From Archaeoglobaceae archaeon (GTDB lineage Archaea; Halobacteriota; Archaeoglobi; Archaeoglobales; Archaeoglobaceae): DNA of 64,000 nt. This document shows, piece by piece, positions 1-64,000 of the stretch. How positions within the stretch are numbered: position 1 is the stretch's first letter; every line of letters starts with the position of its first letter. Under the pieces are notes generated by a model, which worked only from the letters and a program-made list of their open reading frames with translations, did no database searches and was not told the origin of the DNA. Both the position numbers and the translations under genes were made by a program. The stretch lies in contig JAMOPJ010000018.1 of assembly GCA_027064525.1 (NCBI GenBank), positions 1 to 64,000 on the forward strand. Reading direction: 5' to 3'.

Positions 1-2
1 TT

Positions 3-245
3 AATGCGAGCTTAAATTACACATTAGCAAACTTTAAACTTTCGAGTAAATTATTCATCGATAGGGCCGACGAGCTGAATATACTCGAAGAGCGATATAA
101 ATCCGATAAGGCGGAATTCGTGGTGATATACGGAAGACGTAGAATTGGCAAAACCGCCTTAATTCTGAAGTTTCTGGAAAATAGGGAAGGAATTTACCTT
201 CTCGCGAGAGAAACGAGTGAAATTGAGAATCTAAAACGCTTATAA
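3..245 (+). pseudogene. N-terminal fragment of an archaeal ATPase (PF01637-type)
   Basis: A reading frame open from the window edge and stopping at TAA 243-245 encodes the start of an archaeal ATPase_2 domain. Visible are the lead-in motif FIDRADELNILEERY and a Walker A variant, GRRRIGKTAL, around positions 147-175. These match the first ~60 residues of the family, whose members are normally 350-450 residues long. Nothing after the first helix remains. The frame then abuts the 3' part of a glycosyltransferase gene. No good start codon is visible upstream of FIDR. I read this as a recombination or insertion relic, not a functional gene. It may begin outside the window. Confidence 0.6.
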
Positions 246-1145
246 GTGATGCTGACGACACATACGACTTTTTAGAGATGCCGAAACTTCTTGAGCCCTT
301 GAAGAGAGGAGATGCTGATTTGGTAATAGGTAGCAGGTTTAAGGGCAAGATTCTGCCCGGAGCCATGCCTTGGCTACACAAATACATAGGAAATCCGCTT
401 TTGACGTGGATTCTGAATGTTCTGTTCAAAGCGGGCGTTAGCGATGCTCACAGCGGTTTTAGAGCTTTTACGAGAGAAGATTTGGAGAAGATGGATTTGA
501 AGTGCCACGGAATGGAGTTTGCAAGTGAAATGATAATCGAAGCTGTAAGAAGAGGTCTAAGGATAAAGGAAGTTCCGATAACATACTATCCAAGAGAAGG
601 AGAATCCAAGCTGAGCTCCTTCAGCGACGGTTGGAGGCACTTGAGATTCATGCTCCTCCAGACTCCAAAGTATCTGTTTTATATTCCGGGATTGATCATG
701 TTTGCCGTCGGTTTTACACTGATCGTGGCTATCTTTGGAATTCATCTCGGAATTCATTCTACGATAGCATCATCTCTCCTCACTCTGGCTGGATATCAGC
801 TCATATTCATAGGGCTGTTCTCTGCAGTCTATGCGAGATCTCTTGGTATGATCGAATACGACAGAATCACAAGACTGATAGCCAAATTCATGTCTTTGGA
901 GAGAGGACTTCTGATTGGAATATTTCTAATGTCGTTGGGTCTTCATAAGGGAGTGGATAGACAGCGGTTTTAAGAATCTGCCGATGTTGAATCAGGACAT
1001 ATTCGGTCTTACCGTGTTTATCTTAGGCCTGCAGACCATATTCTTCTCGTTCTTCCTAAGCTTAGCCTTGGAATCTCAGCAATTTACACCATCTAAGTCC
1101 ACTGCAACCAAAAGACCGTCCAAAGTCATCAAGCATAAAGCTTGA
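227..1145 (+). pseudogene. Truncated and frameshifted family 2 glycosyltransferase (dolichyl-phosphate mannosyl/glucosyl type)
   Basis: The frame opens just after TGA 224-226 and shows the family 2 metal-binding motif DADDTYDF (about 248-271). It continues through VIGSRFKG, the acceptor-loop region DAHSGFRAF, and hydrophobic membrane segments. The nucleotide-binding N-terminal ~90 residues are absent, replaced by the ATPase relic. The apparent stop at 971-973 comes from a one-base slip at the GGG run 937-939. In the next frame the protein continues as REWIDSGFKNLP, with a further membrane helix (FGLTVFILGLQTIFFSFF) and a basic tail to TGA 1143-1145. The parent was probably a polyprenyl-phosphate sugar synthase of the cell envelope. 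The missing N-terminus makes it non-functional even if the frameshift is a sequencing error. Confidence 0.75.
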
Positions 1146-1148
1146 GAT

Positions 1149-4100
1149 TTATTCCACGGTCACGCTCTTCGCCAGATGCCTCGGCTTATCTATTTCACAT
1201 CCCCTCTTCCTTGCGGTGTAATAAGCGAGCAACTGCAAAGCTACGGAGTAAGTGATGGGTGTGAATATCGGATCGACCGAAGGTGTTCTTATGACGTGAT
1301 CCACGAACTTCTCAACTTCCTCATCCCTCTCATCCGCAACCGCTATAACGGGAGAGTTCCTTGCTTTCACCTCCTTTATGTTGCTGAGCATGATCTCGTA
1401 TGTGTTGTCCATGACGACGCAAGCGACTACCGGCGTCTTCTCTCCGAGCAACGCAAACGGCCCGTGCTTCAATTCGCCAGCCGGATAACCTTCGGCATGT
1501 ATGTAGGATATCTCCTTCATCTTGAGAGCTCCCTCCAAAGCGATCGGATAGCCTATCGCCCTCCCTATATACATCATGTTCTCGTAATCTGCAAGCTTCT
1601 CCGCTATTTTCCTGATCTCATCTTCCTCATCCAGTATCCTTCGAACCTTCTGAGAGAGCATCCTGAGACCGTTTATGAACTCCTCAAGCTCGCTCCTCGG
1701 CATCGTCGATAGCTTCGCTGCCATGATGTAGAGAACCATCAGCTGTGCGATGAATGTCTTAGTCGCGCAGACGCTTATCTCCGGCCCGGCTCTCGTGTAG
1801 AGGACGTGATCGACTATCCTCGTAACGGAACTGCCTAAAACGTTCGTTATCGCCAAAGTCCTCGCTCCCCTTCTCTTGGCCTTTCTGAGAGCTTCGAGGG
1901 TGTCGGCAGTTTCTCCGCTCTGCGTGATTCCTATTACGAGAGTCCTCGCCAAGGGGATGTCGTGGTAGTTGAATTCGGAAGCGTATTCTACTCTGACAGG
2001 TATATCCGCCAACTTCTCGATGACGTATTTTCCAACGAGAGAAGCGTGGTAGGAGGTTCCACATGCCACGAAAACTATCTCCGATATTCCAGCCGCAAAG
2101 CTCACGTCCATGGTGATATCTTCAGAAACGTATTCGATTAGAGTATCTTCGATTACCTTCGGATTCTCGTGGATCTCTTTGAGCATGAAGTGCTCATAAC
2201 CACCCTTCTCAGCCGCTTCCAAGCTCCAAGGGACGAGTTCGATCTTCCTATCAACCTTAACCCCGTTGTTGAATATCTCATATCCGTCCTTCGTGATTAT
2301 CACGACATCCCCGTCTTCCAAATAGATGACTCGATTGGTGTATTCGAGCATCGCCGGAACGTCCGAAGCTAAGAAGAACTCGTTATCGCCAACGCCCAAT
2401 ATCAGAGGACTCTTGTATCTGCAAGCCACGAGTTTATCTTCGTGCTTCGTCAAAGCTACGAAAGCGTAAGAGCCTTCCAGCTCCTCTATTGCATTCATCA
2501 CCGCTTTTTCAAAGCTCAAACCCCTGCTGTAATATTTCTCGATCAGGTGAGGGATAACTTCAGTGTCCGTTTCCGATTTAAACGTGTGTCCTTCCTTTTC
2601 AAGCTTCTCCCTAAGCTTTTGGAAGTTCGATATTATCCCGTTGTGAACAACCGCTATTTCGTTGTTGCAGTCCGTATGTGGATGCGCATTGACATCGGAC
2701 GGTTTTCCGTGTGTCGCCCATCTCGAATTGTGAGTTATAATTCCGTTGGCCACGAAATTACGGTATCCTTCTACCTCTATGTCATAAACATCTCCATCGT
2801 AGTCTACCCACTCCACCCTCAAAACTTTCTGAAATACTACAGGAGCTTCTAAATAAGGTCTAAGGAATTTTAACAAATCTTCGTTTCCATGCTTGAGCAC
2901 GGTTTTAGCCATCGGGTAACCCCTGCCACTCAACGCTTTTATTCCGAAAGATCTACCGAGTTCATCCTTGGAAAACGGGATCTTTATGTGCTGATAGACG
3001 TGTCCCTTCAGCTCGTTTAACAGTCTTTCGATCTCTCTTCTCTTCACACTGCTGACGAACCTTCCAATCTTCTGCAAGAATTTCAAGACATAGTCTTGAT
3101 TCGATACCTGCAGCCTTACTGGCTGTTTCTTTTGCCTCTTGCTACGCTTAGGGTAGCTTATAGATGCCAGTATCCCTGCTCTGAGCAATAGAATCTGAAT
3201 AGCTCTCATCGCGAATTCGTCCGTTGTCGATATGGCCAAAGACTTAGCATCTTTTGCAATGAAGCCTTCGGCATCGAACAATCCACCTATAAACGCGAAA
3301 ACCTCCTCATCCGTTAAACTTCCTATCCACTCTGGGAAATTCTTACTCATTATGTCAGGGAAGTTAAGATCGAGCCATTTCAGGAGCTGAATGCTGTTTA
3401 TTCTAAGAACGAACCAGTTTCCTTCCTTATGTATCCTTCCCTCAACGGAGAATATATCCTTCGCGAGTTGCAGGTATTCTCTTAGAATTTCGATTTTGGC
3501 ATCCTTGAACTTTATCCCTCTCTTATCTCTGCTACCATCTCCGAAATAGTAACCCAAAAACCTCATGAGCTTAGGACTCGTTTCTTCTGGGAATCTTACG
3601 AAGTTTATGTGATCATTGACGGGTCTGAACCTTTCGTCGGGCACTATTCCGAGTGCGTTCAACGTTTTATTGCTTACGTTTCTTTCTCTTCTCTTCAGAT
3701 GCCAGTATATGGACATGCTAACCTTGTTTCTACCAAGTTTTTCCTCTATCAGCTTCCATCCTTTCTCGTTTGGCTCATAGTAAACCGTGAGATCTATCGG
3801 CTTCAGTTTCCTACTCTTGCCTTTTATCTCAACATTCTGGGGCAATATTAAGAGATCCCCAACCTTTAAGTCCTTGGCAAACTTTTCTACAATTCCTTTA
3901 TCGAATACGAAGAATTTGTGCTGTTCAGTCGTGAGTATCTCGGCAGAGCTCGTTTTCACTCTCAGAAGACCTTTAGCCTTATGTCTGAAAACTCTCCCTC
4001 TCGCCCTGACGAACTTCCCACTTTCAAAATCGTAGGCTATCAATTCAACCTCTTCTGGTAGATCCTTTATCTTTTTAACTCTACCGTCCGAAAGGAGAAC

Positions 4101-4325
4101 TACCGTATCTGGATGCAAACAATGTCCGATTCCGATGTTGCCTTCACCCAACTCAAAATCTTCAACATCTCCGATGGCTCCAACCCTCTTGAACACCTTC
4201 AGTTCGTTTCCAGACTTAACCGCAACACCCCATGAATCGTAACCCCTATACTCCAACCTCTTCAAAGCCGAAATGGCAACCTTATCGGCTCTCCTAAACC
4301 CAAAATAACCAACTATTCCGCACAT
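1149..4325 (-). CDS. glmS: Glutamine-fructose-6-phosphate aminotransferase (isomerizing), intein-containing precursor
   Basis: GlmS converts fructose-6-phosphate and glutamine to glucosamine-6-phosphate, the entry step to UDP-GlcNAc. The 1058-residue precursor holds a 465-residue intein. After splicing the enzyme is 593 residues, the normal family length. Residue 2 is the catalytic Cys of the N-terminal glutaminase (MCGIVGYFG). The isomerase part shows two SIS domains (ACGTSYHASLVGKY, GITQSGETADT, GRAIGYPIALEGALKMKE) and the C-terminal KPRHLAKSVTVE that closes the active site. The ATG at 4325 follows a GGTG element. The gene starts three bases after the stop of the upstream nucleotidyltransferase, so it is the distal gene of an amino-sugar operon. 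Confidence 0.96.
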   Translation of the reverse strand: MCGIVGYFGFRRADKVAISALKRLEYRGYDSWGVAVKSGNELKVFKRVGAIGDVEDFELGEGNIGIGHCLHPDTVVLLSDGRVKKIKDLPEEVELIAYDFESGKFVRARGRVFRHKAKGLLRVKTSSAEILTTEQHKFFVFDKGIVEKFAKDLKVGDLLILPQNVEIKGKSRKLKPIDLTVYYEPNEKGWKLIEEKLGRNKVSMSIYWHLKRRERNVSNKTLNALGIVPDERFRPVNDHINFVRFPEETSPKLMRFLGYYFGDGSRDKRGIKFKDAKIEILREYLQLAKDIFSVEGRIHKEGNWFVLRINSIQLLKWLDLNFPDIMSKNFPEWIGSLTDEEVFAFIGGLFDAEGFIAKDAKSLAISTTDEFAMRAIQILLLRAGILASISYPKRSKRQKKQPVRLQVSNQDYVLKFLQKIGRFVSSVKRREIERLLNELKGHVYQHIKIPFSKDELGRSFGIKALSGRGYPMAKTVLKHGNEDLLKFLRPYLEAPVVFQKVLRVEWVDYDGDVYDIEVEGYRNFVANGIITHNSRWATHGKPSDVNAHPHTDCNNEIAVVHNGIISNFQKLREKLEKEGHTFKSETDTEVIPHLIEKYYSRGLSFEKAVMNAIEELEGSYAFVALTKHEDKLVACRYKSPLILGVGDNEFFLASDVPAMLEYTNRVIYLEDGDVVIITKDGYEIFNNGVKVDRKIELVPWSLEAAEKGGYEHFMLKEIHENPKVIEDTLIEYVSEDITMDVSFAAGISEIVFVACGTSYHASLVGKYVIEKLADIPVRVEYASEFNYHDIPLARTLVIGITQSGETADTLEALRKAKRRGARTLAITNVLGSSVTRIVDHVLYTRAGPEISVCATKTFIAQLMVLYIMAAKLSTMPRSELEEFINGLRMLSQKVRRILDEEDEIRKIAEKLADYENMMYIGRAIGYPIALEGALKMKEISYIHAEGYPAGELKHGPFALLGEKTPVVACVVMDNTYEIMLSNIKEVKARNSPVIAVADERDEEVEKFVDHVIRTPSVDPIFTPITYSVALQLLAYYTARKRGCEIDKPRHLAKSVTVE
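2727..4121 (-). mobile_element. Intein in GlmS with LAGLIDADG (DOD) homing endonuclease
   Basis: The intein spans precursor residues 69-533. It begins with Cys (CLHPDTVVLLSDG, block A) and ends in His-Asn (block F, VYDIEVEGYRNFVANG then HN). The +1 extein residue is Ser. Removing it restores GIGH-SRWATHG, the conserved loop of the glutaminase domain, which has Thr or Ser at this position in the family. Block B is TTEQHKFF. Two dodecapeptides, LGYYFGDGS and IGGLFDAEG, keep their catalytic acidic residues, so the endonuclease may be active. An intein in this enzyme is known from Methanocaldococcus jannaschii (GF-6P intein). I did not compare the insertion sites. Confidence 0.93.
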
Positions 4326-4328
4326 AAT

Positions 4329-5492
4329 CTACACCACGATCGAATCGTCTGGAATCACACCTCTAACGATCTTGAGCGACGAAACCTTAACGTTGTTGCC
4401 TATTATCGTTCCAGCTTCCGCAACAACATTCGCACCAATCTCACAGCTCTCTCCAATGAAAACACCCGTTCTAACGCTGTGATGTTCATCACCAACCTTG
4501 ATTTCGGCGAGATCGCTCAAGGCGGTGAACTTGGATCCTATAGAGCAACCACTGTCTATCACAGAATCCTTAACGTAAGAGTTCGGGCCTATCATAATGT
4601 TATCACCTATCACGCTGTTTTCGATATATGAGATGGCTCCAATCTTTACGTTGTCTCCTATCGAAGTTGAAGGCATAATAACGGCGTTCGGTCCGATTTC
4701 GCAGTTCTCTCCTATTACCACCGGCCCCCTTATGTAAACGTTGCTCCTGATTATCGTGTTCTTACCTATCGATACATCTCCAACGATGTTCGCGTTCTCT
4801 ATCTTTCCGGCAATCACTTTCCCCGAAAACCTCATCGCGAAGTCGTTCACCTTCGGAATGTCCCAAGGATAGACGATGTCAACCCACGTGTTGGCCTCAA
4901 CGCATCTAAACTCGTAGCCTTCCGCTATCATGGAATTTATTACGGATATCAGGTCGGTCCGATCCCCTATCTTCTCGAATATCTCCTTGCCGAAGCAGTA
5001 AACTCCCGTATTTACGAGATTGCTTATCGGCTCCTCTGGTTTCTCGACCAACTTCTCTATTCTTCCGTTCGATACCACTATTACGCCATACTTCGAAGGC
5101 TCTTCTGCGACCTTATACGCCAAAGTCCAGGGCTCGTTGACCTTCTTTATCGTTTCAGAATCCACTATGTTGTCCCCTGCCAAAACCAAAAACACGTCAT
5201 CTTCGATGAGATCTTCGGCCTGTTTCAAAGCATGGGCCGTGCCGAGTTGCTGTTGCTGAATTGCGTATTCAATTCGAACGTTCCACTTGCTCCCGTTTCC
5301 GAAGTGATCCATTATCCTACTTTTTTTGTATCCAACAACTATGACGATATCCGAAATTCCAGCATCCCTCAAAGCCTCTACGACGAACTCCAAAATCGGC
5401 TTGTTAGCGACCTTTATCATAACCTTCGGCTTGTTTGCGGTGAAAGGTCTCAACCTTTGCCCTTCCCCAGCTGCTAAAATAACGGCTTGCAT
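4329..5492 (-). CDS. Sugar-1-phosphate nucleotidyltransferase with left-handed beta-helix domain
   Basis: The protein has 387 residues. The N-terminal Rossmann nucleotidyltransferase domain shows the signature LAAGEGQRLRPFTANKPKVMIKV, in which KPK and GxGxRLRP bind the NTP. The C-terminal half is a run of hexapeptide repeats (IGKNTIIR, IGENCEIG, IGDNVKIG). Start ATG 5492 was chosen because the signature begins there and AGGTGGGGG precedes it. A longer frame to 5549 overlaps the upstream gene. It lacks the HLNYVGD segment seen in its neighbour at 6189-7406, so the acetyltransferase role is less certain. It could be a glucose-, mannose- or galactosamine-1-phosphate enzyme. The operon with glmS supports amino-sugar nucleotide synthesis. 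Confidence 0.85.
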   Translation of the reverse strand: MQAVILAAGEGQRLRPFTANKPKVMIKVANKPILEFVVEALRDAGISDIVIVVGYKKSRIMDHFGNGSKWNVRIEYAIQQQQLGTAHALKQAEDLIEDDVFLVLAGDNIVDSETIKKVNEPWTLAYKVAEEPSKYGVIVVSNGRIEKLVEKPEEPISNLVNTGVYCFGKEIFEKIGDRTDLISVINSMIAEGYEFRCVEANTWVDIVYPWDIPKVNDFAMRFSGKVIAGKIENANIVGDVSIGKNTIIRSNVYIRGPVVIGENCEIGPNAVIMPSTSIGDNVKIGAISYIENSVIGDNIMIGPNSYVKDSVIDSGCSIGSKFTALSDLAEIKVGDEHHSVRTGVFIGESCEIGANVVAEAGTIIGNNVKVSSLKIVRGVIPDDSIVV

Positions 5493-5502
5493 AATCCCCC
5501 AC

Positions 5503-5838
5503 CTACAAAATTTTAATCCTTGGAGAATACATCTTTTCAACGTCTCCAAATTTTTCTCTATTTACAAGATGAATGTTTACTCTCGGATCGTCCGTTAATG
5601 TCTTAACGATTCTGCTGAACCATTCAAATTCGATCTTCTTTGGAATTTCTTTCGACACGATCAGTATGTCCAGATCGGATGAAAGGGTGTGTTCTCCTCT
5701 CGCGAAGCTTCCGACTATATACACTTCACAATCGTCAAAGAGTTCTCTTGCTTTTTTAGCGATCTGCTCAGCTATCTCAAAAGCTCTGTCAAAGAACTCC
5801 TTATTTTTTTCGAGAATCTCGTAATATTCCTCAATCAT
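5503..5838 (-). CDS. Minimal nucleotidyltransferase (MNT), antitoxin-like partner of HEPN
   Basis: This 111-residue protein has the MNT hallmark GSFARGE followed by SSDLDILIV, giving the first two catalytic Asp residues. The usual third acidic residue (family pattern V-D-L-V) appears replaced by VNIHLV, so catalysis is uncertain. Its ATG overlaps the stop of the HEPN gene by four bases (ATGA), typical translational coupling. In known HEPN/MNT (HepT/MntA) toxin-antitoxin pairs the MNT protein adenylylates and silences the HEPN RNase. Here the pair lies inside an amino-sugar operon, so a housekeeping role is also possible. Confidence 0.82.
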   Translation of the reverse strand: MIEEYYEILEKNKEFFDRAFEIAEQIAKKARELFDDCEVYIVGSFARGEHTLSSDLDILIVSKEIPKKIEFEWFSRIVKTLTDDPRVNIHLVNREKFGDVEKMYSPRIKIL

Positions 5839-6188
5839 GGCAACAACCTCTCGGCAAAATCTTTAGCTAAATTTAAAGCTGATTTTGCCACTCCTTCGCT
5901 GTATTCAATATCCAAATATCTTGAAGCGATATAGGCCAATTCGATATCTCTAAATAGATCTAGGTTTGCCTTATAATAGCTTATCAAATCGTTGTCTTTG
6001 GTTAATTCAAAAAGCATCTTTAGACTATGCGTTTTTGGAAATTCACCGTACTTCTTATAAAGCAAGTATTTTAAGGCCAATTGAAAGAACTGCTCAACGA
6101 AGAACATGGTAAGATTGTAATCTCCTCTATTAAAAGCCTCTTTCGCTTCTTCAAGAAATTTTAAAGCGTTCTTTTTCAAGAATTCCAT
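5835..6188 (-). CDS. HEPN domain protein
   Basis: This is a 117-residue, all-helical HEPN protein. The N-terminal helix pair (KFLEEAKEAFNRGDYNLTMFFVEQFFQLALKY) and the C-terminal motif AYIASRYLDIEYSEG match the HEPN class that pairs with MNT. The motif resembles YxPTRYPD rather than the strict RNase R-x4-6-H motif, so RNase activity is not assured. The ATG at 6188 sits directly after the TGA of the upstream nucleotidyltransferase (zero spacing). The downstream MNT gene overlaps it by four bases. The tight embedding argues for co-transcription with sugar nucleotide genes. Confidence 0.82.
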   Translation of the reverse strand: MEFLKKNALKFLEEAKEAFNRGDYNLTMFFVEQFFQLALKYLLYKKYGEFPKTHSLKMLFELTKDNDLISYYKANLDLFRDIELAYIASRYLDIEYSEGVAKSALNLAKDFAERLLP

Positions 6189-7406
6189 TCAAAACACCTT
6201 TGAATACGGCTCGATGTATCCCTCAACCCTTGCAGAAGGAGCTATGAATACGTCGTTACCTATCATCGTTCCCACGTTTATCGATACGTTTATCCCCGTC
6301 TTAACGTTGTCCCCGATTATCGCTCCAAACTTCCTTCTTCCAGTCGAAACCTTTCTCCCCTTAACTGTAGCGTGAATCGTTCCGCCGTCGAGCCTCAGAT
6401 TCGCAATCTTAGTTCCCGCACCCAAGTTGCAGTTTTCGCCTATCACCGAATCTCCCACGTAGTTGAGATGGGGAACGTTAGTGTTCGACATTATTATCGA
6501 GTTCTTTATCTCGACGCAAGCTCCGATGTGACAGTTGTCCCCTATGCTCGTGTAGGGCCTTATGAAGCAGTTTGGCCCGATGATGCAGTTCCTGCCTATA
6601 ACGACGGGCCCGATTATGTATGAGCCAGCCCTTATCACAGTCCCCTCTCCGATTATCACGTTACCCTTTATGTGAGCTCCATCTTCGATTTCGCCCTCTA
6701 CCTTCGATTCCCTCAAGTTCTTCAGCATGAATTCGTTCGCCTTCAGCAGATCCCAAGGATAGCCCACGTCTATCCAAGTGTTCATCTCCACAGCCCTAAA
6801 CTCAACACCGGATTCAATCGCGAGCTGAATGGTATCTGTGATCTCGTATTCCCCCCTCTTCGAAAGGGGAGTTTTCTCCAAGAACTCGAATATGCCGGAA
6901 GTAAACTTGTATATTCCGGCGTTTATGAGATTAGAAGGCGGTCTTTCGGGTTTCTCTATAATTCTCCTGACCTTTCCATCCTCAAGCTCTACAACACCGA
7001 AATCCTGAGGATTCTGAACCTTAACAACGCCGATAGCCATGCTATCGGATTCGACGAGCCTTGCTATTTCATCGTGGCTCACTATGTTGTCTCCGTTCAG
7101 CATCAGGAATTCGTCGTCGAGCAGATGAGCGGCAGATCTCAGAGCATCTGCAGTTCCCAACTGCTTCCTCTGAGAAACGTATGATACGTTTATACCCCAT
7201 CGACTACCGTCGCCGAAGTATTCGCGGATTATCTCATCCCTGTAACCGACCACCAACACCACATCCCTTATTCCCGCCCTCGCAAGCTCCAAAATGAGAT
7301 GCTCCAGAATGGGTTTGTTCGCTATCGGCAACATTACCTTAGGCTTAGTGTATGTGAGGGGGCGCATCCTCGTTCCTTCTCCAGCAGCCAACACAACCGC
7401 CTTCAT
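6189..7406 (-). CDS. Bifunctional GlcNAc-1-P uridylyltransferase / glucosamine-1-P N-acetyltransferase (archaeal GlmU-like)
   Basis: The 405-residue protein has an N-terminal nucleotidyltransferase domain (VVLAAGEGTRMRPLTYTKPKVMLPI) and a C-terminal left-handed beta-helix (IGEGTVIR, IGRNCIIGPN, IGDNCHIGA). The late segment NTNVPHLNYVGDSVIGENCNLGAGTKIANLR resembles the acetyltransferase active site of archaeal bifunctional enzymes such as Sulfolobus ST0452, with the candidate catalytic His in PHLNY. With GlmS it would complete UDP-GlcNAc synthesis, apart from a phosphoglucosamine mutase not in this window. Start ATG 7406 is where the signature begins. The annotated longer frame to 7439 lacks support. 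It is the first gene of the operon. Confidence 0.88.
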   Translation of the reverse strand: MKAVVLAAGEGTRMRPLTYTKPKVMLPIANKPILEHLILELARAGIRDVVLVVGYRDEIIREYFGDGSRWGINVSYVSQRKQLGTADALRSAAHLLDDEFLMLNGDNIVSHDEIARLVESDSMAIGVVKVQNPQDFGVVELEDGKVRRIIEKPERPPSNLINAGIYKFTSGIFEFLEKTPLSKRGEYEITDTIQLAIESGVEFRAVEMNTWIDVGYPWDLLKANEFMLKNLRESKVEGEIEDGAHIKGNVIIGEGTVIRAGSYIIGPVVIGRNCIIGPNCFIRPYTSIGDNCHIGACVEIKNSIIMSNTNVPHLNYVGDSVIGENCNLGAGTKIANLRLDGGTIHATVKGRKVSTGRRKFGAIIGDNVKTGINVSINVGTMIGNDVFIAPSARVEGYIEPYSKVF

Positions 7407-7485
7407 GTAATCACATCCATATCTTAGCTTTCGATACACCTTAAAGCTTTTCTATTGTAAATATTTTATGTAAAAACCGTATGTG

Positions 7486-8073
7486 TTACCTAACGTTTCT
7501 ATGAATAGCCATTAGCGCCAATCCTACGGACATTAAAACTACCGGTAGCAATTCAGAAACTGGATACGGCGGTTCATCTAACGGGTAAATCAACTTACTG
7601 AACTCTTTATCCTTTTTGATGTGCAATTCAATATTGCCATCGATACACTCGACCTGCAAAGCTAACCGACAACCCTTCGGAACGATAAAATCGGTTGTCG
7701 ATATTGTGCGGCTATAACTTTGTAAACCATTCGAAAGCGTCAGTATTGTATTACCATAGCTTTCAAACGAGTTCCCATTCCAAACTCCAATAGATATCCT
7801 TATTTTTCCTGAATCCTTGCCCTTAGCAAATAAAACGAGAGTCCATTCATTTTCGGGGAACGTAATGTTAACTTTTGCAGATTCGTTGGCCACCCAGATT
7901 GCCCTTTGAGTGATCGTAACCGTTTTCTTGCCACTGTGAGTAGGGAGTGAGCCTTTATACATTATGTATTCGTCTTGAGTAGTATTTGACGACAGATACC
8001 CGATCTGCATCGCAGATGCTGGAACGATTAGGATGAGCAGTATGGCTATGGTAATCAATACTACTCTCTTCAT
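7486..8073 (-). CDS. Exported membrane-anchored protein of unknown function
   Basis: The protein has 195 residues from ATG 8073. An upstream in-frame ATG at 8085 is the alternative. It has an N-terminal signal peptide (KRVVLITIAILLILIVPASA), a beta-rich ectodomain with TTQDEYIMYKG and TITQRAIWVANES, and a C-terminal membrane helix (LLPVVLMSVGLALMAI) ending HRNVR. This is the arrangement of a cell-surface protein with a C-terminal anchor. A TTTAAATAT box about 25 bases upstream of the first ATG suggests a short or absent leader. I do not recognise the family. Confidence 0.7.
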   Translation of the reverse strand: MKRVVLITIAILLILIVPASAMQIGYLSSNTTQDEYIMYKGSLPTHSGKKTVTITQRAIWVANESAKVNITFPENEWTLVLFAKGKDSGKIRISIGVWNGNSFESYGNTILTLSNGLQSYSRTISTTDFIVPKGCRLALQVECIDGNIELHIKKDKEFSKLIYPLDEPPYPVSELLPVVLMSVGLALMAIHRNVR

Positions 8074-8109
8074 CAGACCATACATATAGATAGATATTAT
8101 ATTTAAACT

Positions 8110-8370
8110 TTATCTGCTTTTTATTCCTAACGCTATCATGACTAAAGCCGGCAAAGTCAACGCCACGATTCCTATGTATCCAATGACTCCGTATCTATCG
8201 ATCCAAGTTTCGGCGATCGTCTTCGGCCTCTTGATCTCCTCATACACGAGCCCGAGCAGATCTCTCGCAAAATCCTTCAGGACTCTGCATGTAGAGTTGT
8301 AATCCTTAGCCGGAGAACTGAGTCTGAACATCGTAACCCCTTCTACACCTCTGAACATTCGTCTCGGCAT
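8110..8370 (-). CDS. Small single-pass membrane protein, unknown
   Basis: The 86-residue frame has a charged N-terminal half (LKDFARDLLGLVYEEIKRPKTIAETWIDRYG) and one C-terminal membrane helix (IGYIGIVALTLPALVMIALGI). The internal ATG at 8331, preceded by AAGGGGTTACG, may be the true start and would give 73 residues. It follows the surface-protein gene on the same strand by some 25 bases. Function is unknown, and it could be a decayed remnant, since the neighbouring sequence at 8441-8712 is one. Confidence 0.4.
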   Translation of the reverse strand: MPRRMFRGVEGVTMFRLSSPAKDYNSTCRVLKDFARDLLGLVYEEIKRPKTIAETWIDRYGVIGYIGIVALTLPALVMIALGIKSR

Positions 8371-8440
8371 CGAAGTTTTACGATAAGATTTCTGAGGATT
8401 CTTTGAACACTGCCATAGTTCTTCTTTTCGTTTTCTTCAT

Positions 8441-8712
8441 GATAGTCCTGCTAAAAACGTTGGAAGTCCTATACCCATAGGTAATAGGCCGGACGTAAAC
8501 GTCCAGTATAACTATTGGGAACGACAGACACGAACCTGATAAACGAAAGCATATACGAAAGCAACGATGTTTCGACGTATGGAACGGTTTACTATAAACC
8601 GATTCTCACACAGCCAGCGTTGATAATTCTACCACCAGTTCTAGAATTGGCAACAACACTTTTGATAGTCGCGGAGATCGCTGTCATTACCTCAACGAGA
8701 AGAATATTTTAA
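8441..8712 (+). pseudogene. C-terminal relic of a parallel beta-helix surface protein, frameshifted
   Basis: Two frames join into a typical end of a right-handed beta-helix (NosD-like) protein. DSPAKNVGSPIPIGNRPDVNVQYNYW is followed by GTTDTNLINESIYESNDVSTYGTVYYKPIL and a C-terminal membrane helix (ALIILPPVLELATTLLIVAEIAVI). The NYWGTTD motif is split because the G run at 8517-8519 has three Gs where four are needed. Nothing recognisable of the long N-terminal repeat region remains upstream, so it is a truncated relic whatever the cause of the frameshift. Confidence 0.65.
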
Positions 8713-8795
8713 TTTCCTAATTTTTATATTATAATCTTGAACAATTTTTTATCTTGAAAATTTTTAAAGTCGAATGAATTATCCATTCGGTTGGA

Positions 8796-9476
8796 ATGGT
8801 CAGAGTAATAGGGCACAACCACCACCTATCAAAGCTCGTAAATAAATACAGAAACAAGATGATAATAACCTCGGCACTTTACCCTCCGGCTTTAGCCTTG
8901 GCGATCCTGTATCCCCAGATAATCCCAGCTGTAGCTATTGGACTATCTTTAACGACTGTCAAGCTCGTCAAGCTCTACGGGAAGTTTATCAAATACAGGA
9001 AAGGTATAAGGGGCGAGATAGAAGTCGAGAAAGCTCTCAAAGCGTTGAATGACTCATACGTATTGATAAACGACGTCAGAATTCCAAACGCCAACGGGAA
9101 CATCGACCACGTAGTTGTAGGGCCAACGGGCGTATTCGCAATAGAGACGAAGAACATCCGTGGAAACTTCGTCTGCGAGGGAGATGAGTGGTTCAAGGTT
9201 AAGAACGGTAAAGTCAGAAAAATAAGGAGCATAAGCAGGCAAGCCAAGAAGAATGCCTTGGCTTTGAGGAAATTTCTAAGAAAACATGGATGTGATCAGT
9301 TCGTTCACAGCATAGTAGTTCTGACTAACAGGAACTGTAGGGTGGATCTTATTAATCCGAGCGTTCCAGTGGTTGAGGTGAAGAATTTAGCCAAATTCAT
9401 TGAGAACACGAAATACAGGTTGCCTAAGCGAAAGATACACGAGATCGTAGGCATACTCGTTTCCGAGCTCAACTGA
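8796..9476 (+). CDS. NERD domain protein with membrane segment
   Basis: The 226-residue protein starts with a hydrophobic hairpin (residues ~20-52, MIITSALYPPALALAILYPQ) followed by a NERD nuclease-related domain. Visible are the GIRGEIEVEKALKAL lead, the core IDHVVVGPTGVFAIETKN with the D...ExK arrangement of PD-(D/E)xK folds, and a later IVVLTNRNC strand. NERD proteins are thought to process nucleic acids, and the substrate here is unknown. The ATG follows GGTTGG. Its last bases overlap the stop of the ATPase relic on the opposite strand. Confidence 0.8.
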   Translation: MVRVIGHNHHLSKLVNKYRNKMIITSALYPPALALAILYPQIIPAVAIGLSLTTVKLVKLYGKFIKYRKGIRGEIEVEKALKALNDSYVLINDVRIPNANGNIDHVVVGPTGVFAIETKNIRGNFVCEGDEWFKVKNGKVRKIRSISRQAKKNALALRKFLRKHGCDQFVHSIVVLTNRNCRVDLINPSVPVVEVKNLAKFIENTKYRLPKRKIHEIVGILVSELN

Positions 9477-9651
9477 ACAACACATCTAAATCCCTCAGAT
9501 CCCAAACAAATTCTCCTTTCGACTCAACGCTCTTGGCGAAAACCCCAAAGTATTTCGCGTAGTCGTTCAATCCGATGTATTTGGAGATCACCATCAACTT
9601 TCTCAATATCCTTTCTACCTTTCCAACGTTTTGCCATTTTACAAAATGTCG
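9469..9651 (-). pseudogene. C-terminal relic of an archaeal ATPase (DUF234-like tail)
   Basis: A minus-strand frame bounded upstream by TAG 9652-9654 and ending TGA 9469-9471 encodes about 60 residues: RHFVKWQNVGKVERIL, then KYFGVFAKSVESKGEF and WDLRDLDVLFS. The YxGVFAKSV...DLRDL pattern resembles the C-terminal DUF234-type region of archaeal ATPases of the PF01637 family. No start codon or ATPase core is present. It is a separate relic from the N-terminal ATPase fragment at 3-245. Confidence 0.5.
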
Positions 9652-9745
9652 CTAAGAAGGCTTTGTTCCTCAGAGCGGGATAAATTAAAGTCAGTATTAT
9701 GATTTTAAATTATTATTCTTTCGAGTATGACAACGATAACCAAAC

Positions 9746-9756
9746 ATTTATAATCA
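9746..9756 (+). promoter_or_regulatory. TATA box of serA
   Basis: CATTTATAATC is centred about 28 bases before the serA ATG at 9779, with no Shine-Dalgarno between. The spacing predicts a leaderless transcript. Confidence 0.5.
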
Positions 9757-9778
9757 GACCTCATCAGCCATCATTTTA

Positions 9779-11356
9779 ATGAAAGTCCTCGTTGCAGATC
9801 CTATTTCAGAGGAAGCGATCGATCTTATGCGGAAAGAGGGCTTGGAGGTCGACGTAAAGACCGACATAAGTCATGAGGAGCTCGTCAAGATCATTCCTGA
9901 ATACGACGCTCTCATAGTCAGGAGCAGAACGAAGGTTACCAAGGAGGTTATAGAGGCGGGGAAGATGTTGAAGATTATCGGAAGGGCTGGAGTTGGAGTT
10001 GATAACATAGATCTGAAGACCGCTACGGAGAAAGGTATAATAGTCGTCAATGCTCCCGGAGGAAACACGATCTCCGCCGCTGAGCTTACGCTTGGGCTAA
10101 TGTTTGCGATCGCAAGAAAGATCCCGCAGGCGGATAGGAGTGTCAAGGAAGGGAGATGGGAGAGAAAGAAGTTCATGGGCGTTGAGCTCAGAGGTAAAAC
10201 CATTGGTATAATCGGACTTGGAAGGATAGGTTACGAGGTTGCGAAGAGGGTTCGGGCTTTGGAGATGAACATCCTTGCATACGATCCCTACGTAAGCGAG
10301 GAGAGGGCAAAGAGCGTTGGTGCAAAGCTTGTGAGCTTGGAGGAACTGCTTAGGAATTCGGACATCATAACGATCCACGTTCCGAAGACGAAGGAGACCG
10401 AGAATCTGATATCTGAGAAGGAGTTCGAAATGATGAAGGATGGAGTTTTTATTATAAACGCTGCGAGGGGTGGGATTGTCAATGAGAAAGCTCTTTACGA
10501 AGCTATTGTAAAGGGAAAGGTCGCTGGAGCTGCTTTGGATGTTTACGAGAAGGAGCCTCCAGATCCTGACAATCCTCTGCTAAAGCTCGACAACGTCGTA
10601 ACGACACCTCATATCGGGGCTTCGACGAAGGAGGCACAGCTGAGCGTTGGAATGATAATCGCTGAGGAGTTCATAAACTTCGCGAAGGGGCTGCCGGTGA
10701 AGAATGCCGTCAATTTGCCGAGAGTTGGACCAGAGGAGTATCAGTTCCTTCTGCCGTTCATGGAACTCGCTGAGAAGATGGGGAAGATCGCGGTGGCGAG
10801 GCTGAAGGGGCAGTTTAAGCTTGTCAGGATAACGTATAGAGGAGCAATAGCAAAGAAGAACACGGAACTCGTTACGAGGGCTCTGCTAAAGGGTATTCTG
10901 AGCTACATCCTTGGTGAGAGCGTCAATCTCGTCTCAGCTTTGCCAATAGCAAGGGATAGAGGTATAGTGATAGAGGAAGCAAAGACCGAAGACGTTGAGC
11001 ATTACGAGAGCCTTGTAGAGGTTACCGTTGGGGATGGCAAGGAGATCTATTTAGCTGGAACTTGCTTTGGCGATGAACCCCGCATACTCATGATAGACAA
11101 GTATAAGGTCGATTTCGTGCCAAGAGGACACTACATAATCTCCCTACACGAAGACAAGCCCGGAGTGATAGGAAGGGTAGGAACTCTATTTGGGCAACAC
11201 AACATAAACATCGCGGGAATGATAGTCGGAAGATACGGCGGGAGAGGTGGGATTCAGTTGATGCTCCTACTTGTGGATGACCCGCCGAGCGACGATGTGC
11301 TAAGGAAGATGGTCGAGCTCGACGGGATCTTGGATGCCACATACGTTTATCTCTGA
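9779..11356 (+). CDS. serA: D-3-phosphoglycerate dehydrogenase
   Basis: The enzyme oxidises 3-phosphoglycerate with NAD as the first step of serine synthesis. The 525-residue length fits the long form with substrate-binding, Rossmann, ASB and ACT domains. The NAD motif is [15 protein letters not shown], the catalytic His lies in TTPHIGAST, and Arg and Glu are in INAARGGIV and DVYEKEPP. The C-terminal ACT domain ([25 protein letters not shown]) is the usual serine sensor. A monocistronic transcript from the TATA box at 9746 is likely. A class V aminotransferase at 13377-14510 could act nearby in serine/glyoxylate metabolism, but that link is inference. Confidence 0.96.
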
Positions 11357-11470
11357 TTTCTTACTTTTTCTTGCAAGAGTTTTAGCGAGCTTTATGTGTT
11401 GAAAATGATGGCTGTGTAAGTGGATGCTCGACTTTGATAAAGCTTACATTCCGACCGTTTAACTTTAAAT

Positions 11471-12178
11471 ATGAACATCTTAGTGATAGGGCCGGCTGGA
11501 AGTGGAAAGAGCACGTTTGTCAAATCGTTCCTGAGCTATCTCAAAGACAATTACGATGCTAAAGCTGTTAACTTGGATCCCGCTTCGGATCCGATTTATG
11601 AAGCTCACGCAGATATCAGAGACTTTGTGAAGACTGAAGATATTATGAAAAAGCTCAACTTAGGAATAAACGGAGCTCTGATTAAATCAATGGAAATGGC
11701 ATTGAATCACGTTGACAAACTCATTATTAAGGGAGATTACGTTCTCTACGATACTCCCGGTCAGATGGAGCTCTTTCTCTACTTGAAGGCTGGAACTGAG
11801 ATTGCAAGGAGGATAGCGGAATCTGATTGGACTGTAGGTCTGTTCATCGTAGATTCCGAAGTAGCTTCAACTCCAGAGAACTTTGTATCCATTTTGGCTC
11901 AGAATGCCGTCATATCCCTCAGAACGGGAGTTCCAACGATAACGATCTTCAACAAGTCGGATATCGTGGATCTCACACTCACCCCTTCGAGTGTTAGAGA
12001 GATGCTCAGTAGGGAGGAGGGGGTTTTGGCCGAGCTGATGGAGAGACTCGTTGATTTCGTCGAATCGACAACGGTTAGATATCGAATGATCAAGATCTCT
12101 GCTCTGAAGGGGGAGGGTTTTGACGAAGTTCTTTCGATAGTGAACGAGGTATTTTGTTCCTGCGGAGACTTGAGTTGA
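11471..12178 (+). CDS. GPN-loop-family GTPase with altered GPN motif
   Basis: The 235-residue P-loop protein has GPAGSGKST (G1), DTPGQMEL (G3) and NKSDIVD (G4), and the NLDPAS element of XAB1/GPN-loop GTPases. The family's namesake GPN tripeptide appears as GIN (NLGINGALIKS), so the middle Pro is replaced. Archaeal members such as Pyrococcus PAB0955 form homodimers, and eukaryotic relatives assist RNA polymerase assembly. A TTTAAATATG sequence at the start leaves little room for a leader. The role here is unknown beyond family membership. Confidence 0.86.
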   Translation: MNILVIGPAGSGKSTFVKSFLSYLKDNYDAKAVNLDPASDPIYEAHADIRDFVKTEDIMKKLNLGINGALIKSMEMALNHVDKLIIKGDYVLYDTPGQMELFLYLKAGTEIARRIAESDWTVGLFIVDSEVASTPENFVSILAQNAVISLRTGVPTITIFNKSDIVDLTLTPSSVREMLSREEGVLAELMERLVDFVESTTVRYRMIKISALKGEGFDEVLSIVNEVFCSCGDLS

Positions 12179-12255
12179 GACTGGACATCTGTCAGGCTTT
12201 CAAGAGAAAACTACGAATATCGCTGAGATTTAAATGACATGTCTCATGAAGCTGT

Positions 12256-12310
12256 GCAGGGGGATGGTCTGGTAGAGCGTAGATGATAAGCGATCGTCTG
12301 CCCACGATTA
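12256..12310 (+). other. Possible small structured RNA between the GTPase and Lrp genes
   Basis: The intergenic segment contains a GC-richer island 25-30 bases after a GATTTAAATG box (12227-12236). It can form a hairpin AGATGAT-AAGCG-ATCGTCT (12281-12299), preceded by a tRNA D-arm-like string GGTCTGGTAGAGC. It is too short for a tRNA and has no clear C/D or ACA boxes. I can only flag it. Confidence 0.2.
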
Positions 12311-12382
12311 TTTCATTATCATTGTAAATTTTTTAAAATTAGATGACAAAATTTAAAAATCTTGCAACATCTTTACACCTTA

Positions 12383-12865
12383 ATGCCCGAAAAGTTAGAC
12401 TCTCTCGACATAAAGATACTAATCGAACTGCAGGAGGATGCAAGGAAGAGCCTTAGAGAGATAGCGGAGAAGTTGGGTGTTGCGGAGGGGACTGTTTACA
12501 ATCGAATAAACAAGCTTAGAAAGATGAATGTTCTTGAGAGGTTCATACCGATAATAGACTACTCTAAGTTGGGATTCGATCTAACCGCTATTATCGGAAT
12601 TACAGCCGAAGGAGGGCATTTGTTAGAAGTTGAGGAGCTCTTAGCGAAGGAACCGAACGTAACGGCTGTTTACGATGTCACTGGCGAGTTTGATGTTATA
12701 ACGGTTGCAAGGTTTAGAAATAGGAGTGAACTTAACGCTTTCATAAAGAGGATAGCAAGCTTAGAGCACGTTAAGAGAACATACACCATGCTCGTGCTCA
12801 ACGTGGTCAAGGAGACGCACAGCATAGACCTTTCGAAGTTCGAGGATGAGATCGTAAAACGGTAA
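12383..12865 (+). CDS. Lrp/AsnC family transcriptional regulator
   Basis: The 160-residue protein has the standard Lrp build. An N-terminal winged helix (LDSLDIKILIELQEDARKSLREIAEKLGVAEGTVYNRINKL) is followed by a RAM ligand-binding domain (VTAVYDVTGEFDVITVARF). ATG 12383 fits the family start MPEKLDSLD. The longer frame from 12362 adds seven doubtful residues. An AT-rich stretch with TTTAAAAAT lies about 25 bases upstream. The ligand and targets cannot be read from sequence. Confidence 0.9.
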   Translation: MPEKLDSLDIKILIELQEDARKSLREIAEKLGVAEGTVYNRINKLRKMNVLERFIPIIDYSKLGFDLTAIIGITAEGGHLLEVEELLAKEPNVTAVYDVTGEFDVITVARFRNRSELNAFIKRIASLEHVKRTYTMLVLNVVKETHSIDLSKFEDEIVKR

Positions 12866-12868
12866 AAA

Positions 12869-13369
<501 letters not shown>

Positions 13370-13376
13370 TCAAGAT

Positions 13377-14510
13377 TTAAGATGGGTGCTCGATTCCAGC
13401 GAGAATGTCCATTGCTACATCCAGAGCCGATCCATCGATTATTTCCTTCCTTCTCAAGATGTCTTCGAGCCCGGCTAAGGTGGCAACGAGCTCCATCTTT
13501 CCGACGTTTCCCATCGTTCCTATTCTGAATATCTTACCCTTCAGATGCTCCTGTCCTCCAGATACAAGTATCCCGTATTCCGACTTCAACGTCCCTCTAA
13601 GCTCCTTGTCCGTAATCCCATTTGGCATCTTTATCGCAGTGACTGTATTTGAATAGTTGCTATATTCGTTGAGCTTTGGAAAGAGCTTCAGTCCCAAAGC
13701 TTTGGCCCACTCCCTAACCGCTTTGGCCATCGTTCTGTGCCTTCTTATTCTATTCTCTAGCCCTTCCTCCTCTATTATCTTCAAAGCTTCATGCAGAGCG
13801 AAGAATAGCGGAACTGCTGGAGTGTATGGCGTCTGGAGATCTTTGACCTTCTTCCTATACGCCATCAGATCGAGGTAGAACGGACATCTTTCATTGTAGA
13901 AATCCCAAGCTCTCTCGTTTACAGCAACCGCCGCTAAGCCGGGAGGAGCTCCCAAGCACTTCTGGGAACCTACTACTGCTACGTCAACTCCCCACTCGTC
14001 CATTTTGACCTCATCTCCTCCGACGCTCGTGATTCCGTCCATTATGACTAAGGCACCGTATCTCTTGGCTATCTTAGCTATCTCCTTAGCCGGATTAAGA
14101 ATGCCAGTGGAGGTTTCGTTGTGAACGAACGCTATTGCTTCTGATCCTTCGGCAATAGACCTCTCCACAGCTTCGAGATCTATCGAAGTCCCCCATTCGA
14201 ATCTCAGCGCATCGACTTCAGTGTAACGCTGAGCTATTCTAACGAACCTATCTCCGAACTTTCCGTTGTCTATACACGTAATTCGTTTAACTTTCGAGAA
14301 AGAGGCGATTGCAGCTTCCATTCCAGCCGTTCCAGAGCCGGATATTATAAAGACATCGTGCTTGGTTCCAAAACATTGCTTGAGCATCTCAATGCAGTAT
14401 TCCATTATTTCGGAGAAATCCTTCGTTCTATGTCCGATCATCTGTCTTGCCATGGCTCGAATTATTCGTTCGTGCAACTGCACGGGTCCGGGGATCATGA
14501 GGAGACTCAT
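13377..14510 (-). CDS. Class V aminotransferase (alanine-glyoxylate / serine-pyruvate type)
   Basis: This 377-residue PLP enzyme has the PLP lysine in GSQKCLGAPPGLAA, the conserved start IPGPVQLHERIIRAMARQMIGHRTKDF, and GSGTAGMEAA for phosphate binding. The family includes alanine-glyoxylate aminotransferase and archaeal transaminases proposed for serine synthesis. The exact amino donor is not predictable. It lies directly upstream of ribC on the same strand, with about 46 bases between them. Confidence 0.9.
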   Translation of the reverse strand: MSLLMIPGPVQLHERIIRAMARQMIGHRTKDFSEIMEYCIEMLKQCFGTKHDVFIISGSGTAGMEAAIASFSKVKRITCIDNGKFGDRFVRIAQRYTEVDALRFEWGTSIDLEAVERSIAEGSEAIAFVHNETSTGILNPAKEIAKIAKRYGALVIMDGITSVGGDEVKMDEWGVDVAVVGSQKCLGAPPGLAAVAVNERAWDFYNERCPFYLDLMAYRKKVKDLQTPYTPAVPLFFALHEALKIIEEEGLENRIRRHRTMAKAVREWAKALGLKLFPKLNEYSNYSNTVTAIKMPNGITDKELRGTLKSEYGILVSGGQEHLKGKIFRIGTMGNVGKMELVATLAGLEDILRRKEIIDGSALDVAMDILAGIEHPS

Positions 14511-14673
14511 AAGCTGAGAAAGATTGGACGTTTTATAATTGTTTACGTTGCCGATTTAACTTTGAGCTTTTACGCGTTTTAAGAAGGAACTATTTTTAAC
14601 GTTTCCAAGGTCTTTCGTCGTTGAAAAGCTTGCACAGTTGCAGAATGATGGGCGGGGGTGGAAGCTTTGGAAA

Positions 14674-14736
14674 TGTGCGGGTCGCCCGTATCAGCTCCTC
14701 ATCCTTCCGTTGGAGCCTAACCCCCATGCGACCCGA
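14674..14736 (-). ncRNA. Candidate H/ACA guide RNA (single hairpin)
   Basis: On the minus strand an 8-bp closing stem (CGGGTCGC 14735-14728 with GCGACCCG 14685-14678) surrounds an internal loop and an upper stem GCTCC/GGAGC. The 13-base apical loop contains GGATGA, as in archaeal K-loops. ACA (14676-14674) follows one base after the stem. The pocket strands are ATGGGGGTTAG and TGATACGG. The distance from the upper stem to ACA is 16-17 bases, close to the 14-16 rule. A TATA box at 14756-14766 predicts transcription start at the stem's first bases. The upper stem is shorter than usual. The guide target was not identified. Confidence 0.6.
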
Positions 14737-15029
14737 TGAATATGTTTAAAAACAAGGAATATAAAGATATCGTTCCATCGAGTTTGAACGCCAATCAACT
14801 GTTGGTTTTTATAACCCACTACCTGTTGCTGGAAGAATAGACGACGGAGCTTTAAATTATGCACGATCCGATAGACCATTAATATTAGACGCGAGAAAAT
14901 AGTCAACACTATAATTATAACAATATTTAAAATTATTTATTTATGATAATGATTGCAATATACAACTATAAGTAATTATTATGTAATTGGCAGAACATAC
15001 ATATTTTTCATAAATTTGCGGAGGTGATA
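14737..15029. other. Gene-free AT-rich stretch
   Basis: Apart from the minus-strand TATA box CTTTATATTCC (14756-14766) for the RNA at 14674-14736, I see only AT-rich promoter-like DNA. The Shine-Dalgarno GGAGGTGAT at 15020-15028 belongs to the next gene. Confidence 0.5.
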
Positions 15030-15875
15030 ATGTTGTATAAGTGGCTACTACCGCTGGTGCTTCTTCTCACTTTTGGAGTCGCAAATGCCAACATGCAGAA
15101 GGTAACTGGAGATATCGTTTTCATAATAGATGAGTCTGGAAGCATGGCAGGCGATATAAGTGCTGTTAAAGCTAATGCTAAAGCTATATTTAACTATCTT
15201 AAGGGTCAAGGTGATTTCAAAGTTGGAGTGGTTTCTTTTGGTGGATACGGTCAAAATCCACGTGTGGTATGTCCTTTAACGGACAATGCTACAGAATTTG
15301 AAAAGTGTATAGATAGCATAACTGCTGGCGGTGGTTATCAGCCCGGATTCGATGCGGTAGTATTGGCTACGAATAAGAGTTCAGTAGGTTTGAGAGGAGT
15401 AGCGTCATGTATGGTTCTCATAACAGATGAAGATGCCGATAAAGGTGTTTATACCAAAACCGATGCTGTTAACGCTCTAAATTCTGTTCCAGCGTATTTT
15501 ATAGGAATATTTGATCCCAATTTCGGTAGCGCCCAGAACGATTATGGTGTTCCAAATGGTTTAGCCGGACTGGCTTCTGCAGGGGGAGTTCAGATCAATC
15601 TTGCAGATTTTAGAGCTGATTATAATGGAACTTTGAAGATCATACTCATGAATTGCACGCAAGCGATTCAGAATGTAACCACACAATGCAACGATGGTAT
15701 AGACAACGACGGTGATGGTTTGATTGATTATCCTAACGATCCAGGATGTTTAAGCCCTCAAGACAATGATGAAAAAGATCAAACCATAGCTGCATCAGAA
15801 TTTCCACAATTTGCGGTTGCGTTGGTTGGATTACTTGGAGGCATAGCCGTTTTGGCTAGAAAAAGGATGAGATGA
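15030..15875 (+). CDS. Secreted von Willebrand factor A protein with C-terminal sorting-type anchor
   Basis: The 281-residue protein has a signal peptide (WLLPLVLLLTFGVANA) and a VWA domain with MIDAS motif DESGSM (DxSxS) near residue 30. A Ca-binding-like NDGIDNDGDGLIDYPNDPGC segment follows, and the tail is EFPQFAVALVGLLGGIAVLARKRMR. The tail resembles the PEF-CTERM type recognised by archaeosortases. ATG 15030 is preferred because GGAGGTGAT lies immediately upstream. The GTG at 15024 is inside that element. It probably works at the cell surface in adhesion or envelope assembly. Confidence 0.85.
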   Translation: MLYKWLLPLVLLLTFGVANANMQKVTGDIVFIIDESGSMAGDISAVKANAKAIFNYLKGQGDFKVGVVSFGGYGQNPRVVCPLTDNATEFEKCIDSITAGGGYQPGFDAVVLATNKSSVGLRGVASCMVLITDEDADKGVYTKTDAVNALNSVPAYFIGIFDPNFGSAQNDYGVPNGLAGLASAGGVQINLADFRADYNGTLKIILMNCTQAIQNVTTQCNDGIDNDGDGLIDYPNDPGCLSPQDNDEKDQTIAASEFPQFAVALVGLLGGIAVLARKRMR

Positions 15876-15907
15876 ATAAGTAATTAATATAAAATTTTAT
15901 TTATTTT

Positions 15908-16162
15908 TCAACCGGCTTCGAGCAATTCGATCCCGTCTTCCGTAAGCCTGAGCTTTCCGTCTTTTTCAACCACGAACCCGTTTGCAATAAGCCAATCCAA
16001 GTTAAATTTAAGCTGAAAATCTGATAATTCAAGTTCTTTTTTAATCTCCTCTCTAGTCTTTCCGTGGATTCCAATGCAAGCTATGATCTTTCTCCTGATC
16101 GGATTCATGGATGCTTTAAAGAGCCTCTCGTGATGTTCCCTATCCCTAATCTTTTCAGGCAT
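15908..16162 (-). CDS. Small winged-helix DNA-binding protein
   Basis: This 84-residue protein is essentially one ArsR-like winged helix: NPIRRKIIACIGIHGKTREEIKKELELSDFQLKFNLDWLI, then the wing GFVVEKDGKLRLTEDG. No metal-binding Cys is present. It is convergent with the VWA gene. A CACTTAAAATTATTT box centred ~25 bases before ATG 16162 suggests a leaderless message. Confidence 0.75.
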   Translation of the reverse strand: MPEKIRDREHHERLFKASMNPIRRKIIACIGIHGKTREEIKKELELSDFQLKFNLDWLIANGFVVEKDGKLRLTEDGIELLEAG

Positions 16163-16165
16163 AAT

Positions 16166-16330
16166 CTATTCTATGTGGAAACACTTAAAATTATTTACTC
16201 CCTCACCGATCATCGAAATCCTTTTGCCGCTGGAAATAATCTCCCATTTCTTAACTTTGTCATTAGGTTTTAAATCATTATCATTACTATCATATAAGAT
16301 TATGAATTTGATGTTAAAAATATTTTGCGA
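16166..16330 (-). other. Protein-like open frame without start codon upstream of the winged-helix gene
   Basis: The minus strand reads about 53 codons from after a TAG near 16331 to TAG 16166-16168. It ends LKPNDKVKKWEIISSGKRIS and MIGEGVNNFKCFHIE, which looks coding in composition. There is no ATG, GTG or TTG near its beginning. It may be a relic, or it may use a non-standard start. It covers the promoter region of the next gene. Confidence 0.25.
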
Positions 16331-16377
16331 AAACTATTTTAATTAGCTTAAATAAATATCTATTGAGGGTGCCGATC

Positions 16378-17001
16378 ATGTTTAATGAAGATAAAATCCT
16401 CATAATTTCTGAACTTGGGGTTGAGGGGTTATCGTTGCTGGTTAAGATTGCGTTGAAATATGGTGACATCGTTTGGCTTTCGTCAAACTCTTATCTTCCG
16501 TTTAAGGTTTTAGAGGCGAACTCTTATAAGGGAAACGCAAAAATCTTTGGTTTGTATTCTCAGACAGGTCAAGTAGTCAATCCTCTCGATCTGAATGAAA
16601 TAAGCTTAGCAATACATCGTGCGGGAGGTGGAAAGAGACCGGACAACTGCGTAATAATCTCGTGCCTATCCGAACTTATAATGTATCACGGCATCAAAAA
16701 AACTCATGCCTTTCTACTCAGCATGATGAACACTACGAAGAAGTTCATAGGTATGCTTATCGATAATGCTCAGGATAAAAAAGACGAATTGTTGGTTTCT
16801 ACTCTTTTCGATGCCGTCTTTAGGCTTGAAAGGAAATCTATGTGTGAAGCCATACTGATCCCAGAGCTTCACTTCTCCGCCGGACCACTCAAACTCAAAT
16901 ATAAAAACGGTATTATCGAGTTTAGCGAATTTTCGGACGATCACCAAGAGATCGTAGCATCCCAATGTGAGGAGATTGATCAAACTTTGATTCGAATATG
17001 A
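16378..17001 (+). CDS. Degenerate RecA/KaiC-fold protein (paralog of the 52912-53487 gene)
   Basis: The 207-residue protein starts KILIISELGVEGLSLLVKIALKYGDIVWLSSN. Where RecA-family ATPases have Walker B (VIIDSLS), it has VIISCLSELIMYHGIKKTHAFLL, with Ser for the acidic residue. No Walker A motif is present. It shares order, length and blocks (ISCLSEL, HG, LLV/ISTLFDA) with the protein at 52912-53487. ATG 16378 follows AGGGTG and sits ~26 bases after CTTAAATAAAT. It is likely a non-catalytic relative of KaiC/FlaH-type ATPases, possibly a partner subunit. Function is unknown. Confidence 0.7.
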   Translation: MFNEDKILIISELGVEGLSLLVKIALKYGDIVWLSSNSYLPFKVLEANSYKGNAKIFGLYSQTGQVVNPLDLNEISLAIHRAGGGKRPDNCVIISCLSELIMYHGIKKTHAFLLSMMNTTKKFIGMLIDNAQDKKDELLVSTLFDAVFRLERKSMCEAILIPELHFSAGPLKLKYKNGIIEFSEFSDDHQEIVASQCEEIDQTLIRI

Positions 17002-17034
17002 TGAAACGATGGTCACCAAAGCTTTGTATTGCAT

Positions 17035-18423
17035 CTATTGCCTAGAGGATCTAATTTGCTCCCCGATTATCCTATCCAACTCCTTCAGAAATTCTTCTTC
17101 CATACCTCTCGGAATAGTTGCACCAGCTGCGATGCTGTGCCCGCCACCTTGTCCTCCAACCTTCGCCGCAGCAACCTTTATCGCCTTTGCAAGGTGAACA
17201 CCTCTCTCAACGAGCCTTTGCGTGGCTCTCGCAGAAACTTTAACCCCCTCCTCGCTATAGGCAAAAGCCACTATCGGCTTGTTCAAATTGGCTTTGGAGA
17301 AACACATTCCAGCCACTATGCCCACAATCGTATCCAGTATCTCGTTTCCGGCATGGAAGAACTGGATGTTCTCCAACTCAACTATTCCTATCTCATCGAC
17401 GAGCTTCAAACCTTCAGATAGATTCTTTCTGTGATTTCTCAGCAGACTCCTTGCCTTCTTGAAAGCTTCATCCCTGTCCCCCAAGCACACTTTGAGTCCG
17501 ATATCGCAGTAGCCGTATCTTGCCGTTGCATTCAAGAGTGTTGAGAACTCCATCGCATCCCTCAATTCCGTTCCCACCTCTTCATGCAAGAGAATGTATG
17601 TTTCGCCTACGAGCCTCTTTATCAACTTTATTGGCATTCCAGCTTCGATGCAAATCTTTACGAGCTCTGAAACGATAATTTTTCTCTCTTCCGGCGTTAA
17701 ATCGATCCATCTTCTCCAAAGATCCCCATCTTTCAGCGGAATGCCTAAGCTCTCGAGGAATTCTATAGCACCTTTTTCGTTCCCGCTTATCCCCGGCAAA
17801 TATGGATCGAAGGTGTATTCGAGCATCTTGTAGATCGGGCGGGTTTGTTTTCCGAAGAACCTCAAATCTCTAACGACTTCGATGAACTTCCCTTCAACTG
17901 CTTCTTCTAAGATCTTCCGATTCAAACCAAGTAGTCTTCCCTCTCTCGAATCCTGAAGATCTCCAACCGCCCCAACTATCGCTATGGAGACGAGATCGTA
18001 GTTGAATCCCAAGTTCTTGGCAACTAAGTAAGTGGTCGTCGCTCCGCAGAGATCGTAAGCACCGTCATATCCGAAGTCATGAGGATTCAGCTGGAATCTG
18101 TAATAACAGTTTGCGGGATTGTGATGATCCGTGATCACGCAATCTATATCGTGCTTGAGTATTAGATCGAGAGCTCCACTTCCTAAATCCGTAAACCAAA
18201 CGAATCGATTCGTGTTGGCAAGATCCTCGATGAACTTCGAATCGAGATTCTTGACGAACACTATGTCGGCCTCGACTCCCATTCTGTTCAGAGATTCGAG
18301 CGCTATCGCTCCAGAGGTTATACCATCTGCATCTATATGAGTTACGACTATCACATCATCCTGCATCCTTATGAGCTCTGCTATCTCCCTTGCCCTCTTT
18401 AAGATTTCGAGCATTGGAATCAT
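17035..18423 (-). CDS. DHH/DHHA1 phosphoesterase, RecJ-like nuclease
   Basis: The 462-residue protein shows the DHH family metal motifs: THIDADGITSGA, DLGSG and VITDHHNP. The C-terminal DHHA1 signature is GGQGGGHSIAAGATIP. Archaeal relatives (GAN/RecJ-like) are single-strand nucleases, some bound to the GINS replication complex, while others degrade oligonucleotides. ATG 18414 is an alternative start. It is transcribed divergently from the zinc-ribbon gene at 18474. Confidence 0.9.
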   Translation of the reverse strand: MIPMLEILKRAREIAELIRMQDDVIVVTHIDADGITSGAIALESLNRMGVEADIVFVKNLDSKFIEDLANTNRFVWFTDLGSGALDLILKHDIDCVITDHHNPANCYYRFQLNPHDFGYDGAYDLCGATTTYLVAKNLGFNYDLVSIAIVGAVGDLQDSREGRLLGLNRKILEEAVEGKFIEVVRDLRFFGKQTRPIYKMLEYTFDPYLPGISGNEKGAIEFLESLGIPLKDGDLWRRWIDLTPEERKIIVSELVKICIEAGMPIKLIKRLVGETYILLHEEVGTELRDAMEFSTLLNATARYGYCDIGLKVCLGDRDEAFKKARSLLRNHRKNLSEGLKLVDEIGIVELENIQFFHAGNEILDTIVGIVAGMCFSKANLNKPIVAFAYSEEGVKVSARATQRLVERGVHLAKAIKVAAAKVGGQGGGHSIAAGATIPRGMEEEFLKELDRIIGEQIRSSRQ

Positions 18424-18473
18424 TTAGGACAACCTGACTAAAAAGCATATTGGAAAGAGTTTTAAACGTAGAT

Positions 18474-18695
18474 ATGGTTGTGACAACTATGGAGGAAATA
18501 GAATTTGAATGTCCGGTTTGCGATGATGGAAAAAAGCACAAGGGAATAGTTCTTAAAAGGGTTAAGAGTGATAAGAAGAACAGGGAGATAATCGAAGTTA
18601 AGTGCCAAGACTGCGGGAGGGTAGGCAGGATAATAAGACTCGGAGACATAGATACGGAGATTTACGATTTTCCCTCACCGGAAGAGTTCAGCTGA
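18474..18695 (+). CDS. Small zinc-ribbon protein
   Basis: The protein has 73 residues from ATG 18474 (the ATG at 18489 is also possible, preceded by GGTTGTGA). A zinc ribbon is formed by CPVCDDG and CQDCGRVG about 30 residues apart, followed by an acidic tail. It resembles archaeal Elf1-like or small zinc-ribbon proteins, but I cannot assign a function. Its 3' end overlaps the convergent PfkB gene by eight bases. Confidence 0.72.
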   Translation: MVVTTMEEIEFECPVCDDGKKHKGIVLKRVKSDKKNREIIEVKCQDCGRVGRIIRLGDIDTEIYDFPSPEEFS

Positions 18696-19572
18696 TTTTT
18701 GGCAATCCCTCCCTCGCCCCAACCTTTTGTATGCACAGCGATGCTACATAGTTTCCGAATTTTCCGCAATCCTCTAAATCCATCCCTTTAAGGTATCCGT
18801 ATAGAAATCCGGCGTTGAAGGCATCTCCAGCTCCGGTGGTATCCACAGCTTCAACGCTTAAGGCTGGAATTTCAAGTTCTATCTTTCCATCTGTTATGTA
18901 ACAACCCCTCTCACCCAACTTAACTACGACAACCTCGACTCCCATATTGAGGATCTCTCTTGCTCCCTCCTTATAGTTTAATCCGGTTAATATCTCTATC
19001 TCTATCGAATTTGGCATGAATATCGTCGTCTCCTTAATTATATCCTTTAGATCGTTTAACCCTCTCTCAGCGTAAACCGCTCCGGGATCGAAGCTTACGA
19101 TTCCATCGAACGTCTTAGCGAGCTTCTTCTGCGATCTAAACGAATCTTCTCCAAGCTTGCATATGAAAGAAGTCAGGTGGAGTAGCCTGAACTTGGAAAC
19201 GTAATCTAAATCGATCTCTTCAAATCTGATGGTGTCGTTAACGCCGGGATCGACCAGTATAGCTCTATTTCCAAATTCGTCCACGAATATTAAAGCGTTT
19301 CCGCTTCTCCCTTCTGCCCTTATTACCTGATAGGTATCCACTCCTTCTTTCTCCAAATCCTTCAGCAGGAAGTCGCCATCAGCATCGTTCCCAACTTTCC
19401 CGATGTATCCCGTCTTTAGGCCCAACCTCGATAAGCCGACTATCGTATTCGAAGCGGAACCGCCCGCAAAAATCTTAACATCCTTGACGAACGCCTCTTC
19501 CTCAGCTTTTGGAATTTTATTTACGAGATATATCTTATCAACATTCAGCGCTCCGAAACCGATTGCATCCAT
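18688..19572 (-). CDS. PfkB/ribokinase family sugar kinase
   Basis: This 294-residue kinase carries both PfkB signatures: GGSASNTIVGLSRLG near residue 37 and DTTGAGDAFNAGF near residue 245, with the catalytic Asp in GAGDAF. These enzymes phosphorylate sugars or nucleosides with ATP or ADP. The substrate cannot be told from sequence. It is divergent from the triosephosphate isomerase gene, and the two share a 49-base promoter region with one CAATTTATATTTTG box. Confidence 0.9.
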   Translation of the reverse strand: MDAIGFGALNVDKIYLVNKIPKAEEEAFVKDVKIFAGGSASNTIVGLSRLGLKTGYIGKVGNDADGDFLLKDLEKEGVDTYQVIRAEGRSGNALIFVDEFGNRAILVDPGVNDTIRFEEIDLDYVSKFRLLHLTSFICKLGEDSFRSQKKLAKTFDGIVSFDPGAVYAERGLNDLKDIIKETTIFMPNSIEIEILTGLNYKEGAREILNMGVEVVVVKLGERGCYITDGKIELEIPALSVEAVDTTGAGDAFNAGFLYGYLKGMDLEDCGKFGNYVASLCIQKVGAREGLPKIS

Positions 19573-19621
19573 ATTCCATTTTTAGCAATAACAATTTATA
19601 TTTTGTTGCCAACTTTCAATT

Positions 19622-20281
19622 ATGGGTGTGATAATCATCAACTTTAAAGCGTATTCGGAGGGCTTCGGTAGGAAGGGCTATGAAATTGCAAAAGCGGCTG
19701 AAGAAGTAGCAAGTAAGGTCGACGACTACATAGCAATCGCCCCAACCTTTCTGGATTTGGCAGAATTTGCAAAGCTTAACATAGATGTCTACGCACAACA
19801 CGTCGATGCGATCGATTTTGGCAGTCATACTGGCAGAATTACGGCTGAGATGATAAAAGAAGCCGGAGCAAAGGGGAGCTTGATTAATCACAGCGAGAGA
19901 AGGCTTAGGCTTGCGGATATCGAATTTCTCGTTAGTAAGTTCAAGAAGCTGGATTTGATTTCGGTTGTCTGCACGAACAACGTCGCAACGACAAAAGCAG
20001 CAGCAGCGTTGGATCCTGACTATGTAGCCGTCGAACCGCCAGAACTGATTGGAACAGGAATTCCAGTCAGCAAAGCTGAGCCGGAAGTTGTGGAAGGTGC
20101 TGTAAAAGCTGCCAAAGAGGTAAATCCGAAGGTTAAAGTGCTCTGTGGGGCTGGAATAACCAACCACGAAGATTACGTAGCGGCTTTGGATTTGGGAGCT
20201 GAAGGTGTTCTGTTAGCGAGCGGGATAGTTAAAGCTAAAGATCCCAAGAAAGCTCTGGAGGAGCTTGTAGGTTTAAGATAA
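19622..20281 (+). CDS. tpiA: Triosephosphate isomerase
   Basis: At 219 residues it has the short archaeal tetrameric form. It interconverts dihydroxyacetone phosphate and glyceraldehyde-3-phosphate. Substrate Asn/Lys lie in INFKAYSEG, the catalytic His in INHSERR, the catalytic Glu in VAVEPPELIGTG, and the phosphate-binding loop is CGAGITNHEDY. ATG 19622 is ~26 bases after the TATA-like ATTTATATTTT, indicating a leaderless transcript. Confidence 0.97.
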   Translation: MGVIIINFKAYSEGFGRKGYEIAKAAEEVASKVDDYIAIAPTFLDLAEFAKLNIDVYAQHVDAIDFGSHTGRITAEMIKEAGAKGSLINHSERRLRLADIEFLVSKFKKLDLISVVCTNNVATTKAAAALDPDYVAVEPPELIGTGIPVSKAEPEVVEGAVKAAKEVNPKVKVLCGAGITNHEDYVAALDLGAEGVLLASGIVKAKDPKKALEELVGLR

Positions 20282-20326
20282 TCAAAAAGAAAATCTTTTA
20301 TTTTAATCATTATAAATTTTAAATGT

Positions 20327-20917
20327 ATGAAGGCGAACGAGACTGCGATTTTGCTTATAGAGTTTCAAAAGGAGTTTTGCTCAGAGGATGGAATTCTTTA
20401 TGGGCTTGTAAAGGACCAGCTTGAGGGTGTAATTCCAAGAACGGCCAAACTCGTTGAAGAGGCTAGGAGAAAAGGTTGTCTCATCGTTCACATACCCATA
20501 TCGTTCAGCGAAGATTACAAGGAGCTTGGCAATCCGACCGGAATTCTAAAGGCTGTAGTTGACAGCGGTGCATTCAAAAAGGGATCTAAGGGCGTAGAAT
20601 GGGTAGACGAGCTAAAGCCTGCTCCGGAGGATATAGTGGTTGAGGGTAAGAAGACCATCGGAGCCTTCGCCTCGACGAACTTGGACTTCATTCTGAGAAG
20701 TAGAGGGATTAAGAACGTTGCTGTTACTGGTTTCATAACGAACTTCTGCGTCGAATCCACGGTCAGAGAAGCTTACGACAGAGGATACAATGTTGTAGTT
20801 ATCAAGGACTGCACGGTTGCGAGATCGGAAGAGGAGCAAAAGTTTGCTGAGGAGAGGATATTCCCAGCGTTTGGGGAAGTCTTAACACATGAAGAATTTT
20901 TGAATAAGTTAGAATGA
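20327..20917 (+). CDS. Isochorismatase-family cysteine hydrolase
   Basis: The 196-residue hydrolase has the nucleophile Cys in GFITNFCVESTVREAYDRGY and the Lys in EGKKTIGAFASTNL. The first catalytic residue, usually Asp in the strand xxxxDMQxDF, reads ILLIEFQKEF, so Glu takes its place. Family members cleave isochorismate, nicotinamide or carbamoyl compounds. Substrate is unknown here. A TATA-like TTATAAATTTTAAATG run lies just upstream. Confidence 0.88.
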   Translation: MKANETAILLIEFQKEFCSEDGILYGLVKDQLEGVIPRTAKLVEEARRKGCLIVHIPISFSEDYKELGNPTGILKAVVDSGAFKKGSKGVEWVDELKPAPEDIVVEGKKTIGAFASTNLDFILRSRGIKNVAVTGFITNFCVESTVREAYDRGYNVVVIKDCTVARSEEEQKFAEERIFPAFGEVLTHEEFLNKLE

Positions 20918-20979
20918 ATTTCTATATTCAATTTTTTTGAGTCGAAAGTTGCTTATACGATACCGATGCACAATTATCG

Positions 20980-22653
20980 ATGAGCCTAACGTTTCGTGAA
21001 TTTGCGGAATTCTGCTCCATCTTGGAAAGAATATCCTCGACTCTCGAAATGACGGCAAGAATAGCCACATTCATAAAGAGGATTGAGAACGATGACGACC
21101 TTTACAACGTGATCCTTTTCCTCATGGGTCAGGTTTATCCGAGCTGGGACGAGAGGGAGCTTGGAGTGGGTGTTGGCCTCATCTACGAAGCTCTCAAAGT
21201 AGTCAGCGGGGTTGACAGAAGAAAGATAGAGCAACTCGTTAAGGAGTATGGCGACTTGGGTTTAGCTGCGGAGAAGTTGATAAGGGGAAAGTCGCAGATG
21301 ACCCTCTTTGCCGAAGAACTTACAATTGCAAAGGTTAGAGAAATATTCGACAAGATAGCATCGCTTGAAGGAGAAGGAAGCCAGAAGAGGAAAGTTATGC
21401 TCTTAACAGATCTCTACGTTTCTGCATCGCCGATAGAGGCGAGGTATCTTACGAGGTTGATCTTGGGAGAGATGAGGCTTGGCGTTGGAGAAGGAATTAT
21501 CAGGGATGCGATAGCGAGGGCTTTTTTGGTGGATGCAGAATTGGTCGAGAGAGCATACATGATAACGAATGATCTCGGTAGAGTGGCGGTTGTAGCTAAA
21601 AATAAGGGTAAGGAGGGACTTAAAGAGCTTAAGATCGAGTTACATGTGCCCGTTAGGATGATGCTCGCTCAGGTTGCCGAAAGCATAGAGGAAGCGATCA
21701 GGGAAATGAAGAACGTTGCAGTGGAGTGGAAGTTCGATGGAAGCAGAGTTCAGGTTCATTGGGGCAATGGAAAGGTTACGATCTATTCGAGGAGGTTAGA
21801 AAACGTCACCAAAGCTTTGCCTGAGGTTGTAGAGGCTATCAAGAAGAGCGTTAAGGAAGGTGTGATCTTGGATGGGGAAGTTATAGCCGTGAAGGATGGT
21901 AAGCCGATGCCGTTCCAACATGTGCTCAGGAGGTTCAGAAGGAAGCACGAAATAACAAAGGTTATGGGTGAAATATCGCTCATCGTTTACTTCTTCGATA
22001 TCCTATACAACGATGGTGAAGTAATCGATCTTCCGCTTGAGGAGAGGAGGAAAGTGCTCGAATCCGTCGTTAGGGAGAATGAAATAGTCAAGATTGCGAA
22101 GCAAGTGGTTACGAATAAAAAAGAGGAGATAGAGAAGGTATTCAGAGAAGCCTTAGAAGCGGGGCATGAGGGGGCGATGCTCAAAAATCCGAAATCGCCA
22201 TACATCCCCGGAAAAAGAGGTAAGCACTGGCTTAAGCTGAAGGAGGTCATGGAAACTCTGGATTTGGTCGTCATAGGTGGTGAATGGGGCGAAGGGAGAA
22301 GGAGCCACCTCATAAGTTCGTTCGAACTGGCTTGTATTGATCCAGTGACGGGAAAGCTACTGCCCATCGGGAAGGTTGGAACCGGATTTACGGATGAAGA
22401 CCTTGAGGAGTTGACGGAACTCTTCAAACCACTCATCGAATATGAAGAAGGGAAGAAGATCAAGTTCCAGCCGAAGATAGTGTTTGAAGTAGCGTATCAG
22501 GAGATACAGAAGAGTCCGAAATATGAAAGTGGATACGCCTTGAGATTTCCACGTTTCATAAGGGTGAGAGACGACAAGAGTCCAGAGGAAGCTGATACGA
22601 TAGACAGAGTTGCAAGACTATACGAGAGCCAGTTTAAAAAGAAAACAACTTAA
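20980..22653 (+). CDS. lig: ATP-dependent DNA ligase
   Basis: At 557 residues it has the typical archaeal LigI length. The adenylation Lys is in motif I (EWKFDGSRVQVHW). Motif III (ILDGEVIA), motif IV (HEGAMLKNP) and motif V (KHWLKLKE) follow in order, after an N-terminal DNA-binding domain. The C-terminal OB-fold includes GEWGEGRRSHLISSFELA. It seals nicks during Okazaki fragment maturation and repair. No other gene shares its transcript. Confidence 0.97.
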   Translation: MSLTFREFAEFCSILERISSTLEMTARIATFIKRIENDDDLYNVILFLMGQVYPSWDERELGVGVGLIYEALKVVSGVDRRKIEQLVKEYGDLGLAAEKLIRGKSQMTLFAEELTIAKVREIFDKIASLEGEGSQKRKVMLLTDLYVSASPIEARYLTRLILGEMRLGVGEGIIRDAIARAFLVDAELVERAYMITNDLGRVAVVAKNKGKEGLKELKIELHVPVRMMLAQVAESIEEAIREMKNVAVEWKFDGSRVQVHWGNGKVTIYSRRLENVTKALPEVVEAIKKSVKEGVILDGEVIAVKDGKPMPFQHVLRRFRRKHEITKVMGEISLIVYFFDILYNDGEVIDLPLEERRKVLESVVRENEIVKIAKQVVTNKKEEIEKVFREALEAGHEGAMLKNPKSPYIPGKRGKHWLKLKEVMETLDLVVIGGEWGEGRRSHLISSFELACIDPVTGKLLPIGKVGTGFTDEDLEELTELFKPLIEYEEGKKIKFQPKIVFEVAYQEIQKSPKYESGYALRFPRFIRVRDDKSPEEADTIDRVARLYESQFKKKTT

Positions 22654-22663
22654 AAAATTAAAT

Positions 22664-22978
22664 TTATTCGCCGATTTCCTTTTTCAGTTCTTCGATCATC
22701 CTTTCAAGTTCGTCGAGTTCCACGAATTTATACTCCTTCTCGCCAACTCCAGCCAATTTCCAAAACAACCTCGCGATGATCGGCATTAGCTTTCCAGCAT
22801 AGCCGGGAGCGTGAGGAAGTAACTCAGCAGCGATGTCACCAAGCTTTTCCAACTGTTCCTTCGTAAGTTTGTCGAGCTTTTCACTTGCGGAACCTAGAAG
22901 AGCGATGCCAGCGCCCAAAACCTTTTCCCTCTTGGCGTAATACTTGGCAGCCTCGCTCGTAATTCTATGGACCCCCAT
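22664..22978 (-). CDS. Conserved-looking helical protein, unknown
   Basis: The protein has 104 residues from ATG 22978, chosen because GGAGGTG precedes it. The longer frame starts at 22993. It is predicted helical, with KLDKLTKEQLEKLGDIAAELLPHAPGYAGKLMPII and a charged C-terminus (LDELERMIEELKKEIGE). There are no membrane segments or catalytic motifs I can name. It is convergent with the ligase gene, 10 bases away. Confidence 0.7.
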   Translation of the reverse strand: MGVHRITSEAAKYYAKREKVLGAGIALLGSASEKLDKLTKEQLEKLGDIAAELLPHAPGYAGKLMPIIARLFWKLAGVGEKEYKFVELDELERMIEELKKEIGE

Positions 22979-23229
22979 ATTTAACACCTCCAATATTTGC
23001 TATTGCTTTTCTCATATTTAATATTTTCGTCAATTATAAAATTTTGATCAAAATATAGCTTCAGCTAAAGCATTTTTAAGCGTCAGACAATTTGGTTAAA
23101 AAATTTTTTGACTAAATTTATAAAGATCGGCCTTGAGAATTGAACGATGTTAAAACTTAAGCTATGAATGATAAAAATTTTGGTTGCGTTTACCTCGAAT
23201 TTTCTGAGACTACTCGGAATAAAGCTATG

Positions 23230-24675
23230 TTAGATATCCAGATACCTCATGAACTCCCAAGGTGTGATGTATAAGCAATATTGGTTCCACTCGTCGATCT
23301 TTATGCTCATGAAGGCGTCGAAGATGTGGCTTCCGAGAACCTTCTGCAGAACTTCGTCGCTTGCCAAGTGATCGAGAGCGTCTCTAAGCGTTGTCGGTAA
23401 CTCGCCAACTCCAAGCTCTTTCTTCTCCTTCGGTGATAGCTCGTATACGTCCTTCATCAGTGGGTCACCGGGGTCGATCTTCTTTTTGATACCATCCAAA
23501 CCAGCAGCGAGCATCGCTGGAATGGCCAAGTATGGGTTGCAGCTCGGATCGGCACCTCTGTATTCGACTCTGATAGCTGAAGGCTTCTTGAAGTAGACCG
23601 GGACTCTAACCAATGCAGATCTGTTCTTTGGGCTCCAGCAAATGTAGATCGGAGCCTCGAATCCCGGAACGAGTCTCTTGTATGAGTTCACGGTTGGACA
23701 GCATAGAGCTGTCAAAGCCTTAGCGTGCTCGAGCAATCCACCGATGTAGTATCTTGCCGTCTGGCTCAAGCCAAACTCGTCATCTGGATCCGCAAAGAGG
23801 TTCTTGCCTTTGAACGGCTCACCCTTCCATAGGCTCTGATGTGTATGCATTCCGCTCGCGTTGTCCAAGTAGAGAGGTTTCGGCATGAATGTCGCTATGA
23901 GCCCCATCATCTTGGCAACGTTCTTCGCTGTGAACTTGTAGAGGTAGAACGCATCACCGACATCAACCATCTGCTTCGGCTTGAAGTCCAACTCAACCTG
24001 CCCGGCAGCGACTTCGTGGTGATGGTATTCAATCGTAACGCCGAGCTGATCCAAGTAGTGGACGAGCAAGTTTCTGTATTCTACGGTGGTATCCTCTGGC
24101 GGTGGTCTGAAGTAGCCCTCCTTTGGCCTTATTATGAAGTTGTTTCCAGCCATGAGCTCGGGGCTTTCGGGCATTACCCTCGGCGGACCCCATGAGTCTC
24201 CAGCACCACCGTTCGGAGAAACCCAGAGATCCCATGCAAGCATTGTCGGATCGACGCTCTCGAAGACGAAGAACTCAATTTCTGGGCCGAAGATTGCAGA
24301 TTTTCCTTCCTCCTTGAGCTGCTTCTCAAGTCTCTCCGCTACGTATCCTCTTGGATCACACTCTGCAAGTTGCTCTCCACCAGCCTCATAGACGTTACCG
24401 AACATTATCGCACTCTTCTGAATAGGATCGTCGATCCACGGGATTACTCTTAGAGTGCTCGGATCTGCCTTCCAGACCATGTCACTCTGTTCGATCGTCT
24501 TGAAACCTCTTATGGAAGATCCATCAAAACCGATTCCTTCGAAAGCGTCGCCCTCAATAAACTCTCTCGCTGGAATTGAGAACATCATTAGGTATCCTCT
24601 GACATCTGGAAACGCACAAAGAACTTGCTTAACGTTGTTCTCCTCCAAAATCTTCTTCGTATGCTCTACGTCCAT
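23230..24675 (-). CDS. glnA: Glutamine synthetase, type I
   Basis: The 481-residue enzyme condenses glutamate and ammonia with ATP. It shows GFDGSSIRGF, the metal/substrate motifs FGPEIEFFVFE, VEYRNLLVHYLDQLGVTIEYHHHEVAAGQVELD and NASGMHTHQSLW, and RVPVYFKKPSAIRVEYRGADPSCNPYLA. The C-terminal DVYELSPKEKKEL lacks the adenylylated Tyr context of the beta subdivision, so it is the alpha type, regulated by feedback instead. ATG 24675 fits the family start and follows GAGGGTGAT. A TTTAAAAATATAA box lies near 24762. Confidence 0.96.
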   Translation of the reverse strand: MDVEHTKKILEENNVKQVLCAFPDVRGYLMMFSIPAREFIEGDAFEGIGFDGSSIRGFKTIEQSDMVWKADPSTLRVIPWIDDPIQKSAIMFGNVYEAGGEQLAECDPRGYVAERLEKQLKEEGKSAIFGPEIEFFVFESVDPTMLAWDLWVSPNGGAGDSWGPPRVMPESPELMAGNNFIIRPKEGYFRPPPEDTTVEYRNLLVHYLDQLGVTIEYHHHEVAAGQVELDFKPKQMVDVGDAFYLYKFTAKNVAKMMGLIATFMPKPLYLDNASGMHTHQSLWKGEPFKGKNLFADPDDEFGLSQTARYYIGGLLEHAKALTALCCPTVNSYKRLVPGFEAPIYICWSPKNRSALVRVPVYFKKPSAIRVEYRGADPSCNPYLAIPAMLAAGLDGIKKKIDPGDPLMKDVYELSPKEKKELGVGELPTTLRDALDHLASDEVLQKVLGSHIFDAFMSIKIDEWNQYCLYITPWEFMRYLDI

Positions 24676-24950
24676 CCCATCACCCTCTTTTAAATTTTTC
24701 ATAACACTCATATCATCGCTATATAATTCTTTCGATGATTTGGTAAAATTCTGAAGATCCTTTAAAAATATAATATCGGGCTAAGAATTCTTTAGCCGTT
24801 TAAGATTCAATCATAGAGGTTATAAATCATAATCCAATTTCATAAAAAATATATATTATATCAGTTGGAACATATATTCGTAAGATTAAAATAGCTCAAA
24901 AACCGAATCGATCATAGACAACAAGTGAAAAATCAGTTTGATATAAAGAT

Positions 24951-25008
24951 TGTAGCTCCGCCAACCGACCCGAGATCATGTTTATCACTCGGGCGTGGAC
25001 AGCGGAGC
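24951..25008 (-). ncRNA. Candidate H/ACA guide RNA, divergent from radA
   Basis: On the minus strand a 7-bp closing stem (GCTCCGC 25008-25002 with GCGGAGC 24961-24955) holds pocket strands TGTCCACG and TCGGTTG. The upper stem is CCCGAG/CTCGGG, and the loop TGATAAACATGAT has the UGA...AUGA pattern of a K-loop. ACA (24953-24951) follows one base after the stem. The upper stem to ACA distance is 15 bases, matching the H/ACA rule. A CTTAAATAC box (25029-25037) lies 26 bases before the predicted 5' end. Its compactness and agreement with the rule make it a strong candidate. The rRNA target was not determined. Confidence 0.68.
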
Positions 25009-25038
25009 GATATATAGTTGGTTAGGATGTATTTAAGC
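25008..25038. promoter_or_regulatory. Overlapping divergent promoters of radA and the H/ACA-like RNA
   Basis: Two TATA-like boxes lie here. GATATATAG (25008-25016) would start the radA message near 25038. GTATTTAAG (25029-25037), read on the minus strand, would start the RNA near 25008. Each start falls within the other's promoter. Confidence 0.45.
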
Positions 25039-25057
25039 GTAACGGAGAGGTGAATGT

Positions 25058-26050
25058 ATGGCGAAGAAGGATGTTGAGGAGGGAATTGAAGGAAAGATGG
25101 TAGATCTTGAAGATTTACCGGGAGTTGGGCCTGCGATAGCTGAGAAATTGAGAGAGGCTGGATTCACGACGATTGAGGCTGTAGCTGTTGCGTCTCCTCA
25201 AGAGCTTAGTGCTGTAGCCGAGATAGGGGAGGCTACCGCTGCTAAGATCATCACAGCTGCGAGAAAATTGGCTAATATGGGTGGATTCGAGAGCGGAGAG
25301 AAGTTGTTGGAGAGAAGGCAGAGTATAGGTAAGATCACAACGGGTAGCAAGGCTTTAGATGAGCTTTTAGGTGGAGGAATCGAGACTCAGGCTATTACCG
25401 AGCTCTTCGGAGAGTTTGGATCAGGAAAGACTCAGATATGCCACCAGCTTGCAGTAAACGTTCAACTTCCGAAGGATCAGGGTGGGCTTGAGGGCTCGGT
25501 AATCGTGATCGATACGGAAAACACATTCCGTCCGGAGAGGATAGTCCAGATGGCCGAAGCCAAGGGGTTGGATCCCAAGGATGTTTTGAAGAACATATAC
25601 GTTGCTCAGGCTTACAACTCGAACCATCAGATGCTACTCGTTGACAACGCAAAGGAGTTGGCTCAGAAGTTGATGAAAGAAGGTAAGCCGGTAAGACTGC
25701 TCATAGTAGATTCCTTAACATCTCACTTCAGAGCGGAATACGTTGGAAGAGGAACTTTAGCTGACAGACAGCAAAAGTTGAACAAACACCTCCACGATCT
25801 GATGAGGTTCGGCGAAATCTTCAACGCTGCGATAGTGGTCACGAACCAAGTTCAGGCAAAGCCTGATGCGTTCTACGGTGATCCAACGAGGCCGATAGGT
25901 GGACATGTAGTGGCTCACACTGCAACCTTCAGAATTTACCTGAAGAAGAGCAAGGGAGAGCTTAGAGTTGCGAGGTTGATAGATTCGCCACACCTGCCGG
26001 AAGGAGAGGTAGTTTTCAGAATTACCGAAAGGGGTATCGAAGATAAATAA
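25058..26050 (+). CDS. radA: DNA repair and recombination protein RadA
   Basis: The 330-residue RecA-family recombinase has an N-terminal helix-hairpin-helix domain ([19 protein letters not shown]), Walker [10 protein letters not shown] near residue 125, and Walker B LLIVDSLT. The DNA-binding loops and [16 protein letters not shown] follow. It forms filaments on single-stranded DNA for strand exchange. No intein is present, although radA is an insertion host in some archaea. SD-like GAGAGGTGA precedes ATG 25058. Confidence 0.97.
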
Positions 26051-26204
26051 ACTTGAAAATTTATCTTTTTATTTTGAAAATTTACATCCTCTATGATCTT
26101 CTTGAAATTCGACGTTTCTCGTGCCATCTACATAAGCGGATGCGTAAGCATTTGCGTAGTCCAACTAAAAAACTTATAAATATCCTACGCAGACCTTTCG
26201 CTTA

Positions 26205-27077
26205 ATGAGGCATGATGATGCCAAGAGAGTCAAGACGGGGATCTTGGGGTTAGATGAGCTTTTGGATGGTGGTTATCGTCCCAATACCGTAAATGTAGTC
26301 TTAGGTTCAGCTGGTGTAGGTAAAACCATTTTTGCATTGCAGTTTTTGCTTAAAGGTTTGGAAAATGATGAGAAGGGTATATTCGTTTCATTCGACATGA
26401 ACGAAAAGAGTGTTATTGAATTGGCGTTATCAATGGGCTGGGGGGAAATGGTCGATTATATTGAGAGTGGTAAACTTCTAATTGGAAGTAACTTTCACGT
26501 CGAAGATATAGTTTATCTAAATAGCGAGTTGTTGGATTTCATCCTAAGTAATGCTTCTAACAATGGTGTTAGAATTGTTGTGGATTCCTTTACACCACTC
26601 ATAGCCTCGCTCAGCTTCGAGATGAGAAAGGACGTAAACTGGTTCTTCTCAAGACTTAGAGAAGCCGGAACTTCGCTTATCACGCTTGAAGAACCGTTAG
26701 ATGGAAATCTCAACGATCCATCCATAACAGTTCCCGTATTCTTGGGGGATAGCGTAATTCACATGAAGAATATCGGTTACGGTGAAGCGTTCAACAGGAC
26801 TCTAAGGATAATAAAGCATAGAGGTTCTTGGCATGCTGAGGGTGTTTTTCCATATAGAATTCTTAGAGGATTGGGAATAGTAGTCGAAGGTTCGAGTTAC
26901 GTAGTCAATATGAGAACCAAGATAGAGATAGACGAGATTCTCGATGAATTGGGTGTTAGAAGGGAGGATATCCCGTCTTCCTTGCTAAAAAGGCTGGAAA
27001 AGCTTGCTGAGGATGAAGTCCCGTATTCGAGGGAAGACATAGCCAAGATAATAAAGAGGGTGATCGAATGCTATTAG
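26205..27077 (+). CDS. KaiC-like RecA-superfamily ATPase
   Basis: The 290-residue single-domain ATPase has Walker A GSAGVGKT near residue 36, Walker B-like IRIVVDSFTPL, and the KaiC/GvpD/RAD55 pattern GILGLDELLDGGY. A helical C-terminus ends DIAKIIKRVIECY. Such proteins act as ATP-driven signalling switches. ATG 26205 lies ~26 bases after TTATAAATA with no SD, indicating a leaderless first gene. It overlaps the next gene by 10 bases, followed by a FIST protein. The operon therefore appears to be a small sensory module. Confidence 0.88.
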   Translation: MRHDDAKRVKTGILGLDELLDGGYRPNTVNVVLGSAGVGKTIFALQFLLKGLENDEKGIFVSFDMNEKSVIELALSMGWGEMVDYIESGKLLIGSNFHVEDIVYLNSELLDFILSNASNNGVRIVVDSFTPLIASLSFEMRKDVNWFFSRLREAGTSLITLEEPLDGNLNDPSITVPVFLGDSVIHMKNIGYGEAFNRTLRIIKHRGSWHAEGVFPYRILRGLGIVVEGSSYVVNMRTKIEIDEILDELGVRREDIPSSLLKRLEKLAEDEVPYSREDIAKIIKRVIECY

Positions 27078-27418
27078 AGATGTCTGAGATTCTTGAGCCT
27101 ATTACATCCGATCCGAGCGTTAGGATGATAGTCCTTTACAGAATAGACGGCACTCCTATTCTAGCTAAGATAAGGAAGAGGGATCTCACGATTTTAGGCA
27201 TTCTCTACTGGCTCGAAAACCAGATAAGGGACGCCCTCTACCACATATTTAACAAGGATCTCGACGACCTAAGTTTTAAATTTCGAGATGTGTTGGTTAA
27301 GATGTATCCCGTTTCGAGAACCCTCGTGTTGACGTTGATAGTGGATGAGAACGCCTCTCTATACAAATTGGAAGCTGACGTGGAATCTGTCTGTATGAAG
27401 ATTAGGGAGTTGATATGA
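27068..27418 (+). CDS. Roadblock/LC7-like small protein
   Basis: This 116-residue protein (ATG 27080 would give 112) has the roadblock-like layout SDPSVRMIVLYRIDGTPILAKIRKRD, a central helix WLENQIRDALYHIF, and strands KMYPVSRTLVLTLIVDENASLYKLE. In bacteria and archaea roadblock proteins often regulate small GTPases or pair with P-loop proteins. Here the partner would be the KaiC-like ATPase encoded just upstream with an overlap. The assignment rests on pattern, not on a diagnostic motif. Confidence 0.6.
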   Translation: MLLEMSEILEPITSDPSVRMIVLYRIDGTPILAKIRKRDLTILGILYWLENQIRDALYHIFNKDLDDLSFKFRDVLVKMYPVSRTLVLTLIVDENASLYKLEADVESVCMKIRELI

Positions 27419-28764
27419 GAGTTGAGGTTGTTCACACTCCTTTTACAGAATACGGAGATGTCGTTAGAGATTTAGAGGCTAAGCTTGACTTAGGATTTGA
27501 ACCCAACTTCTTATTCGTTTTCCTCACTGAGAGTGTCTGGAAAGATCATAATAAAATTATAAAGTTTCTTCAAAGAAAGTTTCCGAACGCCAAGATGGCT
27601 GGTTGCTTCGTCGAAGGCTACGCTACGGCCGAATGCGCTTGGATGCGAGGTCTCGCGATGATATTGATCGAAGCTGAAGGCGTTGATGTGTTCTGGGCAA
27701 AGGGGAGGAACACAGCCGAAACGTTCAGAAGGTTAAAGGAAAAGGTTGGAACCGGCTGGGATTCGATAATTCTAATTTTTCCGGCTTTCTACTTTCAGAG
27801 TAGATTCGACGTGCTGAAGATCGGGATCAATGACAGGATCCACTACTATCTAAAGTATAAGAGGGCAAGGACGCTCGAAGACAAGCTCAGGGTTTTGAGG
27901 GAGTATTCCAATATGCTCGAATCGAGGTATATCTATCCGGTGAACAAGGCTTTAAGGATAATGGCCAACGAAACCCCGATAATCGGTATGAACCTCATGC
28001 CCTTAGAAGCTCGATTCGGAACTCCGGTGATATTCGCAAATTACGAATGCATAGGAAGGGGAGCGGTTGCAGTTTGCTTTAAGGGTAAGGTGAATACGAT
28101 CTTTCACGATGTTCTTCCAGAGAGAGGAAACAGCTTCGATGAGACTGTTGAAATAATGAAGAACTACTTTCCAAACGTGGAACTCGTCGATGTTGTCAAG
28201 AAGGGAATAGCGATCGGCGAGATAAACGGACTTAGACCAGTTGAATTTTTGGAATCTAAAGTTCGAGCTTATAAGCCAATAGAACAGAACGAAGCTCTAA
28301 ATAGGCTTGAGAAAGGTAGATTACAGACTGTATCTCCTTACGTTTTGGCTTTTATAAGTAGGGAAACTTTTGGTAGCTCTATACTTGGTCTGCTTCCATA
28401 TCCTGTGAACTTCCACCCTTCATTATTTGATTTAGATATTTTTTATGATAAATCTTTATTTTTTGGAGAATTATTTAAAGATGGTATAAAAAGATTTTGT
28501 GAACTTTTTGAAAGGAAAAAAATGGATAGTTCTTTTGATCTTTTTATAGTAGATCATAATACGATAATGATGTTTGGAAAGAGAATCCATAAGATTACCA
28601 GTTTTGCTAGGGAAAGATGTGAAAGATTTCTAGGTGTCTTTTCATCTTATCCCTCTGCTGCTGGAATACCACTAAATAAGAAAAGTCTGACTGAGATTGA
28701 GCCAAAAATATGTTTTAGTGGAACTGGAACGTCTGCAATGATTGAGATAAGAGACCTGATATAA
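27415..28764 (+). CDS. FIST domain sensory protein
   Basis: The 449-residue protein has the FIST N pattern (DLGFEPNFLFVFLTESVWKDH, KMAGCFVEGYATAECAWMRGLAMILIE) and a FIST C-like half (IIGMNLMPLEARFGTPVIFANYE, GAVAVCFKG). FIST domains are thought to bind small ligands such as amino acids. It overlaps the roadblock gene by four bases (ATGA), so the three genes form an operon. From about 28320 to its end the DNA becomes markedly AT-richer, as does the convergent gene beyond. Its 3' end overlaps that gene by 50 bases. Confidence 0.75.
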   Translation: MRVEVVHTPFTEYGDVVRDLEAKLDLGFEPNFLFVFLTESVWKDHNKIIKFLQRKFPNAKMAGCFVEGYATAECAWMRGLAMILIEAEGVDVFWAKGRNTAETFRRLKEKVGTGWDSIILIFPAFYFQSRFDVLKIGINDRIHYYLKYKRARTLEDKLRVLREYSNMLESRYIYPVNKALRIMANETPIIGMNLMPLEARFGTPVIFANYECIGRGAVAVCFKGKVNTIFHDVLPERGNSFDETVEIMKNYFPNVELVDVVKKGIAIGEINGLRPVEFLESKVRAYKPIEQNEALNRLEKGRLQTVSPYVLAFISRETFGSSILGLLPYPVNFHPSLFDLDIFYDKSLFFGELFKDGIKRFCELFERKKMDSSFDLFIVDHNTIMMFGKRIHKITSFARERCERFLGVFSSYPSAAGIPLNKKSLTEIEPKICFSGTGTSAMIEIRDLI

Positions 28765-29635
28765 CAAAGAGTATTACTGAAAGTATACTCGAATATACCA
28801 TAAGCCTTATGTGCTCCACTAAGTCTGGGGAAATTCTCCATTGAGATTTAATAAATTTTGCAGTTGAGTATATTAGACATACCCATGGTGCTAACACAAA
28901 AATTGTTAATTGATTATAAACATTTATATATATAAATAATAATATTGTAATGTAATAGATCCATACCATTAATGTCGAAAATTTCAGTAAAGTCTTTGGT
29001 TTAAACACCACTCCAAGAGTTTTTAGACCTGCAAGCTCGTCACCAGTTATATCTCTTAGATCTTTCAGAAATGTTCCTGAAAGTATCAGAAATGTCATCG
29101 ATGTTGCTAGGGCTATGGCTTTAAAAGAAAGCTCGTCGAAGAATGTCCAAATAAGTAAAGTATACGTTGGCACAGCAATTATGAATGTTAATACCTCAGT
29201 AATGTAGTGTTCTTTCCATCTTCTTATAAATCTTCCAAAAAACATCTTATCTGAGTATATCCACGTAACGATAAAAACAGCAAGAAAAAGCATGATACCT
29301 GTTCTGTCTTTTGTATTAGTTAACATTGATACAAAAGATAGTATGAACATTGTTATTACTAGCACCACGGCGGATTTCCTGACTCCTGAATTAATAATAA
29401 AGATATTGTTTTTGCCCGCGAGTCTATCTTCTTCAATATCATTTATATGGTTCCATAAGTTTACGGCAGAATAGAATAGCAAGGAGAATAGAGTAGCAGA
29501 TATTAGTGAATTGATTTCCTGTTCTGATTGGGAGTAAATAAGAAAAACTAAAAGTGGCACAGGGTGTATAATGTTTGGAGGTTTTGTTGTAAGCTTTATA
29601 ATTTCCAAAATTGTTTTGGAAATACACGCTCTCAT
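28715..29635 (-). CDS. UbiA-family prenyltransferase-like membrane protein
   Basis: This 306-residue polytopic protein (about 8-9 membrane helices) carries two Asp-rich motifs of the UbiA superfamily: NHINDIEEDRLAG near residue 62 and DLRDITGDELAGLKTLG near residue 190. UbiA enzymes transfer isoprenoid chains to aromatic or glycerol acceptors in the membrane. The acceptor here is unknown. Codons are AT-rich compared with neighbours such as radA, which suggests transfer or relaxed selection. An 80-base gap separates it from a tiny upstream gene on the same strand. Confidence 0.8.
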   Translation of the reverse strand: MRACISKTILEIIKLTTKPPNIIHPVPLLVFLIYSQSEQEINSLISATLFSLLFYSAVNLWNHINDIEEDRLAGKNNIFIINSGVRKSAVVLVITMFILSFVSMLTNTKDRTGIMLFLAVFIVTWIYSDKMFFGRFIRRWKEHYITEVLTFIIAVPTYTLLIWTFFDELSFKAIALATSMTFLILSGTFLKDLRDITGDELAGLKTLGVVFKPKTLLKFSTLMVWIYYITILLFIYINVYNQLTIFVLAPWVCLIYSTAKFIKSQWRISPDLVEHIRLMVYSSILSVILFVISGLLSQSLQTFQFH

Positions 29636-29715
29636 AGAAATCTATAAGAGTATAAATGAAGAATTAACAAACTAAACATTTTTACAAACTTATTATTATA
29701 TATAAACTATTTAAA

Positions 29716-29805
29716 TTAACCACCAGCAAGCAACTTTATTCCCTTAAACACCTTCTCGGCCTCTTCCTTCTCCTTCCTAACCTCCGGCTTCCTCTCCATC
29801 TGCAT
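29716..29805 (-). CDS. 29-residue basic peptide ending in Gly-Gly
   Basis: A short frame from ATG 29805 to TAA 29716-29718 encodes a highly charged peptide (MQMERKPEVRKEKEEAEKVF, then KGIKLLAGG). A perfect GGAGGTGAT lies just upstream, with several TATA-like boxes beyond, which is much stronger start context than chance. No Cys, Ser, Thr, Tyr or Trp occurs. It lies on the same strand as, and upstream of, the UbiA-like gene. Function is unknown. An ATG at 29799 is an alternative start. Confidence 0.55.
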   Translation of the reverse strand: MQMERKPEVRKEKEEAEKVFKGIKLLAGG

Positions 29806-30141
29806 CACCTCCGATATAATAGTGCATACTTCTGATATTTATATTTAGCTAAATTTATAAAATAATAATAATTATTATGATGAAAGATATACAAACTTTT
29901 AGATATTTTATCATTATTTTTCGAAAAATTAGATATATTTTTAACTAATTCTGTGATGATGATATCTATAATCATCATACAATTCATCATAATAATGCCT
30001 ATATAAATTTTTCGATTTTAATTAGTTGGTTACTATCTAAAAATTAATGATCATAATTATAATGATGAAAATTTGTAGCAATAAAATCTCCATAAATTAT
30101 TGAAATTAAATTATTTACAATATAAAAATTTTAGAGAAGAG
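29806..30141. other. Gene-free, very AT-rich stretch
   Basis: No coding signal is visible. The stretch holds several TATA-like boxes for the minus-strand peptide gene, clustered ATCAT/ATGAT repeats, and the inverted repeat at 29956-29978. Confidence 0.5.
29956..29978. repeat. Inverted repeat ATGATGAT-7 nt-ATCATCAT
   Basis: A perfect 8-bp inverted repeat with 7-base spacer atctata (23 bases overall), within AT-rich DNA between the peptide gene and tfs. Further CATCAT copies follow at 29984-29991. It could be an operator. Low complexity makes chance possible. Confidence 0.35.
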
Positions 30142-30453
30142 TTAGTCGTATTCTCTCCAAGTCTTACCGCACTTAGTGCATCTAAAAAATCGAACTTCGC
30201 TCTCGTCAGCCGCTCTGAGTTGCCTCATCCACCAGTAAGCCTCTTTGTTCCCGCAAGCTGGGCAGACTACTCTAACTGTCGGTAGTGTCTTTATGTTCTC
30301 TCCTTCAATGACTGGAACTTCCTCCTTGTTCTTCTTCGAGACTATGACCACTTCTTCGCTCGAATCAGCCTGCTTTTCGTAGCCGCACTTCCTGCAGACA
30401 GCTTTATCTCCCTTATATATCATTATACTTTTACACTTAGGACAGAATTCCAC
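30142..30453 (-). CDS. tfs: Transcription factor S (TFIIS/RPB9-like)
   Basis: This 103-residue archaeal RNA polymerase cleavage factor has two zinc ribbons. The N-terminal one is CPKC...CRKCGY. The C-terminal one is CPACGNKEAYWW...CTKCGKTWREYD, with the acidic hairpin RAADESEVRFFRC whose Asp-Glu pair stimulates transcript cleavage. It rescues backtracked polymerase. The downstream side is AT-rich non-coding DNA. A GGAGGTGGTCATGTGG context precedes the ATG. Confidence 0.96.
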   Translation of the reverse strand: MEFCPKCKSIMIYKGDKAVCRKCGYEKQADSSEEVVIVSKKNKEEVPVIEGENIKTLPTVRVVCPACGNKEAYWWMRQLRAADESEVRFFRCTKCGKTWREYD

Positions 30454-30500
30454 ATGACCACCTCCAGCAGGCTTAAGGTTGGACTGTGCTTTTTAAATTT

Positions 30501-30911
30501 TTATCGCTGAAGTAGTTCGACCAAATAGGGTTTTGCGTCATCTAACATCCTGTTGTGATCAAAGGCTAACTTTGGGATCTTGTCTAACTCGAACAGCGCT
30601 ACCTCTTTTGCGTCGCTGTCGGCCTTGAGCTTCCCACCCTTTGGAATCGCTATGAAGCATATTGAGACGAAGTGTCCCCTCGGATCTCTGTTCGGATCGG
30701 AATAAACTCCTACGAGCTTGTATATCTCGACATCCAAACCAGTTTCCTCCTTTACCTCTCTTATCAAAGCGGACTCGACACTTTCCCCATATTCGACTAT
30801 GCCTCCAGGCAGAGCGTAATGATCCTTGAACGGCTCGTTTCTTCTCTTTATTAGCACGATTTTGCCCTCGAACGGGATTATTGCATCTACGGTTAGAGTT
30901 ATGCACTTCAT
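30501..30911 (-). CDS. Nudix hydrolase (ADP-ribose pyrophosphatase-like)
   Basis: This 136-residue hydrolase has a complete Nudix box, GGIVEYGESVESALIREVKEETGLD (Gx5Ex7REUxEExGU), near residues 37-59. The residues after it, including GVYSDPNRDPRGHFVSICF, resemble archaeal ADP-ribose pyrophosphatases (M. jannaschii MJ1149 type). It hydrolyses a nucleoside diphosphate linked to another moiety. Divergent from the TIP49 gene, it shares a 100-base promoter region containing TTTAAATTG and CTTTATATAG. Confidence 0.88.
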   Translation of the reverse strand: MKCITLTVDAIIPFEGKIVLIKRRNEPFKDHYALPGGIVEYGESVESALIREVKEETGLDVEIYKLVGVYSDPNRDPRGHFVSICFIAIPKGGKLKADSDAKEVALFELDKIPKLAFDHNRMLDDAKPYLVELLQR

Positions 30912-31011
30912 AGCTATTTCTCGATCGATCGAAGTTTAAATTGAATTGCAAAATCTTTATATAGTTCTGCTGACCCACTGATACTGTAACTATTATAAAG
31001 GGGGTGTTAAG

Positions 31012-32361
31012 ATGGCCGTTGAGATCAGAGAGATTGCTCAAAAGTTTGAGAGAATCAGCGCTCACTCACACATCAGAGGTTTGGGATTGGACGAGAATCT
31101 AAGAGCTAAGGATGTTGCAGATGGGCTTGTAGGACAGAAAAAAGCGAGAGAAGCAGCGGGAATAATCGTCAGACTCATCAAGGAGGGTAAGATGGCTGGT
31201 AGAGGGATTCTGATCGCTGGCCCTCCGGGAACAGGAAAAACGGCAATAGCTGTAGCTATAAGCAAGGAGCTTGGTAAGGACATTCCGTTCGTTCACGTTT
31301 CAGCTTCTGAATTTTACAGCAGTGAGATGAAGAAAACTGAAGCGCTCATTCAAGCGATGAGGAAGGCTATAGGTGTCCGAATCAGGGAGACGAGAGTGGT
31401 TTTGGAGGGAGAGGTTGTTGGCTTAGATTACAACATGGTTCCAAATCCATACAACCCGACGCAAAAGATCCCAGAATCCGCAACGCTTACACTTGCTACT
31501 ACGGACGAGCAGAAGACGTTCAGCGTGAGCGGTAGGTTGGCTCTACAGTTCCTCTATCAGGGTATAGAGGTTGGGGATGTAATAGTCATAGATAAGGAAA
31601 CTGGAAGAGTAGCAAAGGTAGGGAGGAGCAAGAGGGCCAAGAAGAAATTCGACATAGGTGATTACGATCTTGTAGATGTTCCAAAGGGAAGGATAGAAAA
31701 GGAGAAGGAGTTCACATACGTAATCACATTACACGACTTAGATGAAGCTAACGCGAGGAGAGGTGGAATTTTCAGCCTGTTCGAGCCTGCGAGCAGGGAG
31801 ATAGACAACGAGATAAGAGAGGCTGTGGACGAGCAGGTTAAGAAGTGGGTTGAGGAGGGAAGAGCGGAATTGGTGCCGGGAGTTCTGTTCATAGACGAGA
31901 CTCATCTGATGGACATAGAGCTATTCGCTTTCATGAATAGAGCGATGGAGTCGGAGATGGCTCCGATAATAATACTGGCATCGAACAGAGGTTTTGCGAA
32001 GATCAGAGGAACGGACATGGTCGCACCCCATGGAATCCCGCCTGATCTGCTCGACAGACTGCTCATCATAACGACCGAGCCTTACAGCGAGGACGAGATA
32101 AGGACGATCATAGAGATAAGGGCTGCGGAATCGGGAATAATGCTGAGCAAGGATGCTTTAGACAAGTTGACGGAGTTGGGGGTTAAGAACAGTCTAAGGT
32201 ATGCGATTCAGTTGTTGGCTCCAGCCCACGAACTCGCAAAGCTGAGAAATTCGGGCAAGGTCGAGCTTGAGGATGTTGAGAGAGCCTCCCAGCTGTTCGT
32301 CGACGTTAGCCAGAGCTCTGAATACCTCAAGAGGTGGGAAGAGAAGATGCTCGGAATGTGA
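31012..32361 (+). CDS. TIP49/RuvB-like AAA+ ATPase
   Basis: The 449-residue protein is the archaeal homologue of eukaryotic RuvBL1/2. Walker A is GPPGTGKT near residue 69, Walker B is LFIDETHLMD near residue 294, sensor I is IILASNRG, and the arginine finger lies in DLLDRLLII. The OB-fold insertion between Walker A and B (residues ~125-230) is complete. Eukaryotic relatives remodel chromatin and assemble snoRNP/PIKK complexes. The archaeal role is little known. The SD GGGGGTG lies five bases before ATG 31012. Confidence 0.94.
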   Translation: MAVEIREIAQKFERISAHSHIRGLGLDENLRAKDVADGLVGQKKAREAAGIIVRLIKEGKMAGRGILIAGPPGTGKTAIAVAISKELGKDIPFVHVSASEFYSSEMKKTEALIQAMRKAIGVRIRETRVVLEGEVVGLDYNMVPNPYNPTQKIPESATLTLATTDEQKTFSVSGRLALQFLYQGIEVGDVIVIDKETGRVAKVGRSKRAKKKFDIGDYDLVDVPKGRIEKEKEFTYVITLHDLDEANARRGGIFSLFEPASREIDNEIREAVDEQVKKWVEEGRAELVPGVLFIDETHLMDIELFAFMNRAMESEMAPIIILASNRGFAKIRGTDMVAPHGIPPDLLDRLLIITTEPYSEDEIRTIIEIRAAESGIMLSKDALDKLTELGVKNSLRYAIQLLAPAHELAKLRNSGKVELEDVERASQLFVDVSQSSEYLKRWEEKMLGM

Positions 32362-32401
32362 TCCGCTATGTTTAACTAATTTAACTCCAAAATTTTTAGA
32401 G

Positions 32402-35400
32402 ATGATAAAAGCTTGGTTGCTCGATGTAGATTATATTACGGAGCATGGGAGGGCAATAATAAGGCTCTGGTGTAAGAACGAGAACGGTGTGTTCGTAGCT
32501 TACGATCGTAACTTCCTTCCTTACTTTTATGTTTTGAAAGATGGTGAAAAGCCCACTGCGAATGATATATTAAACGTTAAGGTTAGGACGAAAACCGAAG
32601 TTATCACTCCGCTCAGAGTTGAGGAGGTAACCGTTAGGAGCTTAGGTAAAGAGATCGAAGCTTTTAAGGTTTATACAAGGCATCCCCAGCACGTTCCGAA
32701 GTTAAGGGAGGAGATAAAGAAGTTCGCAGAGGTCAGGGAGGCCGACATACCGTTTGCATACCGCTATCTAATCGATAAGGACTTGGCTTGTTTGGATGGA
32801 ATCGTAATAGAGCCCACTGCAGAAAGGTCTGGAATTATCAAAGCTTACGAGGTTAGGAGTGTTCGAAGGGATGAAAGACCAGATTTTCCAGAGCTAAAGG
32901 TTTTGGCATTCGATTGCGAGATGCTCTCTGAATTTGGAATGCCTGACGCTGAGGAAGATCCGATCATAGTTATTGGTGTGAAGTCTAGCGATTTTGAGGA
33001 ACTCTACCATGGAGACAACGAGAGGGAGATAATTCTGAAGTTCGTGAACGCTATCAAGAAGCTCGATCCGGATGTGATCGTTGGCTACAACCAAGATGCT
33101 TTCGACTGGCCATACTTGAAGAAGAGGGCCGAGAAGCACGGAATAAGATTGGATATTGGAAGGGACAGGAGTGAGCTAACTATAAGGGGTGGAAGGCCAA
33201 AGATAGCAGGTAGGCTGAATGTCGATCTATATGACATAGCTCTGAAGATGAGCGATGTAAAGGTGAAGAAGCTTGAGAACGTTGCCGAATATTTGGGGAC
33301 GAAGGTAGAGCTCGCGGACATCGAAGCTAAGGACATCTACAAGTATTGGACGAAGGGAGAAAGGGAGAAGGTGCTGAGGTATGCCAAGCAAGATGTTCTC
33401 AACACATACTTCATCGCTGAAGAGCTCTTGCCTATGCACTATGAGCTTGCAAAGCTGATAAGGTTGCCTTTGGATGACGTTACGAGAATTGGAAGGGGTA
33501 AGCAGGTCGACTACCTATTGCTCAGCGAAGCTCACAAGATAGGAGAGGTCGCTCCGAATCCGTTGGAGATCGAAGAGAGCTATGAAGGAGCTTTCGTCTT
33601 AGAGCCAGCTAAAGGTTTACATGAAAATGTCTTGTGTTTAGATTTTGCCAGTATGTATCCTTCGATCATGATCGCATACAACATAAGCCCGGATACTCTC
33701 GTGAAGGGAAGATGTGAGGACTGCTACGTAGCGCCGGAGGTTGGACACAAATTTAGAAAGAGTCCGGACGGATTCTTCAGGAGGATTCTGAGGATGCTAA
33801 TAGAAAGGAGGAGAGAGATCAAGAAAAGGATGAAGGAGCTCGATCCGGAATCGCACGAATATAAACTTCTGGATATAAAGCAGTCCGCCCTGAAGGTTCT
33901 TACAAATTCGTTCTACGGCTATACAGGCTGGACTTTGGCGAGGTGGTATTGCAGGGAGTGTGCTGAAGCCACCACAGCTTGGGGAAGACACTGCATAAAG
34001 AAATCGATAAAGATCGCAGAAGACATGGGATTTGACGTTTTATATGGAGACAGCGTTAGTGGAGATACCGTCGTTTACACGAATAAGGGGATGAAGAAAA
34101 TTAAAGACCTTTTTGAGAGAGTCGACTACAGAATTGGTGATAGGGAGTATTACATTCCAAAGGATTTGAAGGTCTTAACAATTGAGAACGGAAAAGCCGT
34201 GTTTAAGCCTGTTAAATACGTAATGCGCCACAAAACAAAAAAGAGGATGTTCAGGGTTTGGCTTTCAAACACTTGGTTCGTGGACGTAACTGAGGATCAC
34301 AGCCTGATGGGCTATTTGAACAAGAGCAAGAAGGCGAAAGTTGAGAATATTATGGAAAGGATAGTAGAGGTTAAACCCACTGAGCTTGGAAAAACCGTTA
34401 AAAGCCTGATATGCCTAAAGAGATTGCCTTACGAGTGTAGAAGTAGAGGTTATCCCAGAGAAGTTTACGAGTTCATGGGATTGTTCATCGGCGACGGCTC
34501 ATACAACTCTTCAATCGGCAGTAAGAACTATTATCTCTGCTTGAGCTGTGGAAATGACGTCGATGAAATCGTTAAAAAGGTGATCGAGCCGCTTAAGGCG
34601 AAAGGTTACATCAAGAATTGTTGGATCAGCAAAAATAGGAAAGGAGACATAAAGGTCAACGGTCTAAGGCTTGTGAGGTTGATGGACGAGTTTAGAAGTT
34701 CAAACGGCAAGATCATTCCAGAATGGCTATTCTATGAGAGCGAGGAAAACATATCCGCATTTTTGAGGGGTCTGTTCACAGCTGATGGCACGGTGCTTAT
34801 TAGAAGTGGTAAACCGATCGTTCGTTTAACCACCACAAGCTATGAGATCGCCAAAGCCGTTCAAAACATACTCTTAAGGCTGGGAATAGCGAGCACAATC
34901 TTTAAAGAGAGCAAACCAAACAAATATCTAAATTCCAATCCAACGAGTTATTCTTACCATATCTACGTTAGGGATTGGGTTCTATTTAGGGAGAGAGTAG
35001 GTTTTATAACCGATAGAAAGCTTAAAAGGTTAAACTGCTCAGTCGTGAAGGATCAAAAATGTGAATTTAGAGATTACGACTTCGATCTAATCCATCCAAA
35101 GAAGGTTGAAGAGATCGAATACGACGACTACGTTTACGACATTGAAGTTGAAGGAACACACACGTTTTTCGGTAACAACGTGCTGTTACACAACACAGAT
35201 TCGTTGTTCATTAAGAAAAATGCGTTGAGCTTGGAAGAGCTTGAGAAGGAAGCACTGAAGCTCATAGATAGGCTTTCGGAAGAACTGCCAATACAGATCG
35301 AGATAGATGAATACTATCGGACTATATTCTTCGTTGAAAAGAAGAGATACGCGGGACTTACGAGGGACGGAAGAATCGTAGTCAAAGGCTTGGAGGTTAG

Positions 35401-35920
35401 AAGAGGAGACTGGTGTGAATTAGCCAAGAAGGTTCAAAAAGCGGTGATAGAGATAATTTTGAAAGAGAAGAATCCGAAGAAGGCTTTAGATTACGTTAAA
35501 AAGGTCATAGAAGAGATCAGGGCTGGAAAGGTTCCTCTTGAGGATTATGTGATCTATAAAGGACTTACAAAACCTCCTTCGAAGTATGAAAGCAAGCAGG
35601 CTCACGTTAAAGCCGCTCTTAGGGCTATGGAGATGGGAGTTGTTTATCCAATTGGCTCTAAGGTGGGATTTGTGATCGTAAGGGGTGCTGGGAGTATAAG
35701 CGATAGGGCCTATCCCATAGAGCTGATCGAGGACTTCGATGGAGAAACGCTGTCCATTCGAACCTTAGCGGGAATAGACAAAAGGAGGATAGATAAGGAT
35801 TACTACATAGACCATCAGGTCATTCCTGCGATCCTTAGAATCCTTGAGAGATTTGGATACACCGAAGCTCAGATAAAGGGAGTCAGCAAGCAGAAGACAC
35901 TCGATGCATTCTTCAGTTAA
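32402..35920 (+). CDS. polB: DNA polymerase family B, intein-containing precursor
   Basis: The 1172-residue precursor contains a 381-residue intein. The mature polymerase is 791 residues. The exonuclease has FDCEML (Exo I), VGYNQDAFDWPYL (Exo II) and YAKQDVLNTY (Exo III). The polymerase has DFASMYPSIM (motif A), KVLTNSFYGYTG (motif B) and YGD-TDS (motif C, interrupted by the intein). The extreme C-terminus QKTLDAFF is a PCNA-binding PIP box. ATG 32402 begins the family start MIKAWLLDVDY. The longer frame from 32267 lies inside the TIP49 gene. It replicates and proofreads DNA. Confidence 0.97.
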   Translation: MIKAWLLDVDYITEHGRAIIRLWCKNENGVFVAYDRNFLPYFYVLKDGEKPTANDILNVKVRTKTEVITPLRVEEVTVRSLGKEIEAFKVYTRHPQHVPKLREEIKKFAEVREADIPFAYRYLIDKDLACLDGIVIEPTAERSGIIKAYEVRSVRRDERPDFPELKVLAFDCEMLSEFGMPDAEEDPIIVIGVKSSDFEELYHGDNEREIILKFVNAIKKLDPDVIVGYNQDAFDWPYLKKRAEKHGIRLDIGRDRSELTIRGGRPKIAGRLNVDLYDIALKMSDVKVKKLENVAEYLGTKVELADIEAKDIYKYWTKGEREKVLRYAKQDVLNTYFIAEELLPMHYELAKLIRLPLDDVTRIGRGKQVDYLLLSEAHKIGEVAPNPLEIEESYEGAFVLEPAKGLHENVLCLDFASMYPSIMIAYNISPDTLVKGRCEDCYVAPEVGHKFRKSPDGFFRRILRMLIERRREIKKRMKELDPESHEYKLLDIKQSALKVLTNSFYGYTGWTLARWYCRECAEATTAWGRHCIKKSIKIAEDMGFDVLYGDSVSGDTVVYTNKGMKKIKDLFERVDYRIGDREYYIPKDLKVLTIENGKAVFKPVKYVMRHKTKKRMFRVWLSNTWFVDVTEDHSLMGYLNKSKKAKVENIMERIVEVKPTELGKTVKSLICLKRLPYECRSRGYPREVYEFMGLFIGDGSYNSSIGSKNYYLCLSCGNDVDEIVKKVIEPLKAKGYIKNCWISKNRKGDIKVNGLRLVRLMDEFRSSNGKIIPEWLFYESEENISAFLRGLFTADGTVLIRSGKPIVRLTTTSYEIAKAVQNILLRLGIASTIFKESKPNKYLNSNPTSYSYHIYVRDWVLFRERVGFITDRKLKRLNCSVVKDQKCEFRDYDFDLIHPKKVEEIEYDDYVYDIEVEGTHTFFGNNVLLHNTDSLFIKKNALSLEELEKEALKLIDRLSEELPIQIEIDEYYRTIFFVEKKRYAGLTRDGRIVVKGLEVRRGDWCELAKKVQKAVIEIILKEKNPKKALDYVKKVIEEIRAGKVPLEDYVIYKGLTKPPSKYESKQAHVKAALRAMEMGVVYPIGSKVGFVIVRGAGSISDRAYPIELIEDFDGETLSIRTLAGIDKRRIDKDYYIDHQVIPAILRILERFGYTEAQIKGVSKQKTLDAFFS
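34052..35194 (+). mobile_element. Intein in PolB at the YGD/TDS site, with DOD endonuclease
   Basis: Precursor residues 551-931. It begins with Ser (SVSGDTVVYTNKG, block A) and ends VYDIEVEGTHTFFGNNVLL-HN (block F), followed by Thr. Excision restores YGDTDS, polymerase motif C. This is the same active-site insertion point known for several archaeal PolB inteins. Block B is VTEDHS. The endonuclease motifs FMGLFIGDGS and FLRGLFTADGT keep both catalytic Asp residues. The DNA is slightly AT-richer than the extein. Confidence 0.95.
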
Positions 35921-35951
35921 CTATATTAACTTCCCATTATATTTTGATCTT

Positions 35952-36302
35952 GTGGAGAGGGACATACTTTTGGAAAGGCTCGAAAAGAAGCTAGCAGAAA
36001 AGGAGAAGGAGTTAGAGGAGTTGAGGAAGATGCTGTCCTCGAACACGATCGAAGAGCTAAAGAAAGAGATTATAAGAGAGCTTGAAGAGAAATACGACCT
36101 CAAAAATTTGGAGGCCAAGATAATCGAACTCTCGAAAGCGATCGAAAACGTCATGTCAGATATTTTGTATATAAAATCTGAGCTTAAATCTTCGCATAAG
36201 AAGAGGGATCTCGTCGAGATCAAGGAGCCGGAAGAAGTTGAAGAAAAAGAAGAAAAAGAGGAGAAGAAAGAGGATGAGAGCGAACTGATAATCGTCGATT
36301 GA
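35952..36302 (+). CDS. Coiled-coil protein upstream of SMC
   Basis: The protein has 116 residues from GTG 35952. A longer frame from ATG 35904 overlaps polB and adds doubtful residues. CTATATTA near 35926 sits ~26 bases before the GTG, favouring a leaderless GTG start. The protein is almost all heptad coiled coil (ERLEKKLAEKEKELEELRKM, LKKEIIRELEEKYDLKNLE) with a very acidic end. It ends one base before the SMC ATG, so it probably serves the SMC-ScpAB complex or shares its transcript. I know no named family. Confidence 0.7.
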   Translation: MERDILLERLEKKLAEKEKELEELRKMLSSNTIEELKKEIIRELEEKYDLKNLEAKIIELSKAIENVMSDILYIKSELKSSHKKRDLVEIKEPEEVEEKEEKEEKKEDESELIIVD

Positions 36303-36303
36303 G

Positions 36304-39300
36304 ATGTTCATTCAAAAGGTTACCTTAAAAAACTTTAAATCTTTTAAGAAGGCTGAGATTACTTTTGACTATCCCTTCGTAGCTATAAGCGGGCCAAACG
36401 GAAGTGGGAAGTCGAACATCGTCGATTCGATTCTGTTCTGCTTGGGCTTAACATCTTCTTCAAAAGTCCTTAGAGCCGATAAGCTTACGGATCTGATTAG
36501 AATAGGTTGCAACGAGGCCGAGGTTGAGATAACATTCAGAAACGGATTGAAAATAAAGAGGAGGGTAAAGAAGACCGACAAAGGATATTACAGCTACTAC
36601 TACCTTAACGGCAAGAGCGTGAGCTATTCGGAGATAGAGAGAGTTCTAGAGGATCTCGGCTTGCACAACGACTATAACATCGTGATGCAGGGAGACGTTA
36701 CGCGGATATCTGAGATGTCCCCGATTCAGAGAAGGAAGATCATAGACGACATAGCTGGAATTTCGGAATTCGATGAAAAAAAGGAGAAGGCATTGCAGGA
36801 GCTTGAGGTGGTTAGAGAGAACATAGAGAAGCTTGAGGCTGTAATTTCAGAGGTAAACCTTAGGCTTGAATCGTTGAGAAGGGATAGAGAAGAAGCTCTT
36901 AGATACAAATCACTTTTGGAGGAGAAAGAGAGGTTTCAGAACTATCTGAAAGCTCATAAGCATTTGAACCTGAAGAACAGAAAGGAATCGCTTGAAAACG
37001 AAATTGAGCGGCTTGAACTTGAGAAGGATGAGCTCACGAGAAAGGTCATCAAGATCAATGTCAAGCTCCAAGAGCTCAATTCCAAAGCTGAGGAGCTTTC
37101 GGAAAAAATTGCAAAGATAGGAGACGTCAGATTTAAGAAGATTCAAAGTGAAATTGTTAAGATTAACTCCGAGATCGAAGCGATAAAGCGATCTGAAGAG
37201 ATATACCGTAACGAGCTGAAAAAGCTTGAAGAAGAAAGAACTCAAACCCTTCTGAACATTTCGAAGTTGAGAGATGAACTAGAGGAAGTTGAGAAGGAAA
37301 TAGAGGAGCTCTCAATTCAAAAAGCGAGCCTAAGTGGTTTGGTTGAGGAGAACCTTCAGAAGATCGAGTTTGTTAAAGCGAGGCTTGAAGAGGCTGGAGA
37401 GGAGTTCAGGCGATTGAAAGATGAGCTTATGGAAAAAAGAGAACAGCTTGATGGACTCAAGGAGAAAAGGAACGAACTTATAAGAGAGAGGGACAGATTA
37501 TTGGAGGCTCTTAGAAGAATTGGAATGGAGATAGACGATCTTGAGCTTGAGAAGGAGAGAATAAGGATTGAGAACCTTTTTGAGGAGCTAAAGAGCAAGA
37601 AGACAGAGCTCGAAAATGCCGAGAAGCGGTTAAAAGCTCTAATCGACAGAAGAAATAATACGGACAAAAAAATCTTTGCTTTAAGAGATGAGCTTGCGAA
37701 GATTGAGGAGGAAATCAAGGGTAAAGAGATCGAGCTTACGAAAGTTAGGACTGAGCTTTCTACGATGGAAAGGTTTTCGAAGGCAGTCGAATTGATTTTG
37801 GAAGCTAAGGAGAAAGGAATTCTTAGGAATATTCACGGAACCGTTGCCCAGCTTGGGGAAGTTAAGGAAGAATATGCGTTGGCTTTAGAAGTAGCCGCCG
37901 GAAATGCACTGCAGTTCATAGTCGTTGAAACCGAGAACGATGCGGTTGAGGCTATAAAATTCCTCAAGAGAGTCGATGGCGGTAGGGCGAGCTTCATACC
38001 GCTCAACAAGATAAAGAACGTCAGTGTCTATTTGGACTACTCTATTTTGAAGGAAGAGGGCGTAATAGATTATGCAGTTAATTTAATAAAATGTGATAAA
38101 AAATTTAGACCAGTCTTTGAGTTCATCTATAGGGATACGCTCGTAGTTGATAACATCGATAGGGCGAAGAAACTAATGGACGGGAGGAGAATAGTCACCC
38201 TCGACGGAGATCTTATAGAGAGGAGCGGAGTTATGACTGGTGGTAGCGTTCAGAAGAAGAAGGGAGTCCTTCTTTCCAAAGAACTTCTAAACAAGGAGAG
38301 CAAGCTTAGAGAAGAAATTAGCAGGATGATTCAGAGGAAGGAGGAGATATTCGATGAGCTGAAGAGGGAAGAGAATTTGAGGAGATCGATCCAAGCTGAA
38401 ATCGATGAGTTGAACGTGACCATCGCTCAGCTCAAGAGTGACATATCGGCACTCAAATCGAAAATCGAAGATTCTCGGAAACTTTTGGAATCTATAAAGC
38501 TAAAGTTAAACGAGAAAAGAGTGGAGATGGCGGAATTATACTCTGAGACTGAGAAGGTTGAAGAGGAGCTTAAAGAAGTTGAGATGGAGATAACTAAACT
38601 CAGAGATGAAATAGAGAATCTTGAAAGGAGTATGAAGGGTAGCGAGGTTGCAAAGCTTACTGAGGAGCTTGAGAAGCTGAAGGAGGAGTATTCGAGAAAT
38701 AAGGAGATTTTGATGAACGTGGAAGGCAGGCTTAAGAACGCCGAACTCAGAAAGGAGCAGATCGAAAGGAGCATCGAGGAGAAAGAAGAGAGATTGAAGC
38801 AGACCGAGCTTAGGACTGGGGAGATTCATAGGGAGATCGAGGATGGGAGAAGGAGAATTGAGGAATTGAAGCTCAGGCTTGAGGAGTTGAGCAGGGAGGA
38901 GGAAGAGATCAGCAGAGAGGCAAAGAGGCTCAGAGTAGAGAGGGATAAGATTTTGGATGAAATTAGAAGGCTTGAAGGAGAGAAATCGAGGGCTGATTTT
39001 GGGATAAAAGCGATCGAAGATAGGCTTAAAGCGAAGGTTGAGGAGCTTAATGCGATTATCAAGGAATTAGAGGGCTTTGAAGCTGTTGAAGTGGACGATC
39101 TTCCACCTCTCGCAGTGGTTGAGAGGAGGCTCAGGGAGATCGATGCTCAGCTCTCAGAGTTTGGAGATGTGAACATGAAAGCGATTCAGGAGTTCGAAGA
39201 GGTGAAAGCAAGGAGGGACGATCTGCTGGAAAAGAAGGCCGTGCTTGAGAAGGAGAGGAAAGAAATCCTTGATAGGATAAAGAGATACGAGCAGATGAAG

Positions 39301-39744
39301 AGAGAGGCATTCTTTAAAGTCTTCAACGCGATAAATGATAACTTCAAGGAGATCGTTAAGGAGCTTGCGAACGGGGAAGGAGAGCTGTATTTGGATGGGA
39401 ACGATCCGTTTAACAGCGGTTTGCACATAAGGTTCAGACCGTTCGGAAAGAAGGTTCAGAAGCTTGAGGCTATGAGCGGTGGAGAAAAAAGTTTAGCGGC
39501 CTTAGCTTTAATATTTGCAATTCAGAGGTTCAAACCCGCTCCGTTTTACGTTTTCGACGAGGTAGATATGTTTTTGGATGGTGTAAACGTTGGTAGAGTG
39601 GCTAAGATGATAAAGAGGCTCTCAAAGGATGCTCAGTTCATCGTGGTTTCGCTTAGAAAGCCGATGCTTGAGATGGCAGATGCAGTGATAGGGGTTACGA
39701 GAGGTGAGGACTCATCCATCGTGACGGCGATCCGATTGAGATAA
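36304..39744 (+). CDS. smc: Chromosome segregation ATPase SMC
   Basis: This 1146-residue condensin ATPase has Walker A GPNGSGKSNIVDS near residue 32, two long antiparallel coiled coils, and a central hinge (about residues 500-650, including GTVAQLGEVKEEYALALEVAAGNALQ). The C-terminal head carries the signature MSGGEKSLAALAL and Walker B FYVFDEVDMFLD. It compacts and organises the chromosome. ScpA and ScpB follow immediately, giving the complete three-part condensin. Confidence 0.97.
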   Translation: MFIQKVTLKNFKSFKKAEITFDYPFVAISGPNGSGKSNIVDSILFCLGLTSSSKVLRADKLTDLIRIGCNEAEVEITFRNGLKIKRRVKKTDKGYYSYYYLNGKSVSYSEIERVLEDLGLHNDYNIVMQGDVTRISEMSPIQRRKIIDDIAGISEFDEKKEKALQELEVVRENIEKLEAVISEVNLRLESLRRDREEALRYKSLLEEKERFQNYLKAHKHLNLKNRKESLENEIERLELEKDELTRKVIKINVKLQELNSKAEELSEKIAKIGDVRFKKIQSEIVKINSEIEAIKRSEEIYRNELKKLEEERTQTLLNISKLRDELEEVEKEIEELSIQKASLSGLVEENLQKIEFVKARLEEAGEEFRRLKDELMEKREQLDGLKEKRNELIRERDRLLEALRRIGMEIDDLELEKERIRIENLFEELKSKKTELENAEKRLKALIDRRNNTDKKIFALRDELAKIEEEIKGKEIELTKVRTELSTMERFSKAVELILEAKEKGILRNIHGTVAQLGEVKEEYALALEVAAGNALQFIVVETENDAVEAIKFLKRVDGGRASFIPLNKIKNVSVYLDYSILKEEGVIDYAVNLIKCDKKFRPVFEFIYRDTLVVDNIDRAKKLMDGRRIVTLDGDLIERSGVMTGGSVQKKKGVLLSKELLNKESKLREEISRMIQRKEEIFDELKREENLRRSIQAEIDELNVTIAQLKSDISALKSKIEDSRKLLESIKLKLNEKRVEMAELYSETEKVEEELKEVEMEITKLRDEIENLERSMKGSEVAKLTEELEKLKEEYSRNKEILMNVEGRLKNAELRKEQIERSIEEKEERLKQTELRTGEIHREIEDGRRRIEELKLRLEELSREEEEISREAKRLRVERDKILDEIRRLEGEKSRADFGIKAIEDRLKAKVEELNAIIKELEGFEAVEVDDLPPLAVVERRLREIDAQLSEFGDVNMKAIQEFEEVKARRDDLLEKKAVLEKERKEILDRIKRYEQMKREAFFKVFNAINDNFKEIVKELANGEGELYLDGNDPFNSGLHIRFRPFGKKVQKLEAMSGGEKSLAALALIFAIQRFKPAPFYVFDEVDMFLDGVNVGRVAKMIKRLSKDAQFIVVSLRKPMLEMADAVIGVTRGEDSSIVTAIRLR

Positions 39745-39746
39745 TT

Positions 39747-40385
39747 GTGGATATGGCCAAAAAGGGTGAGATTGATCCTTGGAACATCGATGTGGTCGAG
39801 TTAGCCGACAAATTCTTGAAGAGAGTCGAAGAGCTAGATCTTAGGTTTTCTGCGAGGGTTCTGCTTTATGCGGCGATTCTCGTCAGGATGAAGGCAGAGA
39901 TACTCGTCAGTGAAGCGATCTTCGATGAAGAGGAAGTTGAGGAAGAACAGCCAGAGATCGATCTTAGCATGGATTTGAGCTTTGAATTGCCGATGGATGA
40001 ACCGGCCGTTCCAGAAATGAAGCCGAAGAGACCGAAGAGATACACCACCCTGCAGGAGCTTATAAGGGAGTTGCGAAAGGCTGAAATGCTCGAAATTAAG
40101 AGAAGAAAAAGGAGAGGTGCTTTAAAGGAGAAGGTGAAAGAAAAAGAGATTTGGGAGGTTCCGCATGAGGAGGACATCGAAGAAACTATAACCAGAGTTT
40201 ACGAGGAACTCATGGAGGAGTTTAGGCTTAGGCCGATTATATCTTTCTTCAAGCTTACAAGAGGTTTCGATTCAGGCAAGTTGATATCGTATTACATTTC
40301 GATCCTTCATCTGGCCTACAGGAGAAAGGTAGAGTTGGTTCAGGAGAGGTTTTACGAAGATATAAAAATCAGGCCACTCAGCTGA
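39747..40385 (+). CDS. scpA: Segregation and condensation protein A (kleisin)
   Basis: The 212-residue kleisin bridges the SMC heads. The N-terminal helix reads DMAKKGEIDPWNIDVVELADKFLKR, and the C-terminal winged helix includes RPIISFFKLTRGFDSGKLISYYISILHLAYRRKV. The GTG at 39747, two bases after the SMC stop, is the first usable start. However, the same frame upstream reads DPIEII, which matches the usual ScpA beginning and has no ATG, GTG or TTG before TGA 39705. So the true start may lie inside smc or use a rare codon. scpB follows after four bases. Confidence 0.9.
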   Translation: MDMAKKGEIDPWNIDVVELADKFLKRVEELDLRFSARVLLYAAILVRMKAEILVSEAIFDEEEVEEEQPEIDLSMDLSFELPMDEPAVPEMKPKRPKRYTTLQELIRELRKAEMLEIKRRKRRGALKEKVKEKEIWEVPHEEDIEETITRVYEELMEEFRLRPIISFFKLTRGFDSGKLISYYISILHLAYRRKVELVQERFYEDIKIRPLS

Positions 40386-40389
40386 TTAT

Positions 40390-40899
40390 ATGGATACTGT
40401 TAGGGTGGTTGAGGCTATCCTCTTCTCCGCTACCGAACCTCTGTCATCCATAAGCATCGCGAGGATCGCTAAGACGAGTGTTAAAGAGGTCGAATCTGCT
40501 TTGGAAAGGCTTATTGAAGAGTATTCCTCAAGAGAAACTGCAATAGAGATCGTCAGGATTAAGGACAAATATCTCATGAGGGTTAAGCCGGCATATCAGA
40601 GGTTTGTTGGGAGGTTCGTTGAGAGCGAGCTCGATAAGGGCTGTCTGAGAACCCTCGCAGTAATAGCGATAAACCAACCTATAGAGCTTAGCAAATTGGC
40701 GAAGATTAGAGGAAATAGATGCTACGAGCACGTGAAAAGGCTTGAGGAATTGGGATTCGTGAAGGCGGAAAAGAAGGGTAGGACGAAAATTTTAACCACT
40801 ACAAAGGATTTTGCTGTGTATTTCGGCTTGGATACAGATGATCCGGAGGAGATCAAGAAGTTGCTGAAGTCTGACCTTGAAAAATTCATAAAAACCTAA
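40390..40899 (+). CDS. scpB: Segregation and condensation protein B
   Basis: The 169-residue protein has two winged-helix domains. The first starts RVVEAILFSATEPLSSISIARIAKTSVKEVESAL. The second includes TLAVIAINQPIELSKLAKIRGNRCYEHVKRLEELGFVKAEKKGRT. A dimer binds the middle of ScpA in the SMC complex. It is the last gene of the smc-scpA-scpB operon. The ATG has no clear SD, consistent with coupling to scpA. Confidence 0.92.
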   Translation: MDTVRVVEAILFSATEPLSSISIARIAKTSVKEVESALERLIEEYSSRETAIEIVRIKDKYLMRVKPAYQRFVGRFVESELDKGCLRTLAVIAINQPIELSKLAKIRGNRCYEHVKRLEELGFVKAEKKGRTKILTTTKDFAVYFGLDTDDPEEIKKLLKSDLEKFIKT

Positions 40900-40938
40900 G
40901 CCTGTCGTCGTGATTTAATAAAAAAATAATGGGAGAAC

Positions 40939-41727
40939 TTACTCGCTCTTAAACATCTCGTTGTATCCGTGAGCCAATTCGACGTTAACGTGAACCACAG
41001 CCTTGTTCGTATTCTTAAACGGGTAGTCTTCTGTTATGTCTGGCAAGTTGTCGGCCTGTTCTTGTGTAGTAATTACTGATCCAGCCGGAACGTATTTGCC
41101 GTCTGGAATCGTTATGATTCCGCTTCTTCCGATTATCTTTGCACCGGGCTCGATTACACAGTTGCTTCCCACTTTTGCTCTGAACACCAACGCCTGCATG
41201 CCGACGAAGGTGTTATCACCGACATAAGCTGGACCGTGAATCTGGCACTGGTGAGCTAAGGAGACGTTGTTTCCGATGTAAACGGCATACTTCTTACCGT
41301 TAACTTCGATCAGGTTCTTCTCGATCGGATTGCCCTCCTTATCGTATGTCTCAAGAGCGTGAATCACGACGCCATCCTGAACGTTCGAATAATCTCCGAT
41401 GTATATCGGCATTCCTTCGTCTCCTCTTATCGAAGCGTGAGGAGATACGCACACGTATTTGCCGATATGAACAGCACCAATCACCGTAGCATAAGGATGA
41501 ACGAAAGCGGTTGGATCGATGTCGGGCATCGTGTGCTTCTTGTTCCATTCTGTTATCGGATTAGCGTGAACATTCGGCGGGATCTCACACTTCTCAGATG
41601 TTTCCGTCTGTTCCGTCGCCTCGGTTGTGGTTTTCTCAACTGGCTTTATCTCCTCCTGAGTTCCAGCACAGCCAGCCAACAGCAACGCCACTAAAAGCAG
41701 GGGTATGATATACTTCCACCTCATCAT
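40939..41727 (-). CDS. Cam-type gamma-carbonic anhydrase, lipoprotein
   Basis: The 262-residue protein closely resembles Methanosarcina thermophila Cam. It interconverts CO2 and bicarbonate. Zinc/iron ligands are the His of VIHALE and both His of SLAHQCQIHGP. The extended acidic loop ALETYDKEGNPIEKNL, which holds the proton-shuttle Glu in Cam, is present. The beta-helix is built from hexapeptide turns. The N-terminus MMRWKYIIPLLLVALLLAGC is a lipobox, so the enzyme is tethered outside the cell. ATG 41727 follows GGTGATG. The long frame to 42345 is antisense to the ABC locus. Confidence 0.94.
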   Translation of the reverse strand: MMRWKYIIPLLLVALLLAGCAGTQEEIKPVEKTTTEATEQTETSEKCEIPPNVHANPITEWNKKHTMPDIDPTAFVHPYATVIGAVHIGKYVCVSPHASIRGDEGMPIYIGDYSNVQDGVVIHALETYDKEGNPIEKNLIEVNGKKYAVYIGNNVSLAHQCQIHGPAYVGDNTFVGMQALVFRAKVGSNCVIEPGAKIIGRSGIITIPDGKYVPAGSVITTQEQADNLPDITEDYPFKNTNKAVVHVNVELAHGYNEMFKSE

Positions 41728-41796
41728 CACCAATGATGAAAACAAAAATATATAATAATTATGAATTAGGCACGCCGAAAAATTTAGAGGCGAGTT

Positions 41797-43443
41797 ATGA
41801 TAGAAGTTGAGAACCTCGTAAAGAGATTTGGGAACCTTACCGCCCTGAAGGGCATTTCGTTCAAAGTTAAGAGAGGTGAAACATTCGCATTTCTTGGACC
41901 AAACGGAGCTGGCAAAACTACAACGATCCATATACTGACGACCCTGCTCAAGCCGACGAGTGGAAGGGCTGTCGTGGCGGGATATGATGTCGTTAAAGAG
42001 GAGAAAGAAGTAAGGAAGATGATAGGGATAGTCTTCCAAGATCCGAGCTTGGACAGAGATCTGACAGCTTACGAGAACATGCTGATCCATGCTGGGGTTT
42101 ATGGAATAAAAAATCCGAGGATAGATGAGATGTTGAAGCCCGTGGAGCTTTGGGACATTAGGAATAAGGTTGTCAGGTTCTTTAGCGGAGGTATGCAGAG
42201 AAGGCTTGAGATCGCGCGAGCTCTTCTGCATGAGCCAGAGGTTCTGTTCTTGGACGAGCCGACGTTGGGCTTGGATCCTTAAACGAGGGCAAAGATCTGG
42301 GAGTTTATAGAATCTTCGGACGTTACGATTTTTCTTACAACCCACTACATGGATGAAGCGGAGAGACTTGCTGACAGAGTTGCGATAATTGATAGGGGTA
42401 AGATCGTTGCGATTGGTAGCGTTGAAGAGCTAAAGAGGTTAGTTGGAAGGGATGTAGTTTATCTTAAGGTAAAAGGTCGTTTTAAAGGTGTTGAGCATAC
42501 GAAACTGCCGGATGGAAAGATAAAGGTCGATGTCGAGAATGCAATGGCGTTTATTCCAAAGCTGTTCGAGCTCGCAAGCAAGAAGGGCTTCAAGATTCTG
42601 GAGATAGAGTATCGAAGACCAACGTTGAACGATGTCTTTCTTCATCTGACTGGGAGGGAGATTAGAGATGAGAGAGGGGGTTCGATAAAGGAGATCATAG
42701 CGAGGAGGATGAGAGCGTTCACTACGATTATCTACAGGTAGCTGAAGAGATTCACCAGAGCGAAATCAAGAGTGCTTGGAACTATGATAAATTCGATAGT
42801 CTGGCTGATATTCTTTGGGATGGGATGGAGCGGATTTATGAGAGGACTGAACTATCTGCGATTCTTAGCTCCGGGAATATTCATGATAACTATCTTCAGC
42901 CACAGCGTCTTCAGCGGGATAAGCGTCATATGGGACAAGGAGTTAGGATTTCTAAAAGAAGTTTTAGTCGCTCCAGCTTCGAGGAAGGAGAGCATCGCCG
43001 GAAGGATAATCGGAGATTCGATCATCGCGATAGTTCAGGGGATAGTAATCTTGACTCTTTCGTTCTTGCTTGTTAGGATGAACGTTCTCGGAATTCTTCC
43101 TTCGATAGTTTTCGGCTTCTTATTGGCAATAGCGTTCTCAAGCCTTGGAGTATGTATAGCTTTAAGGACGAGAAGCATGGAGGGATTCCAGATGATTCTG
43201 AGCATTTTAATACTCCCACTGATCTTTTTAAGCGGTGCGATATTTCCGATAGATGCAATGCCGAGCTGGATGAAAGTTCTTGCGTATTTGAACCCTATGA
43301 CATACGCCGTGGATGGGGCAAGGGTCTATCTTTCAGGAATGCGGAGCCTGCCGATCTTATTGGATTGGGTGATACTCTCAGCGGTTACCGCACTGTCCTT
43401 GGGTTTAGCTATGGTCTCCTTTGAGAGGTCGACAATCGAATGA
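41797..43443 (+). pseudogene. ABC exporter, ATPase plus ABC-2 permease, two in-frame stops
   Basis: One continuous frame encodes an ABC ATPase (Walker A GPNGAGKTT, signature FSGGMQRRLE, Walker B VLFLDEPTLGLDP, H-loop THYMDEAERL). It then encodes a DrrB-type permease (APGIFMITIFSHSVFSG, VAPASRKESIAGRI). It is interrupted by TAA at 42280-42282, where the family has Gln (LDP-Q-TR), and TAG at 42739-42741, where Gln is expected (YR-Q-LKRF). Both are one C-to-T change from CAA/CAG. No separator stop remains between ATPase and permease, perhaps because the G run 42676-42680 changed. I read it as a dead drug- or lipid-type exporter. Confidence 0.85.
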
Positions 43444-43471
43444 TTATTTATGCTGAGAGATTACTGAGAGT

Positions 43472-44095
43472 ATGGAACCGATCAGATTCGTGACACCCCC
43501 GCTCATGGCGAACTCCTACCTGTTGCTCGATGAAAAGCCGAGTCTGATAGATGTTGGAGGAGATTCGTCCTTCATAGTCAAAGCCGTAAGCAGGCACATA
43601 AATCCGAAGGAGATAAAGTTCGTGTTTCTTACCCATTCCCACTTCGACCATGCGATGGCTTGTATCGATCTGAAACGTTGGTTTGGCTGTAAGATAGTGA
43701 TGCACGAAAAGGAGTTTGAATTACTCAAAAGTGGATACACTCTCTTCGGCTACCGTTTCTACGTCGAGCCGGACATTATCGTTAAGGGAGGAGAGTTATT
43801 CGATCTGGGCGAGCTTGAGCTCGAAGTGATCCATACCCCCGGCCACACTCCGGGAAGCGTTTGCTACTATGAGCCAAAAAAGAAGTGGCTCTTCAGTGGG
43901 GATACGGTCTTTGCTCATGGTGCTTTTGGAAGGGTTGATCTGCCCGGAGGAAACGCATTTGAACTGATAGAATCACTCAAGAAGCTTGCAGAATTGGATG
44001 TCGAAAGGCTTTATCCGGGGCATGAGGATGTGATCGAGGAGAATGCGAAGGAGCACATACTGAAAGCCCTCGAAATTGCCAAGATATTCCTTTAG
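43472..44095 (+). CDS. Metallo-beta-lactamase-fold hydrolase (glyoxalase II-like)
   Basis: This 207-residue MBL-fold enzyme has the zinc motif THSHFDHAM (HxHxDH) near residue 54, then HTPGHTPGSVCYY, FSGDTVFAHGAFGR and YPGHEDV. These supply the remaining ligands. Family members hydrolyse thioesters, lactones or phosphodiesters, and the substrate is not predictable. It follows the dead permease gene by 28 bases. Confidence 0.9.
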   Translation: MEPIRFVTPPLMANSYLLLDEKPSLIDVGGDSSFIVKAVSRHINPKEIKFVFLTHSHFDHAMACIDLKRWFGCKIVMHEKEFELLKSGYTLFGYRFYVEPDIIVKGGELFDLGELELEVIHTPGHTPGSVCYYEPKKKWLFSGDTVFAHGAFGRVDLPGGNAFELIESLKKLAELDVERLYPGHEDVIEENAKEHILKALEIAKIFL

Positions 44096-44131
44096 CAAAC
44101 GTTTAAGTATTCTTGAGATGTATTACAAAGT

Positions 44132-45172
44132 ATGCATGTAAAGATCAAGAACTGGCGATGTATCAAAGAGATTGAATTCGATTTGAGCAAGATAAATCTT
44201 TTCTTAGGACAAAATGCCACCGGAAAGTCGAGCTTAGCTTATGCGTTGTATTTCTTCTCCAAAGCATCTAAAATAGGTGTTGACAAAACAATAGAATTAC
44301 TTTATAATAATATAACAAGAATAATTAGAATTGAAAATGATGCTCCATGCTATCCTGCGTCGGTGTGTATCGATGATCATTGCATTGAGTTAAAGTCCAA
44401 GCATAGATATTCAGATTTAGGAGAAGATAGATTGGAAGCATTATTACGTGAATTAGAAAGAGAAGAAATAGAAAAAATGAAAAAAAGTCCAAAATGGACT
44501 GAGGAGTATCTCCTACCATCGATAAGACTTGCATGTTTGCAAATTCTTAGAATTATACAAAAGGAAGTTATAGGATCGGGACATAAATTAGCTATAGAAA
44601 TCAATGAAAAGATTAAGGAACTACCGTTGCCCAATCAAGGTCTGGTTTTCCTATTCGATTTGGATAGAGCCATAAGCAAGGGTAAGTTATCTATTTCAAG
44701 TAAAATGGGATATATTATGAAGGTAGAGCTTTTACTACCTTATTTAACACTCGAAATCATAGATCCATACACGGATTTAAAGCTCTCACTTGAAGATGCT
44801 CCAGACGGGCAAGCAGATCAAGCTTTGATAGATCTAATTTTAGATAGAACTTCCAAAAACAGTTTAATCGTAATTGAGGAGCCTGAGATCTACAAAAATC
44901 CAGTTCTTCAATTTGAATTGATGAAGGAAATATCGGAGATTGCAATCAACAAAAATCTTACGGTAGTTATGACCACACATTCGGAAATCATACCTCTTTC
45001 AATCGCAAAGCTCGTTGAAGTTGGCAAGATTAAGCCGGAAGACGTCAAGATATACTATTTAACGAGATCGAAGGAAGATCCTTGGACTAAGATTAAGAAT
45101 ATCAAAGTCTATGAAGATGGAACTTTAGAAGAATTACCAGATTCCGAAAAGATCACCACTCATTTATTCTGA
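44132..45172 (+). CDS. AAA ATPase of the OLD/RecF-SMC-like group
   Basis: The 346-residue ABC-type ATPase has an N-terminal strand IKNWRCIKEIEFDLSKINLFLGQNATGKSSLAYALYFF (Walker A GQNATGKSS). Near residue 248 is the Walker B IVIEEPEIYKNP, followed by TVVMTTHSEIIPLSI. There is no TOPRIM domain. The layout is that of AAA_15/21 proteins found in defence modules. The PIN gene follows 12 bases downstream. Codons are AT-rich (ATA, TTA, AAT), unlike the surrounding genes, suggesting acquisition. GTTTAAGTATT lies ~27 bases before ATG 44132. Confidence 0.82.
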   Translation: MHVKIKNWRCIKEIEFDLSKINLFLGQNATGKSSLAYALYFFSKASKIGVDKTIELLYNNITRIIRIENDAPCYPASVCIDDHCIELKSKHRYSDLGEDRLEALLRELEREEIEKMKKSPKWTEEYLLPSIRLACLQILRIIQKEVIGSGHKLAIEINEKIKELPLPNQGLVFLFDLDRAISKGKLSISSKMGYIMKVELLLPYLTLEIIDPYTDLKLSLEDAPDGQADQALIDLILDRTSKNSLIVIEEPEIYKNPVLQFELMKEISEIAINKNLTVVMTTHSEIIPLSIAKLVEVGKIKPEDVKIYYLTRSKEDPWTKIKNIKVYEDGTLEELPDSEKITTHLF

Positions 45173-45184
45173 GGAGGTAAGTTT

Positions 45185-45757
45185 ATGGGCAAACCAAAGA
45201 TCAGAGTAGTCATAGATACCAACGTTTTCATACCGTGCGGAGATAAAAGCGAAGATAAGATAAAATCGATCAAGCTTTTCGGAGAAATTTTTCCGAAAGT
45301 GGCTGAAACATACGACATCACGATTCTTCTATCAACGGAGATTTTGGACGAATACAAGATGATACGGGCTAAGGTTAAGGATTGCCATCCGTTGCCCAAA
45401 TTTCATGCGAATTTTATCAGAAATTTGGAAAGAATCCGTAGACTTCACAGACTAAAGAAATGCCGTGAGATAACTGTAGACCCCTTCAATTTTCACGTAA
45501 TCGAATCGAGCAAAATCGATCGATATGATGTCAGAGATTTCGTTGAAAATGATCCAGATGACGAGAAGTTTCTTAGGGTTGCGTTAGCTGAAGCAAGTAA
45601 AGGAGTAGTGCTCATACTGTCCGTCGATGACGAAAGCTTGCTAAAGTTGAGAGATACTGAGTTATACGAACGATTGTGCAGAAAGTTCGATGAAGCAAAA
45701 AATGTGAAGGTTTTACTCCCCCACGAGCTAATAGAAATTCTGGAGAATCAGCCATGA
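45185..45757 (+). CDS. PIN-like nuclease paired with AAA ATPase
   Basis: The 190-residue protein starts RVVIDTNVFI, the first PIN acidic residue, with a Glu in STEILDEYKMI. The late cluster DPDDEKFLRVALAEASKGVVLILSVDDESLL supplies further Asp residues. That is the PIN metal-site order, so it should cleave RNA. The ATG at 45185 follows GAGGAGGT. Its last four bases overlap the methylase start. It is not a small VapC (about 130 residues), and no AbrB-type antitoxin is adjacent. Its partner appears to be the upstream ATPase. Confidence 0.75.
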   Translation: MGKPKIRVVIDTNVFIPCGDKSEDKIKSIKLFGEIFPKVAETYDITILLSTEILDEYKMIRAKVKDCHPLPKFHANFIRNLERIRRLHRLKKCREITVDPFNFHVIESSKIDRYDVRDFVENDPDDEKFLRVALAEASKGVVLILSVDDESLLKLRDTELYERLCRKFDEAKNVKVLLPHELIEILENQP

Positions 45758-46482
45758 GAATCGGAGTCCTTCTGGCCGAACTTAAGATCCCCGAAAACAT
45801 AGGATTCGTAGCTAGAGCAATGAAGAACTTCGGATTTAGCGAACTCTATCTGTTCAACTGCAACGTTACGGAACAGTCATACATAACCTCTTCGCATGCC
45901 AAGGATATTCTTGAGAACGCAGTTCAATTGGAAAGATTCGAGGATATACTGAAGCATGCGAACATCCTGATCGGAACTACTGGCGTTACGGCTAAGGCTC
46001 AGGAAAGATACATAAGGAAACCGATTTTCAGCCCTGAAGAACTCAGAGAATTTTTGGAGAGAAAGGAAGGTGGAAGAGCAGTCATCGCATTTGGAAGAGA
46101 AGACTACGGACTTTTTGATGAGGAGCTGGAACTCTGCCACATGCTCGTAACCATTCCCACGAATCCAGAGTATCCGGTGATGAATGTCAGCCATGCGGTT
46201 GCTGTAATCTTATATGAGCTGAGCAAAGGCAAGTTTAAAACAGAAGAGAAGGTATTTGCCACAGCTGAGGATGTGGAGAACTTGGTAAAGAGTTTCGAAA
46301 GGCTCATGCGGACAGTTTGGTATCCAAATCATAGAATAGATAGGACTAAAATCGCTCTCAGAAGAATCTTAGGAAGATCACTAATCACGAGGAGAGAGTT
46401 AACAGTATTGCACGGAATCGTTACTAAGACGATAACCTACGTGGAGAAGCTCAAGAAGGAGCTTGAGAACTGCAAACGATGA
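45754..46482 (+). CDS. TrmJ-like SPOUT RNA methyltransferase
   Basis: The 242-residue protein has the SPOUT motifs: ELKIPENIGFVARAMKNFGFSELYLFN (motif 1), VIAFGREDYGL (motif 2) and IPTNPEYPVMNVSHAVAVILYE (motif 3, knot). The C-terminal helical extension is typical of TrmJ, which 2'-O-methylates position 32 of tRNAs. The ATG overlaps the PIN gene stop (ATGA). It ends by overlapping the convergent helicase gene by 32 bases. Confidence 0.9.
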   Translation: MRIGVLLAELKIPENIGFVARAMKNFGFSELYLFNCNVTEQSYITSSHAKDILENAVQLERFEDILKHANILIGTTGVTAKAQERYIRKPIFSPEELREFLERKEGGRAVIAFGREDYGLFDEELELCHMLVTIPTNPEYPVMNVSHAVAVILYELSKGKFKTEEKVFATAEDVENLVKSFERLMRTVWYPNHRIDRTKIALRRILGRSLITRRELTVLHGIVTKTITYVEKLKKELENCKR

Positions 46483-48430
46483 CGAACTGTCCCTCAGCCT
46501 TAATGAACTCTAGGAATCTCCTATATGACTCATGCGAGTTCAGAGTTTCCGCATCTCCGACGCATATTAGCTTTCTCTTAGCCCTCGTCAAAGCTGTATT
46601 TAGCCTTCTCAGATCGGTTAGAAATCCCAAATCTCCCGATCTATTGCTCCTGACGAACGAAATCACTATTACCTCTTTTTCTCTTCCTTGATAACCGTCC
46701 ACCGTGTTCACCTCTACGACATCGCCAAGCAAAGAACGAAGTAGATCGACCTGATCGTCGTATGGAGTAATCACTCCAATCCACTCGGCTTTTACACCCA
46801 TCTTAAGCATTTTCTCGACCATCTCCTTTACTATCTTAGCCTCAAGCGGATTCTCTCTTGAAAAGGATCCTTTTCTCTGTCTCTCCCACTTGTTTGAGCA
46901 TTTGGATGTATCAACGAATACCAGCGGCTCCCTCGGATCGAGTATCTTGTCCCAGGGATCTCCAAAGCTGGGCTCTGCAATCCCCAAATCTGCGAGAGTG
47001 ATCTCCCTAACGCTCTCGTCAGCCTTGAGTCTTCCTCCATAAAACTCCCTGTTTGGAAACTCCATCAGCTTCTCGTTCATCCTATACTGAATTTCGAGCA
47101 TCTTCGAATTCTGTGGAAATTTTACTATAAGCTTTTCAAATAGCGTCTCACTAAGCTCCTTCGCCTTTTCACTCAAAACCGTTGGCGGGAGTTGTTTGTG
47201 ATCTCCCGCAAGCACGAACCGCTTAGCTTTAGCGATTGGAATCAGAATGCTTGGAATCGTCGCTTGAGTGGCTTCATCTATCACAGCTACGTCGAACTCG
47301 ACATCTCTAATAAAATCCAAAGCTGCTGAGGAATTCGTGCTGAGTATTACATCGGCCTTTTCGATTATATCCTTTGCTATCTCCTCCTCAATCGTCTTTG
47401 CATCGTCTATGAGTTCCTGAATTCTCCTGTTTAATTCGATCCACTTTGCCATGGATCTTATCTTTTCAACGCTCAGACCTCTGGCAGATTTTCCATTTTT
47501 CGCAAGTCTTAAGATTTCTTCATCGCTCAATCCTCTTCTAAGCTGTGGAATGGGCTTGGTATGTTTGTCTCTTTGCTCGATCAACGTTTCGGCATCTTCT
47601 CTGAGTTTCTTCACTTCTGCAAATTTTGGGTGATTCTCCACCTGAAATGCAAGTGTAGATCGCTTGAGATGTTTCGAAACCCTCGAAGGATGTCCCAATC
47701 GGACAATCCTCGCTTTACCAAATAGCCTTTCCACGAGATTATCAACTGCAACGTTGCTCTCAGCCGTAGCTAAAACCTTGCTACCCCTCTTGGCTTCCTG
47801 AAGAATGAGCTCCACCAGAGTTCTCGTTTTTCCGGTTCCGAATGGCCCATGGATTAGAAAGAGGTCTTCGCTCCCCAAAGCTAAGCTCACAGCTTTTCTC
47901 TGGCTATCGTTTAGCCTTTCGTCGAATGGTTCAAATTCAACCGGTTTCGGCTCTTTTGGTCTTCTCAAGCCCAATGCGAACTCCAAAGCCCTAATTCCAC
48001 TTTCACTGAGATTTTCGAGGTTCTCAAGCATTCTTCGAAAGGTTATGTCGTTCGCGTAGAGGTCTATTCTGACATTCTTCAACGCCCATCTGGGAACCGA
48101 TTCCAGAGCAACAACCAAGAACCTCGATCCCTTCTCGGTTACGACTCCTACAAGATCGCTCTTCAGCGGATTCTCTTTGCTAATCAAAATAAGGTCTCCA
48201 ACGCTTATTTCTGTTTTGAATGGCTTAGCTCTTCCATATTTGACGAGCTTGTAGCCAAACTCCTGCCCGATTACCTTACCGTTCAGGTTTAGAATTGCTC
48301 TGCCCAGCCTTTCCCTCTCCAACCCGCTGAGCCTTTGCATCTCCTCTCGCATAGCGTTTATTTCAGCTTGCCGTTCAATTTCCACAAGTCTCCTGAGCTT
48401 TTGGATGTATCTGTGCAATTTGTCCATCAT
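46451..48430 (-). CDS. SF1 helicase, UPF1/IGHMBP2/Dna2-like
   Basis: The 659-residue helicase has an N-terminal beta-barrel region and SF1B motifs: Walker A HGPFGTGKTRTLVE near residue 190, ATAESNVAVDNL (Ia), VAVIDEATQA (II, Walker B), LAGDHKQLPPTV (III), IQYRMNEKLMEFPN (IV), VNTVDGYQGREKEVIVISFVRSN (V) and RLNTALTRAKRKL (VI). Relatives unwind DNA or RNA 5'-3'. M. jannaschii has a similar protein. The 5' end lies next to a C/D RNA on the same strand. Confidence 0.92.
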   Translation of the reverse strand: MMDKLHRYIQKLRRLVEIERQAEINAMREEMQRLSGLERERLGRAILNLNGKVIGQEFGYKLVKYGRAKPFKTEISVGDLILISKENPLKSDLVGVVTEKGSRFLVVALESVPRWALKNVRIDLYANDITFRRMLENLENLSESGIRALEFALGLRRPKEPKPVEFEPFDERLNDSQRKAVSLALGSEDLFLIHGPFGTGKTRTLVELILQEAKRGSKVLATAESNVAVDNLVERLFGKARIVRLGHPSRVSKHLKRSTLAFQVENHPKFAEVKKLREDAETLIEQRDKHTKPIPQLRRGLSDEEILRLAKNGKSARGLSVEKIRSMAKWIELNRRIQELIDDAKTIEEEIAKDIIEKADVILSTNSSAALDFIRDVEFDVAVIDEATQATIPSILIPIAKAKRFVLAGDHKQLPPTVLSEKAKELSETLFEKLIVKFPQNSKMLEIQYRMNEKLMEFPNREFYGGRLKADESVREITLADLGIAEPSFGDPWDKILDPREPLVFVDTSKCSNKWERQRKGSFSRENPLEAKIVKEMVEKMLKMGVKAEWIGVITPYDDQVDLLRSLLGDVVEVNTVDGYQGREKEVIVISFVRSNRSGDLGFLTDLRRLNTALTRAKRKLICVGDAETLNSHESYRRFLEFIKAEGQFVIVCSSQAPS

Positions 48431-48454
48431 GATCGGGCGGGGTAATAAAGTGAT

Positions 48455-48508
48455 CCTCAGCCGCAGGAAATTTCATCACAGATCAGAGCGACCGAAACTC
48501 ATCATCGG
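48455..48508 (-). ncRNA. C/D box guide RNA (2'-O-methylation)
   Basis: All four boxes are present on the minus strand at canonical spacing: C ATGATGA (48505-48499), D' CTGA (48486-48483), C' GTGATGA (48479-48473) and D CTGA (48460-48457). The two guides are 12 bases each, GTTTCGGTCGCT and AATTTCCTGCGG. The D'-C' gap is three bases. By the N+5 rule the methylated target bases would be A in AGCGA and A in CCGCA. A CTTTTTTAAG box around 48532-48541 predicts a start ~26 bases downstream, at CCGATGATGA. Target RNA was not identified. Confidence 0.88.
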
Positions 48509-48542
48509 TATAGAAAAATTGGCAAGTAAATCTTAAAAAAGA

Positions 48543-48809
48543 TTACACTAACTCCGTTGCAACCACTTCAACGCTCTCAACGCCCTCAATGCTTTGAATT
48601 TTCTCTATTAGCTCGTCTCCAATTCCACCCTCATCAGGCATTACAGCCATTACGAGCAAAGCTTTGAGGCCGAAAGCTATCGGTTCAATTTTGTAATCTT
48701 TTATCTCCACCTTTTCTGGAGCTACCTCTTTTATTTTTTCGTAGATCTTCTCAAGATCGACATCGACATCTTCGGGCATTACCTTAAGCTTCATATACAC
48801 ATTTCCCAT
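48543..48809 (-). CDS. Translation elongation factor aEF1B (EF-1 beta)
   Basis: This 88-residue nucleotide-exchange factor for aEF1A starts MGNVYMKLKVMPED. It ends with the compact alpha-beta fold (VEIKDYKIEPIAFGLKALLVMAVMPDEGG, GVESVEVVATELV). ATG 48809 follows GAGGTGAT; the frame's GTG 48818 lies within that element. Ten bases separate it from the upstream zinc-finger gene, so the three genes mfnE-like, zinc finger and aEF1B form an operon. Confidence 0.93.
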   Translation of the reverse strand: MGNVYMKLKVMPEDVDVDLEKIYEKIKEVAPEKVEIKDYKIEPIAFGLKALLVMAVMPDEGGIGDELIEKIQSIEGVESVEVVATELV

Positions 48810-48819
48810 TTCAATCACC

Positions 48820-48978
48820 TCATGGGCCTACAAAACCGCAATTTGGACATTTATACGGATTTGCGAGCTTCCTACATTTCTTGCATCTGTAAATCGTCTG
48901 ACCGCATTCCGGACAGGGAAAAGCAACGTAATTCGTTCCGATCAAATTAGCGCCGCACGTTATGCACCTTGCCTCCAT
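48820..48978 (-). CDS. 52-residue zinc-finger protein (HVO_2753-like)
   Basis: A short gene encoding four CxxC pairs: MEARCITCGANL, FPCPECGQTIY, CKKCRKL and YKCPNCGFVGP. This matches the small archaeal double zinc-finger proteins next to aEF1B genes (HVO_2753 family), with a possible RNA- or ribosome-related role. ATG 48978 is placed six bases after GGGGAGGTG. ATG 48984 overlaps the upstream stop. The coupling with aEF1B on the 3' side supports a translation-linked role. Confidence 0.85.
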   Translation of the reverse strand: MEARCITCGANLIGTNYVAFPCPECGQTIYRCKKCRKLANPYKCPNCGFVGP

Positions 48979-48983
48979 CAACA

Positions 48984-49583
48984 TCACCTCCCCTTAACCA
49001 ACGTGCCTTTCGCTCTTCCTTTAGCTATATAATCTTTTACCCTATTCGCAAACAACCCGTTGCAGATAAATGTATCTATGCTTAGCTCCACCATCAGCTT
49101 CGGAGCGTAGGAATCTAAGCATGTTTTAATTCCGATCAACCTCTCAGCTTCTATCATCTCAACGAGCTTACCGTTCAGAATTATGCCATCCACATCCGTT
49201 AGCTTGATGACCTCTTTAACACCAAGTTTAGATGCTATCCAGATCGCTATGCTGTCCGAGGTGACATCCCAAGAGTGGGGGAGTTCATCGTTGTTGATCA
49301 GAAGTTCGTAGGGGAGCAAAACCCTGATTCCGGCGAATTCGATATCGAAATTCTTTGGTCTTATCGTTTCTACGCCGAAGTTTGAGATGTAGTATCCGAA
49401 CTGTTCCATCGCAAGGATGGCCATCCAATGAGCTTTCTCGTCTTCAACGTCGAGCTTTCTAATTAGGTCTGCGAACATCCAGCCTCCGGGAACGATGAGA
49501 ATTTCCTTGCGAGTGGATTCGAGAGCTCGAACGATATTTGGAATGTTCCCAGCAACGCTCCCTCCTAACTTTACAACGATCAT
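48984..49583 (-). CDS. mfnE: Amino-acid-kinase-fold kinase, MfnE-like (methanofuran pathway)
   Basis: The 199-residue protein starts MIVVKLGGSVAGN. It has IVPGGWMFADLIRKLD, HSWDVTSDSIAIWIASKLG and KLTDVDGIIL, the pattern of archaeal MfnE, which phosphorylates aminomethylfuran-methanol phosphate to the diphosphate in methanofuran synthesis. The start is placed at ATG 49583, because the longer frame runs into the tRNA. Its operon leads into the zinc-finger and aEF1B genes. Formylmethanofuran dehydrogenase genes lie just upstream, fitting this role. Confidence 0.72.
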   Translation of the reverse strand: MIVVKLGGSVAGNIPNIVRALESTRKEILIVPGGWMFADLIRKLDVEDEKAHWMAILAMEQFGYYISNFGVETIRPKNFDIEFAGIRVLLPYELLINNDELPHSWDVTSDSIAIWIASKLGVKEVIKLTDVDGIILNGKLVEMIEAERLIGIKTCLDSYAPKLMVELSIDTFICNGLFANRVKDYIAKGRAKGTLVKGR

Positions 49584-49625
49584 TACCAGTGATATCACAG
49601 AACTGAGATTTAAAAAGGCACTTTG

Positions 49626-49699
<74 letters not shown>

Positions 49700-49742
49700 T
49701 CTCAAATACTTAAACATCCGCTTTTTAAAGATTTTTCTTGCG

Positions 49743-51065
49743 CTATCTCTCTACCATGAGCTCCGCTTTATAGCCGAGTTTACGCTTAACACCTTCGAGT
49801 ATTCTTTCCATTATCTCCAAATCCGAAAGCAAATCTTTAGCTTCTATAACCTTTTTCAATCTGAGCGGAACGGCATCCATCCTGTAGGCCGAACCCTCAG
49901 CCTCTATTCCGACGACCTTTGAGGGTATCACGACATCGGCGAGCTTGGTGGTTAGGCTTTCGAACGGATCTATCACTATAAGCGGGACTTTCGCCAGAAC
50001 CTTCACGGATTCCTTCGGGAAGTGTGCTGCTGGATCCGACGCTATAACGAGAACCGCATCCACATCCCTGTTCTGTAACAATGAGTTCGCATCCGTTTCG
50101 CCGGGATTATACCAAGGATAACCCCTCGTGAAGTCCACAGCGAACGGAAAGCCAGACTCCCAGCTCAGAACCTCATTGAATCCAGTTACGTTATAATGTC
50201 CCCTCATCGCCATTATGCTGAACTTCGTGTAGCGGTTGAGATCCCGAACGAGCTTTATAGCTTCGGCTATGTTTCTGTGCTTCCCTCTGCTCATAGTCAA
50301 GCCTACGCCGAAGAAGAGGATTCCGAACTTGCAGTTTTTCATCCTTTCTGCAAGTTCCTTTAGAGTATCCTTCTTAACGCCTCCAACCTCTTCTTGTGGA
50401 ATATCTCCTTTATTCAGAATCGTCCTGAGAGCGTTCAGGACTTCGAAGTCGTAACCGGGCTTAACCTTCAGGAACAGATCCGCCATCTCAGCAGTTTCTG
50501 TCTTTCTAACGTCCACAACCACTAAGAACCTGTCGAGCTTACCCTTATCTGCAAACATTCCTCTTGGAAATAGGCTGTATCTCGACATGTGCCTCGGATG
50601 TGCATGCATAGGATTGCAAGCCCAGTATATTACAAGATCTGCTCTGTTCTTAACCTCTCCAAGCGTAACTGAAGGATAACCGACCTCTTGAACTGCTAAA
50701 GCACTTGGCCCATGGCAGACTGAAGCCGTGTTGTCTATGACAGCTCCTAAGAGCTCGGCCAATTCTATGGCAACCTCATGAACCTCGCAACTTGTGGACG
50801 AGAAACCATAGAGGAGGGGTTTCTTCGCTTTCGTCAGAATTTCAACGGCTCTGCTTATAGCTTCATCGTAACTGACCTCTCTGAAATCCTGCCCCTCCCT
50901 TATCATCGGCTTCTTTATCCTATGTTGCTTTACGGTCAAAAACCTATGCGCTCCGAACTTGCACGCATTCTCGACTTCCTTGATCTCGTTGTTCTCGACG
51001 TGAACTATTATATCATCGCAGAGACATCCGCAAAACGGACAGACGACATCCTCAATCGTAGGCAT
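49743..51065 (-). CDS. fwdB: Formylmethanofuran dehydrogenase subunit B
   Basis: The 440-residue catalytic subunit holds the W/Mo-bis-pterin centre that reduces CO2 to formate for methanofuran formylation, or runs in reverse in Archaeoglobus-type metabolism. The N-terminal [4Fe-4S] motif is CPFCGCLCDD...C. The metal ligand Cys lies in TASVCHGPS (Cys rather than selenocysteine). The rest follows the formate-dehydrogenase fold (NPMHAHPRHMSRYS, SDPAAHFP, VVIPSKVVGIEAEGSAYRMD). It overlaps fwdD by 14 bases and is second in the fwdDB operon. Other Fwd subunits are not in this window. Confidence 0.95.
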   Translation of the reverse strand: MPTIEDVVCPFCGCLCDDIIVHVENNEIKEVENACKFGAHRFLTVKQHRIKKPMIREGQDFREVSYDEAISRAVEILTKAKKPLLYGFSSTSCEVHEVAIELAELLGAVIDNTASVCHGPSALAVQEVGYPSVTLGEVKNRADLVIYWACNPMHAHPRHMSRYSLFPRGMFADKGKLDRFLVVVDVRKTETAEMADLFLKVKPGYDFEVLNALRTILNKGDIPQEEVGGVKKDTLKELAERMKNCKFGILFFGVGLTMSRGKHRNIAEAIKLVRDLNRYTKFSIMAMRGHYNVTGFNEVLSWESGFPFAVDFTRGYPWYNPGETDANSLLQNRDVDAVLVIASDPAAHFPKESVKVLAKVPLIVIDPFESLTTKLADVVIPSKVVGIEAEGSAYRMDAVPLRLKKVIEAKDLLSDLEIMERILEGVKRKLGYKAELMVER

Positions 51066-51429
51066 ACCTCATCACCAGTTCATCTCCTCTCAAAACCTTT
51101 CCACCCGACTTCTCAATTCTAACCCTTATCCCCTTAAAGCTCGGCATCCCCGTTGAATCCGTTCCGACCGGAACTACAGCGTTAGCCCAAGGGCCCATCG
51201 GAATGAAAACGATACCTCTATCGAGCCCTTCGCAGGGTTTGACGTAAACCTCCACCTCTCCAGCTTCGGAGATCACCTTAACGATGTCTCCTTCCTTAAC
51301 TCCTAAAGCCCTCATGTCTTCGGGATTCATCTCGCAGATCGCGCAAGCTTTCATATAATCCTCACTACATTTGCTGTGGAGAGTTTCACCCTGATGCATA
51401 GTTCTGCCGGAGATGAGAATGAACTCCAT
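51052..51429 (-). CDS. fwdD: Formylmethanofuran dehydrogenase subunit D
   Basis: This 125-residue molybdopterin-dinucleotide-binding subunit has a beta-barrel of the formate-dehydrogenase C-terminal type: ISGRTMHQGETLHSKCSEDY, MNPEDMRALGVKEGDIVKVIS and FIPMGPWANAVVP. It forms part of the FwdBD cofactor pocket. It is first in the operon, and its end overlaps fwdB. The upstream side has TTTAACG and AT-rich sequence. Confidence 0.94.
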   Translation of the reverse strand: MEFILISGRTMHQGETLHSKCSEDYMKACAICEMNPEDMRALGVKEGDIVKVISEAGEVEVYVKPCEGLDRGIVFIPMGPWANAVVPVGTDSTGMPSFKGIRVRIEKSGGKVLRGDELVMRYAYD

Positions 51430-51670
51430 GTTTGTCAGAATTAATACTGATTATTTAACGTTATTGGCGAAGTCGTCACCACTCAAAAAAAACAAATATC
51501 ACACGGCTGTGAATTCGATTTTTGTCGATTTCCTTTGAATCGATCGATAAATCCTTGTCATTCCTTATCTTAGCAAAATTGTGGCAAGCTTCGCCGCAAA
51601 GGATTTTAGAAAAACTCAACAAAGGACGATCGTCGAAACCGATTTAATTCCAATCGATAACTTTGGAAGG

Positions 51671-52345
51671 ATGAAGATAGTTTTGTCCTTAGGAGGATCG
51701 GTTCTGATGAGCGATTTTAACGCTGACAGGATAAAGGCTTTTGCCGATGCGATTGAGGAGATAGCAGAGAAGAACAAGGTCTTTGTAGTCGTTGGAGGGG
51801 GAAAAATAGCGAGGGAATACATAAGGACTGCAAAAGAGTTGGGAGCCGACAACACGTTCTGCGATTATATTGGTATAGACGTAACGAGGCTGAATGCCAT
51901 GCTCCTGTGTTCGGCACTTAGAAGCTCTCCGAAGGTTATTCCGAAAGATTTCAGAGAAGCTTACGAACTTTCACTGAATCACAACGTTGTGGTGATGGGT
52001 GGAACTTTTCCCGGCCATACCACAGATGCGACCTCCGCATTGCTTGCTGAGTTCGTCAAGGCAGATCTCTTTCTCAACGCGACATCCGTAGATGGAATAT
52101 ATTCGGAAGATCCTAAAAAGAATCCTAACGCCAAGCGCTTCAGCAGGATAAAGGCTGATGAGTTGCTGAAGATAGTTCTAAATCTATCCGCTGAGGCGGG
52201 CGGGAACTTTCCTCTCGACATACTTTCGATAAAGATAATTCAGAGGAGTAAGATAAGGACGATAGTGTTCTTGGGAGAGCCCGAAAACATAAGGAAGGTT
52301 GTCGAAGGTGATTTCGAAAGCATTGGGACTTTGGTTGAGCCTTGA
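51671..52345 (+). CDS. pyrH: UMP kinase, archaeal type
   Basis: The 224-residue amino-acid-kinase-fold enzyme phosphorylates UMP to UDP. The start MKIVLSLGGSVLM is the phosphate loop. VVVGGGKIAREYI, CDYIGIDVTRLNAMLL, MGGTFPGHTTDATSALLAEF and ATSVDGIYSEDPKKNP complete the UMP/ATP sites. ATG 51671 follows GGAAGG. The preceding 30-codon extension to 51581 lacks homology and spans a GATTTAATT promoter box. It may be co-transcribed with the FtsJ gene 38 bases downstream. Confidence 0.95.
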   Translation: MKIVLSLGGSVLMSDFNADRIKAFADAIEEIAEKNKVFVVVGGGKIAREYIRTAKELGADNTFCDYIGIDVTRLNAMLLCSALRSSPKVIPKDFREAYELSLNHNVVVMGGTFPGHTTDATSALLAEFVKADLFLNATSVDGIYSEDPKKNPNAKRFSRIKADELLKIVLNLSAEAGGNFPLDILSIKIIQRSKIRTIVFLGEPENIRKVVEGDFESIGTLVEP

Positions 52346-52383
52346 GGTTAAGCTTATATCCTTCCGAGCAAAATCGTGTGGTT

Positions 52384-52968
52384 ATGAGGCGGAAGAAGGA
52401 TCGTCAGGATTACTATTACTGGCAGGCCAAGAAGTTGGGATATCGAAGCAGAGCGGCTTTCAAGCTCCTTCAGATGAACAAAACTTTCAAGATCATAAAG
52501 GAAGGAGACTGGGTTTTGGATTTGGGAGCTTCGCCGGGAGGATGGAGTCAGGTTGCCGTTGAATTAGGTGCTAAGGTTGTTGCTGTTGACATAAACCCGA
52601 TGAAGCCTATAGAAGGAGTAGCGTTCATAAGGGGAGACATAACGAAACCAGAAACTCTCGAAGAGATTCGCAAGATCAGGGAAGAGTTCGATGTGGTTTT
52701 ATGCGATGCTTCGCCGAAGATAACTGGAAAATGGACTATAGATCATCTCCTTTCGGTAGATTTAGCGAGAGCTGCTTTTAACATAGCTAAGCGTGTTTTA
52801 AGGAATGGAGGCAGCTTCGTCGTTAAGGTATTCCAGGGCGAGGAGATTCAAAACCTGTTCAACGAATTTAAGCCCTTCTTCAGGTTTAAGAAGTTTCACA
52901 GCCCGAAGGCTTCAAGGAAAAGTAGTGCCGAGATTTACTTCGTCGGTAAGGGGTTCAAGAATCCTTAA
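52384..52968 (+). CDS. rlmE: RlmE/FtsJ-type 2'-O-methyltransferase
   Basis: The 194-residue SAM-dependent methylase modifies a uridine in the 23S rRNA A-loop (E. coli Um2552 equivalent) or related RNA. It has the SAM motif VLDLGASPGGWSQVAV. The K-D-K-E tetrad is in YRSRAAFKLLQ, VLCDASPKITG, FVVKVFQGE and SSAEIYFV. ATG 52384 is chosen for the family start RRKKDRQDYYYWQAKKLGYRSR. Its 3' end overlaps the convergent gene by 57 bases. Confidence 0.93.
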   Translation: MRRKKDRQDYYYWQAKKLGYRSRAAFKLLQMNKTFKIIKEGDWVLDLGASPGGWSQVAVELGAKVVAVDINPMKPIEGVAFIRGDITKPETLEEIRKIREEFDVVLCDASPKITGKWTIDHLLSVDLARAAFNIAKRVLRNGGSFVVKVFQGEEIQNLFNEFKPFFRFKKFHSPKASRKSSAEIYFVGKGFKNP

Positions 52969-53487
52969 TTTGACTTCCTTCCTGTTTAAGCTCGTGATTG
53001 GGACTAAAATCACTTCGTTGTTGCGCTCTTGAAGTCTCAACGTTGCATCGAATAAAGTGGATATCAGAATCTCATCGCTCTTTGATTGAGCTCCCTCGAC
53101 CATCATGCCAATAATCATTCCACCCTTCTCCTCGATCGAGGATATTAGATGCAATAAAAAGCCGTAAAGCTTGTTTAAGCCGTGGATCGCTAAGAGTTCG
53201 GAAAGGCAGGACATTATCACGGCGCATTTTGGGCTTGTATTCCTTGAAACCTGAAGCAGAATTTCCTGTAAGTTCGTCGGATTCAGGCTTATTGAATTGA
53301 ACCTTCGGGTGTTAAATGAAAAAATCTTAGCCTTTTGACCTTTGAGAGCTTTATGAGCTAAGAATGGATTTGATGAGACCCACAGGATTTCTCTATTTCC
53401 CACAAGCTTTAGCAAAGCGTTGTATGCTTCCAGACCGATTTTCGAGATAACGAGTATTCTCGTTAAATCAGCATTTTTAATGATCAT
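52912..53487 (-). CDS. Degenerate RecA/KaiC-fold protein (paralog of 16378-17001)
   Basis: The 191-residue protein shows the same block order as its paralog: LVISKIGLEAYNALLKLVGNREILWVSSNPFLAHKAL, CAVIMSCLSELLAIHGLNKLYGFLLHLISSI, EGAQSKSDEILISTLFDATLRLQ. No Walker A is present, and the Walker B acidic residue is Ser. It resembles KaiC/FlaH-type RecA folds that have lost ATP binding. TTTTAAATATG lies ~30 bases before ATG 53487. The long 3' overlap with the FtsJ gene is unusual. Function is unknown. Confidence 0.7.
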   Translation of the reverse strand: MIIKNADLTRILVISKIGLEAYNALLKLVGNREILWVSSNPFLAHKALKGQKAKIFSFNTRRFNSISLNPTNLQEILLQVSRNTSPKCAVIMSCLSELLAIHGLNKLYGFLLHLISSIEEKGGMIIGMMVEGAQSKSDEILISTLFDATLRLQERNNEVILVPITSLNRKEVKLRILEPLTDEVNLGTTFP

Positions 53488-53575
53488 GATTCTAATGAGG
53501 ATAAAACACATATTTAAAATTTTCTATTTTGGAATATTATCTTTTTATGTGCATAATCATAGCCATCGACAGATA

Positions 53576-54073
53576 TTAGCTTATCACAATCTTTTGAACT
53601 CCGTCAACCTTCAAAAATTCGTCCACAAGCCTCCCCGGGATCTTGGTATCCGTAACTATTGTCAACTTAGACTCCACGCTGATCTCTGGATCTTCTGCAA
53701 GTATAAACCTGATCGATATTCCCTCTCTTGCAAGTATGGATGTTATTCCGGCGACGATTCCAACCTTGTGGCTTTCTGCGTAAACCTCCAAAACTCCAAA
53801 GCCCAGAATTCTCGCCACCTCGGTGATGTTTGCCACCGGCCTTAGAGATGAGAAGACCTTCCTCAATTCTTCATCGCTTTCTATATTTTGAATTGCTGAG
53901 ACAACGACCTTCCTATCGACATCCAAAGCTTCGGCAATCTTAGTTGGGACTAGCTCAATTTCACCACAATACGCTTTCCCATTTCTGACTGAAATTCCCA
54001 ATCTCAAAAACTCTTTGGCTACTACAATTTGAGAGGGATATCTCTCAAACTTTTCGACGATCTTCTTCCACAT
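53576..54073 (-). CDS. Regulator of amino acid metabolism with ACT domain
   Basis: The 165-residue protein of the COG2061 type has an N-terminal winged-helix-like region (RYPSQIVVAKEFLRLGISVRNGKAYCGEIELVPTKIAEALDVDRKVVVSAI). It has a C-terminal ACT domain (GVLEVYAESHKVGIVAGITSILAREGISIRFILAEDPEISVESKLTIVTD). ACT domains bind amino acids. It probably senses one and controls its pathway genes, but neither is identifiable here. Confidence 0.82.
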   Translation of the reverse strand: MWKKIVEKFERYPSQIVVAKEFLRLGISVRNGKAYCGEIELVPTKIAEALDVDRKVVVSAIQNIESDEELRKVFSSLRPVANITEVARILGFGVLEVYAESHKVGIVAGITSILAREGISIRFILAEDPEISVESKLTIVTDTKIPGRLVDEFLKVDGVQKIVIS

Positions 54074-54312
54074 CGTTATGAGCTATAACCCGGCGGTAAA
54101 ATAGTTTTCCTTAATACTTTAGAGATGACTCGTTGGACTATCCTTTGATAACTTTCAACATGTTTAGCTAAAACAAGAGCATTTTTAGTTATCTAAGAAA
54201 GTTCTGACTTGATTTGATTAGTCAAATATTAACGACATCCGAAAAACTCATCCGGTCTATGATCTTTTAAATGCTAAATTGATCCGTTCGAAAGTATAAA
54301 CAGAACTAATGA

Positions 54313-54729
54313 TCACTCCTGCACGATTACAACGTTTAAATTTTTGAAGTGATTGTCGAAGGTGTATATCTCTTTAATTCCGTGCTCCATCATCTTCAGG
54401 TAAGCTAAAGCATCGTTTATACTGACGTTTTTCTCTTTAGCTATTAACAGCGCTTTTAGATAGTCCTCCTGCGATACTGGCAAAACCTTAACGTTCTCTG
54501 CGAGTAAAAGATTTTCAATGAACTTTAGGAATGTTTTGAGGTTTACCTTTGCTTCAAGAATGTTTGCTACCTCGCTCAAGTGAACAGCAGTTGTAACTAC
54601 CTTTTCACCTTCCTCTATTCTCAGAATTATCTGTTTGGCCTTTTCCTTTTTCTTTAATATTTCCTTGCTAACAGACTTCTTTGGCTTTATCATTGCATAA
54701 AGAAACACATTAGCGTCGATGAACCGCAT
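54313..54729 (-). CDS. vapC: PIN toxin VapC
   Basis: The 138-residue PIN ribonuclease of a type II toxin-antitoxin pair has acidic residues in MRFIDANVFLY, HLSEVANILE, SINDALAYLKMMEHGI and YTFDNHFKNL. The start ATG 54729 overlaps the vapB stop (TAATG). A GTG at 54738 would lie inside vapB. Targets of VapC toxins are often tRNA or rRNA. The pair sits alone between AT-rich regions. Confidence 0.88.
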   Translation of the reverse strand: MRFIDANVFLYAMIKPKKSVSKEILKKKEKAKQIILRIEEGEKVVTTAVHLSEVANILEAKVNLKTFLKFIENLLLAENVKVLPVSQEDYLKALLIAKEKNVSINDALAYLKMMEHGIKEIYTFDNHFKNLNVVIVQE

Positions 54730-54947
54730 TACTCCCACAACTCCTCTAGAATCTCTTTTTCTACATCTTCTTCGACCTCTAACTCTATTATGTCGAAAAA
54801 CTGGGACAGCTTAGACTTTCTCTTCGGTAGGATTTCTATCCTATCTTCGAATTCGATTAGAACTACTTCGTTCCCCCATCTTTCTCGCCACTCTTTAGGC
54901 AAAACTATCCTACCTTGGTTATCAATCCTCTTGGTCTCCATCTTCAT
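54729..54947 (-). CDS. vapB: AbrB-type antitoxin VapB
   Basis: The 72-residue protein has an N-terminal swapped-hairpin AbrB DNA-binding domain (KRIDNQGRIVLPKEWRERWG, VVLIEFEDRIEILPKR). Its acidic C-terminus (IIELEVEEDVEKEILEELWE) should block VapC. Such antitoxins repress their own operon. GGTGTTTTAAG precedes ATG 54947; ATG 54941 is also possible. Confidence 0.88.
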   Translation of the reverse strand: MKMETKRIDNQGRIVLPKEWRERWGNEVVLIEFEDRIEILPKRKSKLSQFFDIIELEVEEDVEKEILEELWE

Positions 54948-55077
54948 CTTAAAACACCATTGAAAATGAGTGACAAGGTTTTAATTGAAGATAGTGAAGA
55001 CAACTTAAAATTCGAAATTATTCAAAGTTTAAATTTTAAATAGAAACAGCTAAATTACTTTAGATTTTAAACTCATT

Positions 55078-55849
55078 ATGAATTTCGTGTTGGTTCCGTT
55101 ACTGTTGATAACCGGACTGATTGCCGGAACGCTTGGTGGTTTGCTTTGGAATAGGTGGTTGCGTCATAATGCTCCCAGCTTTGGCTTTCATATTCAAATA
55201 TCCACTGCCAGTTGCGATAGGGACTACGATAACGGCGGTAATTCTGACCGCCACCTCTGGAGCGATAGGTCACATGAAAATGAAGAACGTTGACTACTCC
55301 ACTGCAAAGATAGTAGCTATAAGCGGTGCCGCTGGAGCGGTGATCGGCTCTATAATCTTCTTCTACATTTCGAACCAGCTCTGGCTTCTGAATCTGATAT
55401 TGGGCTTTGCTTTCCTCTATGTGAGCGTTAGGATGATATATGAGGGTATTCTCAAGAGGAAGGTAACAGCCAAGCAAGGGAACATCGTTCCCGGTTCATC
55501 TGTTGCAAAGGCTCTTATAGGGCTATTTGTCGGAGTGATCACCGGGATAGCAGGTTTAGGAGGATACATGCTCGTTCCGGCGTATATCTACATCCTCGGC
55601 TCTCCGGTTAAGATTGCGGTCGGCACATCCCCTGCATCATTCATTAGCATGGCAGTCGTGAGTGGAGCTTTTAAACTCTATCTGGGAGTTGCAGACATAA
55701 CGGCAGCGATATGCTTAGGATTGGGGACTATCATTGGAGCTCAAGCGGGTGCGAGGCTGACGAAAGTTGTTCCGGCTTGGGCTATAAAGACCATCTTCGG
55801 CTTCGTTTTCTTGGCGGTATTTATATTGGACGGGATCAAATGCCTGTGA
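55078..55849 (+). pseudogene. TSUP (TauE/SafE) permease, frameshifted
   Basis: ATG 55078 begins MNFVLVPLLLITGLIAGTLGGLL. The frame then fails at the TTT run 55145-55147, where one extra T is present. In the next frame the protein continues GIGGCVIMLPALAFIFKYPLPVAIGTT through to TGA 55847-55849, with the second TSUP repeat AGLGGYMLVPAYIYILG. About 257 residues and eight membrane helices result if the slip is corrected. TSUP proteins export sulfite, sulfoacetate or other anions. It may be intact in the organism if the slip is an assembly error, but the next gene is also broken. Confidence 0.8.
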
Positions 55850-56384
55850 TAGATTAGATAGACCGCAAAATAATATCCATACAGAAAAACGGAAGAGCCA
55901 CGCTTCAGAGCATCGCCAAAGAAGTGGGATTGTCGACGATGGGTGTCAAGAAGAGGGAATATCAAGATTAAATCTCTCATAAACGCAAAAAAATCTGATT
56001 TTGTCGATAATAGCGATGGAGATCGGAGATGCTGAATCCCTGAGGAATATAATAGAGAAGTTCAAGGATTGTCCGAGGATAGTCAGATTCTTCGTAACAA
56101 CTGGAAGCTTCAACCTCTTTGCCCTAATATGGGTCGAAGATTACCATACGCTCGAAAGCGTAAGCCTTGAGAGATGCTCCCTTAGAGCTCAGGAAGGAAT
56201 AAGGAGGTTCGAAATCTATCCCGTTCAGGAGGTTCACTACGAATCCTTCATTGACATTAGAGTTATTTCAGAAAAGAGCCTCGAATTCGCACCTTGCGGG
56301 GTCCACTGCGGAGGTTGCGGGAGGTATGAGGAAAAGCGGTGCATGGGATGTCCAGCTACGAAGTTCTACAGAGGGATGCTCTAA
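55840..56384 (+). pseudogene. Lrp-type regulator with C-terminal Cys cluster, multiply broken
   Basis: ATG 55840, overlapping the TSUP stop, begins MPVID then TAG (55855-55857). The frame then reads IDRKIISIQKNGRATLQSIAKEVGLSTMGVKKR, a clear Lrp/AsnC winged helix. After that, fragments appear in three frames (ISRL; KSLINAKKSDFV; LSIIAMEIGDAESLRNIIEKF), showing frameshifts and loss around 55950-56005. From 56001 the ligand-binding domain is intact, followed by CGVHCGGCGRYEEKRCMGCPATKFYRGML, a Cys-rich tail. It probably once regulated the overlapping permease. Confidence 0.8.
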
Positions 56385-57556
56385 AAGCCTAAGAGCTTTG
56401 CCAAGTTGTGCTTGATGACCTCCGGGATGTTTATGCCCGTTAGCTGCATAATTACGTAAGCCCCGTATATCGTCCCGATCATGCTTCCGACATTCGTCAG
56501 AGCGGCTACGAGCAAGATCCTAAAAATTCTATTTTTCATGAGTTCTCGAAGGGTTTCCGCCGTAGCGAGATCTTCTAAATCTTGAGAGGTCGGCTTTCTT
56601 ATCTTCGCCTCAACTATCCCAGAAACCCAGCCGGCCGCGATCATAGGATTTAGAGATGTAAGCCAAGCTGAAAGGAACGCCGCTAAGGCTGAGAGAGGAT
56701 GCCCACCAGCTATAAGGGCTCCGATTGCGGAAAGGACACCGTTTATCAAAAACCAGTAAAGGAAAGCTTTAGCTATGACTTCCGAGTTCATCGTCGATAG
56801 AACGGCCACGAAAGTCAGAATTACGAACGCAAATATCGTGAAACTTGCGATTTTTAGGATACTGAATTTACTCTCTTTAACGCTTTCGAGCTCTCTTATA
56901 TCTGGTAGAAGTTCTGGGTTTCTCAGATACTTCTCTATCCCCTTCTTATGACCAGCTCCAACGACTGCTACTATTTTCTCATATCTCTGTGAAGCTTCTA
57001 TCAGCTTTGCCGCCATGTATGCATCCCTTTCATCTATCAAAACCTTCGCCGCCGAAGGTGCAATATCTCTAAACTCCTTGACCAATCTCTCCAGTATGTC
57101 CTCCTTCAGCATCTCATCGACATCTAGCTCCTCATCACCAAACAAACCCTTAAGCATGTGGAAAAAGAGTCTGACCTTTTCGATAAAGGATAGAGAACCC
57201 CAAAACCTCTTGAACGTTATGGCAATATCCCTGTCGATTAATAGAACATCCGCTCCGATCTCCTTCGCCTTCTCTATCGCTGCGAGCATCTCCTCTCCTG
57301 GCTTGACCCCGTATTCTTCTCCGATCTTTCTCTGGAAGTATGAGAGGAGCATTTGGAACAGAACGAGAGCTACATCGCCCCTCTTTATCACGTCGATTAC
57401 CGATATCTCTTGAGGTTTGTTCCGAGTTAATGCGAGGAACCTTCTGTAGCAAAGCTCAACCGCCACAGCTTGCGGCTTAACTTCTTCGACAGTTTTTTTT
57501 ACCTCCTCTATACTTTTCTTGGATACGTGAGCTGTTCCTACGAGGATTATTTCCAT
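56381..57556 (-). CDS. TraB/PrgY family protein
   Basis: The 391-residue protein has the TraB start GTAHVSKKSIEEVKKT, a conserved ELCYRRFLAL and VVGAGHKKGI. The C-terminal half has four or five membrane helices (FTIFAFVILTFVAVLST, LIAGGHPLSALAAFLSAWLTSLNP). In Enterococcus, PrgY limits pheromone activity. The archaeal role is unknown, and a membrane peptidase-like activity is suspected from the family fold. Its stop overlaps the Lrp relic by four bases, convergent. Confidence 0.88.
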   Translation of the reverse strand: MEIILVGTAHVSKKSIEEVKKTVEEVKPQAVAVELCYRRFLALTRNKPQEISVIDVIKRGDVALVLFQMLLSYFQRKIGEEYGVKPGEEMLAAIEKAKEIGADVLLIDRDIAITFKRFWGSLSFIEKVRLFFHMLKGLFGDEELDVDEMLKEDILERLVKEFRDIAPSAAKVLIDERDAYMAAKLIEASQRYEKIVAVVGAGHKKGIEKYLRNPELLPDIRELESVKESKFSILKIASFTIFAFVILTFVAVLSTMNSEVIAKAFLYWFLINGVLSAIGALIAGGHPLSALAAFLSAWLTSLNPMIAAGWVSGIVEAKIRKPTSQDLEDLATAETLRELMKNRIFRILLVAALTNVGSMIGTIYGAYVIMQLTGINIPEVIKHNLAKLLGF

Positions 57557-57605
57557 CGGGTTTAGCGGTGCGTTAAGTCTATTATACTTTCCGATGAAAT
57601 GTCTG

Positions 57606-57664
57606 CGGGATGATGAAGTCCCCTGAGCGCTGAGAGGTGATGAATCAGGGGCTGTCTGACTTTT
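57606..57664 (+). ncRNA. C/D box guide RNA (2'-O-methylation)
   Basis: All boxes are at canonical spacing: C ATGATGA (57611-57617), D' CTGA (57631-57634), C' GTGATGA (57638-57644) and D CTGA (57657-57660). Guides are AGTCCCCTGAGCG and ATCAGGGGCTGT, and the D'-C' gap is three bases. A second CTGA at 57624 lies in the first guide. The guides are complementary over CCCCTGA/TCAGGGG. ATTATACTTT (57581-57590) lies ~25 bases before the 5' end, and a CTTTTAAAA run follows. Target RNAs were not identified. Confidence 0.88.
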
Positions 57665-57696
57665 AAAAATAATAAATAAATTTTAATAATTTATAA

Positions 57697-58212
57697 TTAT
57701 AACTTTATTTTTCTAATAAAGTATAGGATCAGCACGATACTTATTAACATCAAAGTTAAACCTGACAGTAGGTGTATTTCTGGAAATGTTGGGGCTGGAG
57801 TGGGAGGTGGAATTGGGGCAGGTACTGGGATTCGAGTTGGGACTGGAATTGAGGTTGGTTTAGTTGGTTTAATTGTCAAGAACCTGTACACTTCGAACGA
57901 TCCCACCAACGCACTCGCTATGGCGGAGGATAATAGCAAAATAATCTTTGTTAGGTTATCAGGATGTAAAATTTTCCTGCCCTTTTCTGTAAGCTCATAG
58001 TATATCCACTTTCTACCTTCATCAACCTTTCTAATAATTCCAGCCTCTACCAGCTTATCGAGATGCTCCTTAACAGTTGTTTTTGACATATTTAGACTTT
58101 CTGATAGCTCTGTTAGTGTCATTCTTCTCTTATCTAACTTCTTAAGTATCTCTATCCTCGTTTCGGATGCTAAAGCGAATAGAGCTTTTCTATCGATAAT
58201 GATCTTGCTCAT
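57697..58212 (-). CDS. Membrane-anchored ArsR-type regulator
   Basis: The 171-residue protein has an N-terminal winged helix (ALASETRIEILKKLDKRRMTLTELSESLNMSKTTVKEHLDKLVEAG, wing KVDEGRKWIYYELTEKG). A membrane helix follows (LTKIILLLSSAIASALVGSF), then a Pro-rich linker (PTSIPVPTRIPVPAPIPP) and a second helix (LLSGLTLMLISIVLILYFI). The linker probably lies outside the cell. GGTGAAAGCT precedes ATG 58212. The upstream exported-protein gene overlaps the longer frame, so the two are co-transcribed, possibly as sensor and partner. Confidence 0.82.
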   Translation of the reverse strand: MSKIIIDRKALFALASETRIEILKKLDKRRMTLTELSESLNMSKTTVKEHLDKLVEAGIIRKVDEGRKWIYYELTEKGRKILHPDNLTKIILLLSSAIASALVGSFEVYRFLTIKPTKPTSIPVPTRIPVPAPIPPPTPAPTFPEIHLLSGLTLMLISIVLILYFIRKIKL

Positions 58213-58217
58213 AGCTT

Positions 58218-59051
58218 TCACCGAACGTTAAGTGTTAACCAGCTTTTTCCTGTTCCAACAGTTCCAGAGATGACAATGCAGAGCGTGTATTTTCCAGATG
58301 GAAGCGATCGATCAGTCTTTATCTTTATTTTGAAGATGTAAGTGCTGTGCGGACGCACGAGTCTTTCGGACGGTACTACACTAATGTTTAATCCCTTAGG
58401 CATGGGCATTTCCTTCGTCTTATACATATCCTCGACCCTGTATATTGTAAGTTTTACAGTTCCGGGAGGCGATTCTCCGGTGTACAGAGTGCAGTTTATC
58501 TCGGCGGTCTCACCCGCCTTCAATGTTACGCTTCCAACGTGTTTAATTCCTGGTAAGTAAAACGATGCAAAACCCGGATTGGGGTATTGTGCAACCAAAA
58601 TCCTCAGCCAGTCATCTATAGTTTTATCGTTAAAGTATGCACGGATCAGAAACGTGTATGTCCCTGTTAAATTTGCACTCGTCTTTATAACTACATCAAA
58701 AGTGTATTTCCTGTGGGGCATTAGCTTGGCCTTTGACGGATTTATGCTTACGTTTAATCCACTGGGTGTTGCAATTTTGCAAGTATCGCCGACTTTCGAT
58801 ACTCTATAAACTACAAACTTAATAATTCCTGTTTCGTTTCTCGTATAAAGAATGTATTCCGTTCTTCCGGTTTCGCCAAGTCTTAGATAAATGTGATGCT
58901 CAGCAAGACCTCCTATTATTTCATTATTTTTATAATTTTTATATAAAAAATTATTACCGTTATTATTTTTAAATATAATAATAATTGATGCAAAAATAAT
59001 AGATATTGCTATTATTGTAATAACTGTTGTACTAACAAATTTGACCTTCAT
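58218..59051 (-). CDS. Exported protein with two tandem beta-sandwich repeats
   Basis: The 277-residue protein has an N-terminal membrane helix (VITIIAISIIFASIIIIF) and two ~105-residue repeats. GLNVSINPSKAKLMPHRKYTFDVVIKT matches GLNISVVPSERLVRPHSTYIFKIKIKT, giving two Ig/NEW3-like domains. Each contains TxEYILYT or AEINCTLYT strands. It is first in an operon with the membrane ArsR-type gene. The region at the N-terminus is very AT-rich and Asn-rich. It probably faces the cell exterior and may feed the regulator. Confidence 0.72.
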   Translation of the reverse strand: MKVKFVSTTVITIIAISIIFASIIIIFKNNNGNNFLYKNYKNNEIIGGLAEHHIYLRLGETGRTEYILYTRNETGIIKFVVYRVSKVGDTCKIATPSGLNVSINPSKAKLMPHRKYTFDVVIKTSANLTGTYTFLIRAYFNDKTIDDWLRILVAQYPNPGFASFYLPGIKHVGSVTLKAGETAEINCTLYTGESPPGTVKLTIYRVEDMYKTKEMPMPKGLNISVVPSERLVRPHSTYIFKIKIKTDRSLPSGKYTLCIVISGTVGTGKSWLTLNVR

Positions 59052-59093
59052 TGTCTATTCACACCCTCTAATTCCTATAAACATTAGAACACA

Positions 59094-59318
59094 CTAAAAA
59101 CTAATATTCCTTCCAAATACTATAACCTTACCATTTGGCTCATAGACAACTGTCGTTCCGTTAGCGAAGTGGTGAACAACTGAACTAGATGGCATGTAAT
59201 AGCCAGCAACACTCCTTTCAAGGCAGAATTGTCCATTAATTTTGTTTTGAGCAACTACAACACCACTGCAAACTGACAGAACTAGAGCGCTTACAAGTCC
59301 AATCCACACAATATTCAT
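59094..59318 (-). CDS. Small exported protein, unknown
   Basis: The 74-residue protein has a signal peptide (NIVWIGLVSALVLSVCSGVVVAQ) and a short ectodomain with YYMPSSSVVHHFANGTTVVYEPNGKVIVFGRN. One Cys remains after cleavage. GAGGTGAAAGC precedes ATG 59318. It lies 42 bases upstream of the two-repeat exported protein on the same strand, so it may share the operon. No family recognised. Confidence 0.65.
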   Translation of the reverse strand: MNIVWIGLVSALVLSVCSGVVVAQNKINGQFCLERSVAGYYMPSSSVVHHFANGTTVVYEPNGKVIVFGRNISF

Positions 59319-59639
59319 GCTTTCACCTCATCTGTTGTTTTATTATGCTCTAAAATGATAATCTAACCAAAATTGTAATTAAACACACGAAAACGTTAGG
59401 TTTTAACCTTACAATTTAGTAAAAGTTAAAATAAATTAGCTAGTGCTGGCATCATTCGACAATCCACTAATCTTTTCAATTAATATTTAAATTCTTTATA
59501 AATTTTCAAAATAAAAATTTAAAAATGAAAATCGTAATTATTTATAACATTAATCCCATAAAATTGGATAGATCTTATTTTTTGGAATCAGACCCGCGAA
59601 ATGAGAAAGGTTTAAATACGCACGATCGATCTTGCATCG
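59319..59639. other. Gene-free AT-rich stretch with paaK promoter
   Basis: No convincing gene is seen; the open frame across 59525-59899 overlaps paaK and is not supported. GGTTTAAATACG (59609-59620) is centred 26 bases before the paaK ATGs. Confidence 0.5.
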
Positions 59640-60896
59640 ATGATGTCTCGCATAAAAAATGGAATATACATGTCACGAAAGGAGATCGAAGCGATAAAGG
59701 AGAGAAGGTTCAAAAGCATAGTCCGTTACGCTTTCTGGAGATGTCCCTTCTACAGAAAGAAGTTCAAAGAGTGCGGGATAGATGTGGACAAGATAAAGAA
59801 GGTCGAGGACATCGAGAAACTTCCCTTCACTACGAAACAAGATCTGAGAAATGCGTATCCGCTCAAGATGTGTTGCGTTCCGAAGGAAGATGTGGTTAGA
59901 ATCCAGATGAGCGGCGGAACGACTGGACAGCCCGTAATAATTCCATACACGAGGAAAGATGTCGAACAGTGGAAGGAGATGATGCTTCGAGCATTTTACA
60001 TAGCCGGAATAACTTCGAAAGATATAATACAGATAACTCCAGCCTTTGGACTTTGGAATGGTGGTTTTGGTTTCCACTTCGCAGCAGATGCGATAAACGC
60101 TTTTGTTATTCCTATCGGCCCGGGAAACACTCGAAATCAGCTCAGATTTATGAAGGACTTCGGAACGACGGTTCTCTGCGCTACTGCAAGCTATCCACTC
60201 AGACTCGCTGAGGTTGCGGTAGAGATGGGAATCGATGTCAAATCCCTCAGCCTTCAGAAGATGCTGCTTGGCGCAGAGCCTTGGAGCGATGAGATGAGGA
60301 AGAGGATAGAGGAGATATTTGAAGTTAGAACGTTCGATATTCCAGGACTAACTGAGATGGGTGGAGTTGGAACTGTAGGCTTCGAATGTCCGGAGAGGAA
60401 CGGCTTACACATGTGGGAGGATAACTACATCGTGGAGATTGTTGATCCAGAAACTGGAGAGGTTGTAGATGACGGGGAGGAGGGCGAAGTTGTTTACACT
60501 TCCCTTAACAGAGAAGCGATGCCGTTGATCCGTTATAGAAGTGGTGAAGTGAGTGCAATAGCTTATAGAGACAAGTGTGAGTGCGGAATTGAGCACATGA
60601 CTATGAAAAGGATAAAGGGAAGAACGGACGATATGGTGATCTACAAGGGAGTTAAGTTCTATCCTGCCGATGTGGAGGAGATACTCGCGAGCTATGGAAT
60701 AGTTCACTACAAGATAGAGGTTGGAAACGGAATAAGGATCGTTTTTGAGGGTGATGAAAGCCTGATTCCAGCCATCGCGAGAGATGTTAAGGAGTTCTTG
60801 GGATTTAAGCCCAAGCTCGTTGCAGTTCCTTCTGGAAGTTTGGAGAGGTTCGAAGGTAAGGCGAAGAGACTTGTCAGGCTTGATGAGGTGATCTGA
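59640..60896 (+). CDS. paaK: Phenylacetate-CoA ligase
   Basis: This 418-residue adenylate-forming enzyme activates phenylacetate (or another aryl acid) with ATP and CoA. The P-loop is MSGGTTGQPVIIPYT near residue 91. FDIPGLTEMGGVG, YTSLNREAMPLIRYRSGE and KRIKGRTDDMVIYKGVKFYP follow in the right order. ATG 59640 or 59643 lies 26 bases after TTTAAATA, so the message is leaderless. Its last bases overlap the start of a solute-binding lipoprotein gene, suggesting uptake and activation of an aromatic acid as one unit. Confidence 0.93.
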   Translation: MMSRIKNGIYMSRKEIEAIKERRFKSIVRYAFWRCPFYRKKFKECGIDVDKIKKVEDIEKLPFTTKQDLRNAYPLKMCCVPKEDVVRIQMSGGTTGQPVIIPYTRKDVEQWKEMMLRAFYIAGITSKDIIQITPAFGLWNGGFGFHFAADAINAFVIPIGPGNTRNQLRFMKDFGTTVLCATASYPLRLAEVAVEMGIDVKSLSLQKMLLGAEPWSDEMRKRIEEIFEVRTFDIPGLTEMGGVGTVGFECPERNGLHMWEDNYIVEIVDPETGEVVDDGEEGEVVYTSLNREAMPLIRYRSGEVSAIAYRDKCECGIEHMTMKRIKGRTDDMVIYKGVKFYPADVEEILASYGIVHYKIEVGNGIRIVFEGDESLIPAIARDVKEFLGFKPKLVAVPSGSLERFEGKAKRLVRLDEVI

Positions 60897-62170
60897 TGAA
60901 GAAGCTCGCAATTTTACTCGTTCTGGTTTTACTGTTTGCCGGATGCGCTCAGAAGGTCGAAACTAAACCTGCCGAGACTAAGCCTAAGGCTGAGGAGACG
61001 ATCAAAGTGGGAGTGATAGGGCCAATGTCAACAGTCTTTGGTGTTGCTGAGAGGAAAGCCGTAGAGTTGGCTGCCAAAGTTATAAACGAGGAAGGGGGAA
61101 TTTTGGGTAAGAATGTTGAAGTGGTTTGGGCAGACACAGGCATGGATCCGGACAAAGCATCCACAGCCTTAAGGCAGTTGATTCAGGATAAGGGCTGTAA
61201 GGTCATAATTGGTGGCTTCGCGAGCGGTGTCACCATAGCTGCTCAGCCCGTAATTGCAGAAACGAAGACCGTTTGGCTCGCTGATGGTGCTGCACCTTCG
61301 CTGACCGATTGTGTGGTTAAGGATTACGAGCACTACAAATACTTCTTCAGAGCCGGAACCCTCAACGGAACTACTTTTGCTTACGACATCTTCGATGCAC
61401 TTCACAACTACTTCAACGGCAAACTCAAGAAGAACTGGACTAAGGTTGCAATAGTGAGGGACGATGCGAAGTGGGCGGCTGGAGTTATGAAAGTGCTGAG
61501 GCCGATGCTCGAAGAGCACGGCTACGAGATAGTAATGGAGGCAAAGGTTCCTAAAGGAACGGAAGACTTCTCTTCGATTCTGCTCGAAGCGAAGAACAAG
61601 CATGCGGATGTTATAATAACGTTGCTCGCTCACGTGAGTGGAATACCTTTGGTCAAGCAGTGGACGGACATGAAGATTAAGATCCCATTACTCGGGCACG
61701 ACCTTTCAGCGATAAACCCGAACGCTTGGAATTCGAGCGACGGAAAGATCGACGGAGAGGTTTTCATAGCTACGGGCGGAGCCATACCCATTCCACTCAA
61801 CGACAGAGCAGAGTGGTTTCTGAAGCTTTGGAAGGAGGAATACGGTGGTTATCCGGATGCGAACACAGCTTACGACATGTTCGACGCTCTGTTCATGTAT
61901 AAGTGGGCCGTTGAGCAAGCTGCTAAGGCCGGAGAGAAGGATCCGTTCAACTCAAGCGTCGTCGTCAAGTATTTGGAGAAGATAGATGCGAGCAACCCCT
62001 TCAAGACTGTTAGAGGTAACTTTGCGTTCACGAAGAGACACGATCCGCTCTGGGGAGATGAATACATCAGAAACTGGATCTGTCAGTGGCAGGATGGTAA
62101 GATAGTCATAATCTGGCCGAAGAATGTGGCAACCGGCGATTATAGGCCACCAGCTTGGATGTCTGAATAG
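60896..62170 (+). CDS. ABC transporter substrate-binding lipoprotein (LivK type)
   Basis: The 424-residue protein has a lipobox (LAILLVLVLLFAGC), a Lys/Glu-rich linker and a type I periplasmic-binding fold (IKVGVIGPMSTVFGVAERKAVELAAKVINEEGG, IIGGFASGVTIAAQPV). Such proteins bind branched-chain amino acids, amides or aromatic acids. The four-base overlap (ATGA) with paaK points to an aromatic acid. No permease or ATPase genes follow, so the transporter must be completed elsewhere. Confidence 0.9.
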   Translation: MKKLAILLVLVLLFAGCAQKVETKPAETKPKAEETIKVGVIGPMSTVFGVAERKAVELAAKVINEEGGILGKNVEVVWADTGMDPDKASTALRQLIQDKGCKVIIGGFASGVTIAAQPVIAETKTVWLADGAAPSLTDCVVKDYEHYKYFFRAGTLNGTTFAYDIFDALHNYFNGKLKKNWTKVAIVRDDAKWAAGVMKVLRPMLEEHGYEIVMEAKVPKGTEDFSSILLEAKNKHADVIITLLAHVSGIPLVKQWTDMKIKIPLLGHDLSAINPNAWNSSDGKIDGEVFIATGGAIPIPLNDRAEWFLKLWKEEYGGYPDANTAYDMFDALFMYKWAVEQAAKAGEKDPFNSSVVVKYLEKIDASNPFKTVRGNFAFTKRHDPLWGDEYIRNWICQWQDGKIVIIWPKNVATGDYRPPAWMSE

Positions 62171-62212
62171 TTTTTCTTAACTTTTTTAAAACCATCCTTT
62201 CGTATTTGAGCG

Positions 62213-63706
62213 ATGGAAGAGATCCATTGGGCGGACGTTATCGCTGAAGATCTGCTCAAGAGGGGAAAGAAGCACAGGATAGCTACCGGCATAACGCCAT
62301 CTGGCCACATCCATTTGGGCAATTTGAGGGAGATGCTCACCGCGGATGCTGTCAGGAGAGCGGTTATAGACAAGGGTGGAGAGGCTGAGATGCTTTACAT
62401 CGCCGATACGTTCGACCCATTGCGAAAGAGGTATCCGTTTCTGCCGGAGGAGTATGAGAGATACGTCGGCATGCCCTTGAGCGAGATTCCAGATCCCGAA
62501 GGTTGTCACGACAACTATGCCGATCATTTCTTGGAGCCTTTCTTGGAATCGCTCGAAATACTTGGAATTCCAGTGATCGTGAAAAAAGCCGATCAGATGT
62601 ATAAGGAGGGGCAGTATGAAGATGCCATAAGGACCGCTCTGCAGAGAAGGGATGATATAGCGAGGATAATAGAGGAAGTAACGGGCAGAAAGCTTGAGGA
62701 AGACTGGTATCCATTCATGCCTTTGTGTGAGAACTGTGGAAGGATAAACTCCGCCAAAGTGGTTGGCTTCGACGATAAATGGATATACTACAAGTGTGCT
62801 TGTGGGCACGAAGGAAAGGCGAGCTATAGAGGTGGAGGAAAGCTTACTTGGAGAGTGGATTGGGCGGCGAGGTGGAAGATCTTAGGTATAACATGTGAAC
62901 CTTTCGGTAAAGATCATGCAGCAGCTGGGGGAAGCTACGACACAGGCAAAAGGTTGGCAAGGGAGATATTCGGAATCGAGCCACCTTATCCGATTCCGTA
63001 TGAGTGGATTAACCTGAAGGGCGTTGGGGCAATGAGCTCTTCGAAGGGCATAGTGATTCCAGTTAGGGAGTTCTTGGATGTTCTTCCGCCAGAGATAGTT
63101 CGATACATCATAATTAGAGTGAAGCCGAAGAAGCACATCGACTTCGATCCAGCAAATCTGCTCGAATTGGTGGATGAGTTCGAGGAAGGCATAAGGAAGA
63201 AAGACAGAGCTGTCGAACTTTCTCTGGTTGGGGATGTTGAGTATTCGGACATTCCGTTCAGACACCTCGTAGTTGTTGGACAGATTGCGAAGTGGGATCT
63301 TGAGAAAGTTCTTGAGATCTTGGAGAGAACAGGATACAGAATCGACGAGAGAGCAAGGAGAGACGTCGAGAGGAGACTGAAATATGCGAAGAACTGGCTT
63401 GAGAAGTTCGCTCCCGAAAAGCTGAAGTTCGAGATTGCTGAAAGCGTTGATCCCTCAAAATTCAGCGAGGAAGAGAAGGAATTTCTGAGGACTTTTGCTG
63501 AGAAGCTTGATGAGAATATGAGGCCAGAAGACATTCACACTCTCGTTTACGAGGTCGCGAACGAAATTGGCTTGAAACCAGCCAAGGCTTTCCAAGCGAT
63601 ATACAAGGCTATTTTGGGCAAGAGCTATGGGCCGAGGGCTGGATACTTCATAAAGATGCTCGGAATCGATTGGGTTAAAAAGAGATTTATGCAGGTCTCA
63701 TCTTAA
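62213..63706 (+). CDS. lysS: Lysyl-tRNA synthetase, class I
   Basis: The 497-residue class I enzyme of archaeal type has HIGH as SGHIHLGN near residue 30 and KMSKS as MSSSKGI near residue 278. Zinc-binding CENCGRI and CACGHEG are present, and GKDHAAAGGSYDTGKRLAREIFG is typical. A helical anticodon-binding region forms the last 170 residues. It charges tRNA-Lys. ATG 62213 follows a short AT-rich gap after the lipoprotein gene. Confidence 0.97.
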   Translation: MEEIHWADVIAEDLLKRGKKHRIATGITPSGHIHLGNLREMLTADAVRRAVIDKGGEAEMLYIADTFDPLRKRYPFLPEEYERYVGMPLSEIPDPEGCHDNYADHFLEPFLESLEILGIPVIVKKADQMYKEGQYEDAIRTALQRRDDIARIIEEVTGRKLEEDWYPFMPLCENCGRINSAKVVGFDDKWIYYKCACGHEGKASYRGGGKLTWRVDWAARWKILGITCEPFGKDHAAAGGSYDTGKRLAREIFGIEPPYPIPYEWINLKGVGAMSSSKGIVIPVREFLDVLPPEIVRYIIIRVKPKKHIDFDPANLLELVDEFEEGIRKKDRAVELSLVGDVEYSDIPFRHLVVVGQIAKWDLEKVLEILERTGYRIDERARRDVERRLKYAKNWLEKFAPEKLKFEIAESVDPSKFSEEEKEFLRTFAEKLDENMRPEDIHTLVYEVANEIGLKPAKAFQAIYKAILGKSYGPRAGYFIKMLGIDWVKKRFMQVSS

Positions 63707-63714
63707 ATTTTTGT

Positions 63715-64000
63715 ATGAAGGAAATTAAGCTATACACGTTTGAAGATGCCGAAAAGGACTTGAATGAAGGTTTGAGCGATTCTGAAGTCGCTTTGAAGAA
63801 GTGGGAGTCCATTCTGAACGGTTTGAAGGCTATCGAAGAAGTAGCTATTCAGATAACATCATTCTGCGTAAAGCATCAGCAGTTTGAATGTAAGGGTTGT
63901 CCTATAGTCAATTACGATTATCCTTGCGGACATCCATACGCAACGTTCACGCTATTTTATCAGGAGCTGAGAAAGGTTATAACGTTAGCTGAGAAGTTAT
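63715..64000 (+). CDS. Cys-rich protein, partial (runs off window)
   Basis: ATG 63715 begins MKEIKLYTFEDAEKDLNEGL, and 95 residues are visible. A cluster CVKHQQFECKGCPIVNYDYPCGHPY could bind metal or an Fe-S centre. Only eight bases separate it from lysS. I do not recognise the family, and the C-terminus is beyond the window. Confidence 0.7.
   Translation, partial: MKEIKLYTFEDAEKDLNEGLSDSEVALKKWESILNGLKAIEEVAIQITSFCVKHQQFECKGCPIVNYDYPCGHPYATFTLFYQELRKVITLAEKL

Follow-up and report, generated by a model that had tools for sequence, protein, structure and literature searches.

The locus studied here raises the question of why the two guides of a single C/D box sRNA should be complementary to each other. 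It lies within a 64,000-nucleotide stretch of an Archaeoglobaceae genome (the window), a family also indicated by the nearest named relatives of a neighbouring gene. The initial annotation offered two answers, namely that the two targets are themselves complementary, perhaps as strands of one rRNA helix modified together, or that the RNA folds on itself. Our preferred reading, which we consider probable, is that this RNA is a double-guide C/D box 2'-O-methylation sRNA directed at a single hairpin of 23S rRNA, presumably helix 66, and that its guides would be mutually complementary because their targets are.

Results

Anatomy, locus and conservation of the sRNA

The sRNA occupies positions 57610-57659 of the forward strand and displays, by its box pattern, a textbook archaeal C/D organization, with RUGAUGA and CUGA boxes in order and guides of about 10-13 nt. 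Box C (ATGATGA, 57610-57616; consensus RUGAUGA), invariant in five genomes, is followed by the D' guide AGUCCCCUGAGCG (window letters AGTCCCCTGAGCG; 57617-57629), box D' (CTGA, 57630-57633), a GAG spacer, box C' (GTGATGA, 57637-57643), the D guide AUCAGGGGCUGU (window letters ATCAGGGGCTGT; 57644-57655) and box D (CTGA, 57656-57659), just 3' of which interspecies conservation drops; the terminal stem is weak. The complete C/D'/C'/D pattern occurs once on the sRNA strand and in none of 100 shuffles of the window, and the window contains no Rfam match at gathering score. A fibrillarin gene is present in the genome. These boxes and guides are the ones described in the initial annotation, whose span (57581-57670) exceeds the RNA and takes in promoter-like upstream sequence.

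The sRNA is flanked by two reverse-strand genes named from their translations, one TraB-like and starting at 57556, the other encoding an ArsR-type regulator and ending at 57697. An AT-rich TATA-like element, CTATTATACTTTCCG (57575-57586, with no strand assigned), is invariant in the five genomes; some 25 nt separate it, on the reverse strand, from the start codon of the TraB-like gene and, on the forward strand, from the expected sRNA start. It would be suitably placed for both, and this spacing suggests that it is possibly a shared bidirectional promoter, in which case the TraB-like mRNA would be leaderless.

The sRNA is kept with intact boxes in four congeneric genomes, that is, in five genomes of one genus in all, and three guide variants occur among them: that of the window species, that of G001-G003, and that of G004. 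Searches for orthologues outside the genus using the D guide pattern, with and without the C' box, or the perfect D' complement as query, returned no further C/D-like RNA. Matches L166 and L172-L177, from other genera, do not have the boxes and were rejected as orthologues, as were the weak matches L006 and L007, other C/D sRNAs that have only the boxes and the linker in common with this one. In these searches, the sRNA thus appears confined to one genus.

Complementarity between the two guides

The complementarity pointed out in the initial annotation is real: CCCCTGA in the D' guide and TCAGGGG in the D guide form 7 uninterrupted complementary bases, or 9 pairs with one bulged base. Among 30 C/D sRNAs read from loci of this genome, three of which are overlapping parts of one array, this run is the longest, the next best being 6, in one sRNA. 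A run of 7 was reached by 0.35% of shuffled guides, and runs of at least 7 by 3 of 870 guide pairs (0.34%) swapped between the sRNAs of this genome; by chance, one such 7-base case among about 30 sRNAs has a likelihood of about 10%. Taken alone, guide complementarity is only modestly unusual and constitutes weak, suggestive evidence, and it gains weight because of the target matches.

Target of the D guide

The 23S gene of this genome is absent from its assembly, so targets were sought in the congener G004 and in three other genera; the helix 66 target segment is identical in the 23S of all four genera compared. The best site of the D guide is ACAGCCCCUGAG (G004 23S 1936-1947), on the 3' strand of the helix, with 11 contiguous Watson-Crick pairs. 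None of 500 shuffled guides equalled this match in the 23S, and whichever of the three guide variants is used, the site ranks first among about 4,500 16S and 23S positions; secondary sites, 16S 328 for instance, have lower scores. The run of 11 pairs (9 with the G001-G003 guide, both measured on the G004 23S) includes the +5 nucleotide, and the double-guide criterion of Dennis et al. (2015, PMC4644070) sets a minimum of 9 consecutive Watson-Crick pairs that cover this nucleotide. The predicted target can be regarded as solid, and the D guide is predicted to methylate C1940 in G004 numbering (E. coli 1823).

Candidate target of the D' guide

The best rRNA site of the D' guide is AACACAGGGGGCU (G004 23S 1903-1915), on the 5' strand of helix 66, which ranks first over all 16S and 23S positions for the three guide variants, the predicted methylation site being C1907 (E. 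coli C1790). Over the whole 23S its score is unexceptional, shuffled guides reaching it in 57%, 22% and 15% of cases for the three variants, and shortening the window's own guide to 12 nt is enough for the helix 66 site to be narrowly displaced from the top rank. A match as good as this one, at most 10 nt from the partner strand, is made by only 0.1-0.3% of shuffled D' guides. The corresponding rule for D' demands 9 consecutive Watson-Crick pairs in its strict form and allows G:U pairs and one mismatch in its relaxed form (PMC4644070); the G001-G003 guide fits the strict form, and the window and G004 guides fit only the relaxed one. In all five species an A·A mismatch is found at D' guide position 4, beside the predicted modified C, and because of this fixed mismatch methylation through D' appears doubtful; the D' guide may only clamp its strand. 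We consider the candidate D' target weaker than the D target. The case for it depends on where it lies with respect to the D target, and this partly follows from the resemblance of D' to the complement of D: if D copies the 5' strand, any complement of D would also match that strand.

Three features of the D' guide bear on whether it is aimed at rRNA or only complementary to the D guide, two of them in favour of rRNA. Five pyrimidines of D' face five G of the rRNA 5' strand, and four G of D face four C of the 3' strand, in both cases with no bulge, whereas D':D pairing requires a bulge or ends early; these run lengths seem to favour rRNA over guide-guide pairing. The predicted D':rRNA duplexes are likewise the more stable for the three variants (-17.4/-20.1/-17.9 vs -14.6/-12.5/-15.0 kcal/mol for D':D). 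All five species carry at position 4 an A that is mismatched to the rRNA but finds a pairing partner in the D guide; this would point the other way, that is, away from rRNA as the aim of D'.

Position of the two predicted targets on one 23S helix

In the archaeal LSU model of Rfam the two targets pair with each other (GGGGGCUG/CAGCCCCU; 1909-1916 with 1937-1944), and in this structure the D and D' targets lie on opposite strands of one helix, C1940 being within the paired strand and C1907 just outside the modelled stem. From alignment to E. coli we take the hairpin to be helix 66 (domain IV), a contact site of ribosomal protein L2. The proposal that the guides address two complementary targets on one rRNA helix is therefore largely borne out at the level of best matches in the congener: sought in 16S and 23S, both targets were found, as opposite strands of one 23S helix rather than on unrelated RNAs. 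As for proximity in general, D and D' candidate targets lie within 150 nt of each other, by a lenient score, for about two thirds of the genome's other sRNAs.

Other C/D RNAs

A second C/D box sRNA was observed in the window on the reverse strand (48457-48505), with guides matching 23S near 229 and 191. Elsewhere, a stretch with head-to-tail C/D boxes and four guides (G000:C22:42216-42324; L121, L225) looks like a multi-guide C/D RNA; its guides 1, 3 and 4 match 23S near 366, 524 and 422, and it is conserved in three congeners, while another genus retains part of it. Three further C/D sRNAs with alternating strands are packed into fewer than 200 bases (G000:C2:7868-8050; L106-L108).

Discussion

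The box anatomy, the conservation, the best-match targets and the pairing of these targets in the rRNA model are observed; expression, RNP assembly, methylation, simultaneous binding and a chaperone effect are inferences, which could be combined as follows. On nascent rRNA, the D guide would pair with the 3' strand and direct methylation of C1940, and the D' guide would pair with the 5' strand around C1907; the bound RNP would hold the two strands apart yet adjacent, and on release these would close as helix 66.

Among the alternatives, the one we take most seriously, although we judge it unlikely, holds that only D works on rRNA, at the helix 66 3' strand, and that D' is aimed at tRNA-His, where it would direct methylation of C13 in the D arm, the fit to the helix 66 5' strand being a by-product of a shared CAGGGG. 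Archaeal C/D sRNAs matching tRNAs are known (PMC7994747), and with the tRNAs of G000 and G004 the D' guide forms 9 contiguous Watson-Crick pairs (10 with the G001-G003 guide) and no mismatch at position 4. By the same score, the tRNA-His D arm is a better match than rRNA for the D' guides of four species out of five. The fifth guide, that of G004, has two G:U pairs with tRNA-His, which is no longer its best tRNA match, whereas its rRNA match persists; moreover, guide positions 11-13 remain compatible with rRNA and not with the tRNA, and the best tRNA score is reached by 18%, 7% and 57% of shuffled guides. A variant of the double-guide reading is improbable in our estimation: a strand-exchange chaperone that would clamp both strands of helix 66, methylate only via D, and discharge the rRNA by self-closure of its guides, with the conserved mismatching A acting in the release step.

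Self-folding would also account for complementary guides, the sRNA adopting an inactive or regulated form and the D' match to rRNA following from the resemblance of D to the 5' strand. The initial annotation was right in that such a fold can form, since the minimum-energy structure contains the CCCCUGA/UCAGGGG stem, and the A that mismatches the rRNA pairs with the D guide. However, the fold is no more stable than those of shuffles (z -0.32), the guide-guide duplex is weaker than either guide-rRNA duplex, D':D being weaker than D':rRNA in all variants, and in G001-G003 one D':D pair is weakened to G:U (TTAGGGG); we see only a slim prospect for this explanation. Slimmer still is that of coincidence, by which a real C/D sRNA happens to have complementary guides nearly matching one helix. 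A single 7-base run would turn up by chance in about 10% of genomes that carry 30 sRNAs, but the D match greatly exceeds chance expectation, all three guide variants have their best D' rRNA site on the partner strand, and the sRNA is conserved in five genomes.

As a double guide on helix 66, the sRNA would offer a compact and conserved test case for the proposal that double-guide C/D sRNAs not only guide methylation but also act as folding chaperones, with one sRNA addressing both strands of one short hairpin and a D' guide possibly binding without methylating. Dennis et al. (2015, PMC4644070) count about half of their 489 sRNAs as double guides, and the sRNA described here resembles those known in having two guides, standard boxes and spacing, and targets within 100 nt of rRNA; it differs from them in that its two targets base-pair with each other, which entails complementary guides. 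Its closest likeness is to sR17 and sR15 of Nanoarchaeum equitans, archaeal C/D sRNAs whose D and D' guides likewise fit the two opposing strands of a single rRNA helix, in that case 16S helices 28 and 30, and for which a chaperone role was proposed, joining the strands and releasing them for folding after methylation (Dennis et al., 2015, PMC4644070). Those helices unite 16S strands hundreds of nucleotides apart, whereas the present targets belong to a local 23S hairpin with strands about 20 nt apart and involve no long-range bridging. Opposite-strand double guides are thus already published, and the present sRNA would add to them a 23S case that involves a local hairpin and, in these searches, is confined to one genus.
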